Source: a virus
Reading direction: 5' to 3' (one strand)
Length of the DNA stretch: 42,351 bases
Virus record (IMG/VR): IMGVR_UViG_3300029957_000017
Coordinates: 1-42,351 of that record
The notes under the pieces were generated by a model that saw only the letters and a program-made list of their open reading frames with translations, ran no database searches and was not told where the DNA came from. Both the position numbers and the translations under genes were made by a program. Numbering within the stretch: position 1 is the stretch's first letter; each line of letters begins with the position of its first letter. This document shows, one piece after another, positions 1-42,351 of this stretch.

Positions 1-297
1 TTGGAATGGCTGGCCCGGATGGTGGAGCGAGCACTGGCCAGAATTCCCAAACCAGATCCCCGGTCCGTGGCCGTGGTGGCTGCGCTGAGGTCGGATTCAG
101 TGTCGCCAGAAATGCTCCGGGCGTCGGCGGCGGCGGCGGCGGCGGAGGCGGAGCGGGCGGCGGCGGCGGCGGCGGCGTGGGAGGCGGCGTCGGAGGCGGC
201 GTGGGAGGCGGCGTCGGAGGCGGCGGCGGCGGCGGAGCGAGAATCCCAGATATCTGATTTGCGAAATTTATTGGAGCAATATGAAGCCAAAAACTAA
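1..297 (+). CDS. Ala-rich C-terminal part of an early phage protein (probably 5'-truncated by the window edge)
   Basis: The reading frame is open from the first base (TTG) and gives 98 residues. The first half, with the segment PDPRSVAVVAALR, is followed by a low-complexity helix of Ala, Glu and Trp (WEAASEAA repeated) and a charged end (ERESQISDLRNLL). I recall a family of phage and environmental bacterial proteins with this layout. They start with MKIT..L....ACY and end in an AAW-rich helix followed by an ERE-Q-DLL tail. The gene that begins at 42251 has that N-terminus, so this is probably the C-terminal half of the same gene or of a paralogue. No upstream ribosome binding site can be seen, so TTG is unlikely to be the true start. 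Function unknown. It overlaps the next gene by 17 bases. Confidence 0.6.
   Translation: MEWLARMVERALARIPKPDPRSVAVVAALRSDSVSPEMLRASAAAAAAEAERAAAAAAAWEAASEAAWEAASEAAAAAERESQISDLRNLLEQYEAKN
121..235. repeat. GCG trinucleotide tract with a 24-bp tandem duplication
   Basis: Near-perfect GCG/GGC triplets make up the Ala-rich part of the gene at 1-297. A 24-bp unit, beginning GCGTGGGAGGCGGCGTCGGAG at 175 and again at 199, is present twice in tandem and encodes two copies of WEAASEAA. Such tracts vary in length by replication slippage and are error-prone in assembly. Confidence 0.8.
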
Positions 298-481
298 ACC
301 AGATTCGGCGGCCACCATCCAGGTCAACGACCCCGAGCGAAGGGCCAGGATCGCCCGCGTATTCACCGCCCGCGGCTATGGTGGACTGTCCGTGTCCGCG
401 ATGGCCAGAAAAGTGATCGATGAGTGGCTAGAAGCGCAGGAAGATCCCGCGCCGGCCCTACCACCCACCCGAATCAACTGA
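281..481 (+). CDS. Small ribbon-helix-helix-like DNA-binding protein
   Basis: 66 residues. ATG at 281 sits 6 bases after TTGGAG. After a basic N-terminus (KPKTK) there is a short predicted strand (ATIQVND), then helices in the pattern RARIARVFTARGYGGLSVSAMARKVIDEWLEAQ, which is the size and layout of Arc/MetJ-type ribbon-helix-helix repressors. The ending, with PAPALPP, is unstructured. As an early gene it could be an autorepressor or an antitoxin-like regulator, but no toxin partner is visible. The assignment rests on overall pattern, not on diagnostic residues. Confidence 0.55.
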   Translation: MKPKTKPDSAATIQVNDPERRARIARVFTARGYGGLSVSAMARKVIDEWLEAQEDPAPALPPTRIN

Positions 482-511
482 CGAAAATTCAACCCTCCCG
501 AAAGGAGACGT

Positions 512-847
512 ATGGCAAAAGCCAAACCCGACCCCGTTGACGATGCGCCGGCGCCCGGTGAGCAACTGCTGCTCATGGACACCGACATCCCCGAGGCTAA
601 GCCGATCACGGCCGCGGCCCGGCGGTACAAGAAACACCAGAAGGCCCGCATGGAGTCCCTGGCCCTGGAGATCAAGGCCAAGAACGAGATCAAGGACCTC
701 GTGCGAGCGGCCAAAATCAAGCCGAATGCCGAGGGCGTGATTGAGTTGCACCTCAATGGGCTGACGATCAAGATCACGCCGCGGGATGAGCTGGTCAAAG
801 TCAAGACCGATGACGATGACGAAGGCGACGACGGAGCCGACGAGTAA
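512..847 (+). CDS. Hypothetical early protein with acidic tail
   Basis: 111 residues. The ATG is preceded by AAAGGAG at ideal spacing. The middle is rich in Lys, Arg, Glu and Ala (AAARRYKKHQKARMESLALEIK) and should be helical; it is followed by a short strand region (VIELHLNGLTIKITP) and a strongly acidic C-terminus (TDDDDEGDDGADE). No known domain is recognised. It lies just upstream of the tRNA-like element, in the early rightward unit. Confidence 0.7.
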   Translation: MAKAKPDPVDDAPAPGEQLLLMDTDIPEAKPITAAARRYKKHQKARMESLALEIKAKNEIKDLVRAAKIKPNAEGVIELHLNGLTIKITPRDELVKVKTDDDDEGDDGADE

Positions 848-928
848 CTCTGAACCCAACGCGTGTTTTGCGTAGTGGATGCCCTCGGCCGGTACCAAGC
901 CGATGACAGCCGGGAAAGACCGGCAAAC

Positions 929-1004
929 GCGGCCGCAGCTCAACGGGTAGAGCAACTTCCGGTACGCCGGGAGACATTTGTGGGTTCGAGTCCCACCGGC
1001 CGCT
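929..1004 (+). tRNA. tRNA-like element with abnormal anticodon arm (possible Arg-ACG)
   Basis: The acceptor stem is perfect (GCGGCCG 929-935 with CGGCCGC 997-1003). The D arm is normal (GCTC 938-941, GAGC 950-953, with GG in the loop), and the T arm is perfect (GTGGG 980-984, loop TTCGAGT, CCCAC 992-996). The anticodon arm is not canonical: CTTCC 956-960 pairs with GGGAG 969-973 but encloses eight bases (GGTACGCC), two of which on each side can also pair to leave only a UACG tetraloop. Reading T963 as U33 gives ACG (Arg), but position 37 would be C. Position 8 is C rather than T, and the discriminator is T. No CCA is encoded. It may be a degenerate tRNA, a frameshifting tRNA or a tRNA mimic. 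Confidence 0.5.
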
Positions 1005-1018
1005 TACAGGAGATGCAT

Positions 1019-1507
1019 ATGAGAGTTAATTTTACTGAGTGCGTAGAATTGTGGGCAACAAGTGCGGGGCTTGATGACGACCGCGATAAAGTTCTTAATA
1101 GATTGGAGGAGGTGAAATTGTCGGCAATTTGCCGCCTGACAATCGCGGTAGAGAATATCGCCACGCGACTGTGCGAGACGATTTCCCAAAGGCGCGAGCG
1201 GGAGGAAGAAGAGACCCGCGAAAACGAGATGGAAATTCTCTCAGACGAAAGAGGCCGTGCCATTGATGAGATCCGTAGTATTCTCCAAGATCGGCTATTT
1301 GGTTTTCCAGGGGTGTTCCAATTTAAGGTCATTCGTGCTTTTGGCATCCTGGAACAGTGGTGGGATTGGCCGGAGAATGGCGCAAAACCAGACTTAGCAG
1401 AATCCCTCAGGATGGCCAGGGAACTGCCATTTCCGAAAAACCCATTTAAGACCAACAGTAAGCGTGCGAAGATGTACGAAGAATTACTGGAGAAGCAAGC
1501 GAAGTAG
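1019..1507 (+). CDS. Hypothetical charged helical protein
   Basis: 162 residues when started at ATG 1019, which has AGGAG at 1008-1012 with 6-base spacing. The ATG at 1013 lies too close to that site, and longer starts would run through the tRNA-like element. The sequence is mainly helical, with a coiled-coil-like charged stretch (SQRREREEEETRENEMEIL) and the aromatic patch EQWWDWPENG. No known domain is recognised. Its base composition is clearly more AT-rich than its neighbours (codons such as aat, ttt, att), suggesting a more recent origin from another source. Confidence 0.7.
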   Translation: MRVNFTECVELWATSAGLDDDRDKVLNRLEEVKLSAICRLTIAVENIATRLCETISQRREREEEETRENEMEILSDERGRAIDEIRSILQDRLFGFPGVFQFKVIRAFGILEQWWDWPENGAKPDLAESLRMARELPFPKNPFKTNSKRAKMYEELLEKQAK

Positions 1508-1531
1508 TTCGCGATTGTAGGAGAACACCCC

Positions 1532-2785
1532 ATGAAACTGACCGCTCTGGATATCCACAACTTCATGCGTGTCGAGTGCGTGAGCATGTCATTCAGCCCC
1601 ACCGGCGCCATCACCATCGGCGGTGACAACGGCTCGGGCAAGACTTCCGTGCAGACGTTCCTTGAGCTCTGCTTCGGCGGCCGGGATAAATGTCCGCCGT
1701 TGCCGGTGAAGGTTGGCGCGAAGAAGTCCATGGGCCGCGTGACCCTGGACGACGAGGGTCATTGCGTGACGATCGACGTGGAAATCGGTGAGGACCGCGC
1801 GGTCAAGGCAACGGTGCGGCAGGATGGCGGCAAGGCGTTCGACGGGCCAATCACCATGCTCCGCAAGCTCGTGAGCCGGTTCACGTTCAGCCCGGCCGAG
1901 TTGATCAAACTCACCGGCCAGGAGCAGCGAAAGACGATGCTCGACTGCCTGGGCGTGGACTTCGGGGACCTGGAGGCGCGGGCCGAGAAGATCAAGGAAG
2001 AGCGGAAGGAAGTCGGTCGGGACCGCAACGGCCGGGAGCGGCAGATAGCGTCGATGCCGATGCACGCCGGGGTCCCAGAGACCGAAATCAGCATGGCGTC
2101 AGTGGCCGGCGAGTTGCAGAAGGCTCTGGCCCACAACCAGCGTTGCCGGGAGTTCACCGAAGCCGCAGAGGAGTGGACCGAGGAAATGGCCAAGGCCGGG
2201 GCGGAGGTCAAGGCGCTGGAGGCATCGCTCGTGAAGGCCCGGGCGCGGCTGGAGGAAGCGATGGCCGGCAAGAAATCAGCGGATGCCGCCGCCGCGAAGC
2301 TCACTCCAATTGACGCGTCCCCAATCAAGCAGCGGCTAGCCGACGCCGACGCGATCAACGCCAAGGTCCGGGCCAACCAAGCCCGCGCCAAACTTGTGGC
2401 CCAGTTCCAGAACGACCACGACGACTACAAAGAGCTCGGCGAAGACTTGGAGGGTATCGAGCGGGCCAAGCAGGACCGGCTCAACGCGGCCCAGTGCCCA
2501 GTGAAGGGGCTGGAGTTCCGCGACGATGGCGTTTGGTACCAGGGGCTTCCGCTGGCGCAGGACATGGAGTCCGACCAGATGTTGCGCGCGGTACAACTGG
2601 CCGCGGCGCTCAATCCGAAGTTGCGGGCGATATTCCTCGACAACGCGGAGCGAATTCTGCCCGCGAAAATGGCGGAGCTGGATGCATGGGCAGTCGCCAA
2701 TGATTACCAGGTGCTGACGTTCCGGGCCGCGAGCAGCGACGCGGGGTGTGAGTTCTTTTTGCAGGATGGAAAGGTGATGCCATGA
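1532..2785 (+). CDS. SMC/RecF/SbcC-type AAA ATPase
   Basis: 417 residues, ATG after GGAG. A P-loop lies at residues 31-38 (GDNGSGKT) just after a RecF-like N-terminus (MKLTALDIHNFMRVE). A charged coiled-coil region spans about 145-310 (ERKEVGRDRNGRER, VKALEASLVKARARLEEAMA). The C-terminal head resembles the SMC signature and Walker B region, but the expected Asp-Asp/Glu pair reads LRAIFLDNAERI, so Asp is kept while the catalytic-type acid is replaced by Asn. This short layout is typical of phage DNA repair or recombination ATPases that pair with a nuclease; the Fe-S nuclease two genes downstream is a likely partner. It opens a run of overlapping genes that extends to 6194. Whether it hydrolyses ATP efficiently is uncertain. 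Confidence 0.82.
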   Translation: MKLTALDIHNFMRVECVSMSFSPTGAITIGGDNGSGKTSVQTFLELCFGGRDKCPPLPVKVGAKKSMGRVTLDDEGHCVTIDVEIGEDRAVKATVRQDGGKAFDGPITMLRKLVSRFTFSPAELIKLTGQEQRKTMLDCLGVDFGDLEARAEKIKEERKEVGRDRNGRERQIASMPMHAGVPETEISMASVAGELQKALAHNQRCREFTEAAEEWTEEMAKAGAEVKALEASLVKARARLEEAMAGKKSADAAAAKLTPIDASPIKQRLADADAINAKVRANQARAKLVAQFQNDHDDYKELGEDLEGIERAKQDRLNAAQCPVKGLEFRDDGVWYQGLPLAQDMESDQMLRAVQLAAALNPKLRAIFLDNAERILPAKMAELDAWAVANDYQVLTFRAASSDAGCEFFLQDGKVMP

Positions 2786-2943
2786 CCGAGAAACGCGCGA
2801 GGATGATTGTGGAAGCAATAGTCAGGATCGCCCGCAACGAGGCTGTCAATGCGGCCCCCAAAGACCCCGACGATTCCCAATGCGGGGCAACCGACTGGAT
2901 GGACGAAGAGAGTCTCGTCGAACTGCTGACGGATAGGGAATGA
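2782..2943 (+). CDS. Very small hypothetical protein (53 aa)
   Basis: The ATG overlaps the stop of the ATPase gene (ATGA at 2782-2785), and its own stop overlaps the next start in the same way, so translation is probably coupled. The product is a basic amphipathic helix (MTEKRARMIVEAIVRIARNE) followed by an acidic segment (PKDPDD, WMDEESLVELL). No homology is recognised. The exact overlap on both sides is the main evidence that it is real. Confidence 0.65.
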   Translation: MTEKRARMIVEAIVRIARNEAVNAAPKDPDDSQCGATDWMDEESLVELLTDRE

Positions 2944-3395
2944 GCATATCGCCCCAGAAAATGCCACGTGTCCGCTGGCTGGCAACTCCCTACGCAGGCA
3001 GCAAGGCCGCGCGTACCGAGGACAGCGTCGGCACCCTGCTCGAAAAGTACATGGTGCAGGAGTTCAGCTGGGCGCAGGGGCGCGGCCAGAACAATAGGCC
3101 GGCCGTGTGCTTCCGATTCATCCTCAAGGGCAAGGCGTACCGGATACTTATCGAGACGCTGCTCGCTTACGCCTCCAGCGATGAGCTCATGACTCAGGCC
3201 AAGCGGGTGATATACCACTACCTCAAGAGCGCCCTGGAAATGGCCAGCGTGTTCATGCCGCTCGAATCCACTCTATTTGCGTTCCTGGAGCTCCCGAACG
3301 GGGAGACGATGTTTGAGTGCGCGGCGCCACGGTTGGCGACGATGAACGCGGACGGCGTGCGGCTCATGCTGCCGGGACCGAAGGAGATGCCATGA
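2940..3395 (+). CDS. Hypothetical protein in recombination operon
   Basis: 151 residues, coupled by ATGA overlaps to both neighbours. Mixed alpha/beta content, with the segments VCFRFILKGKAYRILIETLLAYA and TLFAFLELPNGETMFE. No motif is recognised. Its position between an SMC-like ATPase and a PD-(D/E)XK nuclease suggests a role in DNA recombination or end processing. I recall similar proteins beside phage recombination genes but cannot name a family. Confidence 0.7.
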   Translation: MSISPQKMPRVRWLATPYAGSKAARTEDSVGTLLEKYMVQEFSWAQGRGQNNRPAVCFRFILKGKAYRILIETLLAYASSDELMTQAKRVIYHYLKSALEMASVFMPLESTLFAFLELPNGETMFECAAPRLATMNADGVRLMLPGPKEMP

Positions 3396-4186
3396 AACCC
3401 GCTCTTCACAAATCGCAAATCTCGCTTTTCAACATGTGCCCCGTGGCCTACGAATTCAGGTATTGTCAGGGACTGATCCTCCCGCCGGCCGCCGCGATGC
3501 TGGCTGGAACGGGTGTTCACGCCAGTGCCGCCCAGGACTTGACCTCCAAGCGCGACACCGGCGCCCTGCTCCCCCTGGACCAGGTCAAGGAAACCGCCGC
3601 TGCTTCCGTCAACGCGGAGTGGGAGAAATCCGGCGTGGCGCTCGACGATGAGGAGCGACTACTCGGGGAGAAGCGGGTCCGCGGCGAGACAATCGACACG
3701 GCTGTGAGCCTGGCTGAACTGCACCACCGGGAGTTGGCCCCGACGCTCCAGCCCCGACATATTGAGCGTCCGTTCACGGTTGAGCTAAACGGCTTCCCGT
3801 GCGATATCTCCGGCACGCTCGATATCCAGGAGTCCACCGGGACGTTGAGGGACTTAAAGACGCGGTCCGCGAGCCCGCCGGAGGGGCTGGCCGATGGTTC
3901 GCTCGACTTGTCGTTCTATGCCCTGGCGGCACGGGCGCTTGACGGCGTGGCCCCGCCAGTGCTGGCCCTGGACGTTCTCGTTAAAACCAAGCGGCCGAAG
4001 CTGGTGACACTGACGACGACGCGCGGCGAGGGTGCGTACCGGGCAACACTGCTGCGGATCGAGGCGGTTTGCAAGGCGATCGAGTCCGGGGCGTTCCCGC
4101 CGTGCTCGCCGGATAGCTGGAATTGCTCCAGAAAATGGTGCGGATACTGGTCGATTTGCGACCACGGAGAAAAGGCAAGAACATGA
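3392..4186 (+). CDS. RecB/Cas4-like PD-(D/E)XK exonuclease with Fe-S cysteines
   Basis: 264 residues, started at the ATG that overlaps the preceding stop; the open frame extends upstream but only inside the previous gene. RecB-family motifs are visible: GTGVHASAAQDL with His43, the strand ISGTLDI with Asp144, and DLKT with Asp154 and Lys156. Cysteines C16, C245, C250 and C256 have the one-plus-three spacing of the 4Fe-4S cluster in AddB and Cas4 nucleases. The expected motif after DxK (QxxxY) is only partly present as LSFYAL. Family knowledge implies a 5'-3' or dual-polarity exonuclease. With the RecT-like protein at 7409 it would make an annealing-type recombination pair. Confidence 0.85.
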   Translation: MKPALHKSQISLFNMCPVAYEFRYCQGLILPPAAAMLAGTGVHASAAQDLTSKRDTGALLPLDQVKETAAASVNAEWEKSGVALDDEERLLGEKRVRGETIDTAVSLAELHHRELAPTLQPRHIERPFTVELNGFPCDISGTLDIQESTGTLRDLKTRSASPPEGLADGSLDLSFYALAARALDGVAPPVLALDVLVKTKRPKLVTLTTTRGEGAYRATLLRIEAVCKAIESGAFPPCSPDSWNCSRKWCGYWSICDHGEKART

Positions 4187-4758
4187 CATTTGCAAATCGA
4201 CACTTCGTTCCACGCATTTGTGTTCTCTGTGGAGACCCGTACAAGCCCTTCGATTCGAGAAGCGAGCGTTGCGATGCGTGCAAATCTACAGTCTGTGCCG
4301 TATGTCGCGTTCCCCTACCAAAGCTGCGTCTGCACAGGATTGTCAAAAACTCCATGAGGATGTGCATGTCCTGCTATTCGCAGGCAAGGACTCGACCGGA
4401 GGGATCGACCAAGGTTCACGAGGATTCCGGGTACATCTATGAAAAGTGCGGAGATCATTGGATGCTCCAGCATCGACTTGTGGTCGAGAGAAGTATCGGG
4501 CGCAAACTTGCTTCGGATGAACACGTCCACCATCGCAACGACGATAAGGGCGACAACCGGATCGAAAACCTTGAGGTCTTGGGCCTCCGCGAACACATGG
4601 AGGGCCGCCACATGGACCGATTGTACGCTCCCCCAAGGCATCGTAATGGACGACGGAAGAAATCTGACCCGACCTGGCGTGCCGACAGGATGGATTCGCC
4701 ACGACATCTTGTTGAAGTTATGTGCCCTCACGGCGCGGCCGCTCGCGTGCAAGGATGA
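4183..4758 (+). CDS. HNH endonuclease with N-terminal zinc-binding cysteines
   Basis: 192 residues, ATGA-coupled to the nuclease gene. The N-terminus holds several Cys pairs (CVLCG, RCDACKSTVCAVC, CMSC), probably two zinc ribbons. The HNH core is EHVHHRNDDKGDNRIENLEVL followed by HMEGRH, which fits the HNH_3 type with its His-His-Asn-Asn pattern. It could be a free-standing homing-type endonuclease or a nuclease with a role in phage DNA processing. Exact overlaps on both sides suggest it is an established member of the operon and not a recent intruder. The C-terminus after about residue 145 is basic and unassigned. Confidence 0.82.
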   Translation: MTFANRHFVPRICVLCGDPYKPFDSRSERCDACKSTVCAVCRVPLPKLRLHRIVKNSMRMCMSCYSQARTRPEGSTKVHEDSGYIYEKCGDHWMLQHRLVVERSIGRKLASDEHVHHRNDDKGDNRIENLEVLGLREHMEGRHMDRLYAPPRHRNGRRKKSDPTWRADRMDSPRHLVEVMCPHGAAARVQG

Positions 4759-6194
4759 GCAATATGGACTACGAAACATTCCTTGATCGCAAGTCTCAAT
4801 TCGGTTCGGCGGTGGGATTTGAACCACTGTGGATCCCTGATTGCCTGTTCGCCTTCCAGAAATTCCTGGCGGAGTGGGCCATTCGCCGCGGCCGGTCTGC
4901 AATCCTGGCCGACTGTGGCATGGGCAAAACTCCGATGCAGCTTGTGTGGGCCGAGAACGTGGTCCGCAAGACCGACAAGCGGGCGATCATCTTCACTCCC
5001 CTCGCCGTGACTCGACAGACCCAGCGGGAGGCGGAGAAGTTCGGTGTCGATGCCAAGCGTTCCGTTTCCGGGGAACTCCACCGCATCACCATCACCAACT
5101 ATGAGCAAATTGACAACTTCCATCCGGACGATTTTGTCGGCGCCGTGTGCGACGAATCGAGCATCCTGAAATCCTACAGCGGGGCCACCCGGGCGAAGGT
5201 GACCCGGTTCATGAACAAGCTGCCCTATCGCCTGCTCTGCACGGCCACGGCGGCGCCGAATGATTACATCGAGCTAGGCACATCGGCGGAGGCGTTGGGC
5301 GAGTTGTCCCATTCCGACATGCTCCGCCGCTTTTTCTGCTACGTTGACGACAAGGGCCAGCGCCGGGAGCAGAAGTCCCAAAACTTCGCCGAAATGGCTT
5401 TGGCCAGCAACCCACAGTACTACCAGAAGCTTGCCTATAGGGTGGCTCAGACCATTGGCCAGTGGAGGTTGAAGCATCACGCGGTGACGCCGTTCTGGAA
5501 GTGGGTGGCGTCGTGGGCGAGGGCCTGCCGCAAGCCGTCAGACCTTGGATTCAGCGATGAGGGGTTTGAGCTTCCGGAACTAATTTGCCGGGACCACGTG
5601 ATCAAGACAGCAACCCCGCCGGACGGGATGCTGTTCAATGTCCCAGCCTTCGGGCTTGGCGCCGAGCGGGACGAACGTCGGCGCACGCTGGGGGACCGCT
5701 GCGACTTTGTCCGAGAACTGGTGAACCACAATCGGCCGTCGGTCATCTGGTGTCACATGAACGCGGAGGGTGACGCGCTCGAGAAGGCCGTCCCCGGCGC
5801 CCGCCAGATTTCTGGGAGTACTCCGGATTCCGAGAAGATTGACCTATACGAAGCGTTCTCCAGCGGCTCCCTTGGCAAGCTCATCATTAAACCCAAGATT
5901 GGGGCATGGGGCTTGAACTGGCAGCACTGCAACCACGTTGTGACTTTCGCCAGCCATTCGTACGAGCAGTACTACCAGAGCATCCGCCGTTGCTGGAGAT
6001 TCGGCCAGACGCTCCCGGTGACGGTAGACGTGGTGACAACCGAAGGGGAAATCCGGGTGATGGACAACATGCGGCGTAAGGCAGAACGGGCCGAACGCAT
6101 GTTCGCCGCCATCGTCCGTGAAATGAATCAGGCTCTGAAAATCGAACGAACGAACGACCACACCAGCAAAATGGAGGTACCATCGTGGCTGTAA
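4755..6194 (+). CDS. SF2 DEAD/DEAH-type helicase
   Basis: 479 residues, started at the ATG overlapping the HNH stop. Motifs in order: FQ at 34-35; Walker A ADCGMGKT at 52-59; motif II CDES with D133 and E134; motif III-like TATAAPND near 165; motif V region GAWGLNWQHCNHVVTF; and motif VI QSIRRCWRFGQ near 410. This is the phage helicase type usually found beside a DNA methyltransferase, as here. It overlaps the methyltransferase by 10 bases. Likely an ATP-dependent DNA translocase or helicase in replication, recombination or host restriction evasion. The substrate cannot be read from the sequence. Confidence 0.85.
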   Translation: MSNMDYETFLDRKSQFGSAVGFEPLWIPDCLFAFQKFLAEWAIRRGRSAILADCGMGKTPMQLVWAENVVRKTDKRAIIFTPLAVTRQTQREAEKFGVDAKRSVSGELHRITITNYEQIDNFHPDDFVGAVCDESSILKSYSGATRAKVTRFMNKLPYRLLCTATAAPNDYIELGTSAEALGELSHSDMLRRFFCYVDDKGQRREQKSQNFAEMALASNPQYYQKLAYRVAQTIGQWRLKHHAVTPFWKWVASWARACRKPSDLGFSDEGFELPELICRDHVIKTATPPDGMLFNVPAFGLGAERDERRRTLGDRCDFVRELVNHNRPSVIWCHMNAEGDALEKAVPGARQISGSTPDSEKIDLYEAFSSGSLGKLIIKPKIGAWGLNWQHCNHVVTFASHSYEQYYQSIRRCWRFGQTLPVTVDVVTTEGEIRVMDNMRRKAERAERMFAAIVREMNQALKIERTNDHTSKMEVPSWL

Positions 6195-7153
6195 AGGAAC
6201 AGGTTGTCGAAGACCAGTACGCAATCTACTGCGGAGATTGTGTCGAAGTGATGTCCACGTTGCGGGATGAATCTGTGGACCTGACGGTCTACTCTCCGCC
6301 CTTCGCCGGGCTTTACCAGTACTCCTCCGACCCGCGGGATATGTCCAACGCCATCGACCGCGATGAGTTCTTCGAGCACTACGGGTTCTGCATCGACCAG
6401 ATTTCCCGGCTCACGAAACCGGGACGCATATCGGCTGTACACTGCATGGACATTCCGCTATCGAACGGCGGATGCGATGCGATGTACGATCTTCCTGGTC
6501 GGATCATCGTTGAGCACGAGCGCCGCGGATTCGCCTACGGCGGCCGTCGGGTCATCTGGAAAGAACCCCTGATGGTCCGCAACCGTACGATGATGAAGAG
6601 CCTTCACCACAAGACCTTCTGCGAAGACTCCACCCGATGCAGCATTGCCAACGCGGATTACCTCCTGATGTTCCGACGCAGGGGTGACAACGCCGTCCCG
6701 GTCATCCACGAAACCGGGATGCACAACTACGCCGGCGAGCGAAAGCCGCCCAGCGACGTCATGGACTACCGGGACATGAAGGGGGACCAGAAGCAAAACA
6801 AATTCAGCCAATGGATTTGGAGGCAGTACGCATCGTCGGTCTGGGATGACATCAGGATAGACCGTGTTCTTCCCTATCGGGCCGCCAAGGAAGGCGAAGA
6901 CGAAAAGCATGTGCATCCGCTGCAACTGGATGTGATTGAACGGGCGGTATCCATGTGGTCGAATCCTGGCGAAGTTGTCTTGACCCCATTCATGGGTGTT
7001 GGCAGCGAAGTCTACGGGTCAGTCATCAATGGCCGGCGCGCTCTCGGTATCGAGTTGAAGCCGGCATACTACCGACAGGCAATCGAGAACATTAAAGAGG
7101 GCCTGAAGTCCGGGAATACCGCCGGAGATGACTGCCCCGTCTTGTTCGCCTGA
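6185..7153 (+). CDS. N4/N6 DNA methyltransferase (N6_N4_Mtase family, beta-type order)
   Basis: 322 residues with a GTG start; GGAGG lies 8-12 bases upstream. Motif IV SPPF is at 37-40 (in the context TVYSPPFAGL), and the SAM-binding motif I is near 270 (TPFMGVGSEVYG), followed by GRRALGIELKPAYY. This is the beta-class order, with the catalytic motif before the SAM motif. Such enzymes methylate adenine N6 or cytosine N4. No cognate endonuclease gene lies beside it, so it probably protects phage DNA or works together with the helicase. The target sequence is unknown. Confidence 0.87.
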   Translation: MAVKEQVVEDQYAIYCGDCVEVMSTLRDESVDLTVYSPPFAGLYQYSSDPRDMSNAIDRDEFFEHYGFCIDQISRLTKPGRISAVHCMDIPLSNGGCDAMYDLPGRIIVEHERRGFAYGGRRVIWKEPLMVRNRTMMKSLHHKTFCEDSTRCSIANADYLLMFRRRGDNAVPVIHETGMHNYAGERKPPSDVMDYRDMKGDQKQNKFSQWIWRQYASSVWDDIRIDRVLPYRAAKEGEDEKHVHPLQLDVIERAVSMWSNPGEVVLTPFMGVGSEVYGSVINGRRALGIELKPAYYRQAIENIKEGLKSGNTAGDDCPVLFA

Positions 7154-7167
7154 AATCCGGAGTAACC

Positions 7168-7383
7168 ATGGCCTCCAAGAAATCCACCGCCACGTACCAC
7201 ATCACCTTCACCGAAACGGTTGACGGGCAACCCTCTCAACAGTACTCGGCCCAGATCGACGTGTCAGACGCTGGCGAAATCGAGGACGCGTTGGCGTATC
7301 TGGCTCGCCGGGCGATGATGGCAATCCTGAATGATGGCCAACGGGTCAACGCGATCATGACGAAATCTAAGAGCATTTCCTAA
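7168..7383 (+). CDS. Small hypothetical protein
   Basis: 71 residues, ATG preceded by CGGAG. It begins with a beta-hairpin-like segment (TYHITFTETVDG) and ends in a helix (EIEDALAYLARRAMMAIL). No domain is recognised. It sits between the methyltransferase and the recT-like gene and is probably co-transcribed with them. Confidence 0.65.
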   Translation: MASKKSTATYHITFTETVDGQPSQQYSAQIDVSDAGEIEDALAYLARRAMMAILNDGQRVNAIMTKSKSIS

Positions 7384-7408
7384 ACCACCTTTTTCAAGGA
7401 GAATCCGA

Positions 7409-8572
7409 ATGTCCGAGACAGCGATTATCGAATCAAGGATCGACCGCTCCACCGCCGGGGCAATCGACCTGCGAACCACCGGCGGGATGCAGGTTACAGA
7501 CGTTGGCCAAGCGATGGAGGTAGCCAAACTGATGAGCATCAGCGGTTCCGCCGTCCCTGCCCATATCCGCAACAACCCTGGCACGTGCTTGGCCGTGGCA
7601 ATCCAGGCGTGGGAATGGTCGATGAACCCATTCGCGGTGGCGAACAAAAGCTACGTGGTCAACGACCGGCTGGCCTACGAATCGGCGCTGTATAACGCCG
7701 TGGTGACACGCCGGGCTCCGATCGTCGGCCGCCTGCGATCATCGTACGTCGGTGAGGGACCCACGCGACGATGCACGATCACGGCCACACTGAGGGATGA
7801 TGCTGGTGGCGGAGAGGTCGATTACCGGTCACCAGAGTTCAAGGACATCAACCCCAAGAACTCTCCCCTGTGGAAGAATGATCCCGACCAACAGTTGTTC
7901 TACTTCAGTTGCCGCGCATTTGTTCGCCGGCACTTCCCCGACGTGATGATGGGAGTTTACACCGTCGATGAAATCCAGGATGCTCCCGATGCGCCACCCG
8001 CAAAGAAAGTACGCGATACCGGGAGCATTGATGTTAGTGCCGTCCTGGGCAAGACCACCGAGAAAACGACTGTGCCCGGCGGCACTGCGGCCACGGCACC
8101 CCAGCCGAAGGCCAAGGAGGCCAAGGAGAAGGCCACAGAGAAACCCGCCGAGGACGCGCCGCCTGAGCCAACTCAAAAGACTCCAACCGCGCCGGCCCCA
8201 GACGCCGCGAAGAAGGAATCCGCGGCCGCCGATCCCGCCGCCGAAGTTCTCGGCCGGATCAAGGCCGCGTGGGCGCGGGAAATGCGGAAGCGTCACAACT
8301 GGGACGAGGATGCACCGGCCGAGTTGGTGGATGAGCAGTTGGAAGAATTCTGCTTGAACCACTGGGCCAAGCGGTCGCTTGAGGATGTGGTGGCGAACAA
8401 GCCGGCCTGGCTAGACAAGCTGCTCGGCTACCTCAATGACACCCCGTGCAAGATCCCGGCCGAGCGGTTCGACTTCCACGTGGCCGAGGCACCGAAGCAA
8501 GACGCGGCGCCCGTGGAGCAGGAGTCGGTGATCGAAGAGCCGGCCAAGCCCAATCGTCCCGGCCGAAAGTGA
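7409..8572 (+). CDS. recT: RecT-family single-strand annealing protein
   Basis: 387 residues, ATG with AAGGAG at good spacing. The first 200 residues follow the RecT core: a segment with MNPFAVANKSYVVNDRLAYE, then VGEGPTRRCTITATLRDD, and later LFYFSCRAFVRRHFPDVMMG with GVYTVDEIQD. The second half is a Pro/Ala/Lys-rich linker (about 215-285) and a helical C-terminal part that could recruit SSB or another partner. RecT proteins anneal complementary ssDNA and act with a phage exonuclease, here probably the protein at 3392-4186. Longer than Rac RecT (269 aa) because of the linker and tail. Confidence 0.83.
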   Translation: MSETAIIESRIDRSTAGAIDLRTTGGMQVTDVGQAMEVAKLMSISGSAVPAHIRNNPGTCLAVAIQAWEWSMNPFAVANKSYVVNDRLAYESALYNAVVTRRAPIVGRLRSSYVGEGPTRRCTITATLRDDAGGGEVDYRSPEFKDINPKNSPLWKNDPDQQLFYFSCRAFVRRHFPDVMMGVYTVDEIQDAPDAPPAKKVRDTGSIDVSAVLGKTTEKTTVPGGTAATAPQPKAKEAKEKATEKPAEDAPPEPTQKTPTAPAPDAAKKESAAADPAAEVLGRIKAAWAREMRKRHNWDEDAPAELVDEQLEEFCLNHWAKRSLEDVVANKPAWLDKLLGYLNDTPCKIPAERFDFHVAEAPKQDAAPVEQESVIEEPAKPNRPGRK

Positions 8573-8688
8573 CCTACTCGCGTGTCCCGCCTGAGCGCCG
8601 GCAACTGCCGTGAAACTCCTTGCTGCCGCGTATCCGACGTGGCCAAATGTCTGCAAATATCGGGCGGACGGATTCGTTTCATTATCCA

Positions 8689-8717
8689 GCCGGCGCCGTT
8701 CTCAAGGCGGCGCCGGC
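8689..8717. terminator. Strong GC hairpin after recT
   Basis: A perfect 10-bp inverted repeat, GCCGGCGCCG (8689-8698) and CGGCGCCGGC (8708-8717), encloses a 9-base loop in the gap between the recT-like gene and the next start. No T-tract follows (TATTGAGG), so it may be a weak or Rho-assisted terminator, an mRNA stability element or a processing site. Confidence 0.5.
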
Positions 8718-8734
8718 TATTGAGGGAGCAACCA

Positions 8735-8959
8735 ATGAGTAATAAGAACAAGGGTTTGTATGAGAAGTTCCAAGTTGTTCGCACGGATGGGGAATCCGCT
8801 CCTGGACACCGTCACGCGGATTGCCGGTATTTCATCCTCGATCTAACTCATGACCCGTACGCACTTCCAGCCGTCCGCGCATATGCGAAAGCGTGCGCGG
8901 CCGACTATCCAGTGCTGGCCGAGGATCTTCTCGCGTGGGTTCGGTCGCAAGTGGGATGA
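8735..8959 (+). CDS. Small hypothetical protein upstream of primase
   Basis: 74 residues, started at ATG 8735 after GAGGGAGC. It contains YEKFQVVRTDGESAPG, then HADCRYFILDLTHDPYALPA. This resembles short phage and plasmid proteins in which a conserved F.V.R.DG...GEKH.GC.YFVLD..HD.YA..AL..YA pattern is common; the function of that family is unknown to me. ATGA overlap with the primase-helicase gene indicates coupled translation. Confidence 0.72.
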   Translation: MSNKNKGLYEKFQVVRTDGESAPGHRHADCRYFILDLTHDPYALPAVRAYAKACAADYPVLAEDLLAWVRSQVG

Positions 8960-10839
8960 TTGACATGCTCGACTTCGACAAATCCCGACTCCAATCGACC
9001 CCCGAGCCCCTCGTCCGCGAGCTCGAGGCGGCCGGCGCGAAGTTCCGGGGCCGGGCGTGCACGTGCCCCTTTCACGACGACAAGCACGCCAGCGCCGGGA
9101 TTTTCCAAAAGGCTGGCGGCATCTGGAGATTCCGCTGCCAGGTTTGCGAGGCGGGCGGCGACATATTTGACATCATGGCACGAGTGCAAAACAAAACCGT
9201 CGGCGAAGTACTCAAGGGCCTCGACGGTGGCGGCTCCTCCTATCGCCCCACCCATCGGCCGAGCCCAAAGCCATCCGCCCCGCCGCCACCCGAGGACGAT
9301 TGCCCGGCCCCGGACATGCCCGCCAGCCCGCCCCCGCGGTCGTTCATATCGCTGGCTGCCGCCAAATCCGAGTTGCGAAACCTCGTCGCCACCTACGTCT
9401 ACACCAGCCCGCAGACGGGCAAGCCAGAGATGTACGTCTTCAGGATCCAGCCGCCGGGGGAGCACAAGCGATTCCTCCAAGGATGCCCCGGCCCTGACGA
9501 TGACTCCATCATCCTCCAAGCCCCGGAGAAGCCGTGGCCCATCTACAACCGATCGCGAGTGGCCCGGGCCGAGCATGTCCTGGTCGCGGAAGGCGAAAAA
9601 GCCGTCCACGCCCTGACCGACGTTCTCACCGCTGGCGGCATCGACGGGATCGCGGCCACCACGAACCCGGGCGGCGCCGGAAAGTCCGAGCATGCCGACT
9701 GGTTACCGCTGGCCGGCAAGCACGTGTATTTGTGGCCCGACAACGACCCCGCGAATGACAAGGGCGTGCGGGTTGGAATTGACCACATGCGGCAGGTGCA
9801 GGCCATTCTCGAGGCCCTGGACCCAGCCCCACTGCTCTACTGGATCGACCAGGACGCCCTGTCCCTGCCGCCAAAGGGTGACGCGTTCGAATTCTGCGAA
9901 CGCTACCCGACGCAGGCCGCCAAGCTCGAGGCCCTGCAATCGGTCATGGCCAACGCAGATCCCCTAGGGGCCTCCGCGTCCGTCCGCGTGCTGCTCGAGG
10001 ATGTAATCGCCGGCCGGGTACAAACCGTGCCGATGCCGTGGAAAAGTGTGTCGGAAATGACCCGCGCCCTCGAGCCTGGCACCGTGACCCTGCTGTGCGG
10101 CGACGGCGGCGCGGCCAAGTCGCTGGCACTGCTCCAAGCCGTCGGGCACTGGCACTTCGATCTTGGCCACAAAGTCGCACTGTTCGCGCTCGAGGATGAC
10201 CGCAAGTATCACGTGACTCGGGCCCTGGTCCAGCGCACCGGCGAGATGGGCCTGGCCGACAAAGAGTGGATTCATGCCAACCCGGACATCGCGCGGCAGA
10301 TTCACCGGGACAATGCAGAGTTTATGGACCTTTTCGGCAGGCTGGTTTACGAGGCGCCCACCGAGGCCGTGCCCATCATGAAGCTCGCGTTCTGGGTCGA
10401 CCAACGAGCCGCGGAGGGAAACCGGATCATCTGTATCGACCCGATCACCGCGGCGCAGGTCGGCGCCCAATCCTGGCTCGACGATCAGGCGTTCCTCCTC
10501 GCGGTCAAAAAATCCGTCGTGACCCACGGCTGTTCCCTGGTGATCGTCACGCACCCAAAGAAGGGCGGGAACTACGGCGCGGGCATGGGGATGGACAACC
10601 TCGCTGGCGGGGCGTGCTGGTCGCGATTCTCCCAGACCATCCTCTGGCTGAAGAACCCGACGAAGAAAGAGCGGGAAATCAAAATCATGTCGGCCTGTGG
10701 TCCCATGGGGGTCGAGTGCAATCGGGTGATGTCGCTGTTGAAAACTCGCAACGGGGTGGGGGCGGGGTCGAATATCGCAATGCGGCTTGAACGGTTCAAG
10801 CTGTTGGAGCTTGGTGTAATCGCGAAGGAGAAATCGTGA
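8956..10839 (+). CDS. Primase-helicase: CHC2 zinc finger, Toprim and RecA-fold ATPase
   Basis: 627 residues, started at the ATG overlapping the previous stop. A CHC2-type zinc site is at residues 37-64 (CPFH, then CQVC). The Toprim region holds the acidic VAEGEKA near 215 and the DxD-like WPDNDPAND near 258. The ATPase part has Walker A GDGGAAKS near 383 and Walker B IICIDPIT near 491. The last part matches the AAA_25/RepA-like helicase fold. The protein should prime and unwind DNA for phage replication, combining the roles of DnaG and DnaB-like activity as in T7 gp4-type proteins. Its GTGA-coupled neighbour downstream may be an accessory factor. Confidence 0.88.
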   Translation: MIDMLDFDKSRLQSTPEPLVRELEAAGAKFRGRACTCPFHDDKHASAGIFQKAGGIWRFRCQVCEAGGDIFDIMARVQNKTVGEVLKGLDGGGSSYRPTHRPSPKPSAPPPPEDDCPAPDMPASPPPRSFISLAAAKSELRNLVATYVYTSPQTGKPEMYVFRIQPPGEHKRFLQGCPGPDDDSIILQAPEKPWPIYNRSRVARAEHVLVAEGEKAVHALTDVLTAGGIDGIAATTNPGGAGKSEHADWLPLAGKHVYLWPDNDPANDKGVRVGIDHMRQVQAILEALDPAPLLYWIDQDALSLPPKGDAFEFCERYPTQAAKLEALQSVMANADPLGASASVRVLLEDVIAGRVQTVPMPWKSVSEMTRALEPGTVTLLCGDGGAAKSLALLQAVGHWHFDLGHKVALFALEDDRKYHVTRALVQRTGEMGLADKEWIHANPDIARQIHRDNAEFMDLFGRLVYEAPTEAVPIMKLAFWVDQRAAEGNRIICIDPITAAQVGAQSWLDDQAFLLAVKKSVVTHGCSLVIVTHPKKGGNYGAGMGMDNLAGGACWSRFSQTILWLKNPTKKEREIKIMSACGPMGVECNRVMSLLKTRNGVGAGSNIAMRLERFKLLELGVIAKEKS

Positions 10840-11597
10840 GCAAGATTGAAATTAACAGCATCGAATCAGCGGTCCGGTTCGTGAGTGCCTGCGCATTCAG
10901 GCACGGCGAATTGTGCGAGCGTTTCGGCCAACGTTTTGGAATGGCTACCGACGCGGAGCATAAATCGGCCGAGACCGACAAAGAGGCTATCGCCTACCTG
11001 ACTGGGCTGGTCGAGCAGGCGGGAAAGCCGCACGAATTCGAGGCACTGCCACCGAAGCCAGCGCAGCGACGTGCTAAGCCGAATCGGCACGTATGTGGTG
11101 ACGGGTTCGACAAGGAACGCGAATACGATAGTTGGATGTTCGCTCTGGACTTGCCGGGAGTGGACGCGGGGTGGATATCTCGGACCCGATCCGAACTTCC
11201 ATTGACGTTCAATGAACTTGGGATTTCCTGCCAGACCTTCCGCGTCTGGCACGAGCGGCGGAAGGGTGAGCGGAGGAAATGTCAGGAGAGCATGCCCCAT
11301 GAGATGTTGGGTAGTCCGGGTCATTATTCGTGCCGACACTGCTCCCGCTTTTGGCCTATAGATTCCGTGCATTGGCTGAAACAATGCCCAGCCCGAGACC
11401 GCCGCAAGGGCCAGCGACGGGGAGGGATGGCACCAGAACCACCGATGAGCGAAGGTGATGAGCCGATGGTCGGATTTCGCAAGATAGCGGCCCGGTCGGA
11501 TGACCCCGTCGTATCCGTGGCTCCCACAGTCGACCCCGCGACGATGGCACCAGCCCAGCAACCATCCGAAGATCCAGAGAATTTCGAGGCACTGTAG
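10836..11597 (+). CDS. Hypothetical protein with a zinc-finger-like Cys cluster
   Basis: 253 residues with a GTG start overlapping the primase stop (GTGA) and AAGGAG just upstream. Near residues 168-188 there is a C-x2-C pair (CRHC) followed about 17 residues later by another Cys (LKQC), with the basic stretch RDRRKGQRR next to it. The C-terminus is Pro/Ala-rich and probably disordered. The context suggests a replication or nucleic-acid-binding accessory protein, but no family is recognised. Confidence 0.65.
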   Translation: MSKIEINSIESAVRFVSACAFRHGELCERFGQRFGMATDAEHKSAETDKEAIAYLTGLVEQAGKPHEFEALPPKPAQRRAKPNRHVCGDGFDKEREYDSWMFALDLPGVDAGWISRTRSELPLTFNELGISCQTFRVWHERRKGERRKCQESMPHEMLGSPGHYSCRHCSRFWPIDSVHWLKQCPARDRRKGQRRGGMAPEPPMSEGDEPMVGFRKIAARSDDPVVSVAPTVDPATMAPAQQPSEDPENFEAL

Positions 11598-11605
11598 GAG
11601 CACCC

Positions 11606-12100
11606 ATGCCCGCGTCCCCCGTGATCATCACCCTCCCCTGGCCCCCCAGCGACAACCGGCTGACACAACACGCCACCGTCGGCCGCGGCGCCAGCGCCCA
11701 CTCCATCGCGTACCCATCCGCTGCGGCCAAGGACTACCAGAGGGAGGTCCACGCCCTCTTACTGGCCAAGCGTCTCCCCAGGATCGCGGGACGCCTGCGA
11801 GTGGACGTGGAGCTATACCCGCCCGACCGGCGGTCGATCGACCCTGCGAACAGGCTCAAGGCCCTGCTCGATTCAATCAAGCGCCGCGAGCTTGGCCGGC
11901 GCAAGAAGGGTAGTCCGCCACGCTGGGACCCCAAGCAACTGGCCTGGCTTTTCGCCACGGACGACAGCCAGGCCGTGGAGGGCTCGTGGAAGCTGCGTCA
12001 CGTGGTGGATGGGGGGAAAGCCGTGGTGACACTGACGCCGCTGCCCGATGCGGTTCAGGCGGAGTTGTTTGGGGATGACGAGTGCCCGGAGCCGAAATGA
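11606..12100 (+). CDS. rusA: RusA-type Holliday junction resolvase
   Basis: 164 residues, ATG after GTAGGAG. The N-terminus has the typical LPWPPSDNRLT strand-turn. The catalytic region shows the RusA pattern of spaced acidic residues with Lys: PPDRRSIDPANRLKALLDSI, followed by an insertion and then LFATDDSQAVEGSW. Family knowledge: RusA dimers cut four-way junctions symmetrically with Mg2+. Here it would resolve recombination or replication intermediates before packaging by the terminase. Slightly longer than E. coli RusA (120 aa), mainly through an insertion with the segment GRRKKGSPPRWDPKQ. Confidence 0.88.
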   Translation: MPASPVIITLPWPPSDNRLTQHATVGRGASAHSIAYPSAAAKDYQREVHALLLAKRLPRIAGRLRVDVELYPPDRRSIDPANRLKALLDSIKRRELGRRKKGSPPRWDPKQLAWLFATDDSQAVEGSWKLRHVVDGGKAVVTLTPLPDAVQAELFGDDECPEPK

Positions 12101-12113
12101 AAGCAGGTGAATT

Positions 12114-12275
12114 GTGAACGAAATAAAAACCATCGGTGACGACTACCTTGGCCCAGTCGGACAATTCGGCAAGGCCATGATCGAGCTCGATCTCCGTGAG
12201 GCCGATGAGGCCATGGCGAGTGGGGATATCGTGCGGATTGTGGCCGCGTACGAAGCGATGAAAGGATGCGAGTGA
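12114..12275 (+). CDS. Very small hypothetical protein (53 aa)
   Basis: A GTG start with a weak AGGTGA upstream gives a 53-residue frame (MNEIKTIGDDYLGPVGQFGK, then helices rich in Glu, Ala and Asp, ending MKGCE). No homology is recognised. It fills the gap between rusA and the DUF5131 gene exactly, with 5 bases before the next start. Confidence 0.5.
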   Translation: MNEIKTIGDDYLGPVGQFGKAMIELDLREADEAMASGDIVRIVAAYEAMKGCE

Positions 12276-12279
12276 GCCA

Positions 12280-13017
12280 ATGGGACAGGACACGAAAATC
12301 AGTTGGGCACACCACACATTCAACGCAGCACTGGGCTGCACAAAGGTTTCGGACGGTTGCAAGCACTGCTACGCCGAAACGTTCACTAAGAACCGCATGG
12401 GGCTCAAGGTCTGGGGCAACGAGCCCCGCCGGCCGATGTCCGCGGCCTACTGGAAGCAGCCGGCGAAGTGGAACAAGCTGGCCATTGCGGCCGGCGAACG
12501 CCACCGCGTTTTCTGTGGGTCGATGTTTGACTGGTGCGAGGACGATTACACCGTTGCCGCGCAGGTTGAGCGGCTCTGGCCGGTGATCGACGCAACCCCG
12601 CAACTCGACTGGCTCCTTCTCACCAAGCGGCCGGAGCGGATCATGCAGGTGATGCCCCCGGGAATACTAGGATATCCCAACATCTGGCTCGGCACCAGCA
12701 TTGAGGATATGCGAGTCGCGTGGCGGGCTGATGAGTTTCGGAACATCTCAGCGGCCGTGCGGTTCATTTCGTACGAGCCAGCTTTGGGGCCGCTGAATGA
12801 AATCGACCTGAGCGGTATCGACTGGGTAATCTACGGTGGCGAGAGCGGGCCCGGCCGCCGCGAGGATGACGTGACGTGGTCTCTGGGGATGGAGCTGATT
12901 TGCCGAACCCAGCATGTCGCGTTCTGGATGAAGCAGCGGTCTGGCGCCCGGCCCGGGGAAATGGACGGTCGCGCAACGGTCACCCGGCAACTTCCGGTAC
13001 CGAGAATGGAGAAGTAA
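12280..13017 (+). CDS. DUF5131 (phage Gp37/Gp68) family protein
   Basis: 245 residues. The signature of this family is clear: TKISWAHHTFNAALGCTKVS, then GCKHCYAE with cysteines C20, C27 and C30, followed by FCGSMFDWCED, LLTKRPERI, WLGTSIED, FISYEPALGPL and WVIYGGESGPG. The family is widespread in phages and looks like a radical-SAM-like TIM barrel with an atypical Cys arrangement; its reaction is not established as far as I know. In other genomes it often sits near genes for three-Cys-motif partner (TcmP-type) proteins; none is evident here. Confidence 0.88.
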   Translation: MGQDTKISWAHHTFNAALGCTKVSDGCKHCYAETFTKNRMGLKVWGNEPRRPMSAAYWKQPAKWNKLAIAAGERHRVFCGSMFDWCEDDYTVAAQVERLWPVIDATPQLDWLLLTKRPERIMQVMPPGILGYPNIWLGTSIEDMRVAWRADEFRNISAAVRFISYEPALGPLNEIDLSGIDWVIYGGESGPGRREDDVTWSLGMELICRTQHVAFWMKQRSGARPGEMDGRATVTRQLPVPRMEK

Positions 13018-13223
13018 TGCGAAGCGAATACGAGCGACTGATTCACCACATATCCAGCCGCGCCGCCGACAAGCTGTTCCGCAACGGCGGCGGCCAGAAC
13101 GCATCCACCCTGGGCCTGCTCGACGCGAAGGCGAAGTACCTTGGCGGGTGGTGCAAACGCGCCGTAAAAATCCAGATAGCCGAGGCCATTCGCGAAGTGA
13201 TGGAAGGCGGGGAGAAGCGATGA
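13017..13223 (+). CDS. Small hypothetical protein
   Basis: 68 residues. Its ATG overlaps the previous stop in a TAATG junction, and its TGA overlaps the next ATG. Helical and basic (YERLIHHISSRAADKLFRNG, WCKRAVKIQIAEAIREVME). No family recognised. Translation is probably coupled with the DnaA-like protein that follows. Confidence 0.65.
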   Translation: MRSEYERLIHHISSRAADKLFRNGGGQNASTLGLLDAKAKYLGGWCKRAVKIQIAEAIREVMEGGEKR

Positions 13224-13654
13224 CCCCCAAAGACATCATTACCTCTGTCGCCCGCTCGAATGGCCTGCTAGTCTCCGACCTGACCGGCCAGTCCCGCGAG
13301 ACGCATATCGTCCACGCTCGGCGCCGCGCCGTCCTGGCAATCAAAGACGGGTTTCCGTTGATGAAATCGCACGCCATCGGCCGGCTGTTCGGACGACACA
13401 GGACCATCGTCAACGAGGCCATCCTGAAAAAGGAACGGCCGGTGGTGCGGCAGGAGGATGGCGTCACGTGGCTGGAGCCGTTCGAGTTATCATCCCGCAT
13501 TGAATCGAGTGCGGCGCCATGGTCCCAAATGGGCTGGTTGTGTTACGGTATCGCGAGTGATGGTCCGGGAGAGTTCGGCGTTGCGGTGATGCTACCAATG
13601 AAGGTTGTTGTCCACCTTCCAGGGCCGCGGGCGCGGCGGAACCACTTTTTGTGA
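13220..13654 (+). CDS. DnaA domain IV-like DNA-binding protein
   Basis: 144 residues, ATGA-coupled. Residues 5-75 match the DnaA C-terminal DNA-binding domain: I..SVARSNGLLVSDLTGQSR, IVHARRRAV, and the helix-turn-helix with GRLFGRHRTIVNEAILKK, which parallels the IGRLFGGRDHTTVLHAI signature. No AAA+ module is present, so it cannot act as an initiator ATPase; it could bind DnaA-box-like sites to control replication or transcription. The C-terminal 65 residues, with WLEPFELSSRIESS, are unassigned. Confidence 0.75.
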   Translation: MTPKDIITSVARSNGLLVSDLTGQSRETHIVHARRRAVLAIKDGFPLMKSHAIGRLFGRHRTIVNEAILKKERPVVRQEDGVTWLEPFELSSRIESSAAPWSQMGWLCYGIASDGPGEFGVAVMLPMKVVVHLPGPRARRNHFL

Positions 13655-13673
13655 TTGTGGAAAGGCGGGCGAG

Positions 13674-13829
13674 ATGCGGTTCCTGTCACTGTTTTCCGGA
13701 GTTGGGGGTATAGATTTGGGCCTTGAGCAGGCCGGGATGGCAGAACGGCATGGAATCAGCGTGCGATATCTCCAGCCGGGGCGGAATGGTGGTTTAAAAC
13801 TAGACCCCGTCCCCCCATCCACTCACTGA
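13674..13829 (+). pseudogene. Truncated cytosine-C5 DNA methyltransferase (N-terminal fragment)
   Basis: The first ~22 residues are a textbook C5-methyltransferase start, FLSLFSGVGGIDLGLEQAGM (motif I, SAM binding). After this the frame loses similarity and stops at residue 51. The expected motifs (ENV, catalytic PCQ) are absent. From base 13756 on, the frame runs antisense over the end of the leftward gene 13756-14316. It looks like the stump of a methyltransferase gene whose remainder was replaced when the two converging modules were joined. Confidence 0.75.
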
Positions 13830-14316
13830 TGCTCTTCCAGTGCTTCGCCTCCGTCTCCCACCGGGCCGGCGTGCGGTGACTCACCTTCCGCTCAATCAGC
13901 CCGCCCTCCACCCCATCCCAGTCGAGTTGCCCGGCACGATCGTTCCCGAACACGTGGATCGTGCTGGCCCCCAGGAATGCAGCGTAGGTCAGGGCCAGCG
14001 TGCTGGTGTAGTTGCCCCAACCCTCGCACCGGATCGGGCAGTAGTTCCGCAGCACGTCGCACCCCACAGCCTTGTTCCCGCGCCACGTCCTGACCGTGGC
14101 GGCCAGCGCATCGCACGCGATAACGCGGGGCTCGCCCAGGGCATCCTCGCTGATCTTGGTCCACAACCCATTGTCCTGGATTGCCCACCAGTCCAATGGG
14201 ACGCCCAGGGCCGCACGATTGACGCCGATGGCGAGTTCTGGCCAGCCGTGCTGCTCCACCCACGGCAGGAACGTCTGGAGCATGCTGGGGCCGGGGCAGA
14301 GCAGGGCGGCGATCAT
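13756..14316 (-). CDS. MptE/DUF115- or sialyltransferase-like protein in glycan cassette
   Basis: 186 residues. The N-terminus (MIAALLCPGPSM) resembles the GPS nucleotide-binding start of DUF115/MptE-like and CST-I-type proteins. Later segments, AIGVNRAALGVPLDWWAIQDNG and a Rossmann-like end with STIHVFGND, fit the same fold. It overlaps the glycosyltransferase gene upstream by ATGA, so a role in surface or virion glycan modification is likely. It is the last gene of the leftward unit. Family assignment is from pattern memory only. Confidence 0.55.
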   Translation of the reverse strand: MIAALLCPGPSMLQTFLPWVEQHGWPELAIGVNRAALGVPLDWWAIQDNGLWTKISEDALGEPRVIACDALAATVRTWRGNKAVGCDVLRNYCPIRCEGWGNYTSTLALTYAAFLGASTIHVFGNDRAGQLDWDGVEGGLIERKVSHRTPARWETEAKHWKSISEWMGGRGLVLNHHSAPAGDIAR

Positions 14317-14915
14317 TGCACCGCCTCCGCCATGGAAACCCGCTGGCTCCTGATGTCCCGCAGCACCCCGGCCCGCCCCGGCTCCTCCCGGCTGGCCTGC
14401 AGGTGCTCAATCACCGGCTCCACCCCCGCATAGCCGGGGATGCCGTGGATATAGCAATGGCTGGCTGGCAGGAGCCCCAGGCGAGCGCCAGATTCACGAA
14501 TGGCCCGGTCAAGCATCCTCTGCTCATTGGCCACGCCACCGGCCGACAGGGCCGCGTATCGCTCCAGGGCAGCCATGCAACCAGCCGTGTCCTCCAGCCA
14601 GAGCGTGCCGTTGAGCAGCTCTATCCCTGCCCGCCGGTGCGCGGCGAGGTCCATGCCTGGGGGCACTACTGACCAGTCCGGCCGGGCCCAGAGAAACGCG
14701 TCGGCGTCGAGATAGACCAGGGGTCCGCGGAGCATCTGCCGGCGGGAGAGGACGAACGCCCCGGTCTGGCTGGTGTTCGCCTGCCACGTGCCCAGGTCCT
14801 GGAGCCTGTGGATTTCATGGGGGAGGGCGAAGCGGACCAGGGAGGAGCGGAGCCGCACCGCCTCGCGCTCGTAGCGGCCGCCGGTGTGGAAGAGGACGTA
14901 GGTGGGTTGCGTCAT
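14313..14915 (-). CDS. GT-A-type glycosyltransferase
   Basis: 200 residues, started at the ATG (14915) overlapping the stop of the 71-aa gene upstream. YVLFHTGGRYEREAVRLRSSL is a typical first strand-helix. LVYLDADAFLW carries the DxD metal and sugar-nucleotide motif near residue 80, followed by DWSVVPPGMDLAAHRR and a C-terminal region with SHCYIHGIPGYAG. Together with its neighbours it forms a phage glycosylation cassette. Donor sugar and acceptor are unknown; candidates are tail proteins, capsid, or host surface glycan. Confidence 0.72.
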   Translation of the reverse strand: MTQPTYVLFHTGGRYEREAVRLRSSLVRFALPHEIHRLQDLGTWQANTSQTGAFVLSRRQMLRGPLVYLDADAFLWARPDWSVVPPGMDLAAHRRAGIELLNGTLWLEDTAGCMAALERYAALSAGGVANEQRMLDRAIRESGARLGLLPASHCYIHGIPGYAGVEPVIEHLQASREEPGRAGVLRDIRSQRVSMAEAVQ

Positions 14916-15127
14916 TTGTAAACCTGCTCGGTGACCAGCTTGCCTTCTTCGAAAAACCTGTGGTGTTTCAGAATGTCCCAGTAGTCTCCCGGGATGTATA
15001 TCGGCTGATCCAAGCCGTCGACATACACGCTGCACGTACCATCGTCCTGCTTCGCCACCACGATAATGCGATCAATTCGTATCGCAATCTCCCTGCCGCA
15101 GGCTTGCGGAAATCTAATGAATTCCAT
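14912..15127 (-). CDS. Small hypothetical protein between glycosyltransferases
   Basis: 71 residues. It starts MEFIRFPQACGREIAIRIDR and continues with beta-rich VAKQDDGTCSVYVDG. The layout, a few short strands with a conserved-looking VDG turn, recalls small FlbD-like proteins, but the match is weak. Stop and next start overlap (ATGA). A good GGAGA site precedes the start. Confidence 0.6.
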   Translation of the reverse strand: MEFIRFPQACGREIAIRIDRIIVVAKQDDGTCSVYVDGLDQPIYIPGDYWDILKHHRFFEEGKLVTEQVYK

Positions 15128-15137
15128 AGCTTTCTCC

Positions 15138-15860
15138 TTATGGCCACTCCGTAGGCCAGACGCCCCGGCCGATATCAGCTACGACGCTGGCAACGTCCGG
15201 GTGAGTAATCGGGTCCATTCTTGCGTGGACGAAAGACGCCTCGGCGGCCACGTGGTAGTCCGCCCCGCCAGTCCGCCCGGCCGCCCAGCGCAGATGCCAG
15301 AACGGACCGTGGATCATACGGGCATCAGGTCCGGGCACAAAAGGCCCGCCCGCCGCCCGGCCCGGCTCCATGGGGGAATGGCGGTCATTGTCCGGGTACT
15401 TCGCGCACGGCCGGGCCCGCATGGCCAGACACTTCACGTTGCATCCGGGGTGCTCGTGGCTCCAGACCGATCCCTGTCCGGCCACGATGTGCGAGCCGAA
15501 CACATTCCACCAGCGGGCATAGTCGGCGTTGTGATCAAAATCGGCATAGGCGTCCTGTAGGTACTGGCGGAAGCGCTCGGGCTGGCTAATGAATTCGTCC
15601 GTGTCCGCGAAGGCGACCACGTCCGCCCCGGCGCCCACCGCGGCGTCCCATGCGACCTGCCTGAGGCGCGAATCGCGGAACCCGCCGAAGTCCATGATGT
15701 CCGCGGCCGCCCCGCATTCGACAGCGATGGCTTGGGCCTGCGGGGCGCGGTCGCAAATCACGATGATCGACGCCACCCTGGACCAGCACGAGAGGTGGAG
15801 ACGGAGGAAGCGGAGGTCCTCCGGCCGATCGGATGTCACGAATGCGTGGATGAGTTTCAT
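15138..15860 (-). CDS. Glycosyltransferase family 2/GT92-like protein
   Basis: 240 residues, started at the ATG overlapping the preceding stop. Features: MKLIHAFVTSDRPEDLRFLRL at the N-terminus, VASIIVICDRAPQAQAIA, and near residue 95 the metal-binding motif in VVAFADTDEFIS. A region with YARWWNVFGSHI follows, and several His residues in the last third (MIHGPFWHLRW) could complete the active site. It resembles proteins annotated as glycosyl transferase family 2 or 92 that read a distance-type DxDEF motif. It probably acts with 14313-14915. Confidence 0.72.
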   Translation of the reverse strand: MKLIHAFVTSDRPEDLRFLRLHLSCWSRVASIIVICDRAPQAQAIAVECGAAADIMDFGGFRDSRLRQVAWDAAVGAGADVVAFADTDEFISQPERFRQYLQDAYADFDHNADYARWWNVFGSHIVAGQGSVWSHEHPGCNVKCLAMRARPCAKYPDNDRHSPMEPGRAAGGPFVPGPDARMIHGPFWHLRWAAGRTGGADYHVAAEASFVHARMDPITHPDVASVVADIGRGVWPTEWP

Positions 15861-16102
15861 TCCGCCTCCACTGTTCTCGTTGGCCCCACGCCGCCGCCGC
15901 AGCACCCCGGCCTGTTCCTGAGTTCCGGGAGCCGGAGGATTGGCCGCGGGGTGCCCCCTGGCTTGGAGTATGACCGTTCTGGGACACCTATCGGGCATCC
16001 GACCACGATCTGTATGTAGCACGTCTGGCCAGACTCGCCGCATGTCAGGGTGTTCCCGGACAGCTTGGCCCGTCGGCAATGATGGCAGTCGTGAATCGTC
16101 AT
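15857..16102 (-). CDS. Cys-rich small protein
   Basis: 81 residues with many cysteines: CHHCRRAKLSGNTLTCGESG, then TCYIQIVVGCP and CCGGG. The CxxC pair plus two later Cys suggest one zinc ribbon in the N-terminal half. The C-terminal half is Pro/Gly-rich. ATGA overlap with the glycosyltransferase that follows. Similar Cys-rich proteins with a GCPIG...R.....GG.P pattern occur beside tail genes of other phages, but I know no function. Confidence 0.65.
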   Translation of the reverse strand: MTIHDCHHCRRAKLSGNTLTCGESGQTCYIQIVVGCPIGVPERSYSKPGGTPRPILRLPELRNRPGCCGGGVGPTRTVEAE

Positions 16103-16103
16103 A

Positions 16104-16922
16104 TCAGAGCCCTATGAATGACACGTCGGCGGTTCCACCCCAGCCCGTGGTATTGACGATGCCGCCGTAGTCTTCGGTAAAGTGCCCGGATTCCCAATAA
16201 GCCGGATGCTGGAAACATCCCAGCCACGCAGAGAAGTCTGGCGTGAATCCAACACAGGGGGGCGGATCGCTGCCGACGTTGTTGTAAGGGACGCTGGTTG
16301 TGAGTCCGTTCGCTGCCGTGAAATCATCCCCATTGCAGTCCGTGTGACTGGTGGGCTTGATGATGCAAAGTAAGAGCATTCGCTCGATACCGTACATCGT
16401 GTCCGATGTCCCATCCAGCGCCCGGCCTCCAACAAAGTCGGCAACCCCAAGCACGTAATACCCGACCAAAGCCCACAGGGTTATGACCCAATACCATTGG
16501 CTGCCATCGTAGATTGTATATGCCGCGCCATAGATCGCCACTGGTCTGGCGATTGGACCCGTGGCCCCGTTGATCGCCCCTCCGGTTCCATCCCTCGGCG
16601 GACCTCCGGAGCACGCCGCGTCCTGCCACGTCGCGTCTTTGCCAGTCAATGGCGAGAACGAATTGACGCTCTGGTAGCAACATGAGCCCGTCCCGAATGG
16701 ACCGAACTGGCAGATATCAACGGTTAGCGGTCCGGTTTCCGTGGCGAAAGTCACCGCGCCGGCCAGGGTCGGGAAGCCAAGGTTCGCATCGTGATAACAC
16801 CCGGCTGGGAACTGGAGCGTATCGACGGTCACGCGAACACACTTCTCGCAACAACACACCAACGCGGGGCCATGGGAATTGAAATAGGGACCGTAGGCGT
16901 TGAACCGGGGAAGGAGTGACAT
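16104..16922 (-). CDS. Putative virion (distal tail) protein
   Basis: 272 residues, beta-rich, with numerous aromatic and Gly residues and cysteines (ALVCCCEKCVRVTVDTLQ, GSCCYQSVN). The stretch QWYWVITLWALVGYYVLG is hydrophobic enough to be a buried core or a membrane segment. Its start overlaps the stop of the upstream structural gene by one base (TGATG). The place between tail genes and the glycan cassette suggests a distal tail or receptor-interaction protein. No family named. Confidence 0.6.
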   Translation of the reverse strand: MSLLPRFNAYGPYFNSHGPALVCCCEKCVRVTVDTLQFPAGCYHDANLGFPTLAGAVTFATETGPLTVDICQFGPFGTGSCCYQSVNSFSPLTGKDATWQDAACSGGPPRDGTGGAINGATGPIARPVAIYGAAYTIYDGSQWYWVITLWALVGYYVLGVADFVGGRALDGTSDTMYGIERMLLLCIIKPTSHTDCNGDDFTAANGLTTSVPYNNVGSDPPPCVGFTPDFSAWLGCFQHPAYWESGHFTEDYGGIVNTTGWGGTADVSFIGL

Positions 16923-17842
16923 CAGGTCCCTCCGTCGCAGTCGTAGAACTGCACGTCGCCAGTGGTGTCAGATCCATCTGTGGAACTGAGAACCGTGACG
17001 GACTTGAAATTACAAACGGTGTGCAGCTTGTGGGTGCTTGTGTTCCAACTCACGGTCACGCCCGAGACGACGCTGACCGTGGTGAGTGGGAATTTCTCAT
17101 CGGCCCAGAGAAGCACAAATGCGCCGGTGCCGTCAAGGAACCCAATGCCATGCGTTGCCCGTGTTGTGCCGGCCGCTATCGGCCGTGCACCGACAACATC
17201 CGCATTGGTGGCGAGGACAACCGAGTCAGTATCCCAGTCCCGACCCTCGTATTTCCATGTCGCGTAGGTGCTTGGGGCGGCGCCGTCGGAGCCAGTGGAG
17301 CCGGAGCCTGGGGTGTGGAGCTTGACAGGGAACATCAACCCCCGGTTGTCCCCAGAGAGGTTGATTACGCCATCATTGGTGCCAGTGCCGGCGTTTCGCC
17401 AAACGACGGGATAACCGCCGCCGGCGCCGACGAAATTCGCGCTGCTCCGAACGACCCGGGTCGGCTCTGCCGCCCCGCTGGCCTTGGTGATATGGCACCG
17501 CGTCACCCCGGCAATGACAATCCGCCCGATGGTGGTGTTGGGAATCGGCTCCTGGGCCACCGCCGTGGCCGCCGTGCCGCTCTTGAGCACGAGATGGTTG
17601 GTGTCCGCGTAGTCGTCGCCCGCTGGATCGAACTCCGCATCACCTACGCCAACCGCGTCGAACTGGGCAATGTCGGACCCCGTGTCGTTGTAGAGCAGCA
17701 CTTCGCGGGGGCGGTAACCGCTTCCGGCCGGCGACAACTGCCGGTCCTTCTGGGCCCGCACGAAATCAATCACCTCGTTCCATACGGCCGCACGGATGCT
17801 CAGCGGTTGGCCTGCGACTGCGGCGTCGGTGTTATTGGGCAT
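16922..17842 (-). CDS. Putative tail structural protein
   Basis: 306 residues. The N-terminal helix region with RAAVWNEVIDFVRAQKDR is followed by a beta-rich body full of Gly, Thr and Asn, with YRPREVLLYNDTGSDIAQFDAVGV and VVWRNAGTGTNDGVINLSGD. Such an opening followed by beta structure is usual in baseplate or fibre proteins of long-tailed phages. It belongs to the block after the tape measure gene. Exact role unknown. Confidence 0.62.
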   Translation of the reverse strand: MPNNTDAAVAGQPLSIRAAVWNEVIDFVRAQKDRQLSPAGSGYRPREVLLYNDTGSDIAQFDAVGVGDAEFDPAGDDYADTNHLVLKSGTAATAVAQEPIPNTTIGRIVIAGVTRCHITKASGAAEPTRVVRSSANFVGAGGGYPVVWRNAGTGTNDGVINLSGDNRGLMFPVKLHTPGSGSTGSDGAAPSTYATWKYEGRDWDTDSVVLATNADVVGARPIAAGTTRATHGIGFLDGTGAFVLLWADEKFPLTTVSVVSGVTVSWNTSTHKLHTVCNFKSVTVLSSTDGSDTTGDVQFYDCDGGT

Positions 17843-17852
17843 GGCTTCTCCG

Positions 17853-18722
17853 TTACGGCAGGGACCCCGAGGTGATCTTGAGCAGGCCGAAGTCTCCCGA
17901 CTCGTAGATGTTTTCCACGAAAACGGCCAGCGGGATTTTCACTGGGATTCCGGTGTCGACTCCGTCCTGGTACTTCGTCCAGAGGTATTGCCATCCCTTC
18001 TTGGCAATGCCGGTGATGGTGCCGACCGACAGGCCGGTCTTGTTCTCGGAAATCTCAAATTCCCAAGTCGCGTTCCAGTCCCCATCGTCGCGCTGCTTGA
18101 GGCTCCCGCCCATGAACATCACTTCCCCGATGGCGAACCCGCGAAACGCGGCTTGGTTCGTCTTGCCGACAAGTCTGCCGATGGCACACCAGAGCGTCGA
18201 CGTCACATCCTCGGACGCATAGACCACGCTACTGGTGATGCGGCACGTCGGAAAGTTCCGGTCCACGCCGTCTACGCTGTCCTTGCCGACGTTGATGAAT
18301 CCCTTCTGGCTGACGGCGCCGCTCGGGTAATGCGCATCCGTCCCCCCGTACGGTCCAGAGTTGTAAATCTTCTCCGACTTCACGCCAAACGAGAATTCGA
18401 GGCACCCGCTGGCCGTGGTGGCTGGCGCGTCATGCCCGGTCGCAATGGGGTCAAGCGGTCCCATGCCGGGCGACATGTCTTTCAATTGGGTCGGGAATGG
18501 CTTGTACGCGATCTTCCCCTCCCAAACGTCCCCGCCTTTCTCGGTGAGGGTGTACGTGTTCGTGCGGGCAAGGGCGTCAACCGTCGTCGGAGCCGCCGCC
18601 AGCAATGCGGTGATGGCGTCCGCCTCGGTGTTGGCGCCGGTGATGACGTAGGGCACGTTCCGGAAAGGGTTCTGCCCGAATCCGATTTCGACGCCATTGG
18701 TTTGAGTTGCGGTTGCTGACAT
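17853..18722 (-). CDS. Putative tail protein downstream of the tape measure
   Basis: 289 residues. Contains TLTEKGGDVWEGKIAYKPFP and a central beta-rich part (DWNATWEFEISENKTGLSVG), ending with the segment AVFVENIYESGDFGLLKI. Position directly after the tape measure protein is that of distal-tail or hub proteins in siphoviruses. I recall similar proteins in environmental phage genomes but they carry no functional name. Confidence 0.6.
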   Translation of the reverse strand: MSATATQTNGVEIGFGQNPFRNVPYVITGANTEADAITALLAAAPTTVDALARTNTYTLTEKGGDVWEGKIAYKPFPTQLKDMSPGMGPLDPIATGHDAPATTASGCLEFSFGVKSEKIYNSGPYGGTDAHYPSGAVSQKGFINVGKDSVDGVDRNFPTCRITSSVVYASEDVTSTLWCAIGRLVGKTNQAAFRGFAIGEVMFMGGSLKQRDDGDWNATWEFEISENKTGLSVGTITGIAKKGWQYLWTKYQDGVDTGIPVKIPLAVFVENIYESGDFGLLKITSGSLP

Positions 18723-18725
18723 GGT

Positions 18726-20132
18726 TCATCCTGCCCAGACGATCGAGCCTGGGCCATTCTTGGTGTTCTTGGCGATTTCCTTCAACGTGTCGGCACTGTC
18801 TTTAGTGTTCTTGGCCGTCTCGTCCGCGGCCGATTTCCCAGCCAACCCAGCCGCTGCGGCGCCAGTGAATGTGCCAGAGGATGAGACCTTGGCAGCCTCG
18901 GAGGCCACCAGTGCGGGGATGGCCGCTGCCTCCGCTGCCGCCCTTGCGGTCTGGCCGGCGAGCTGGCCACGAAGGTCGGCAATCTTCTGGGTGAGGCGTT
19001 TGCTTTCCTCGTCGGCCATGCCGGCGGTTCCAGCGAGAAGGCTGATGCGGGCTTGCTCGATCTTGGCCAGCTCCGACTTCTGTTCTTCGATGATCTTCGC
19101 CGCATCATCTGCCGCCGACCGCGAGCGGTCTGTTGATTGCTGTCGGCTGTCGGCTTCCCGCATGTTCTTGAGGTACTTCGCCTGCTCGGGCGTGTAGTAT
19201 CCAGTGGCCTCCAGCGCCTTGTCTATGAACTGCGCCAGCTTGCCCTGCATCGCGTCCCAAATCTGGAAGAATGTCGATTTCGCGAGCATCCACGATGCCT
19301 TCAGTCCGGCCCAGACGCGAGCCCACGCCGACTCGATGCCGTAGAACAGGTTGATGGCCGTGGCGAGTGATTCCTGCTTGAAGTTGAACCAAATCTCCTG
19401 GAGCGGCTGCGTCCCCTCATGCCACGCCAGCTGCATCCCGGTCCACAGGATCGCCGCAGCCGTCCGCCAGTCCCCGGCCATCATCGCATCCTTGATACCT
19501 TGGAATGCGGACGTCGCGGTATGTGCAACTGCGGTGAATCCAGTCCCCAGCCAGTTGAGTAGCGGGCCCAGGGTTCCAGTAAGTGCCAGCGCGGCCACGC
19601 CAACCCCAGCGATGCCCAGACCCAGCAATACCCATGGGTTTGCCAACGCCGTGAACCCCAGCGATATCAATGGCTTAATGAGTGTGATTCCTGCCGCCGC
19701 GATCTTTGAGGCTTTGCCGACAAATATCATCGCCACGCCCATGCCCGTGAGCCCCGCGGCGCCCATGACGGCCCACTTCACTAACCACTGGTTTTGCGTG
19801 AGGAACTGGCCCAGACTGCGAGTCATCGCCTGGAACACGGGGACCGATGGGGCATACACGTTGTCCACCAGTTGCCCGATAGTGCTCTTGAGTCCGGAGA
19901 ACGCCTCCCCGATCTTGTTGATGTTGCCTGATGTTTTCGAGGTATGCGCGGCGTAGATGGCGAGGGCCGACAGGGATCCGCCCAGACCGGCCGCGGCTTT
20001 CCCGACGACACTGAACGCCCGGCCGAAGGTCTTGAGCTTCTGTTGCACGGCCCCCAGCTTAGTGTTGAGATCATCCTTCATTGTCAGCAGGATGTAGCCG
20101 GCACCGCGTTTTATAGCATTTCCATCAGCCAC
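18726..20132 (-). CDS. Tail tape measure protein
   Basis: 468 residues. An N-terminal helical part (KDDLNTKLGAVQQKLKTFG) with small-residue-rich hydrophobic segments (VGKAAAGLGGSLSALAIY; WAVMGAAGLTGMGVAMIFVG; LGLGIAGVGVAALALTG) is followed by Trp-rich helices (TFFQIWDAMQGKLAQFI) and an Ala/Lys/Glu-rich tail. This is the usual tape measure composition, and the gene follows the tail chaperones as expected. Tape measure length sets tail length at roughly 1.5 Angstrom per residue, so a short tail of about 70 nm is inferred. Confidence 0.82.
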   Translation of the reverse strand: MADGNAIKRGAGYILLTMKDDLNTKLGAVQQKLKTFGRAFSVVGKAAAGLGGSLSALAIYAAHTSKTSGNINKIGEAFSGLKSTIGQLVDNVYAPSVPVFQAMTRSLGQFLTQNQWLVKWAVMGAAGLTGMGVAMIFVGKASKIAAAGITLIKPLISLGFTALANPWVLLGLGIAGVGVAALALTGTLGPLLNWLGTGFTAVAHTATSAFQGIKDAMMAGDWRTAAAILWTGMQLAWHEGTQPLQEIWFNFKQESLATAINLFYGIESAWARVWAGLKASWMLAKSTFFQIWDAMQGKLAQFIDKALEATGYYTPEQAKYLKNMREADSRQQSTDRSRSAADDAAKIIEEQKSELAKIEQARISLLAGTAGMADEESKRLTQKIADLRGQLAGQTARAAAEAAAIPALVASEAAKVSSSGTFTGAAAAGLAGKSAADETAKNTKDSADTLKEIAKNTKNGPGSIVWAG

Positions 20133-20141
20133 GGGTCCACC

Positions 20142-20579
20142 TCACTCGAAGAATTTTGAAATGTTCGCAAACGTCTTGTCGGCCGCGGGGAGCATGTACG
20201 GCCGGGGACGGTACCGGAGGACCTTGAACATCTTCCGCACCGTGCCGCCGTGCTCGAGCAGGCCGGGGATGGCCGAGGTGATGCTGAAGAGCCCAAAGGC
20301 CGCACTGGGCACAAACTCCGGGCCCACGATCCAGCCCTCGCCCTCGAGCTTGGCGAAGTGCATCAGGTTCCGCAGGAAGTTCCGACCACCGTGCGAGACC
20401 GGCGGGTTGCCGGGCTGGCTCACGGCGCCGCCCTGCTTGATCGAGTTCCGGGCCGTCTTCCCGACGTAGGCAACCATGTGGCGAAGGATGTCATCCAACG
20501 CCCGCTTGCCGGTGTCGATGAAGAGCTTGCCGTCAAAGCTTTCCATCTTGAGGGTGATGCTGACGAGTTCTTCGCTCAT
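20142..20579 (-). CDS. HK97 gp10-like tail/head-tail component
   Basis: 145 residues. The ending has RPRPYMLPAADKTFANI and the middle QPGNPPVSHGGRNFLRN with LEHGGTV, the hallmarks of HK97 gp10/minor tail component proteins. These proteins sit at the head-tail interface or assist tail completion. It lies between the frameshift extension of the tail chaperone and the tape measure gene, and its start overlaps the chaperone stop (ATGA at 20576-20579). Confidence 0.75.
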   Translation of the reverse strand: MSEELVSITLKMESFDGKLFIDTGKRALDDILRHMVAYVGKTARNSIKQGGAVSQPGNPPVSHGGRNFLRNLMHFAKLEGEGWIVGPEFVPSAAFGLFSITSAIPGLLEHGGTVRKMFKVLRYRPRPYMLPAADKTFANISKFFE

Positions 20580-20947
20580 GGCCTTTTTCCGAAAACCGCT
20601 CCAAGCATGTCGATTGCCGCCTTGCCTTTGAGCTTTGGGGCCTCTGCCTTTGGCTCGGGGTGGAAGAGGGCAATCATCGGGTCCATGTAATCCCCGGGGC
20701 TGGCGGCCGGCGTTTTGTCAGCCCGGTTGAAATTGTGGATCACGCAACAGAGGTGGGCGGTTTGCTGCCAGGATCCACGGGCCATCCAAACGAGCTCGCG
20801 CCAGGTAAATTCTCGGGGGTCGCATCCAGCGGCCCCGGCGAGACGGAAGCACTCGGCGACGACATCGAATCCGTCGCCCTCTGCATCTGGGTCAGGAGGG
20901 CCGCTTCCGCCGCCGCGCGTAGTTTCTTGTGCGCCTCCCTCTGGGAT
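20576..20947 (-). CDS. -1 frame extension of the tail assembly chaperone (GpGT-type)
   Basis: This 123-residue segment is open in the -1 frame with respect to the gene 20740-21207. It has no convincing start of its own: no ATG with a ribosome binding site opens it. It continues from the slippery site (IPEGGAQETTRGGG) through a linker into a helical domain with REFTWRELVWMARG and TAHLCCVIHNFN, a composition typical of the second chaperone domain of siphoviruses. The predicted fused product is 210 residues: 87 from the zero frame plus 123. Confidence 0.75.
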   Translation of the reverse strand: MPEGGAQETTRGGGSGPPDPDAEGDGFDVVAECFRLAGAAGCDPREFTWRELVWMARGSWQQTAHLCCVIHNFNRADKTPAASPGDYMDPMIALFHPEPKAEAPKLKGKAAIDMLGAVFGKRP

Positions 20948-21207
20948 TTTGGGTAGCTGAGAATCAGCTCCTCCGCCAGCGACTCGCACGCGGTTGACAT
21001 GGCCTCGCCCTCGAAGCCAGCCTCGAGCGCCGGCCAGTCGGCTTGCGGAACGCATGTCTGGAGGACCTTGAAGGCGAAGGCGTAGTCGTTCGCAAGGTTG
21101 GCCTGGTCGCGCGGGAACTTGATGCCGGCGGCGTCCAGCTTCTGGAGCACCGCCACGGTGAGTCGCAAGGTCCATTCCTTGCTGTTGTTGTCTTTGTAGA
21201 TGGTCAT
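20740..21207 (-). CDS. Tail assembly chaperone (GpG-type, zero frame)
   Basis: 155 residues. Begins MTIYKDNNSKEWTLRLTVAV with LQKLDAAGIKFPRD, a helical domain usual for proteins upstream of the tape measure gene. The second half after residue 87 is poorly conserved-looking (SPSASVSPGPLD), as expected when the zero-frame tail is just read-on. The short and long products, made at a fixed ratio, coat the tape measure protein during tail assembly in known siphoviruses (lambda GpG/GpGT). It lies directly after the major tail protein gene. Confidence 0.78.
   Translation of the reverse strand: MTIYKDNNSKEWTLRLTVAVLQKLDAAGIKFPRDQANLANDYAFAFKVLQTCVPQADWPALEAGFEGEAMSTACESLAEELILSYPKSQREAHKKLRAAAEAALLTQMQRATDSMSSPSASVSPGPLDATPENLPGASSFGWPVDPGSKPPTSVA
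20947..20953 (-). promoter_or_regulatory. -1 ribosomal frameshift site C CCA AAA
   Basis: On the minus strand the zero frame reads TAC CCA AAA at codons 85-87 of the chaperone. C CCA AAA fits the X XXY YYZ slippery heptamer exactly and in phase. Slipping back one base joins the 155-aa frame to the frame that stays open to 20576. A downstream stem or pseudoknot was not found with certainty by eye. Confidence 0.75.
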
Positions 21208-21210
21208 GCG

Positions 21211-21663
21211 TTACGTGCCTTTCGTGTACTTGAGAGCAGAGCCGTTGATCGAGAGCTTGAACTTTGTGGCCAGCTCGCCATTGAGCGGCTCACTCTGGTT
21301 GAACTGCACATTCCAGTTGGCGCCGAAACAACTGGCCCCGGTCACCGTCGCGTCTCCGTCGGCGTGCATGAGGGCTACCGGAGTTCTGCCCCACGCTGCG
21401 GCATTAAGGGCGATGAGGTCCGCGTCGGCCGTGTCGTAGTCCATCTCTAATTCGATGGGGACCTTGAGCATTCCCGGAGTCTCGGTCTCGTAAATCGAGG
21501 ACCGGTTGCTGGTGGGAATCATCGTGGGTTCGACCGAAAGCGACATATCCTTGGTTTTCGGCACAAGTGCCCACGTCGCCACATCCGCCGTCAACGCCGG
21601 AGACACGCCCAGGAGTGTCGTCGAGCGATACAGTTTTACGTCAAAGCCAATTCGCATAGTCAT
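21211..21663 (-). CDS. Major tail (tube) protein
   Basis: 150 residues, beta-rich: MRIGFDVKLYRSTTLLGV, a DMSLSVEPTMIPTSNR segment, then the C-terminal core with GASCFGANWNVQFNQSEP and ATKFKLSINGSALKY. Size, composition and position just before the tail chaperones fit the tail tube protein that stacks as hexamers. The start may be ATG 21663 or the in-frame ATG two codons later. Functional call is from position plus fold type, not a diagnostic motif. Confidence 0.72.
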   Translation of the reverse strand: MTMRIGFDVKLYRSTTLLGVSPALTADVATWALVPKTKDMSLSVEPTMIPTSNRSSIYETETPGMLKVPIELEMDYDTADADLIALNAAAWGRTPVALMHADGDATVTGASCFGANWNVQFNQSEPLNGELATKFKLSINGSALKYTKGT

Positions 21664-21676
21664 GTTGCTCGTTCCT

Positions 21677-22126
21677 TCATGGATCGTAAATCTTCCGCAA
21701 CTTCACGTTGATCCGTACGCCGAAGATGCGATCTTTCCCGAGCTCGAGGTCAACTATCGACTCGACACTCATCGTTTCGAAGCCTGCGATTTCCTGGAAT
21801 TTCAGAGCCACGGCCATCGGCTCGGTGATGGCCAATCGCTCGTCCATCCACGCCTCCAACTCGTCGAGGTCGGAGCCTTCGGGGTAGGCTTGCAGCAGCG
21901 ACACGGCCACGGCGACGCCAGCCTCAACGCTCCCGCGGCTGGCCGCCTGGGGGTTGCTGCCCACGAGCCACACGAAGCACCGCATGCCGATCAGGTCGGT
22001 CTGTTTGGGCACGAGGTAGTACCAGAACTCCGGCGGCTTGATCAGCCCGAACCAGGGCTGGGCCGAGTCCCCCATCAGCGCCTTGACCGCCCGCACTGCC
22101 GCGATGCCGTTGGATAGGCTAGCCAC
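21677..22126 (-). CDS. Putative tail terminator/completion protein
   Basis: 149 residues. Contains WFGLIKPPEFWYYLVPKQ, a Leu/Asp/Glu helix (SDLDELEAWMDERLAI) and a beta-rich end (VDLELGKDRIFGVRINVKL). In the order adaptor, terminator, major tail protein, this location is that of the tail terminator that caps the tube and joins the head. No signature residues are recognised, so the role is inferred from synteny. It overlaps the next gene upstream by 8 bases. Confidence 0.55.
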   Translation of the reverse strand: MASLSNGIAAVRAVKALMGDSAQPWFGLIKPPEFWYYLVPKQTDLIGMRCFVWLVGSNPQAASRGSVEAGVAVAVSLLQAYPEGSDLDELEAWMDERLAITEPMAVALKFQEIAGFETMSVESIVDLELGKDRIFGVRINVKLRKIYDP

Positions 22127-22481
22127 AGGGCACCGCCTTTGAGTGGATCTTGAAAAGGACGCCGCGGAATTGTTCGTAGACGTTCAGGCTGAGCGGCATG
22201 GACACGAGGTAACTTTGCCCGTTAGCGTCAACGATTTTGTCGCCCGACGTGGGGGTCAATCCCTTCAGGTCCGCGATGGCGATAATAAAGTCGTCGCTCT
22301 CGTACGCCACATTGCTTTCACTGCCATACAGGAGGTCGTAGGGAGTTCGGCAGAGGGTGGCGGGCACATTCTGGAGGATCGTCACTCCCTGTGCGTAGGT
22401 GACCAGCGACGACGCGAACCCTTTGAGGGCGCTGGCCATCCTCGTCACTGCTTCCTGCATTCTGTCTGGGTTACGCGTCAT
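22119..22481 (-). CDS. Putative head-tail connector/head closure protein
   Basis: 120 residues. An N-terminal helix (RMQEAVTRMASALKGFA) is followed by short strands (QGVTILQNVPATLCRTPY; DDFIIAIADLKGLTPTSGDK) ending with the segment FKIHSKAV. Small size and place between fibre genes and the terminator fit a head closure or adaptor protein. No family signature visible. Confidence 0.5.
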   Translation of the reverse strand: MTRNPDRMQEAVTRMASALKGFASSLVTYAQGVTILQNVPATLCRTPYDLLYGSESNVAYESDDFIIAIADLKGLTPTSGDKIVDANGQSYLVSMPLSLNVYEQFRGVLFKIHSKAVPCG

Positions 22482-22489
22482 GGTTCAAC

Positions 22490-24697
22490 TCATTCAACGA
22501 TCAAACGTCCCTGGGCCAAGGTTTCCACCTTGCCGCCGAGAGTCACGGTCACCTGGTAGACGTACCGCGCGGCCGACAGCGTTGCCGTCTGCGCGCTCGT
22601 GAGCTCGACTCGGCAGGTGTGGGCGCCCACCACGGCGCCGGTGACAGTGAGCGAGAACGTGCCGAGGCGGATGGTTAGGGTGATGGTGCCGCCCGTGATG
22701 TCGGGCCAGGCCGCGTTCGTAAATGTCAGTGGTCGGTTCAGGGAGGCAACGGTGTAGTCATCGCCGCGGAATATTGTCACGGTGGCCGACGTTGAATCTT
22801 GCGGGGAAACGGTGACCACGAACCCGGATGGAAAAGCATTTTGCGGGAATTGGCCGGTGGCGGTCGATAGGTTCAGTGAGGAACTTGACGCTATTACGAA
22901 TCCCGTGGCGGGATCGGCGACCGTGTGGCCGTTGACCTTGAATAATGCCGGATTTTGCGTCACACTCTTGCCGTCGGCCCATTGCGTGAGCGTCGGAATG
23001 GTGTCGGGGACCCGCGTTATCAGCGCGTCCAGGCTTGCCTGTGCCGTGGCCTGGGCCGCCGCTGTCGCATCGCCGCCACCGCCACCGCCGCTGGCCGGAA
23101 TCCACTGCCCAACAACGATGGTGTCGGCCGGGTCGGGGACCCCTGAAAGCGCAGGCGTGACGGTGATGGCATAGTAACCAGTCCCACCGTTGAGCACTGA
23201 ACTGACCACTGCGACATTTTCATCATTCCACGTCAGCCGCCACCCCGCCGCGATGTTGCTGCTGCCAGTCCAGGACTGGATTACCTGAAGCACCGTGGCC
23301 GTGGAGGCTGGTACCGATCCGCCATTGCCCGGGTCGGCGCTGACCTGGATCGGCTGGTAGAGGTTGTTTCGGCGGAGCACATTGAGGCTGTTGATCGTCG
23401 CCCCTTCGAGCTGGGCCACGATGTCTACGGAGGCGTTGACTGTGTTGTCCGAGTTGACCTTAAGCTTGTTGGTTGCCCCATCGACGAACATGACGGCAAC
23501 CGTGGCGGCGGCATTACTTGCGGCGCTTGGCACGGCCGCAACCGCGGTCTTGATGGCCGAGTTGCCGTAGGTCCCATCGCTCACAATGGGGTAGGAATTC
23601 CCGGTCTGGGCCACCGTGGCCGTACCGTTGATGGTGAACGCGCCGGTAGAGGTGAGGGTTGCGAATGTCGTCGCCGCGTTCGCTCCGGCGATGAGGTGTC
23701 CGCCGGTGGCGCCGGGGGCGGCGTTGACGAATAGGGCCTTGCCGATGGAACTGGTCGTAGTGAAGTCCGATGCCGTGGCGTCCTGCCAGACGCCTGTTGC
23801 GATGGCGGCGGCGGTGAGCTGGTTTGTCACCGTCGTAACCGTGCCGCTGTTCACCACCACGCCAGCGGCCACGGACGTGTATGCCGCCGATAGGTTCAGC
23901 GTGAACGACCCGAGTACCCGCGCGTACCCGATGGCCGTCCCGCCTACTGTCCCCGCAGTCCATTTCACCGTGTAGCTTCCGGCCGCGAAGAACCCGGACC
24001 AGCCCGCATTGCTCAGGGCAATCTCAATCTCGAATTGCCCGGTGACCGAATCGTAGTCGGCCGTGACCACGGTGCCGTTGACGCTGTTCGTCAGGGTCTG
24101 CTGGGTCGTGCTTCCCTCTTGATAGACTTCCAGCGTGGTGAACACGGGGGTTCCGGCGGCGCCATTGAGGGCACAATGACCTTTGATCTTGATCGTCGCG
24201 GTGGTGGGGTAATCCCCGAGGTTTCGGCCCTCGCCAGAAACGGTGACGCCTTGTCCGGCCGTGAGGAGAACAAGCTGCGATGCCGCCAGATGCACGAGGC
24301 AACTCGCGTTCGTGACATCGTAGGCCCCGCCGCTGACTTGGGTTTGGGTGAGGGTGGACGTGCCCCATGCGGTCCCATTGGTGATGATCTGATCGAAGAG
24401 TGTCGCCCCGATAACTGTGAACCGAGCCACCTGCATACCATAAGTGGTGTTGGTCATGCAGATATCAAACCGACCGAGCGTGTCAACGTCTGAGGTTCGC
24501 AGGGAGAGTTCCCAGTTGCCATTGGCTTTGTGCGTGCATGTGGCCGTGGAGGCAAGAGCGGTCAGCGTCCCGCCGTTCTTTTCCCAGGAGAAATCACCGA
24601 TAACGGGGCCAGTTGTCGCTGGCGTTCCGTCCGCGTTGAGGATCGGCCCGACCAGTACCACCGCCGCAGTCGATTGTTTGAGGGGTTGTGAGTTCAT
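22490..24697 (-). CDS. Large beta-rich fibre/structural protein with BppU-like N-terminus
   Basis: 735 residues, almost wholly beta-rich, dominated by Thr, Ala, Val and Gly. The opening (MNSQPLKQSTAAVVLVGPIL), then IGDFSWEKNGGTLTAL and GNWELSLRTSDVDTLGRFDI, recalls the BppU-type baseplate N-terminal domain that anchors fibres. Segments such as TATIKIKGHC and FFAAGSYTVKW suggest Ig-like modules. A Gly-rich hinge (PASGGGGGGDATAA) separates the last domains. A fibre or receptor-binding protein is probable. Start overlaps the LamG gene stop (ATGA). Confidence 0.65.
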   Translation of the reverse strand: MNSQPLKQSTAAVVLVGPILNADGTPATTGPVIGDFSWEKNGGTLTALASTATCTHKANGNWELSLRTSDVDTLGRFDICMTNTTYGMQVARFTVIGATLFDQIITNGTAWGTSTLTQTQVSGGAYDVTNASCLVHLAASQLVLLTAGQGVTVSGEGRNLGDYPTTATIKIKGHCALNGAAGTPVFTTLEVYQEGSTTQQTLTNSVNGTVVTADYDSVTGQFEIEIALSNAGWSGFFAAGSYTVKWTAGTVGGTAIGYARVLGSFTLNLSAAYTSVAAGVVVNSGTVTTVTNQLTAAAIATGVWQDATASDFTTTSSIGKALFVNAAPGATGGHLIAGANAATTFATLTSTGAFTINGTATVAQTGNSYPIVSDGTYGNSAIKTAVAAVPSAASNAAATVAVMFVDGATNKLKVNSDNTVNASVDIVAQLEGATINSLNVLRRNNLYQPIQVSADPGNGGSVPASTATVLQVIQSWTGSSNIAAGWRLTWNDENVAVVSSVLNGGTGYYAITVTPALSGVPDPADTIVVGQWIPASGGGGGGDATAAAQATAQASLDALITRVPDTIPTLTQWADGKSVTQNPALFKVNGHTVADPATGFVIASSSSLNLSTATGQFPQNAFPSGFVVTVSPQDSTSATVTIFRGDDYTVASLNRPLTFTNAAWPDITGGTITLTIRLGTFSLTVTGAVVGAHTCRVELTSAQTATLSAARYVYQVTVTLGGKVETLAQGRLIVE

Positions 24698-25371
24698 GCT
24701 GCTAACAGCATCCTTCTGCGACGATTGCTACCAGTGAAGTTGTACAGGTCGGTGATTTCCGCTCCAGAAAGTGCACGATTGTACAGCCGCAAATCGTCAA
24801 GCAGACCCTTCATGTACCACGTGCTACCACCGTACCCGATGGTGAGGGGTCGCGTGGTGTTGCCGAATGATGTAGTACATGGAGTGACGGTTGCGTCCGC
24901 GACACCGTTAATATAGCTGCGGATGTTGGCACCATCGTAGGTAATCGCAACGTGTGCCCACGATCCAGCCGATACGCCGCTGGTAGAATTATAGATTACC
25001 TGTCCGCCGCCGGTCGCGGTCTGAACAACAAATGTCAATATCCCGCTGGTCTTATTGATGTAAAGTTGATACTCTCTTGTGCCAGATGAGCCAGAATCTT
25101 TTTCAAACAGATACCGATAGTCTGTAAGGTCCGTCACCTTCACCCAGCCCGCCAGCGTGATTCCGGTTGTCACGCTGAGCGAATTGTTGTCCGCCACGGT
25201 CATATCTTGACTGGTGCCGTTGAGGCTAACTGCTTGGCCAATCTTTCCTGCCACAATCGAGGGGCTTCCAACCAACGTCCCGTTATTTCCACCCGTACCA
25301 ACGTCATTCACTGTGGGGACAGAAACGTCCACGGTGTCGAACGTCCAGCGGGATACGTAATCGGAAATCAT
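24694..25371 (-). CDS. LamG/concanavalin A-like lectin-domain protein
   Basis: 225 residues with a complete Laminin_G_3 pattern: YVSRWTFDTVDVSV, GKIGQAVSLNGTSQDMTV, SVTTGITLAGWVKVT, WAHVAITYDGANIRSYINGV, and the closing MKGLLDDLRLYNRALSGAEI. These domains bind carbohydrate or surface polymers, so it is a likely host-adhesion protein. It shows more AT-rich codons than its neighbours, consistent with a separate origin. The C-terminus ends with a short basic tail (NRRRRMLLAA). Confidence 0.85.
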   Translation of the reverse strand: MISDYVSRWTFDTVDVSVPTVNDVGTGGNNGTLVGSPSIVAGKIGQAVSLNGTSQDMTVADNNSLSVTTGITLAGWVKVTDLTDYRYLFEKDSGSSGTREYQLYINKTSGILTFVVQTATGGGQVIYNSTSGVSAGSWAHVAITYDGANIRSYINGVADATVTPCTTSFGNTTRPLTIGYGGSTWYMKGLLDDLRLYNRALSGAEITDLYNFTGSNRRRRMLLAA

Positions 25372-25375
25372 GAGC

Positions 25376-26122
25376 TTATGCTCCCGTGCTCAGTTTCGCC
25401 GCCTGTGTCGCCGCATCTGTAAACGTCTTGGATGCCTGATTCAACACAGCAATCAACGCGGTTTTATCGGCCTGCAACTGCGCGAAAACGTCGTCATGAG
25501 TCTTCAGGGTCGATTCAAAACCGTCGGCCCGTTTCAGCAGCCACGCAATAACACCCAGAGCATCAGTAATGCCAGTTCCTGGGAACCGTGGAGTCAAAAC
25601 AGCAATGGCGTCGGCGTGGACCTTGGCGAGGGCCGCATTGGCAGCGGCCGCGACGATGGTGGCCGTGTCAAGATTGCCGCGAAGGTTATCGAGGGCAGTC
25701 GCGTTCGTCGCCAGCGTCACCGCCTGCTTCTCCAGTTGCACGTTGAGGTCCGCGTTGGCGGCGGTCAGCGACTTGCTGTCGGCAACCGCTGCGTCTCGTG
25801 CGGCATTCGCGGCAGCAACGGCCGTGTCCCGGTCGGTGCCAGCCTTGGCGACTGCGTCGGCGGCGTCGGCGAGTTGCTGGGCCACGCCATCGGCAAGCAA
25901 GCCCTGGAGCACGGACTGATCGACGGCGCCAAGGGCTGCCAGGGCGTCGGATTTGGCTTTGGCGGCGTTCGCAGCAGCTTGGGCCGTGGCGAGGTCCTGG
26001 GAGGTTGCGTCAACCTCGGTCTGCACTGCGGTAGATGTCCGGGACAGCAGCGGGGAGAGCACGTCCACGGCGCTGGCTCCGGCAACGGTGTCCTGAATTG
26101 CGATGGATTGGGCTTGGGTCAT
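25376..26122 (-). CDS. Ala-rich long coiled-coil protein
   Basis: 248 residues with strong heptad character: DLATAQAAANAAKAKSDAL, AKAGTDRDTAVAAANAARDA, LNVQLEKQAVTLATNATAL. A Pro/Gly break occurs near residue 195 (LTPRFPGTGI), followed by another amphipathic region (FAQLQADKTALIAVL). No signal peptide. It could be a trimeric fibre shaft or a tail-linked structural protein; it sits between the LamG gene and membrane-protein genes. Confidence 0.6.
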   Translation of the reverse strand: MTQAQSIAIQDTVAGASAVDVLSPLLSRTSTAVQTEVDATSQDLATAQAAANAAKAKSDALAALGAVDQSVLQGLLADGVAQQLADAADAVAKAGTDRDTAVAAANAARDAAVADSKSLTAANADLNVQLEKQAVTLATNATALDNLRGNLDTATIVAAAANAALAKVHADAIAVLTPRFPGTGITDALGVIAWLLKRADGFESTLKTHDDVFAQLQADKTALIAVLNQASKTFTDAATQAAKLSTGA

Positions 26123-26286
26123 AGGGCTACATCCTCTCGATATTGTGATTCATTTCCGTCCGCCGTGGCCTTGTCGACCACCAGCACGTCACCCGGCTTC
26201 CACGTCTCCGCGAACCGCATAATCGCGGCGCACTCGGCGGCGCTCAGCGTCTCGGCGTAGTTCGTGATGGGGATGGGGCGTTTCAC
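26119..26286 (-). CDS. Very small hypothetical protein (55 aa)
   Basis: The GTG start overlaps the previous stop (GTGA), and the stop overlaps the next ATG (ATGA). The product begins MKRPIPITNYAETLSAAECA and contains RFAETWKPGDVLVVD. Exact coupling at both ends supports it as a real gene. It may be a small accessory of the adjacent membrane proteins; no function can be assigned. Confidence 0.6.
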   Translation of the reverse strand: MKRPIPITNYAETLSAAECAAIMRFAETWKPGDVLVVDKATADGNESQYREDVAL

Positions 26287-26828
26287 TTCTTTGGCTCCAG
26301 TTGTGCAATTCGGTACTCCACCAACGCCAGTCGCTTGTCGGTGAGCGGGGAACCGTTAGCGATGACTGCGTCCAAATCCTTGCGGATGTCGGCAACCACC
26401 GTCCGGATAGACTCGACTTGCGGCAAGCCCTTGCGTTCGATGTCTGATACCTTTTCGGAGATGTTCGCCACCCGCTCAATGTTCGACTGCTGCACCAGCC
26501 CCAGTTGGCCAATGCGCTCGTTCTGAACAAGCACCGCTTTTGCGAGATCCTTCCCGCTCTCAGACTGCCGGATCAGTTCCGCGTCTATCGGCCTGATTTC
26601 CGCCGCATAAAACGCCAGCACCAACGAGACCATGGCGCCGATCCCCAGGCCGCCGAGGCCAAGAAAGCTGGCCACGGTGGACATATTTGGCTTGCCGATC
26701 TTGCCGACAGCTTCGCCGATCCCGTGTAGTTCCTTGCGGATGTCGGCCAGCTGGGCGTCAACGCCAGACCGCCAGGTTTCCATCCCTGTAAGGCGCTCGG
26801 CCAAATTGGGATTCTCAGGGGCGGGCAT
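26283..26828 (-). CDS. Single-TM coiled-coil membrane protein (possible holin/spanin-like)
   Basis: 181 residues: an amphipathic N-terminal part (MPAPENPNLAERLTGMETWR), one clear transmembrane segment near 52-73 (ASFLGLGGLGIGAMVSLVLAF), and a long charged coiled coil to the end (LIRQSESGKDLAKAVLVQ; ISEKVSDIERKGLPQV). This topology is seen in phage-encoded holin-like or i-spanin-like proteins. Together with the lipoprotein gene upstream it may form the lysis block, but no diagnostic motif supports this. Start follows a GGAG site. Confidence 0.55.
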   Translation of the reverse strand: MPAPENPNLAERLTGMETWRSGVDAQLADIRKELHGIGEAVGKIGKPNMSTVASFLGLGGLGIGAMVSLVLAFYAAEIRPIDAELIRQSESGKDLAKAVLVQNERIGQLGLVQQSNIERVANISEKVSDIERKGLPQVESIRTVVADIRKDLDAVIANGSPLTDKRLALVEYRIAQLEPKK

Positions 26829-26858
26829 CTGGCGCTCCTTCCCGGTCGAGGTTGTTGA

Positions 26859-27686
26859 TCATGCGGCACCTCCCACCTTGAGGGCCTGCACAACCGCGCT
26901 GGTGGCTGGCCCCTGCACCTCCGCCATGATCGCCTTCACGGCCGGAGTTGGAGGGGCCACGACCGCCGCAGCCGAGACGCTGGCCACGACGTTGGAAAGG
27001 TGGGTCTGCGCCGCACTTGCGTCGGCCTGCGCCGCAGCGGCCGCCGCGTTCGCCTGCGCCAGCCTATGCGCGGAGACCCATTTAATGACGAGGTAGACCA
27101 CGCCGGCGGTTCCGAGAGCGATCAACGCGCAGGCGGCCAGGAGGTGGCCCCAGAGGTACAATCCGTGGAACGCAGCGCCAGCCGCGAGGAGCACGCCGCC
27201 GAGTTCAGTGATCATCGGCTGGGCGTTCTTGAGGAGGACGATGCCGACGATCAAGCCGATGACGCCGGCGGCGTAACAGGCGAAGGATGCCCAGCCGAGT
27301 CCCCGGCGCACGGGGTCGTCGGCCTTGAGTTCGGTAATCTCGGTGGCCTGCTTGGTGATCTTGTTGGCGTCCCCAACCGCAGACGTGACCACGCCGCCTG
27401 TTGCCTTAACGGTCTCCGTCGCCGATCGCTGGGTATCCTCCGCAGCGACCAGGGCGGCCGGCTGGGCGGTGACCACGTTGGCCGGTGTGACGGCCTTCAC
27501 GGCCTCCACGGTCCGGCCGGCGGACGCGGCGGTGGTTTCAGCGCTGGCCGCGGCGGCGCGAGCCAGTTCCGGGGTTGCAGGCTTGGCTGGGTTCGTGGTG
27601 TCGAGGGTTCCCGTGCACCCGGCCAGCAACAGAATAAGCCCCAGCGTGAGGGTGTGCACGCTGGGGCATCGGGGGAGGAGGGCCAT
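26859..27686 (-). CDS. Predicted lipoprotein with additional transmembrane helices
   Basis: 275 residues. A lipobox LLAGC ends at Cys24 after a hydrophobic signal (LTLGLILLLAGC). A helical region rich in Ala/Thr/Val follows (40-120). Two or three transmembrane segments lie at about 131-152 (SFACYAAGVIGLIVGIVLL), 160-178 and 180-202, and then an Ala-rich helix. A lipoprotein with TM helices is unusual. In this location it may act in lysis (spanin-like), envelope modification or superinfection exclusion. A strong hairpin separates it from the head gene upstream. Confidence 0.6.
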   Translation of the reverse strand: MALLPRCPSVHTLTLGLILLLAGCTGTLDTTNPAKPATPELARAAAASAETTAASAGRTVEAVKAVTPANVVTAQPAALVAAEDTQRSATETVKATGGVVTSAVGDANKITKQATEITELKADDPVRRGLGWASFACYAAGVIGLIVGIVLLKNAQPMITELGGVLLAAGAAFHGLYLWGHLLAACALIALGTAGVVYLVIKWVSAHRLAQANAAAAAAQADASAAQTHLSNVVASVSAAAVVAPPTPAVKAIMAEVQGPATSAVVQALKVGGAA

Positions 27687-27719
27687 GGCAAATCTCCGGG
27701 ATCGGGAAAATTCGGAAAT

Positions 27720-27757
27720 GTTCCCGGCCGGACAGGATGAGTGAACCGGCCGGGAAC
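27720..27757 (-). terminator. 12-bp perfect stem-loop between head gene and lipoprotein gene
   Basis: Inverted repeat GTTCCCGGCCGG (minus strand 27757-27746) and CCGGCCGGGAAC (27731-27720), with a 14-base loop, begins 19 bases after the stop of the decoration gene. It is followed on the minus strand by an ATTT...ATTTT sequence. It probably ends or attenuates head-gene transcription, or stabilises the abundant capsid mRNA. Confidence 0.6.
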
Positions 27758-27775
27758 TGTGGGGGGAGAGGACCG

Positions 27776-29017
27776 TTACTCAAGTTCGAGATTGATCAGC
27801 GCCGGCTCGGCCGCGGTGCCGATCCAAAGCACCGTGCCGTAGATCGGGAACGCGTATCCCGTGGCCGTCGCGGTGCCGCACGTGCCGGCAATCGCATCTG
27901 TCGCCGGGACGCCGGCCTTGCCGCCAACAACCAGGGTATCGCCGGTGTCCACGATGAGGGGGGCGGGGCCGCGAGTCTGGGCCCAGTAGTAGTAGGCCGC
28001 CGTTACGTCGATCAGGGGGACGCCAGCCGGCGCCGCGGTGAGCGTGGTGGCGACAGCGACAACCGTGCTCATGTTGCGGTTTGGAATCAGCGTCACTTTG
28101 TCAGTAGCGGCGATCGCGTTGCGGAGCGGCTCCTCCAGCACAAGGTCCATCAGGGTATCCGTGCTCTCCAGCTTCGAGGAGGCAATCCTGTAGATGTCGC
28201 CCAGGTTGGTGCCGGTGGTGACGATCAGCATGCCGCCGGCGAAGGCGTTGGCCGCGCTAGCTGATCCCGTGGTGCAAAGCGTGGTGATCGACGTGGCTCC
28301 GGCAACCTGAGCATGCCCGGTCTGAGTGATGTCGATGAACTTGCTGTCGGCGACAACAGACTGCTGCATGAGGGCGCGGGTGATGTTCGAGCCGCCGGCC
28401 TTGGAGTAGCGGAATCGTCGACCGCTGGTCGTCTCGCGGATCGTTCCGATCGGGTAATTCTGCGTTGCCGATGCAACATAGGTGTCTTGGGGGCTTCCAC
28501 CTGGAAGGACCTGCCCAAACGTACTGCCCCACGATGCCGGCCCTTCCTCCAGCCAGGCGCGAGCCCGGGCGGGTTCGCCAAGGGCCAACGGGGACGGGTA
28601 TTGAGACACGCCGCCGATAGTTTGGGCAACGCCGGGCTGTTCGGGGTGGGTGAAGCCAACGAAAGTGGCGCCGGCCGCATTCGTGGTGAGGCATCCGGTG
28701 CCGGACAGCGCGGCGATACCAGCCCCAGCCTGGTCGACCGGCGATCCAGTGGCGTTCCAGTAGACCGCGGTGTAGGGGGTCGTGAACGTGCTGGCATCGC
28801 AGAGAAAATCGAACCAGCCGAACCCGATGGCGACGCTGCCAATATTCGGGCCGTTGGGGGAGGCGAGGGCCCGGATGCCAGAGCCTTGAACTACCTGGAC
28901 CTTGCCGTTGGCGACAATGACCGTGCCGCCCATAACGTCGGAGGCGGTCGTGTTGATGTACGGGACGGAAATCGGCTTGGGGGCCGAAGGATCGAATCGT
29001 GCTTGCGGGGTGAACAT
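27776..29017 (-). CDS. Head decoration/capsid cement-like protein (DUF2190-like N-terminus)
   Basis: 413 residues immediately after the capsid gene, with AAGGAGC before the ATG. The N-terminal part (PYINTTASDVMGGTVIVANG) is like DUF2190 capsid cement proteins, in which a VAAGTVVV turn is frequent. The rest is beta-rich (NIGSVAIGFGWFDFLCDAS; DIYRIASSKLESTD). Much longer than a simple cement protein, so it may combine a decoration domain with extra surface-exposed domains. Expected location is the outer capsid surface. Confidence 0.58.
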   Translation of the reverse strand: MFTPQARFDPSAPKPISVPYINTTASDVMGGTVIVANGKVQVVQGSGIRALASPNGPNIGSVAIGFGWFDFLCDASTFTTPYTAVYWNATGSPVDQAGAGIAALSGTGCLTTNAAGATFVGFTHPEQPGVAQTIGGVSQYPSPLALGEPARARAWLEEGPASWGSTFGQVLPGGSPQDTYVASATQNYPIGTIRETTSGRRFRYSKAGGSNITRALMQQSVVADSKFIDITQTGHAQVAGATSITTLCTTGSASAANAFAGGMLIVTTGTNLGDIYRIASSKLESTDTLMDLVLEEPLRNAIAATDKVTLIPNRNMSTVVAVATTLTAAPAGVPLIDVTAAYYYWAQTRGPAPLIVDTGDTLVVGGKAGVPATDAIAGTCGTATATGYAFPIYGTVLWIGTAAEPALINLELE

Positions 29018-29087
29018 GGGAAATGCTCCTTGAATCGGTGTCAGATTTCAGATTTTCGGTCAAATGCTTCGTTGCGTTGTGTTGCGT

Positions 29088-29113
29088 GCGGCCCGCCATA
29101 ACGCCGGGGCCGC
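29088..29113. repeat. 7-bp GC hairpin after the capsid gene
   Basis: GCGGCCC (29088-29094) and GGGCCGC (29107-29113) form a perfect stem 14 bases after the stop of the protease-capsid gene. No T-tract follows, so it is more likely an mRNA 3' stabiliser or processing site than a terminator. Confidence 0.4.
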
Positions 29114-29126
29114 TCGGCGGTCATGC

Positions 29127-31805
29127 TTACGCCCCGGCGCTGTAGACGCCGGCACGGTAGTCGTGTGGGGCCACGCCGAAATCGTAGTAGCACCGCATGT
29201 GCATGCCGAGCGTGCTGAATGGGGCTTCACCGCGCTCGATGATCGGGGTGCGGTTGCCTCGGAGGTAACCGATTTGCACGATGGCCAGGCCGCTGGACGG
29301 GTTCGGGAGCAGGATCCACTGGGTGTCGTTGACTCCCAATCCCTTGCCGCCTCGGTAAGCCAGGAACGGACTGATTATCGGCTTGAACTGGTTTTGGTAG
29401 AGGTTGAAGTTCGGCAACTTCTTCCCGCCGGCGGTCGTGGTGCCGATGTCGGTCATCACGATGCTTGTGCCCTTGTTGATCGTCATGGCGGCTTCGCGAT
29501 TCGCCGGGGCGGTCAGGATCCGGTCGGGATTGACGTTGATCGGCCGGCCATTGGCGTCAACCTGCTCCATGAACTTCTGAATCGCCGTGGTGAGGGAGGC
29601 GATACTGAGGTTGGTGGTCGCACCGCTCATGTAGTTCGCGAGCGTGGTCGAGAAGAAGTTGACCAGAGAGGCCGTCGCGCCGGGGGGTGCCGTGTTGTAC
29701 TGCACAGCGCCGGAGATGAGTTGCGAAATGATGGTGAAGACCACCTCCTCGCGGGTCATCGCGGCTTCGCGCCCGAGCACCTTGGGTTGATCCGTCAGAG
29801 CCCCCATGTCGTCATTCAGGATGGTCTGGCGACTGGTCGTGATGATCGTGCCGCGCGTCTGCAATTGGTTCTGGTAGGACTCATCCTGCAGCCCCATGCT
29901 CTTGAGTTCTCCGGAGTCACTCACCAGCGACATCCGCCCGCTGCCGGTCATGCGGTAGGATTTGAAGGGCTTGAAGTCGTTGGTGTCGCGCTGCCAGCAG
30001 ATATCCTCGACCACGCTTTCCACTTCGTCGTAGCCGACCAGAACCATCTTGTTCATCAGGTTCTCGGTGATGCCGAGCAGTGTCACGGTGGAATAGCCGT
30101 CAGCCTGCACGTCGAAGCCGCTGGCTCCGAGCATTTCGGATCGCGCCTCGATGGCCATTACGCGGCGGATGTCTCCATCGCTGAGCGGGCCGGGCTTGAG
30201 GTGAATCCCGTGCGCGGCGGCGACGTAGCCAACCAAGTGCTGTAGGCCAATGCCCCGGAATTCCTTGGACGCGGCGATTTCCTTGGTCGCATCGGGAAGC
30301 TGTCGCCCGGAGCGATCAACGAATGCGTGCGCCTCATCCAGGCCGGCCGAGAGCGCGATTGCCGCCGCGATGATGTCGCCGGTGATGGGGCTACCGCGGC
30401 CGCCAGTGTTGATGTTAAAGGCGTGATCCTCGGCATTGGTGCCAGGAACGACGCCGCGGGATTCCCGCAGGGCGATGAGTTCCAGGTCGCGGGCCGCCTC
30501 GACAGCTTTAACCCCTTCATTGATGGCCTTCTCGCGGGCCGCGGTGAGCTTCTCGACAATTTTTGGAGCCTTGGCGAACGCCTGAATATGCGTCTCCGCG
30601 GCGGAGTTGATCGCGTTGATGCGCGTCGCCTCGGCGCGGATGTCGGCAATGCTGGTGCTGGCCGCCGTGTCGAGGCCGGCCGCGGCGTTATCCTTCTTGT
30701 CCTTGGGTTCGTCGCCATCGGGCTCCTGCCCTTCCTTGTCTTCTGCGTCAAACGCCGCCGAAGCCTTCCAGGCCGCGCGGACCGCCTTGGCCTTGGGGCC
30801 CGAACCCTCGAGAGCTTCGTCCGGAAAACCCGCTGCCTTCGCCCATGCCTTGAATTTGGCCACGATTGGCTCCTGTCTGCCTCCTTTGGAGGCGATTACG
30901 GCGCTGGTGGAATCATCTGCGCCAAGTGCTACGAAACTGATTTCGCCCAGCACCGATTTGCGGGCGATAGTGAGCGGACCGACGACGGTTCGCCCGTTGA
31001 CTTGTCTCTGTTCCCCGGCCGGAACCCACTCGTGCTTCACGATGTTCGCGCCGATGCTGGCCTGCCAGGGGAATTTGTTCTTGCTACTCTCGACAACCTC
31101 TTGCGAGTGCTGCGTCCAGGGGTTGCTCACTACGCCGCTGGCCGTCAAGACCCCGCCGGCCGTGCTGATTTGTTCGGTGTGGCCGACCACTTTCGTTGCG
31201 TCGTGGTCCTTGAGTGCCGGACGGTTCTTGTTGATCCCTTCCATGCCATCCAGATCAACGACGATCGGCTTCGTATAGTCGATGTCCTTGCGCTTCCCCG
31301 AGAGCATCATGGGTCCGCCGGTGTAGGCAACCATGTTGAACCGGTGCAGAGGTGACTGCGAGGGGTTGGACGCGTCGACCGCGCCGGCTTTGATATCCAC
31401 CGCTTCGCCGCTTGACAGGAAGATGTCGCACTCCCCGGCCGCGGCCGCAACCGTTCGCTCGGCGTCCTTGGTCTCTGCGGCCGCCAGGAGTTCCGTCGCC
31501 GCGTCGCAAATCGCCTGCTCACTGGCCTTTCCGGACGCCGCAATGATCGCCTTGAGCGCCGCCAGGTTCACTTCTGACCCCTTGCCGAATGGGTAGGCGT
31601 AATGGGCCTTGCTCTGAGAATCTTCGGCACTGTCGAGGCCGAGAAACCACTGGGCGTATTCGCTCCAGTTTTCCTTGCCCTTCTCGCCGAGCAGGGCGTT
31701 GCCATCGTCGGCGGTGAATGTCCAGGCATCGGAGGCGTAATGGCCATCTTTCACCAGAACGCGGGCGTGCTCGAGGGCGCGACGATTGAGGTCATGCTTT
31801 GCCAT
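29127..31805 (-). CDS. Prohead protease-scaffold-major capsid protein fusion
   Basis: 892 residues. Residues 20-110 are a small helical module (AHYAYPFGKGSEVNLAALKA) often found with phage proteases. Residues 120-305 look like an S78-type prohead protease, with His201 in PALKDHDATKVVG, Ser250 in FPWQASIGANIV and the closing VLGEISFVALGAD (Glu288). Residues 380-450 are charged helices like a scaffold. Residues 470-892 resemble a Mu gpT/HK97-like major capsid protein (EARSEMLGASGFDVQADG, EEVVFTIISQLISGA, NPDRILTAPANREAAM). In most phages these are two or three genes. Fusion makes the protease stoichiometric with capsid until it cleaves itself off. Confidence 0.85.
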   Translation of the reverse strand: MAKHDLNRRALEHARVLVKDGHYASDAWTFTADDGNALLGEKGKENWSEYAQWFLGLDSAEDSQSKAHYAYPFGKGSEVNLAALKAIIAASGKASEQAICDAATELLAAAETKDAERTVAAAAGECDIFLSSGEAVDIKAGAVDASNPSQSPLHRFNMVAYTGGPMMLSGKRKDIDYTKPIVVDLDGMEGINKNRPALKDHDATKVVGHTEQISTAGGVLTASGVVSNPWTQHSQEVVESSKNKFPWQASIGANIVKHEWVPAGEQRQVNGRTVVGPLTIARKSVLGEISFVALGADDSTSAVIASKGGRQEPIVAKFKAWAKAAGFPDEALEGSGPKAKAVRAAWKASAAFDAEDKEGQEPDGDEPKDKKDNAAAGLDTAASTSIADIRAEATRINAINSAAETHIQAFAKAPKIVEKLTAAREKAINEGVKAVEAARDLELIALRESRGVVPGTNAEDHAFNINTGGRGSPITGDIIAAAIALSAGLDEAHAFVDRSGRQLPDATKEIAASKEFRGIGLQHLVGYVAAAHGIHLKPGPLSDGDIRRVMAIEARSEMLGASGFDVQADGYSTVTLLGITENLMNKMVLVGYDEVESVVEDICWQRDTNDFKPFKSYRMTGSGRMSLVSDSGELKSMGLQDESYQNQLQTRGTIITTSRQTILNDDMGALTDQPKVLGREAAMTREEVVFTIISQLISGAVQYNTAPPGATASLVNFFSTTLANYMSGATTNLSIASLTTAIQKFMEQVDANGRPINVNPDRILTAPANREAAMTINKGTSIVMTDIGTTTAGGKKLPNFNLYQNQFKPIISPFLAYRGGKGLGVNDTQWILLPNPSSGLAIVQIGYLRGNRTPIIERGEAPFSTLGMHMRCYYDFGVAPHDYRAGVYSAGA

Positions 31806-33514
31806 CAGTCAATCTCCTCATCGTCGGCGGACTTTCCATCCGCAGGTTTTTCGCCTGGCTTCGCTGAGCTTCCCGGCGTTTCGGTTTCGTCGCCCACGGC
31901 GGTTTGCACTACGTTCCCCTTGCGAGCCATCGACGCCTCGAACATCGCGGCACGGTATTCGTCCACCGTGATGTTGAAGTCGGCCGCCGACATTTCGTCC
32001 TGCTCGTCGATGTCCAGCGAAAGGTCTGCAGCTTCCTGCCGGCGACTGGTGACACCGGTCTGTATCCGCAGCTCGGCGGCGCCGGCGACTTTGGACGGGT
32101 CGGCGTGATCGTTCACGCGGTCCCATGTCCAGGAGTGCGGGAGTTGGGTTGGATCGTCGGGCATTTCGGCGCTGGCCGGAATGAGCCCGAGCAGCGACGC
32201 CTCGCGGATGAACTGCGGCCACACCCGCGTATTGAGCAATCGGTGGTAGCGCTTCCGCTCGCTGCGGATTCGCTTGCCGTAGGGCTGCATCGCGACGTAG
32301 GCCGACGACATATTCGCTTGCCGGGCATCCAGGGAGACGAGGAACAGCGGCATGCCCAGCGCGCGGCCGAGGGCGCCGAGTTCAATTGCAACTAGCGTGT
32401 CATAGTTCGCGCCGGGCTGTTCGGGGTGCAGCATTTTCGCCTGAGTTCCGGCCGGCAGGCGATTGAAAGCGGCATACTCCATCTCCCACGTATCCTCCAT
32501 CATGTCGGAGGCGTATACGGGCATGCCGTTCTGGTCGCGGATGGTCTGTCCGTTGGCATCCGTAAGTGGCTCGGCGGCCGTCGCCAGGGCGGGAGTCTCG
32601 ACGCTGATTCCCCACTTGGCCGCGTTCTCCGCACTGAGCACAGTGGCCAGACCGAGGCGGCGCAGGTTCGCGGCATTGGGCAGGGCCGGGAGGATCCCCG
32701 GCAAGCCGCGCTGTTGGCCCGGCCGAATCCGGCGGTAGTCGTGAATCACATTGGCGGCCGGCCAGGGGTCAAAAACGTAGCCGAGAATTACGAACGCACC
32801 GAATGCGCCAGGGTGCTGGCGCAGGACGTGGTAGATTCGTGGCTTTCCCCACGGGTCCAGGACCACGCCGTCGAAATATTGATCGGGGTACTCGGCCGGG
32901 TACATGCCGAACAGTGGAGAGGTCACCTGGTCGGCCTCGACATCGTGCACATCGAGCTTGATCGGGTTTTCCAGGCCGGGGTTGTTCCGCAGCAGCAGGA
33001 AGCCCTCGCCGTTGTAGCACGTCGCGGCGCACGAGCCGTGCATCTTTTCGCTGAAGCCAACTTCCTCATCCCAGTCGGTCCACAATTTCTCGATGGCCTT
33101 GTTGAGCCGCTTGTCCTTGGTGGTGACATGGAGCCGCGGTCCGGTGCCGATGACGTAATCCGCATAGGTGTCAATCAAGCCCATCAGCAGCGGATTGTTG
33201 TGGTACTCGTAGCGGCACATCATCCTGAGTTTGCGCCGGACCATCCAGGATGCGGCCGCGTCGATGCTCATCGCATCCATCAGCGCGAAGTGCGCGGCAT
33301 TGGTCGGGGTGGTGAATTGCGAATCGAAGCGGGCCTTCACATCCATCTGGCGCCCAGCGCCGATGCGAACGATGGGGGTCGGGGTGGCCGCGGCGGTGGC
33401 CAGCGGCGTGGACGGAGGAGGCGGGGTAAGGGCGATGCTGGTTTGCGCGGCCGTGATCGGCGCGGTTCGCGTGAGTTTGCGGACGAAGTTTCCGACCCTG
33501 GAGGCCACCGTCAT
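31805..33514 (-). CDS. Portal protein (lambda GpB family)
   Basis: 569 residues. Lambda-portal segments are clear: RYEYHNNPLLMGLIDTYADY, VIGTGPRLHV, DVEADQVTSP, VIHDYRRIRPGQQRGLPGI, and a region around EQPGANYDTLVAIELGAL with SSAYVAMQPYGK. The N-terminal 50 residues are Pro/Thr-rich and the C-terminus is Lys/Asp/Glu-rich and disordered. Forms the dodecameric ring through which DNA is packaged. It overlaps the capsid fusion gene by one base and the small gene upstream by four. Confidence 0.92.
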   Translation of the reverse strand: MTVASRVGNFVRKLTRTAPITAAQTSIALTPPPPSTPLATAAATPTPIVRIGAGRQMDVKARFDSQFTTPTNAAHFALMDAMSIDAAASWMVRRKLRMMCRYEYHNNPLLMGLIDTYADYVIGTGPRLHVTTKDKRLNKAIEKLWTDWDEEVGFSEKMHGSCAATCYNGEGFLLLRNNPGLENPIKLDVHDVEADQVTSPLFGMYPAEYPDQYFDGVVLDPWGKPRIYHVLRQHPGAFGAFVILGYVFDPWPAANVIHDYRRIRPGQQRGLPGILPALPNAANLRRLGLATVLSAENAAKWGISVETPALATAAEPLTDANGQTIRDQNGMPVYASDMMEDTWEMEYAAFNRLPAGTQAKMLHPEQPGANYDTLVAIELGALGRALGMPLFLVSLDARQANMSSAYVAMQPYGKRIRSERKRYHRLLNTRVWPQFIREASLLGLIPASAEMPDDPTQLPHSWTWDRVNDHADPSKVAGAAELRIQTGVTSRRQEAADLSLDIDEQDEMSAADFNITVDEYRAAMFEASMARKGNVVQTAVGDETETPGSSAKPGEKPADGKSADDEEID

Positions 33515-33744
33515 CGGCAGTCCTCCGGGGGATAGAACCGCATCCCGGTGGGGGAGCCGACGCGAAGGGGTACCCGCTTGATGCCGGCCCGGCGCCCGGC
33601 GGCCGTGGCGGCCAGGGCGGTCAGGATCTTGAGTTGGGCCTCGAGGGGGTGCTCGTTCGAGGAGCCCAGCCCGGCCACGTTGACCATTGCCGGGCCGCTC
33701 GCGGAGTCCACAAGGCCGTTTTTGAGGTCATTGACCGTGCCCAT
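33511..33744 (-). CDS. Small protein upstream of the portal (possible head-tail joining protein)
   Basis: 77 residues: MGTVNDLKNGLVDSASGP, a helix with EAQLKILTALAATAAG, then basic RRAGIKRVPLRVG. Size and place (between packaging genes and the portal) match gpW-like joining proteins in lambda, but no sequence signature confirms it. ATGA overlap with the portal. Confidence 0.5.
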   Translation of the reverse strand: MGTVNDLKNGLVDSASGPAMVNVAGLGSSNEHPLEAQLKILTALAATAAGRRAGIKRVPLRVGSPTGMRFYPPEDCR

Positions 33745-33824
33745 GGCGCGGGATAATGACCATTTCTACTGATTACCACAAGCAAAAATACGTACGCAGG
33801 ACCGATTTTCCTACACGTGGGATG

Positions 33825-34145
33825 TTAGGAGGGGTCCGGACACTCCGAAACGGTTTCAGGGGCATCAAAATCGTCGGAAACGCTTCCCTCGGGGTGGTGG
33901 CGCGGTCTAAACGACCAGAGCGGGCATGCTAAAGACGCGCAATTCTCGATTTCGGCGGCCAGGGACCGCTTGTGGCCCTCCCACCCCATGCAGTGCTGGC
34001 ACATAGCCTTGATGGCCTTACGGGGGGAGCATGTCCCGGCCGTGGCGGCCAAATAGGTCCCTCGGTACTTTTCCGGAGCCCCGGCGGCCCGCTCGGTTAT
34101 CGCGGCGGCACGACGTTCCTCGGCTGATGGCAGATCGGTGGACAT
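33825..34145 (-). CDS. Phage protein with a four-Cys zinc-binding pattern
   Basis: 106 residues, started at ATG 34145 (MSTDLPSAEERRAAAITERA). The core SPRKAIKAMCQHCMGW, then EIENCASLACPLWSFRP, shows two CxxC/Cx4C pairs in a pattern that I recall from many environmental phages; its function is unnamed. It probably binds zinc. Located between the GCCNN array and the portal region. A longer frame to 34253 exists, but the region before ATG 34145 lacks a good ribosome binding site. Confidence 0.65.
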   Translation of the reverse strand: MSTDLPSAEERRAAAITERAAGAPEKYRGTYLAATAGTCSPRKAIKAMCQHCMGWEGHKRSLAAEIENCASLACPLWSFRPRHHPEGSVSDDFDAPETVSECPDPS

Positions 34146-34259
34146 TGTGGGCGACTCCAATGGAGGCCCCCCTCGCGTACCGGAAGTCGAAAGAGGTACG
34201 TCGGGGGGCCATTTGGTTTTGGATGGGGTTTCGACTTCCATCGCTGCCCGCATTCTACC

Positions 34260-34288
34260 TCACCGCTCCATCGTCGTCCAGACCCGCC
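34260..34288 (-). pseudogene. Remnant 3' end of a second NrdR-like zinc-ribbon gene
   Basis: Read on the minus strand this ends RVWTTMER then stop, the same eight residues and stop position as the end of the zinc-ribbon gene at 36323. 22 bases are identical (34267-34288 and 36330-36351). The remaining differences are synonymous (GAG/GAA, CGG/CGA), with TGA for TAA. The upstream part of the gene, with its cysteines, is missing and is replaced by a hairpin and the pentamer array. Confidence 0.5.
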
Positions 34289-34298
34289 GGAAAGCCCT

Positions 34299-34322
34299 CC
34301 AGTACGTATTTCTGCGTACTGG
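34299..34322. repeat. 8-bp palindromic hairpin at the edge of the pentamer array
   Basis: CCAGTACG (34299-34306) and CGTACTGG (34315-34322) are perfect inverted repeats around an 8-base loop (TATTTCTG). It lies between the zinc-ribbon remnant and the first GCCNN unit, so it marks the array boundary. It could be a recombinase or protein-binding site or a transcript 3' structure. Confidence 0.6.
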
Positions 34323-34324
34323 GG

Positions 34325-34800
34325 TGCCACGCCGCGCCCGGCCGCGCCTGCCACGCCCAGCCCCGCCGAGCCTTGCCGCGCCTCGCCTCGCCTCGCCGCG
34401 CCTCGCCTTGCCTGCCCTGCCTTGCCCTGCCTCGCCAAGCCTGCCCTGCCCAGCCCTGCCTCGCCGCGCCACGCCTCGCCTGCCTCGCCTCGCCGCGCCT
34501 CGCCGCGCCCCGCCGCGCCACGCCGTGCCTTGCCTGCCCTGCCTCGCCATGCCTCGCCGCGCCTCGCCTTGCCTGCCCCGCCTGGCCGCGCCATGCCTTG
34601 CCGCGCCGCGCCGTGCCTCGCCTGCCTCACCACGCCTCACCACGCCTCACCACGCCAGGCCTCGCCGGGCCGCGCCGCGCCTCGCCTGCCCTGCCTGGCC
34701 GCGCCACGCCCAGCCGCGCCGCGCCCAGCCTAGCCGCGCCTGCCACGCCCAGCCACGCCTGCCTGACCGACTCGCCACGCCGTACCAGTCCCGACCACGC
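34325..34800. repeat. GCCNN pentanucleotide array A (about 90 units)
   Basis: About 475 bases are built from a 5-base unit in which GCC is nearly invariant and the last two bases vary (GCCTC, GCCGC, GCCTT, GCCAC, GCCCA and others), with occasional 4-base GCCT units. The end nearest the 141-aa gene is more degenerate. On the transcribed minus strand it is NNGGC, with G pairs every five bases. This fills the entire space from the stop of the 141-aa gene to the palindromic hairpin. Long open frames on both strands here are artefacts of the repeat. The window holds no other gene between 34146 and 34806. Confidence 0.92.
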
Positions 34801-34806
34801 CGCGAC

Positions 34807-35232
34807 CTATGCCGCTTTGACCTTCTCGACCGCATCCCAAATTCTCGCGAGTTCGGTCAGGTCTTTGTACTTCTGCTTCAGCGCGGTCAGTTCCGCGAGA
34901 GCCTGCGCCAGAAGTTCGGCGCGATGCTCCTCATCCGAGAGCACGTCGGTCAACCGACGATACCCGCCGTGCTTGTTGGCCTGGTCGGATGGGAGCGATA
35001 CGTACACCTGGACCTCTCGATTAAGCCGGGGTTCGTGCGTGATGTAGAGCGTGATGAGTTGCCGCGCCTCCCAAAGCCGGTGGGCGTGCGCCGCCTCATC
35101 GTTGTCCCACGTGAACCGCGAATGCAGCGCAGACTTGGGGTTGCGCGCCGCATTCACCACATCGAGCGGACGGAGAACGCCTCCGTTCCTGATTGCGATC
35201 CTGTCGAGTTCCTCGCATGCTTCGTCTTTCAT
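34807..35232 (-). CDS. Hypothetical phage protein flanked by pentamer arrays
   Basis: 141 residues, started at ATG 35232 with AAAGGACC upstream; the longer frame runs into repeat sequence. Segments: GGVLRPLDVVNAARNP, SALHSRFTWDNDEAAHAHRL, EVQVYVSLPSDQ, GGYRRLTDVLSDEEHRAELL, and a C-terminal coiled-coil-like helix (LTALKQKYKDLTEL). I recall this family as common near terminase genes in other phages, with unknown function. Its place between two GCCNN arrays is unusual. Confidence 0.75.
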   Translation of the reverse strand: MKDEACEELDRIAIRNGGVLRPLDVVNAARNPKSALHSRFTWDNDEAAHAHRLWEARQLITLYITHEPRLNREVQVYVSLPSDQANKHGGYRRLTDVLSDEEHRAELLAQALAELTALKQKYKDLTELARIWDAVEKVKAA

Positions 35233-35246
35233 TTTTGGTCCTTTCG

Positions 35247-35263
35247 AAAAAACGGTTGCCGTT
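35247..35263 (-). terminator. Small hairpin with T-run upstream of the 141-aa gene
   Basis: On the minus strand AACGG-CAA-CCGTT is followed directly by TTTT. The stem is only 5 bp, so it may be a weak terminator or attenuator between the array B transcript and the 141-aa gene, whose start codon lies 15 bases further on. Confidence 0.4.
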
Positions 35264-35486
35264 CCTGCCTTGCCTTGCCGAGCCTGCCACGCCCTGCCTT
35301 GCCACGCCTTGCCTCGCCGCGCCGAGCCCAGCCTGCCCTGCCTTGCCTTGCCGCGCCCGGCCTTGCCTGGCCACGCCGCGCCTCGCCACGCCTGCCATGC
35401 CACGCCCTGCCACGCCGCGCCGTACCCGGACTTGCCTGCCACGCCTCGCCGAGCCTTGCCCTGCCGAGCCTTGCCTGGCCCGCCTA
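35264..35486. repeat. GCCNN pentanucleotide array B (about 44 units)
   Basis: This array has the same unit type as array A: GCC with two variable bases (GCCTT, GCCAC, GCCGC, GCCGA, GCCCA). It begins right after the small hairpin before the 141-aa gene and ends at the stop codon of the RAMP-like gene at 35484. Both arrays therefore follow stop codons of leftward genes, as 3' untranslated sequence. Any reading frame through it, in either direction, is without meaning. Confidence 0.92.
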
Positions 35487-36125
35487 GGCCGACGCCTTCA
35501 CGGAGAACGTTCCCCAACCCATCCCGGTGGAGTTCTTGGAATCCGGCCGGCCTTCGCCGATGCCGACCTGGGCACCGACACGAGCCATCAGGTTGGCCAC
35601 GTCTTCCGCCGTGAACTGGTCGGCATCCCAGCGAATATTCACCTTCGCACTCCAGCCGTGGTAGGCGGCCCGGATCGTGACGTAGGGCTGGCCGGTTTCA
35701 ACGCGAGCCATGTCGTCCTGCCGAACCGCTTTGCACCCGTGGATGCGAATCAGCGGAATCTGCGGCTCCTCTTTGTCCCACCCATCGGGGAGAACGAAGA
35801 TGGACATCTTCGCGAGGGTCATCTTGAAATTCACGAGCCGGCACGCAGAGATCATGGCGTTGCGGATGCTGCCGGCGTGAAATCCGTCCCAACCATCTTC
35901 GCTGACGTACCGGGCCTCATTGAAAGTTTGATCCGAGTCCTTGGCTAAACGGTCTTTCTTGGATCCGGCCGCCTTGCCGGTTTCCATTTTCAATCGCATC
36001 TGGTTTTTCGTTTTGGCCGAGAACCGATGGATTACCAGCGGGGCCTCGCCGATAATCTCGAAGGTTGCCACCTTCAGGTTCGGGGCCTTGATCGTAACGG
36101 CCGTGGGGGTTGCAACTGCGGACAT
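35484..36125 (-). CDS. Conserved phage protein with RAMP-like Gly-rich loop
   Basis: 213 residues. N-terminal strand VATFEIIGEAPLVIHRFSAK, basic KAAGSKKDRLAKD, then GFHAGSIRNAMISACRLVNF, TLAKMSIFVLPDGW, IPLIRIHG, YVTIRAAYHGWSAKVNIRW, and the ending GIGEGRPDSKNSTGMGWGTF. The final Gly-rich segment resembles the G-loop of RAMP proteins (Cas5/Cas6/Cas7 type), which bind RNA. I recall many phage homologues with the endings GVGEWRP and GTF but no assigned function. It has a long structured leader (36126-36322), and pentamer array B follows its stop. RNA binding is inference. Confidence 0.7.
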   Translation of the reverse strand: MSAVATPTAVTIKAPNLKVATFEIIGEAPLVIHRFSAKTKNQMRLKMETGKAAGSKKDRLAKDSDQTFNEARYVSEDGWDGFHAGSIRNAMISACRLVNFKMTLAKMSIFVLPDGWDKEEPQIPLIRIHGCKAVRQDDMARVETGQPYVTIRAAYHGWSAKVNIRWDADQFTAEDVANLMARVGAQVGIGEGRPDSKNSTGMGWGTFSVKASA

Positions 36126-36136
36126 GGGATTCCTTT

Positions 36137-36149
36137 GCGGCTAAGCCGC
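36137..36149. repeat. Small hairpin next to the ribosome binding site of the RAMP-like gene
   Basis: GCGGC-TAA-GCCGC is a perfect 5-bp hairpin (6 bp if TA is counted) lying directly upstream of the AAAGGA site that serves ATG 36125. It could modulate access of the ribosome. Confidence 0.45.
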
Positions 36150-36157
36150 GTGTGGGT

Positions 36158-36236
36158 GAGACGAAAGGACTCGGCAGCCCAAGGTGAATCCGCACCGCGA
36201 ACGGTAGGGCAAGAACTGCCGAGCCTTTTACGTCTC
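36158..36236 (-). ncRNA. Strongly folded RNA element in the leader of the RAMP-like gene
   Basis: Three nested inverted repeats give 19 base pairs: GAGACG/CGTCTC (36158-36163, 36231-36236), AAAGG/CCTTT (36164-36168, 36224-36228) and CTCGGCAG/CTGCCGAG (36170-36177, 36216-36223), with only 1- and 2-base bulges. Inside, CCC/GGG can pair, and a hairpin ACCG-TTCG-CGGT forms on the minus strand. That UUCG-type tetraloop suggests transcription leftward, the direction of the genes on both sides. It could be a cis-regulatory RNA, a small RNA or a terminator of the terminase operon; no long T-tract follows. AT-rich sequence at 36237-36322 may hold a promoter, but none is convincing. Confidence 0.6.
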
Positions 36237-36322
36237 TGATTTTCGTGGAAATGTTCGCGCTTTCGGATTCACAAGAGGAAGCCTACACTGGTTTTCGGAA
36301 ATTGCAAGCAAGATTTTGAAAT

Positions 36323-36580
36323 TTATCGTTCCATCGTCGTCCAGACCCGCCCGCAGTTCCGGCAGACCCGGTATCGCCGGATGGCATTCTCCACGCGGTC
36401 GGTGTCGCGAACATTCTTGCCGTCCGAAAATTGGACGCAGTGGCACTTGGGGCAGCGGAGCCCGCGAGCCTTGGCGCCGTCGCCGGTCCACCGATGCGAG
36501 ACGACGACGGGCGGCGTGGGAGCTGGTGCTGGCGGCTCGACTGCGGGCACCGGGATGGGAGGATTGGATTTCTTGCTCAC
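36323..36580 (-). CDS. NrdR/Ogr-like zinc-ribbon protein
   Basis: 85 residues with a GTG start overlapping the terminase stop (GTGA at 36577-36580). A Pro/Ala-rich N-terminus is followed by CPKC near residue 42 and, 25 or so residues later, CRNC in AIRRYRVCRNCGRVWTTMER. This resembles the NrdR N-terminal zinc ribbon (CP.C....V.DSR....AIRRRR.C..CG.RFTT.ER) and also the Ogr/Delta late-gene activators of P2-like phages. No ATP-cone is present. A transcriptional role in late gene control is plausible. Confidence 0.65.
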   Translation of the reverse strand: MSKKSNPPIPVPAVEPPAPAPTPPVVVSHRWTGDGAKARGLRCPKCHCVQFSDGKNVRDTDRVENAIRRYRVCRNCGRVWTTMER

Positions 36581-38787
36581 GTGGTTCCTTTGGCCCATCT
36601 GGGCTTGGGCACAATGATCGTCGTCGCCGGCCCGCGCGGCACATTGCCGGTGCGCTTGCAACCCAGCATTGACGCCGCCACCGCTGCGTAGACCATGCAG
36701 TCGAGCCACTCGTTGTCTGGCCGCGAAGGCCGCAGCGTCCATTCATCAACGGGGACACCTTTGGGGCTGACTGGCGTGACGTACGTCTCGGCCGTGACGT
36801 GCGAGGCGAAGAGGGAGTGCCGCTCGGGGTCATCGCCGAAAATCGTGATTGCCCCAGGGTCCCCGGGCGCCGTTAGGAATCCAGAGTGCACGAAAGACTT
36901 CCACCAGTTCGTGTCAATCAGGCACGCCGGAAACTCTCTCGTCCCCTTTACGGCCGGGAAATACCACCGGCCAAGTGTGTCCCATCGCTCGCCATCCTTG
37001 CGCTTCCTCGAGGCCATCGGCCGGCCGCCAGCACCGATGCCTTCGCCGCGGCTGGGTGACATCACCGCGCCGCCCCTGCTCATCTTCACCGCATGGATCA
37101 CGTTGGGCCACTTGCCCGAGTCCACCAGGAGTTGCCCGATCCTCGCCAGCCCGGCCCCGCCGGATTTCTGGAAGTTCCTCGCCAGCAGCCACACCACCAG
37201 GTCCTCGAGCCCGGCCTGAATCGTGCCTTCAATCCCGCGCCCGGGGTACTTCGCTTGAAGGCTGGCCGACGAGTTTTCCACGTCCGACTTCGTCACGTTC
37301 AACCGCTGTTGCTCGGGCCAGATGCCGTAGTCCACGACATGGCCAGTGAAGTTCGTCTTCCACGCCACGACCACCCACCACAACGAGTACTGCTGCACGT
37401 CGATCGCGCACGTCAGGATCGGGTATTCCAGCGGGACTTCACTCCACGCCCGGCCGCTGATTCGTGAAACGAGAATCTCCGGCGTGAGCCTGTGGCCAAC
37501 CGACTCGGGCGTAAGTGGTTCGTTTTGAAACTCCGCCGCGAACCCAGCCGCGCCGTATTTGTAGAACGCGTGCATAGCTGCCTGAACCGCGGAGAGATTT
37601 CGCGGATCGTCCAGCCGCTCGGCCCAGTCCACGACGGCGCCGCAGTCCATGCAATTGGCCTTGTGCTCGCACGCCGCGCATTCTCCGGCGGTGTCGAGCC
37701 GGCGTCCCTGATTGCACATTCGCGCCCGGTAAAACTCCGTCGCCTCGTCCAGGGGCTGGTCGGTGCGCATCGCGTTCTCGAGCAGCTCGCGGTACTGCTC
37801 CCACGCCGCTTTATTCGTCGGCCAGGAGTAGAGCCGCTTTGTGCGTTCGCCGCGGAAGTCGGGGTGGCGGGCGCGATCAACGATTTGATCGGCGAGGTCC
37901 CCGGCCTGGATGATCGTGCACGGGACAAGGATCGCCACTTGCGCATCTGGTCCGGCCAAGCCCTGCACGTCCTGGTTGAGGGTCTGGAGGCGATACGTGG
38001 TCTGGCCGTTGGGGCCCTGGGACCGCGCCGACTCCGGAGTTTGCGGATCGTCCACCAGGGCCAGCGTGGGTCGAACAATCCGGCCGTCGGGCATCGCATG
38101 CCACATGCCGCGGATCTGCCCCTCGAGGCTGGTTGCCGAGATCACAAATCCCGATGCCGCACTGCCGGGAATCGTCGGCAGGACAATTTCATCCTTGCCC
38201 CACTGGCTGTTCGTTTTCTTCCCGCGGTATCGCTGGCCCAGGCAGCGGCGCGGCTCATTGTCCAGCCGGCGAATCGGATAGCAGACCTCGGGGAAGTCTT
38301 CGTAGAGCAACTCGTTTTCAGTGAGGGCTTTTTTGAACCACGTGATTGCGTCCGAACCCTGCGGCGCCGTGGCGCCGATCAGAACCGAGAAGGGATGCCG
38401 GCCCGAAAGCATGGCCCAAAGTGTTGCCGCCTGACATAGTCGCGTCTTTCCAGAGCCGCGAGGCATCGCGATAGCCTTTTTGTCGTGGTCGATGATGACT
38501 CTCTCGATCCTGGCGGTGATTTTGAGCAGGTCTTGCGACCACGGGAGGTAGAAGATTCTCGGGAAGTACGTGGTGCAGAATAGGGGGAAACTCGCGACTG
38601 CGGCCGCGCGGCGTTCCGGGTTCTTGCACGGCGGGATTTCCCCGATGTCTTGACTCAGTAGCGTCTGCTGCGCCTGCGTGCTCAGCCGGCGGGCGTCCTC
38701 TTTCGCGCGGGTGGCGGCTTTCTCCGCGTCGGACTTGCGGGGGCCGCGTGATTGCTTGGGGCGGGTTGGACGGCGGGGCTTGGTTAT
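36577..38787 (-). CDS. Terminase large subunit (GpA-type), probable AUA start
   Basis: 736 residues when counted from ATA at 38787. Walker A PRGSGKT is at 109-115 and Walker B TLALVDD near 241-247. A Cys cluster (CAACEHKANCMDCG) lies in the middle. The nuclease part holds CAIDVQQYSLWWVVVAW and ends with EWLDCMVYAAVAAS. The lambda GpA layout (ATPase plus cos/pac nuclease) is clear. No ATG, GTG or TTG occurs in frame between the previous gene's stop and residue 108. Earlier in-frame starts would overlap the 101-aa gene almost completely. The ATAA junction mimics the ATGA couplings elsewhere in the operon. Confidence 0.9.
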   Translation of the reverse strand: MTKPRRPTRPKQSRGPRKSDAEKAATRAKEDARRLSTQAQQTLLSQDIGEIPPCKNPERRAAAVASFPLFCTTYFPRIFYLPWSQDLLKITARIERVIIDHDKKAIAMPRGSGKTRLCQAATLWAMLSGRHPFSVLIGATAPQGSDAITWFKKALTENELLYEDFPEVCYPIRRLDNEPRRCLGQRYRGKKTNSQWGKDEIVLPTIPGSAASGFVISATSLEGQIRGMWHAMPDGRIVRPTLALVDDPQTPESARSQGPNGQTTYRLQTLNQDVQGLAGPDAQVAILVPCTIIQAGDLADQIVDRARHPDFRGERTKRLYSWPTNKAAWEQYRELLENAMRTDQPLDEATEFYRARMCNQGRRLDTAGECAACEHKANCMDCGAVVDWAERLDDPRNLSAVQAAMHAFYKYGAAGFAAEFQNEPLTPESVGHRLTPEILVSRISGRAWSEVPLEYPILTCAIDVQQYSLWWVVVAWKTNFTGHVVDYGIWPEQQRLNVTKSDVENSSASLQAKYPGRGIEGTIQAGLEDLVVWLLARNFQKSGGAGLARIGQLLVDSGKWPNVIHAVKMSRGGAVMSPSRGEGIGAGGRPMASRKRKDGERWDTLGRWYFPAVKGTREFPACLIDTNWWKSFVHSGFLTAPGDPGAITIFGDDPERHSLFASHVTAETYVTPVSPKGVPVDEWTLRPSRPDNEWLDCMVYAAVAASMLGCKRTGNVPRGPATTIIVPKPRWAKGTT

Positions 38788-39089
38788 GGCTGGCCCTCGA
38801 GGCTGATGGAGAATCCATCCGCGGCCGGCATCATCCGCGGCCGGTCCGGATCGTGCCACGGCGGCAGGGTCCGCCAGACGTCGGGGTGCTGAACGCGCAC
38901 CACGAATTCCAGCGGGTTCGGCCCGCCCTCTTCCAACTCGCGCCGCCAATCCGGCTCCAAATCGGCCGGCATGGGCGCCAGAACCAGCGGGCGATATGCC
39001 GGGCGTCGCGAGGGGTCGTAGCACTCCTCGGGCTTACGGTAGCCGGGGATGGAGCCCTTGGAACGCTTCACGCGGTAGAACGAAAGCAT
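38784..39089 (-). CDS. Hypothetical protein at small-terminase position
   Basis: 101 residues, ATG with AAGGAG upstream. It starts MLSFYRVKRSKGSIPG and contains PLVLAPMPADLEPDWRRELE and QHPDVWRTLPPWHDPDRPR. No helix-turn-helix of a small terminase subunit is evident. Its stop overlaps the probable terminase start, so the two are translationally coupled. Confidence 0.6.
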   Translation of the reverse strand: MLSFYRVKRSKGSIPGYRKPEECYDPSRRPAYRPLVLAPMPADLEPDWRRELEEGGPNPLEFVVRVQHPDVWRTLPPWHDPDRPRMMPAADGFSISLEGQP

Positions 39090-39092
39090 GGG

Positions 39093-39464
39093 TCACTCCT
39101 TCCAGAAGGCGCCGGCGGGAATGATCGCGGGGCGAGCGTTCAACTGCTCGAGCCTGGTTATCCGCTTATCCAGCATGGTGTCCCAATTTGTTCCCTTGTG
39201 GATGGCGTCATCAAGGCGGCCGTGGATGTCAGCTATCCGTTCGTGGATCCTGGTCACCTTCGCCTCGAAGTCCGTGGCCAGCCGCGCCCGATCAATGTCC
39301 GCCTGGTTCGCCCGCCGGGCCAGACGCTCCAGGCCATCGTGGAGGGTCTCCAACTTCTCCGCACAAGCGACCGGGCATACCCTCCTCATCACTGGACTCA
39401 TCACCGAATGACATCTCGTGCACAACATGTCGGAACCACACGAACACTCTAGATCGGTAACCAT
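39093..39464 (-). CDS. Cys-rich and coiled-coil protein upstream of terminase
   Basis: 123 residues from ATG 39464, which follows AAGGAGC; an in-frame TTG two codons earlier is less likely. N-terminal zinc-like cysteines (LECSCGSDMLCTRCHSV, RVCPVACAEK), then a long charged helix region (LETLHDGLERLARRANQADI; IADIHGRLDDAIH; KRITRLEQL) that should form a coiled coil. It might act as a packaging accessory (small-terminase-like oligomer), but no motif proves this. Confidence 0.62.
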   Translation of the reverse strand: MVTDLECSCGSDMLCTRCHSVMSPVMRRVCPVACAEKLETLHDGLERLARRANQADIDRARLATDFEAKVTRIHERIADIHGRLDDAIHKGTNWDTMLDKRITRLEQLNARPAIIPAGAFWKE

Positions 39465-39486
39465 AAACAAGCTCCTTGGAAAAATT

Positions 39487-40611
39487 CTATCTCGCTTCCA
39501 TCGACGGCGGGGCCACGCGCGGTACCCGCAACTCCTCCGAGTAGGGCCCGTGCTTCTCCCCCCAGGCGATGCGCCAGGCGATGAACTGGTCCCGGGTCAT
39601 GCCGGCCGCGGCCGCCTGGGCATCCCAGCCGGGGACGTGGCTGCCGTCGCCGACGAAGTCGAAGCCGTGCACCTGGGCGAAGTACGAGGCCACCTTTTCA
39701 GGCCCCCATGGTTCGGGGAGGCTGAACTCGTTGTTGGGTTCGTCCGGACCCTTGGCTGGAATTCCCTTTGGTGCAAAGATGCCCTGCCACCCATTGGCGA
39801 TGGTGTCCTGGATCGACCCGATCGCGCCAGCCTCGCCCCATTTCTCCATTTGCTTCAACTTCGCCTTAACCGACATTGGCTTGAGCGCTGGCAACCGACG
39901 TTCGTGCCGATAGGCGACGTAGTCCCCCCACGCCTCGCGGAACTCGCCCGTGTTTAGGGAGCCAGGGAAAGAGATCTCGCTATCGCCCCCTCGTTCCGAC
40001 TTCACCCGGGGTGGTGCTGCTGGATCGGGGCAGTCATCGGTCCCATTCCCCCCACTCCCCCCTTGTGTCTCTTCTATGAGTCCTTCCTGTGTCCTTTGGG
40101 TGCAATGGGTTGCAGGGGAGGATGTCGCGTTTTGCAGGGGAGCGCTGCAATGGGTTGCACCGGTGCAATGGGTTGCAGGGGTAACGGGTGCAATGGGTTG
40201 CAGGGGTACGGGTGCAATGGGTTGCAGGGGTACGGGTGCAATGGGTTGCACCGGTGCAATGGGTTGCAGGGGTACGGGTGCAATGGGTTGCAGGGGTACG
40301 GGTGGGATTGCCAGCCTGCGGACGGCGCCTTTTTCATGGTTTCCGCCAGTCGCGTTTCCCTCCACTACGACCAGGCCGGCATCCTCGAGTTCCCCAAGCG
40401 CGTACCGGGCACCACGGATGGATATCCCGGACTCGCGGGAGAGGAGTGAGGCGCCAGCAAACGATCGTCCGTCCGGGTCCGAATGACGGAGCATGCAAAT
40501 CCAAATAGATTTGGCGGATTGGGTGAGGTTGGCAAAATGTCCGCCGTCAACAACGGCGTTGAGTAGTTGGAACACGATGTGCTTCCCGTTCTCGGCCATG
40601 TCCAGCCTCAT
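39487..40611 (-). CDS. Replication initiator-like protein with internal origin repeats
   Basis: 374 residues from ATG 40611, which overlaps the preceding stop (ATGA). Residues 10-95 form a winged helix-turn-helix (IVFQLLNAVVDGGHFANLTQ, LSRESGISIRGARYALGELE), as in phage O-type and DnaD-type initiators. About residues 100-165 are repeats of PLQPIAPV, followed by ATHC repeats encoded by the same DNA palindromes. The C-terminal domain, with the segment EFREAWGDYVAYRHE and DTIANGWQGIF, matches phage replisome organisers. It should bind the repeats in its own gene and load the helicase. Confidence 0.8.
   Translation of the reverse strand: MRLDMAENGKHIVFQLLNAVVDGGHFANLTQSAKSIWICMLRHSDPDGRSFAGASLLSRESGISIRGARYALGELEDAGLVVVEGNATGGNHEKGAVRRLAIPPVPLQPIAPVPLQPIAPVQPIAPVPLQPIAPVPLQPIAPVTPATHCTGATHCSAPLQNATSSPATHCTQRTQEGLIEETQGGSGGNGTDDCPDPAAPPRVKSERGGDSEISFPGSLNTGEFREAWGDYVAYRHERRLPALKPMSVKAKLKQMEKWGEAGAIGSIQDTIANGWQGIFAPKGIPAKGPDEPNNEFSLPEPWGPEKVASYFAQVHGFDFVGDGSHVPGWDAQAAAAGMTRDQFIAWRIAWGEKHGPYSEELRVPRVAPPSMEAR
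40101..40292. repeat. Probable origin: eight 14-bp palindromic iterons TGCAATGGGTTGCA
   Basis: Perfect copies start at 40101, 40146, 40164, 40189, 40213, 40237, 40255 and 40279. Each is an inverted repeat, TGCAA/TTGCA around a 4-base centre. Spacing is 18, 24 or 25 bases for all but the first interval (45). All lie within the initiator gene. The 25-base step shifts the reading frame relative to the repeat, so five copies encode QPIA and three encode ATHC. DNA is conserved and the peptide is not, as expected of protein-binding iterons of a lambda-like origin. Confidence 0.85.
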
Positions 40612-40997
40612 TTCATCAGGCCGAGGGTGTAAACCAGAAGATCGCCGCGGGATGGGCTGGTCTGCTCCATGTGAAGCAGTCCGCATTCCAGCATCGCCCG
40701 CCCGAATTCGCGAAGTCCACAAATCCCATCCACAACATCCACAAGGCCAGCCACGGAATCGAGTTTCACGTTGACCTGAAACCAATCTCCGCCCAGATTG
40801 CTGGCATGAAACCGGCCGAATTCGTTCGCCCATGCCCACACGGAAAGCAAGGCGCCGTGGACCATGCATCGCATTCCACTACTGCTCAATGTCGCATATC
40901 CAGGATGGCGGCGCAACACGTCCCCGATTTTCAATATCTGCTTGCGGCCCCGGAAAAGTCCATGATTGATCGCCATTTTCGTTCGTCGCTTTGACAT
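40608..40997 (-). CDS. Hypothetical first gene of the leftward unit
   Basis: 129 residues from ATG 40997 with GGAG upstream; longer frames run into the intergenic region. MSKRRTKMAINHGLFRGRKQ is basic; later MRCMVHGALLSVWAWANEFG and the C-terminal LLHMEQTSPSRGDLLVYTLG follow. Probably a small DNA-binding or regulatory protein acting with the initiator, but no family is recognised. ATGA overlap with the initiator gene. Confidence 0.65.
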   Translation of the reverse strand: MSKRRTKMAINHGLFRGRKQILKIGDVLRRHPGYATLSSSGMRCMVHGALLSVWAWANEFGRFHASNLGGDWFQVNVKLDSVAGLVDVVDGICGLREFGRAMLECGLLHMEQTSPSRGDLLVYTLGLMK

Positions 40998-41015
40998 GCT
41001 GGCTCCATTCAATCC

Positions 41016-41083
41016 CAGACCCCACCCAGGGCGCGCAAACACGGTGCAAGCCAATGGGCACGCGCTGGTCTGAGTGGGGTCTG
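41016..41083. promoter_or_regulatory. Long inverted repeat in the divergent intergenic region
   Basis: CAGACCCCAC (41016-41025) and GTGGGGTCTG (41074-41083) form a perfect 10-bp stem. Inside it CCAG/CTGG and CGCG/CGCG can pair further. The loop includes TGCAAGCCAATGGGCA, distantly like the origin iterons. It lies in the leader of the leftward unit. The rest of 41084-41448 is GC-rich, with a run of 10 C (41301-41310), and I see no gene in it. Confidence 0.5.
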
Positions 41084-41478
41084 AGGTTGTTTTGGATTCC
41101 ATTCCATCGGCTTGCGCCAACACCGTAGCACCTCCTGCCGGAATACGCAATACCACCGATTGTTTTTCCGCCCCCGAATTTCACCCGGGCAAAATCCGAA
41201 TACAACACCACCGCGCGACTGTTCCCGTTGGGGTCAGGCACGCCGTTTGCTTGGGGAGGACCCTGAAAACTGGCGGCGGGGTGTGAAGATGGGCGGTTTG
41301 CCCCCCCCCCGGCCGGTCGGACCGCCGCGCGGTTGGTCGGTTCGGCGAAGCCGGAACGCCTGTACAGTCCTGCTTTTGGGCCGGTTTCGCGGATTCATGG
41401 CTTGACTGCCCGCTTTGAAATCGCCAGCCCCCCGGGCAAGGACTTTTATTCAATCTAATTATTTTTTATTATTTCCTA

Positions 41479-41507
41479 TTGACTTTGAATAACTCTCACG
41501 ATATAGT
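41479..41507 (+). promoter_or_regulatory. Strong sigma70-type promoter of the rightward unit
   Basis: TTGACT (41479-41484) and TATAGT (41502-41507) match the consensus at five of six positions each, with an ideal 17-base spacer. An A/T-rich stretch upstream (41449-41478) may act as an UP element. It is by far the best promoter in this GC-rich window and fires toward the gene at 41573. Confidence 0.85.
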
Positions 41508-41514
41508 ATGAGCA

Positions 41515-41531
41515 GTGATGTGAGTCATCAC
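41515..41531. promoter_or_regulatory. Palindromic operator candidate overlapping the transcription start
   Basis: GTGATG-TGAGT-CATCAC is a perfect 6-bp inverted repeat starting 8 bases after the -10 box. A protein bound there would block initiation or promoter escape. The small ribbon-helix-helix-like protein at 281 or the DnaA-like protein at 13220 are possible binders, by inference only. Confidence 0.6.
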
Positions 41532-41572
41532 CCGACCCGGCCGGACGCCTGGAGATGACCAAGGAGACTGAT

Positions 41573-42193
41573 ATGACAGCCGAACAGACCACCGCGTTTT
41601 CCCAGCCCATCGCAGCCGTACTGGACGGAGACTGGAGCCAAGTATCCGCCGAGGAGCTACGGGACATCCTGACCGCGATGAGGGCGCGGAATATGGACTA
41701 CATGGATCACGAGGGCCTGGAGGAGCGCATCTCTGACGGCCCCACCATGTGGACGATGCACTGTGAGGATGGATGCGAGGAGGATATCTCAGAGCCGTGC
41801 GACCTCTCGGCGGCCGAGGCGGCGTGCGAGTCGTGGATGGGCGACGGAGAATGGGAGCCAGAGTCAGAGGTGTCTGGAGCAGTCTACCCCACTGGCGGCA
41901 AGCCCAATAGCCACGACCACCCGGTGTCGATCACTATCGATGCGGCCCCAGAGCCCGATTGCGTCGACGGCGAGGAACACGATTGGACCCCAGAGTATGA
42001 GGATGGCTGCCGCGAAAATCCCGGAGTCTGGAGCACTGGTGGCACATCGATGACATTCGTCTGCCACTGCCGGCACTGCGGCATGGAGCGGACGCAGCAC
42101 ACTACTGGGAGCCAGTGTAATCCCGGCGAGCACGATACCACCACGTACGGCGATCAGGATCCGGAGTGGGTGTCCACGCATATAGAGGCCTGA
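41573..42193 (+). CDS. Highly acidic early protein with zinc-ribbon-like C-terminus
   Basis: 206 residues from ATG 41573, with AAGGAG at 6-base spacing; the ATG at 41555 is weaker. The sequence is extremely rich in Asp and Glu (EDGCEEDISEPCD; WMGDGEWEPESEVSG). The second half has GCRENPGVWSTGGTSM and CHCRHCGMERTQ, with the end motif SQCNPGEHDTTTYGDQ. I recall such NPGVWS..GG....CxxCG endings in proteins of plasmids and phages, often linked to antirestriction-type loci. First gene behind the strong promoter; a DNA-mimic or host-takeover role is possible but unproven. Confidence 0.7.
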   Translation: MTAEQTTAFSQPIAAVLDGDWSQVSAEELRDILTAMRARNMDYMDHEGLEERISDGPTMWTMHCEDGCEEDISEPCDLSAAEAACESWMGDGEWEPESEVSGAVYPTGGKPNSHDHPVSITIDAAPEPDCVDGEEHDWTPEYEDGCRENPGVWSTGGTSMTFVCHCRHCGMERTQHTTGSQCNPGEHDTTTYGDQDPEWVSTHIEA

Positions 42194-42250
42194 TTCACTC
42201 TCCCCGGGCCGGGACAGCCACCGGCCCCATCTATCACAGGAGCAACTCAA

Positions 42251-42351
42251 ATGAAAATCACCCGCGAAAAACTGCGTGAATGGGATGCGTGCTACACCGA
42301 CGAGCACATAGCTGAGTTGGTGCCCGCCGACGGACTCGACATGTTGGAGAT
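42251..42351 (+). CDS. N-terminal part of an early protein (cut by the window end)
   Basis: ATG 42251 follows CAGGAGCAA. The 33 residues start MKITREKLREWDACYTDEHI and continue with AELVPADGLDMLE. This is the N-terminal signature that I associate with the family whose C-terminus is Ala-rich, as in 1-297. Joining the last base directly to base 1 does not keep the frame, so the connecting stretch is missing or the ends belong to paralogues. Confidence 0.7.
   Translation, partial: MKITREKLREWDACYTDEHIAELVPADGLDMLE

Follow-up and report, generated by a model that had tools for sequence, protein, structure and literature searches.

The repeat array at 40101–40292 of the window (the whole stretch of DNA analysed, 42,351 bases) is likely, with a probability of roughly 80%, a cluster of replication-origin iterons that lies in the linker-coding DNA of an initiator gene and is bound by the winged helix of that initiator. 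The array is probably an in-gene iteron origin, which is an already known kind, and the new part is probably a recognition code. The comparison of ∼120 relatives suggests that one residue of the recognition helix largely decides which motif the initiator reads. The origin specificity of phage initiators has so far been studied in few model phages; if one helix residue sets the iteron, the origins of many phages could be identified from sequence.

The repeat unit TGCAATGGGTTGCA is an inverted repeat (TGCAA-TGGG-TTGCA) that is present in eight exact copies in the array; the remainder of the 42,351-base record has none. When up to three mismatches to TGCAATGGGTTGCA are allowed, 13 matches are found versus 4.2 expected by shuffling, and none of 100 shuffles reached 13. 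Numbered in gene order and without a strand of their own, iterons 1 to 5 (40279–40292, 40255–40268, 40237–40250, 40213–40226, and 40189–40202) are read in phase 1 as L/V-QPIA-P (LQPIA in iteron 1), and iterons 6 to 8 (40164–40177, 40146–40159, and 40101–40114) are read in phase 2 as ATHC. Counted upward from 40101, the steps between successive copies are 45, 18, 25, 24, 24, 18, and 24 bases, and the phase shift stems from a single extra A in one spacer (GGGGTAACGGG versus GGGGTACGGG). The exact-match search and the phase reading bear out the initial annotation, which had described eight perfect copies inside the initiator gene, a spacing of mostly 18 or 24 bases with one frame-changing step of 25 bases, and a gene that stays open through the shift while encoding QPIA five times and ATHC three times. 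The 45-base gap additionally harbors a degenerate half-iteron, TTGCA (40132–40136, no strand), located 22 and 23 bases from the equivalent halves of its neighbors, which marks a decayed ninth unit. Since the 24-base units also have their spacers in common, the identity of the array is partly due to recent tandem duplication. The identity of its copies thus provides weak evidence for selection, and the relatives are the real test.

The array is harbored by an O-like replication initiator gene on the minus strand (39487–40611, 374 amino acids). The mechanical ORF spans 39487–40869, and the start is probably the ATG at 40611, which overlaps the stop codon of the upstream ORF (40608–41156) in the sequence ATGA. 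The gene matches the Pfam family HTH_36 (E 1.3e-7; domain at 40369–40533, minus strand) and phrog_678, “replication initiation O-like” (E 2.2e-13), and other families of replication-initiation proteins match as well. A DnaD C-terminal domain is absent in Pfam, and the match to phrog_186 is weak (E 4e-4) and restricted to the HTH part, so that in the earlier label of an O/DnaD-like initiator the O-like half stands and the link to DnaD is weak. The window gene was also used directly as a query in protein and DNA searches, and no close relative of the initiator turned up. A sequence search against solved structures gave a weak match to the N-domain of a chromosome replication initiation protein (2vn2, E 3e-4), and a fold search returned generic winged helices, including the deposited initiator structure 4pt7, with nothing below E 0.01.

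The predicted structure (42 homologs) takes on the order of a winged HTH, a disordered linker, and a C-terminal helical domain. The winged helix is confidently predicted at residues 10 to 90 (mostly pLDDT >90) and contains the predicted recognition helix (residues 65–77; 40381–40419, minus strand). Arg66 in this helix is the only invariant column across the 42 homologs and lies on the same face as residue 70, one helical turn before it. Residue 70, which covaries with the iteron in the tests described below, is a tyrosine in the window (codon 40402–40404, minus strand). The repeat-encoded linker is predicted to be disordered, and because of this disorder its peptide would be free to be QPIA or ATHC. 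The C-terminal helical domain is of moderate confidence. It corresponds to a conserved domain (W..Y...R..KWGE..AI..I..NGWQG.F; 39727–39939, minus strand) that was assigned by alignment and a match to phrog_18589 (3.6e-11), is common to other initiators, and has relatives in bacterial genomes.

Elsewhere, the record is that of a tailed phage and has genes for a terminase, portal, capsid/protease, RecT, exonuclease, helicase, methylase, and primase-helicase. A DUF5131 protein (E 8e-62) is encoded at 12280–13017 among the plus-strand early genes. No P, DnaC loader, or DnaB gene neighbors the initiator, which is followed by a small ORF and the terminase. Two relatives by terminase, L129 and L130, showed no homolog of the window initiator. 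L129 carries a DUF1376-like primosomal gene (458–1153) with six GGGTGGTT repeats at 11-base steps in all three frames, an apparent swap of the replication module relative to the window phage in which the in-gene repeat design was kept.

The relatives bear out the claim of the initial annotation that selection acts on the DNA. When 2.9 million viral contigs were scanned at the DNA level only for pairs of TGCAA-N4-TTGCA palindromes within 30 bases, 116 stretches were obtained, versus 7 for the composition-matched control TCGAA-N4-TTCGA. The 116 stretches include homologs of the window initiator, in which the palindromes occupy the linker immediately following the winged helix. The sampled members L034, L124, L020, L101, and L108 match replication-initiation families; L035 has no match to these families. 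Across the homologs, the palindrome DNA encodes QPIA, CNPLH, or ATHC and is thus read in all three frames, which argues for selection on the DNA, and phase changes within one gene are found in the window, L034, the L124 group, L020, L101, L108, L035, and L099. Relatives that were collected by protein alone also have linker repeats, and no case in which the peptide was kept and the palindrome lost was seen among the relatives. The idea that the frame change has a significance of its own was dropped after comparison with lambda. The annotated iterons of lambda start at 39034, 39054, 39078, and 39101 and lie likewise in frames 0, 2, 2, and 1 of gene O, so that multi-frame iterons are neither special nor new. 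The same palindrome also appears in an apparently unrelated initiator, as L053 (962–2020) encodes a replication-initiation protein outside HTH_36 (phrog_9474) whose gene has four TGCAACCCGTTGCA palindromes in a single frame (VQPVA four times), one every 21 bases.

Covariation between the repeats and the HTH was measured in winged-helix initiators of viral contigs, named phages, and bacterial genomes, gathered solely on protein similarity, with 330 coding bases 3′ of the HTH scored per initiator. Loci that had come from the palindrome search were left out, and the paired TGCAA scan was not used as a sample because it also catches unrelated repeats. The post-HTH linker DNA of winged-helix phage initiators usually bears repeats. 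In the first sample, at least three TGCA were present in 8/8 initiators with Y at the position equivalent to Tyr70, versus 18/64 with other residues, and at least three TGACA/TGTCA in 15/30 initiators with R, versus 1/42. As this association was seen after the fact, the prediction was fixed before a fresh scan was performed. There, TGACA/TGTCA accompanied R in 7/10 cases versus 0/37 (p 2e-6), and in 6/8 versus 0/14 at <60% identity. The Y test gave 3/3 versus 14/44, one of the Y loci (L266) being almost identical to a locus found through the pattern. Among all HTH columns, the Tyr70 column alone reached significance, and it did so for both labels (z 6.4 and 6.9; neither was reached in 300 permutations). 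For the prophage initiators of bacterial genomes, the R test gave 10/20 versus 1/27 (p 3e-4). The covariation of iteron and HTH, proposed earlier as a check, was thus found and replicated in part, as the fresh scan held and the bacterial-genome set was mixed.

The code was read by counting GGGTG-NNN on both strands, and at least three copies, present for 37 of 117 proteins, were taken as a clear repeat. Since about one third of the sampled initiators have at least three GGGTG repeats, the code covers a subset. Residue 70 pairs with NNN as follows: Y with CAA, R with ACA/TCA, K with AAC, and T with CAT, and further N with CAC, V with CAC/CAT, E with CGG, and F with AAG. In a leave-one-out prediction from relatives of <50% identity only, residue 70 alone predicts NNN in 29 of the 33 scorable cases; the next best column reaches 18/35, and with shuffled labels the mean is 14% and the maximum 42%. 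The code was then registered in advance and applied in fixed form to the bacterial-genome prophage initiators, where 5/8 scorable cases were correct, a mixed outcome in which the associations of Y and R persisted. Both Y cases had CAA, six times each; of the three misses, one was a K (CAA) and two were R, one with GAC and one in which GGG came narrowly over ACA. Fourteen named phages were mixed: three R types agree, two R types are without GGGTG repeats, one N was missed, and G/Q types bear CAG. The G and Q types of the Pseudomonas phages PotUPM1, TC7, and zjk6 (L342, L343, and L346) have repeats of the TGCACCCCCGCAG form, which may be two opposed half-sites fused together. If these types count, G and Q with CAG would extend the code. 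Outside the GGGTG group, O-type initiators of enterobacterial genomes (L153, L154, and L164) carry palindromic linker repeats of the TTACC...GGTAA type.

The window fits the code, having Tyr70 together with GGGTG-CAA at 5/6 GGGTG sites. As judged from these sequence comparisons, the association of residue and repeat is genuine; for Y and R it is strong, and for the rare residues it is less certain. It is fairly likely that the family shares a code in which an invariant Arg goes with the GGGTG core and the residue four positions later sets the next three bases, the window being a Tyr member whose tandem palindromes are perfected. Arg66 probably reads the GGGTG core, and it is natural to infer that CAA would be read by Tyr70.

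For the array itself, three features of an in-gene iteron origin are found together: an O-like/HTH initiator gene, at least three similar units in linker-coding DNA, and a unit kept as DNA (three frames in relatives, two in the window). Binding of the iterons by the initiator is strongly implied by the covariation, and the array most likely has origin activity, given the family assignment and the analogy to lambda. The N-terminal winged helix would bind each unit, and several bound copies would build a nucleoprotein complex that opens the DNA. The C-terminal domain would then recruit the replicative helicase, possibly the phage’s own primase-helicase (8893–10839). The GC skew that had been suggested as a check gave no signal at 40.2 kb and was uninformative. 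An AT-rich tract was not found next to the array (AT 0.34–0.44 around it). The 60-base stretch with the highest AT content in the record (80% AT; 41446–41505, no strand) is intergenic between divergent gene sets, lies 1.15 kb from the array, and is a possible unwinding element or promoter. The lambda-like reading of the initial annotation is mostly, though not fully, supported: the in-gene iterons, the O-like family, and the multi-frame reading are shared with lambda, and the AT-rich tract and the P gene of ori-lambda are missing.

Covariation speaks for the coevolution of protein and repeats, not for a start of replication, and autoregulatory operators would therefore fit as well. The initiator would then bind the repeats to repress its own gene or to limit copy number, which is conceivable since binding inside the gene could block transcription, and the origin would lie elsewhere, for example in the AT-rich stretch at ∼41.45 kb, which stands apart from the array. 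However, the sites are placed mid-gene and not at a promoter, and this placement recurs in many initiators and is that of the origin in lambda, according to the available text of PMC7466680. No support was found for a separate origin, and operators are considered quite unlikely. It is very improbable that the repeats are selected as peptide, with a proline-rich linker in a structural or protein-binding role and the DNA identity as a by-product of duplication. The linker peptide is repetitive, and the shared spacers of the 24-base units point to a recent expansion of the array, but one DNA is read as QPIA, CNPLH, or ATHC, with two frames per gene in the window and several relatives. The linker is moreover predicted to be disordered, and the iteron DNA tracks an HTH residue.

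That tracking could in turn reflect shared ancestry, with the helix residue and the repeats passed on together by descent and no recognition code between them. The homologs are phylogenetically structured, and the significance for Y drops with stricter clustering (p 0.10 at <50% identity). Yet the leave-one-out prediction succeeds with distant relatives and exceeds that of the next best column, the R association persists in the fresh scan at <60% identity, and none of the other HTH columns is significant, which makes ancestry a rather unlikely explanation. The preferred reading remains an iteron origin whose repeats are recognized through the helix. If the code is true, the origins and iterons of many uncultured phages would be predictable from protein sequence alone, as would the initiator–origin compatibility of coinfecting phages. 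The rule could then be tested by a simple binding assay with residue swaps, a purpose for which the window, with its perfect array of eight copies, is well suited.

A single-residue code for phage initiators was not found in the open-access literature that was searched. In the available text of PMC8263062, the nearest published parallel is the covariation of origin and RepA_N DNA-binding domain as a module in PLE satellites, which also have semi-palindromic iterons. Unlike in the window, their origin is noncoding, and the covariation described there is at the level of the module, without a single-residue code. Lambdoid origins lie midway through O and consist of iterons and an AT-rich tract, as described in the available text of PMC7466680. 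The same text describes six-iteron lambdoid origins which, like the window, illustrate that the number of iterons is variable and lengthens the O protein by extra amino acids; they differ in having two extra iterons of lambda sequence and in keeping the adjacent AT-rich region, and phase or helix covariation is not reported in that text.

Ori-lambda and lambda O resemble the window in that iterons of inverted symmetry lie in the linker-coding part of the initiator gene, at steps near 20 to 24 bases and in several reading frames. The iterons differ (ATCCCTCAAAACGAGGGA in lambda, TGCAATGGGTTGCA in the window), as do the HTH subfamilies, and the window has eight copies compared to the four of lambda but neither an adjacent AT-rich tract nor a downstream P gene. 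O-like initiators of the same winged-HTH family as the window are encoded by Bordetella PHB09, Pseudomonas Pacha_bin_1, and Arthrobacter Leona, Jamun, and Kuleana. Their identity is too low for tblastn with the window protein, and their repeats are fewer than in the window and are not perfect tandem palindromes. All five have GGGTGCA-type repeats in the linker DNA, and the PHB09 initiator has a C-terminal end similar to that of the window, a W..W..R..E...L..GW.GLF domain.
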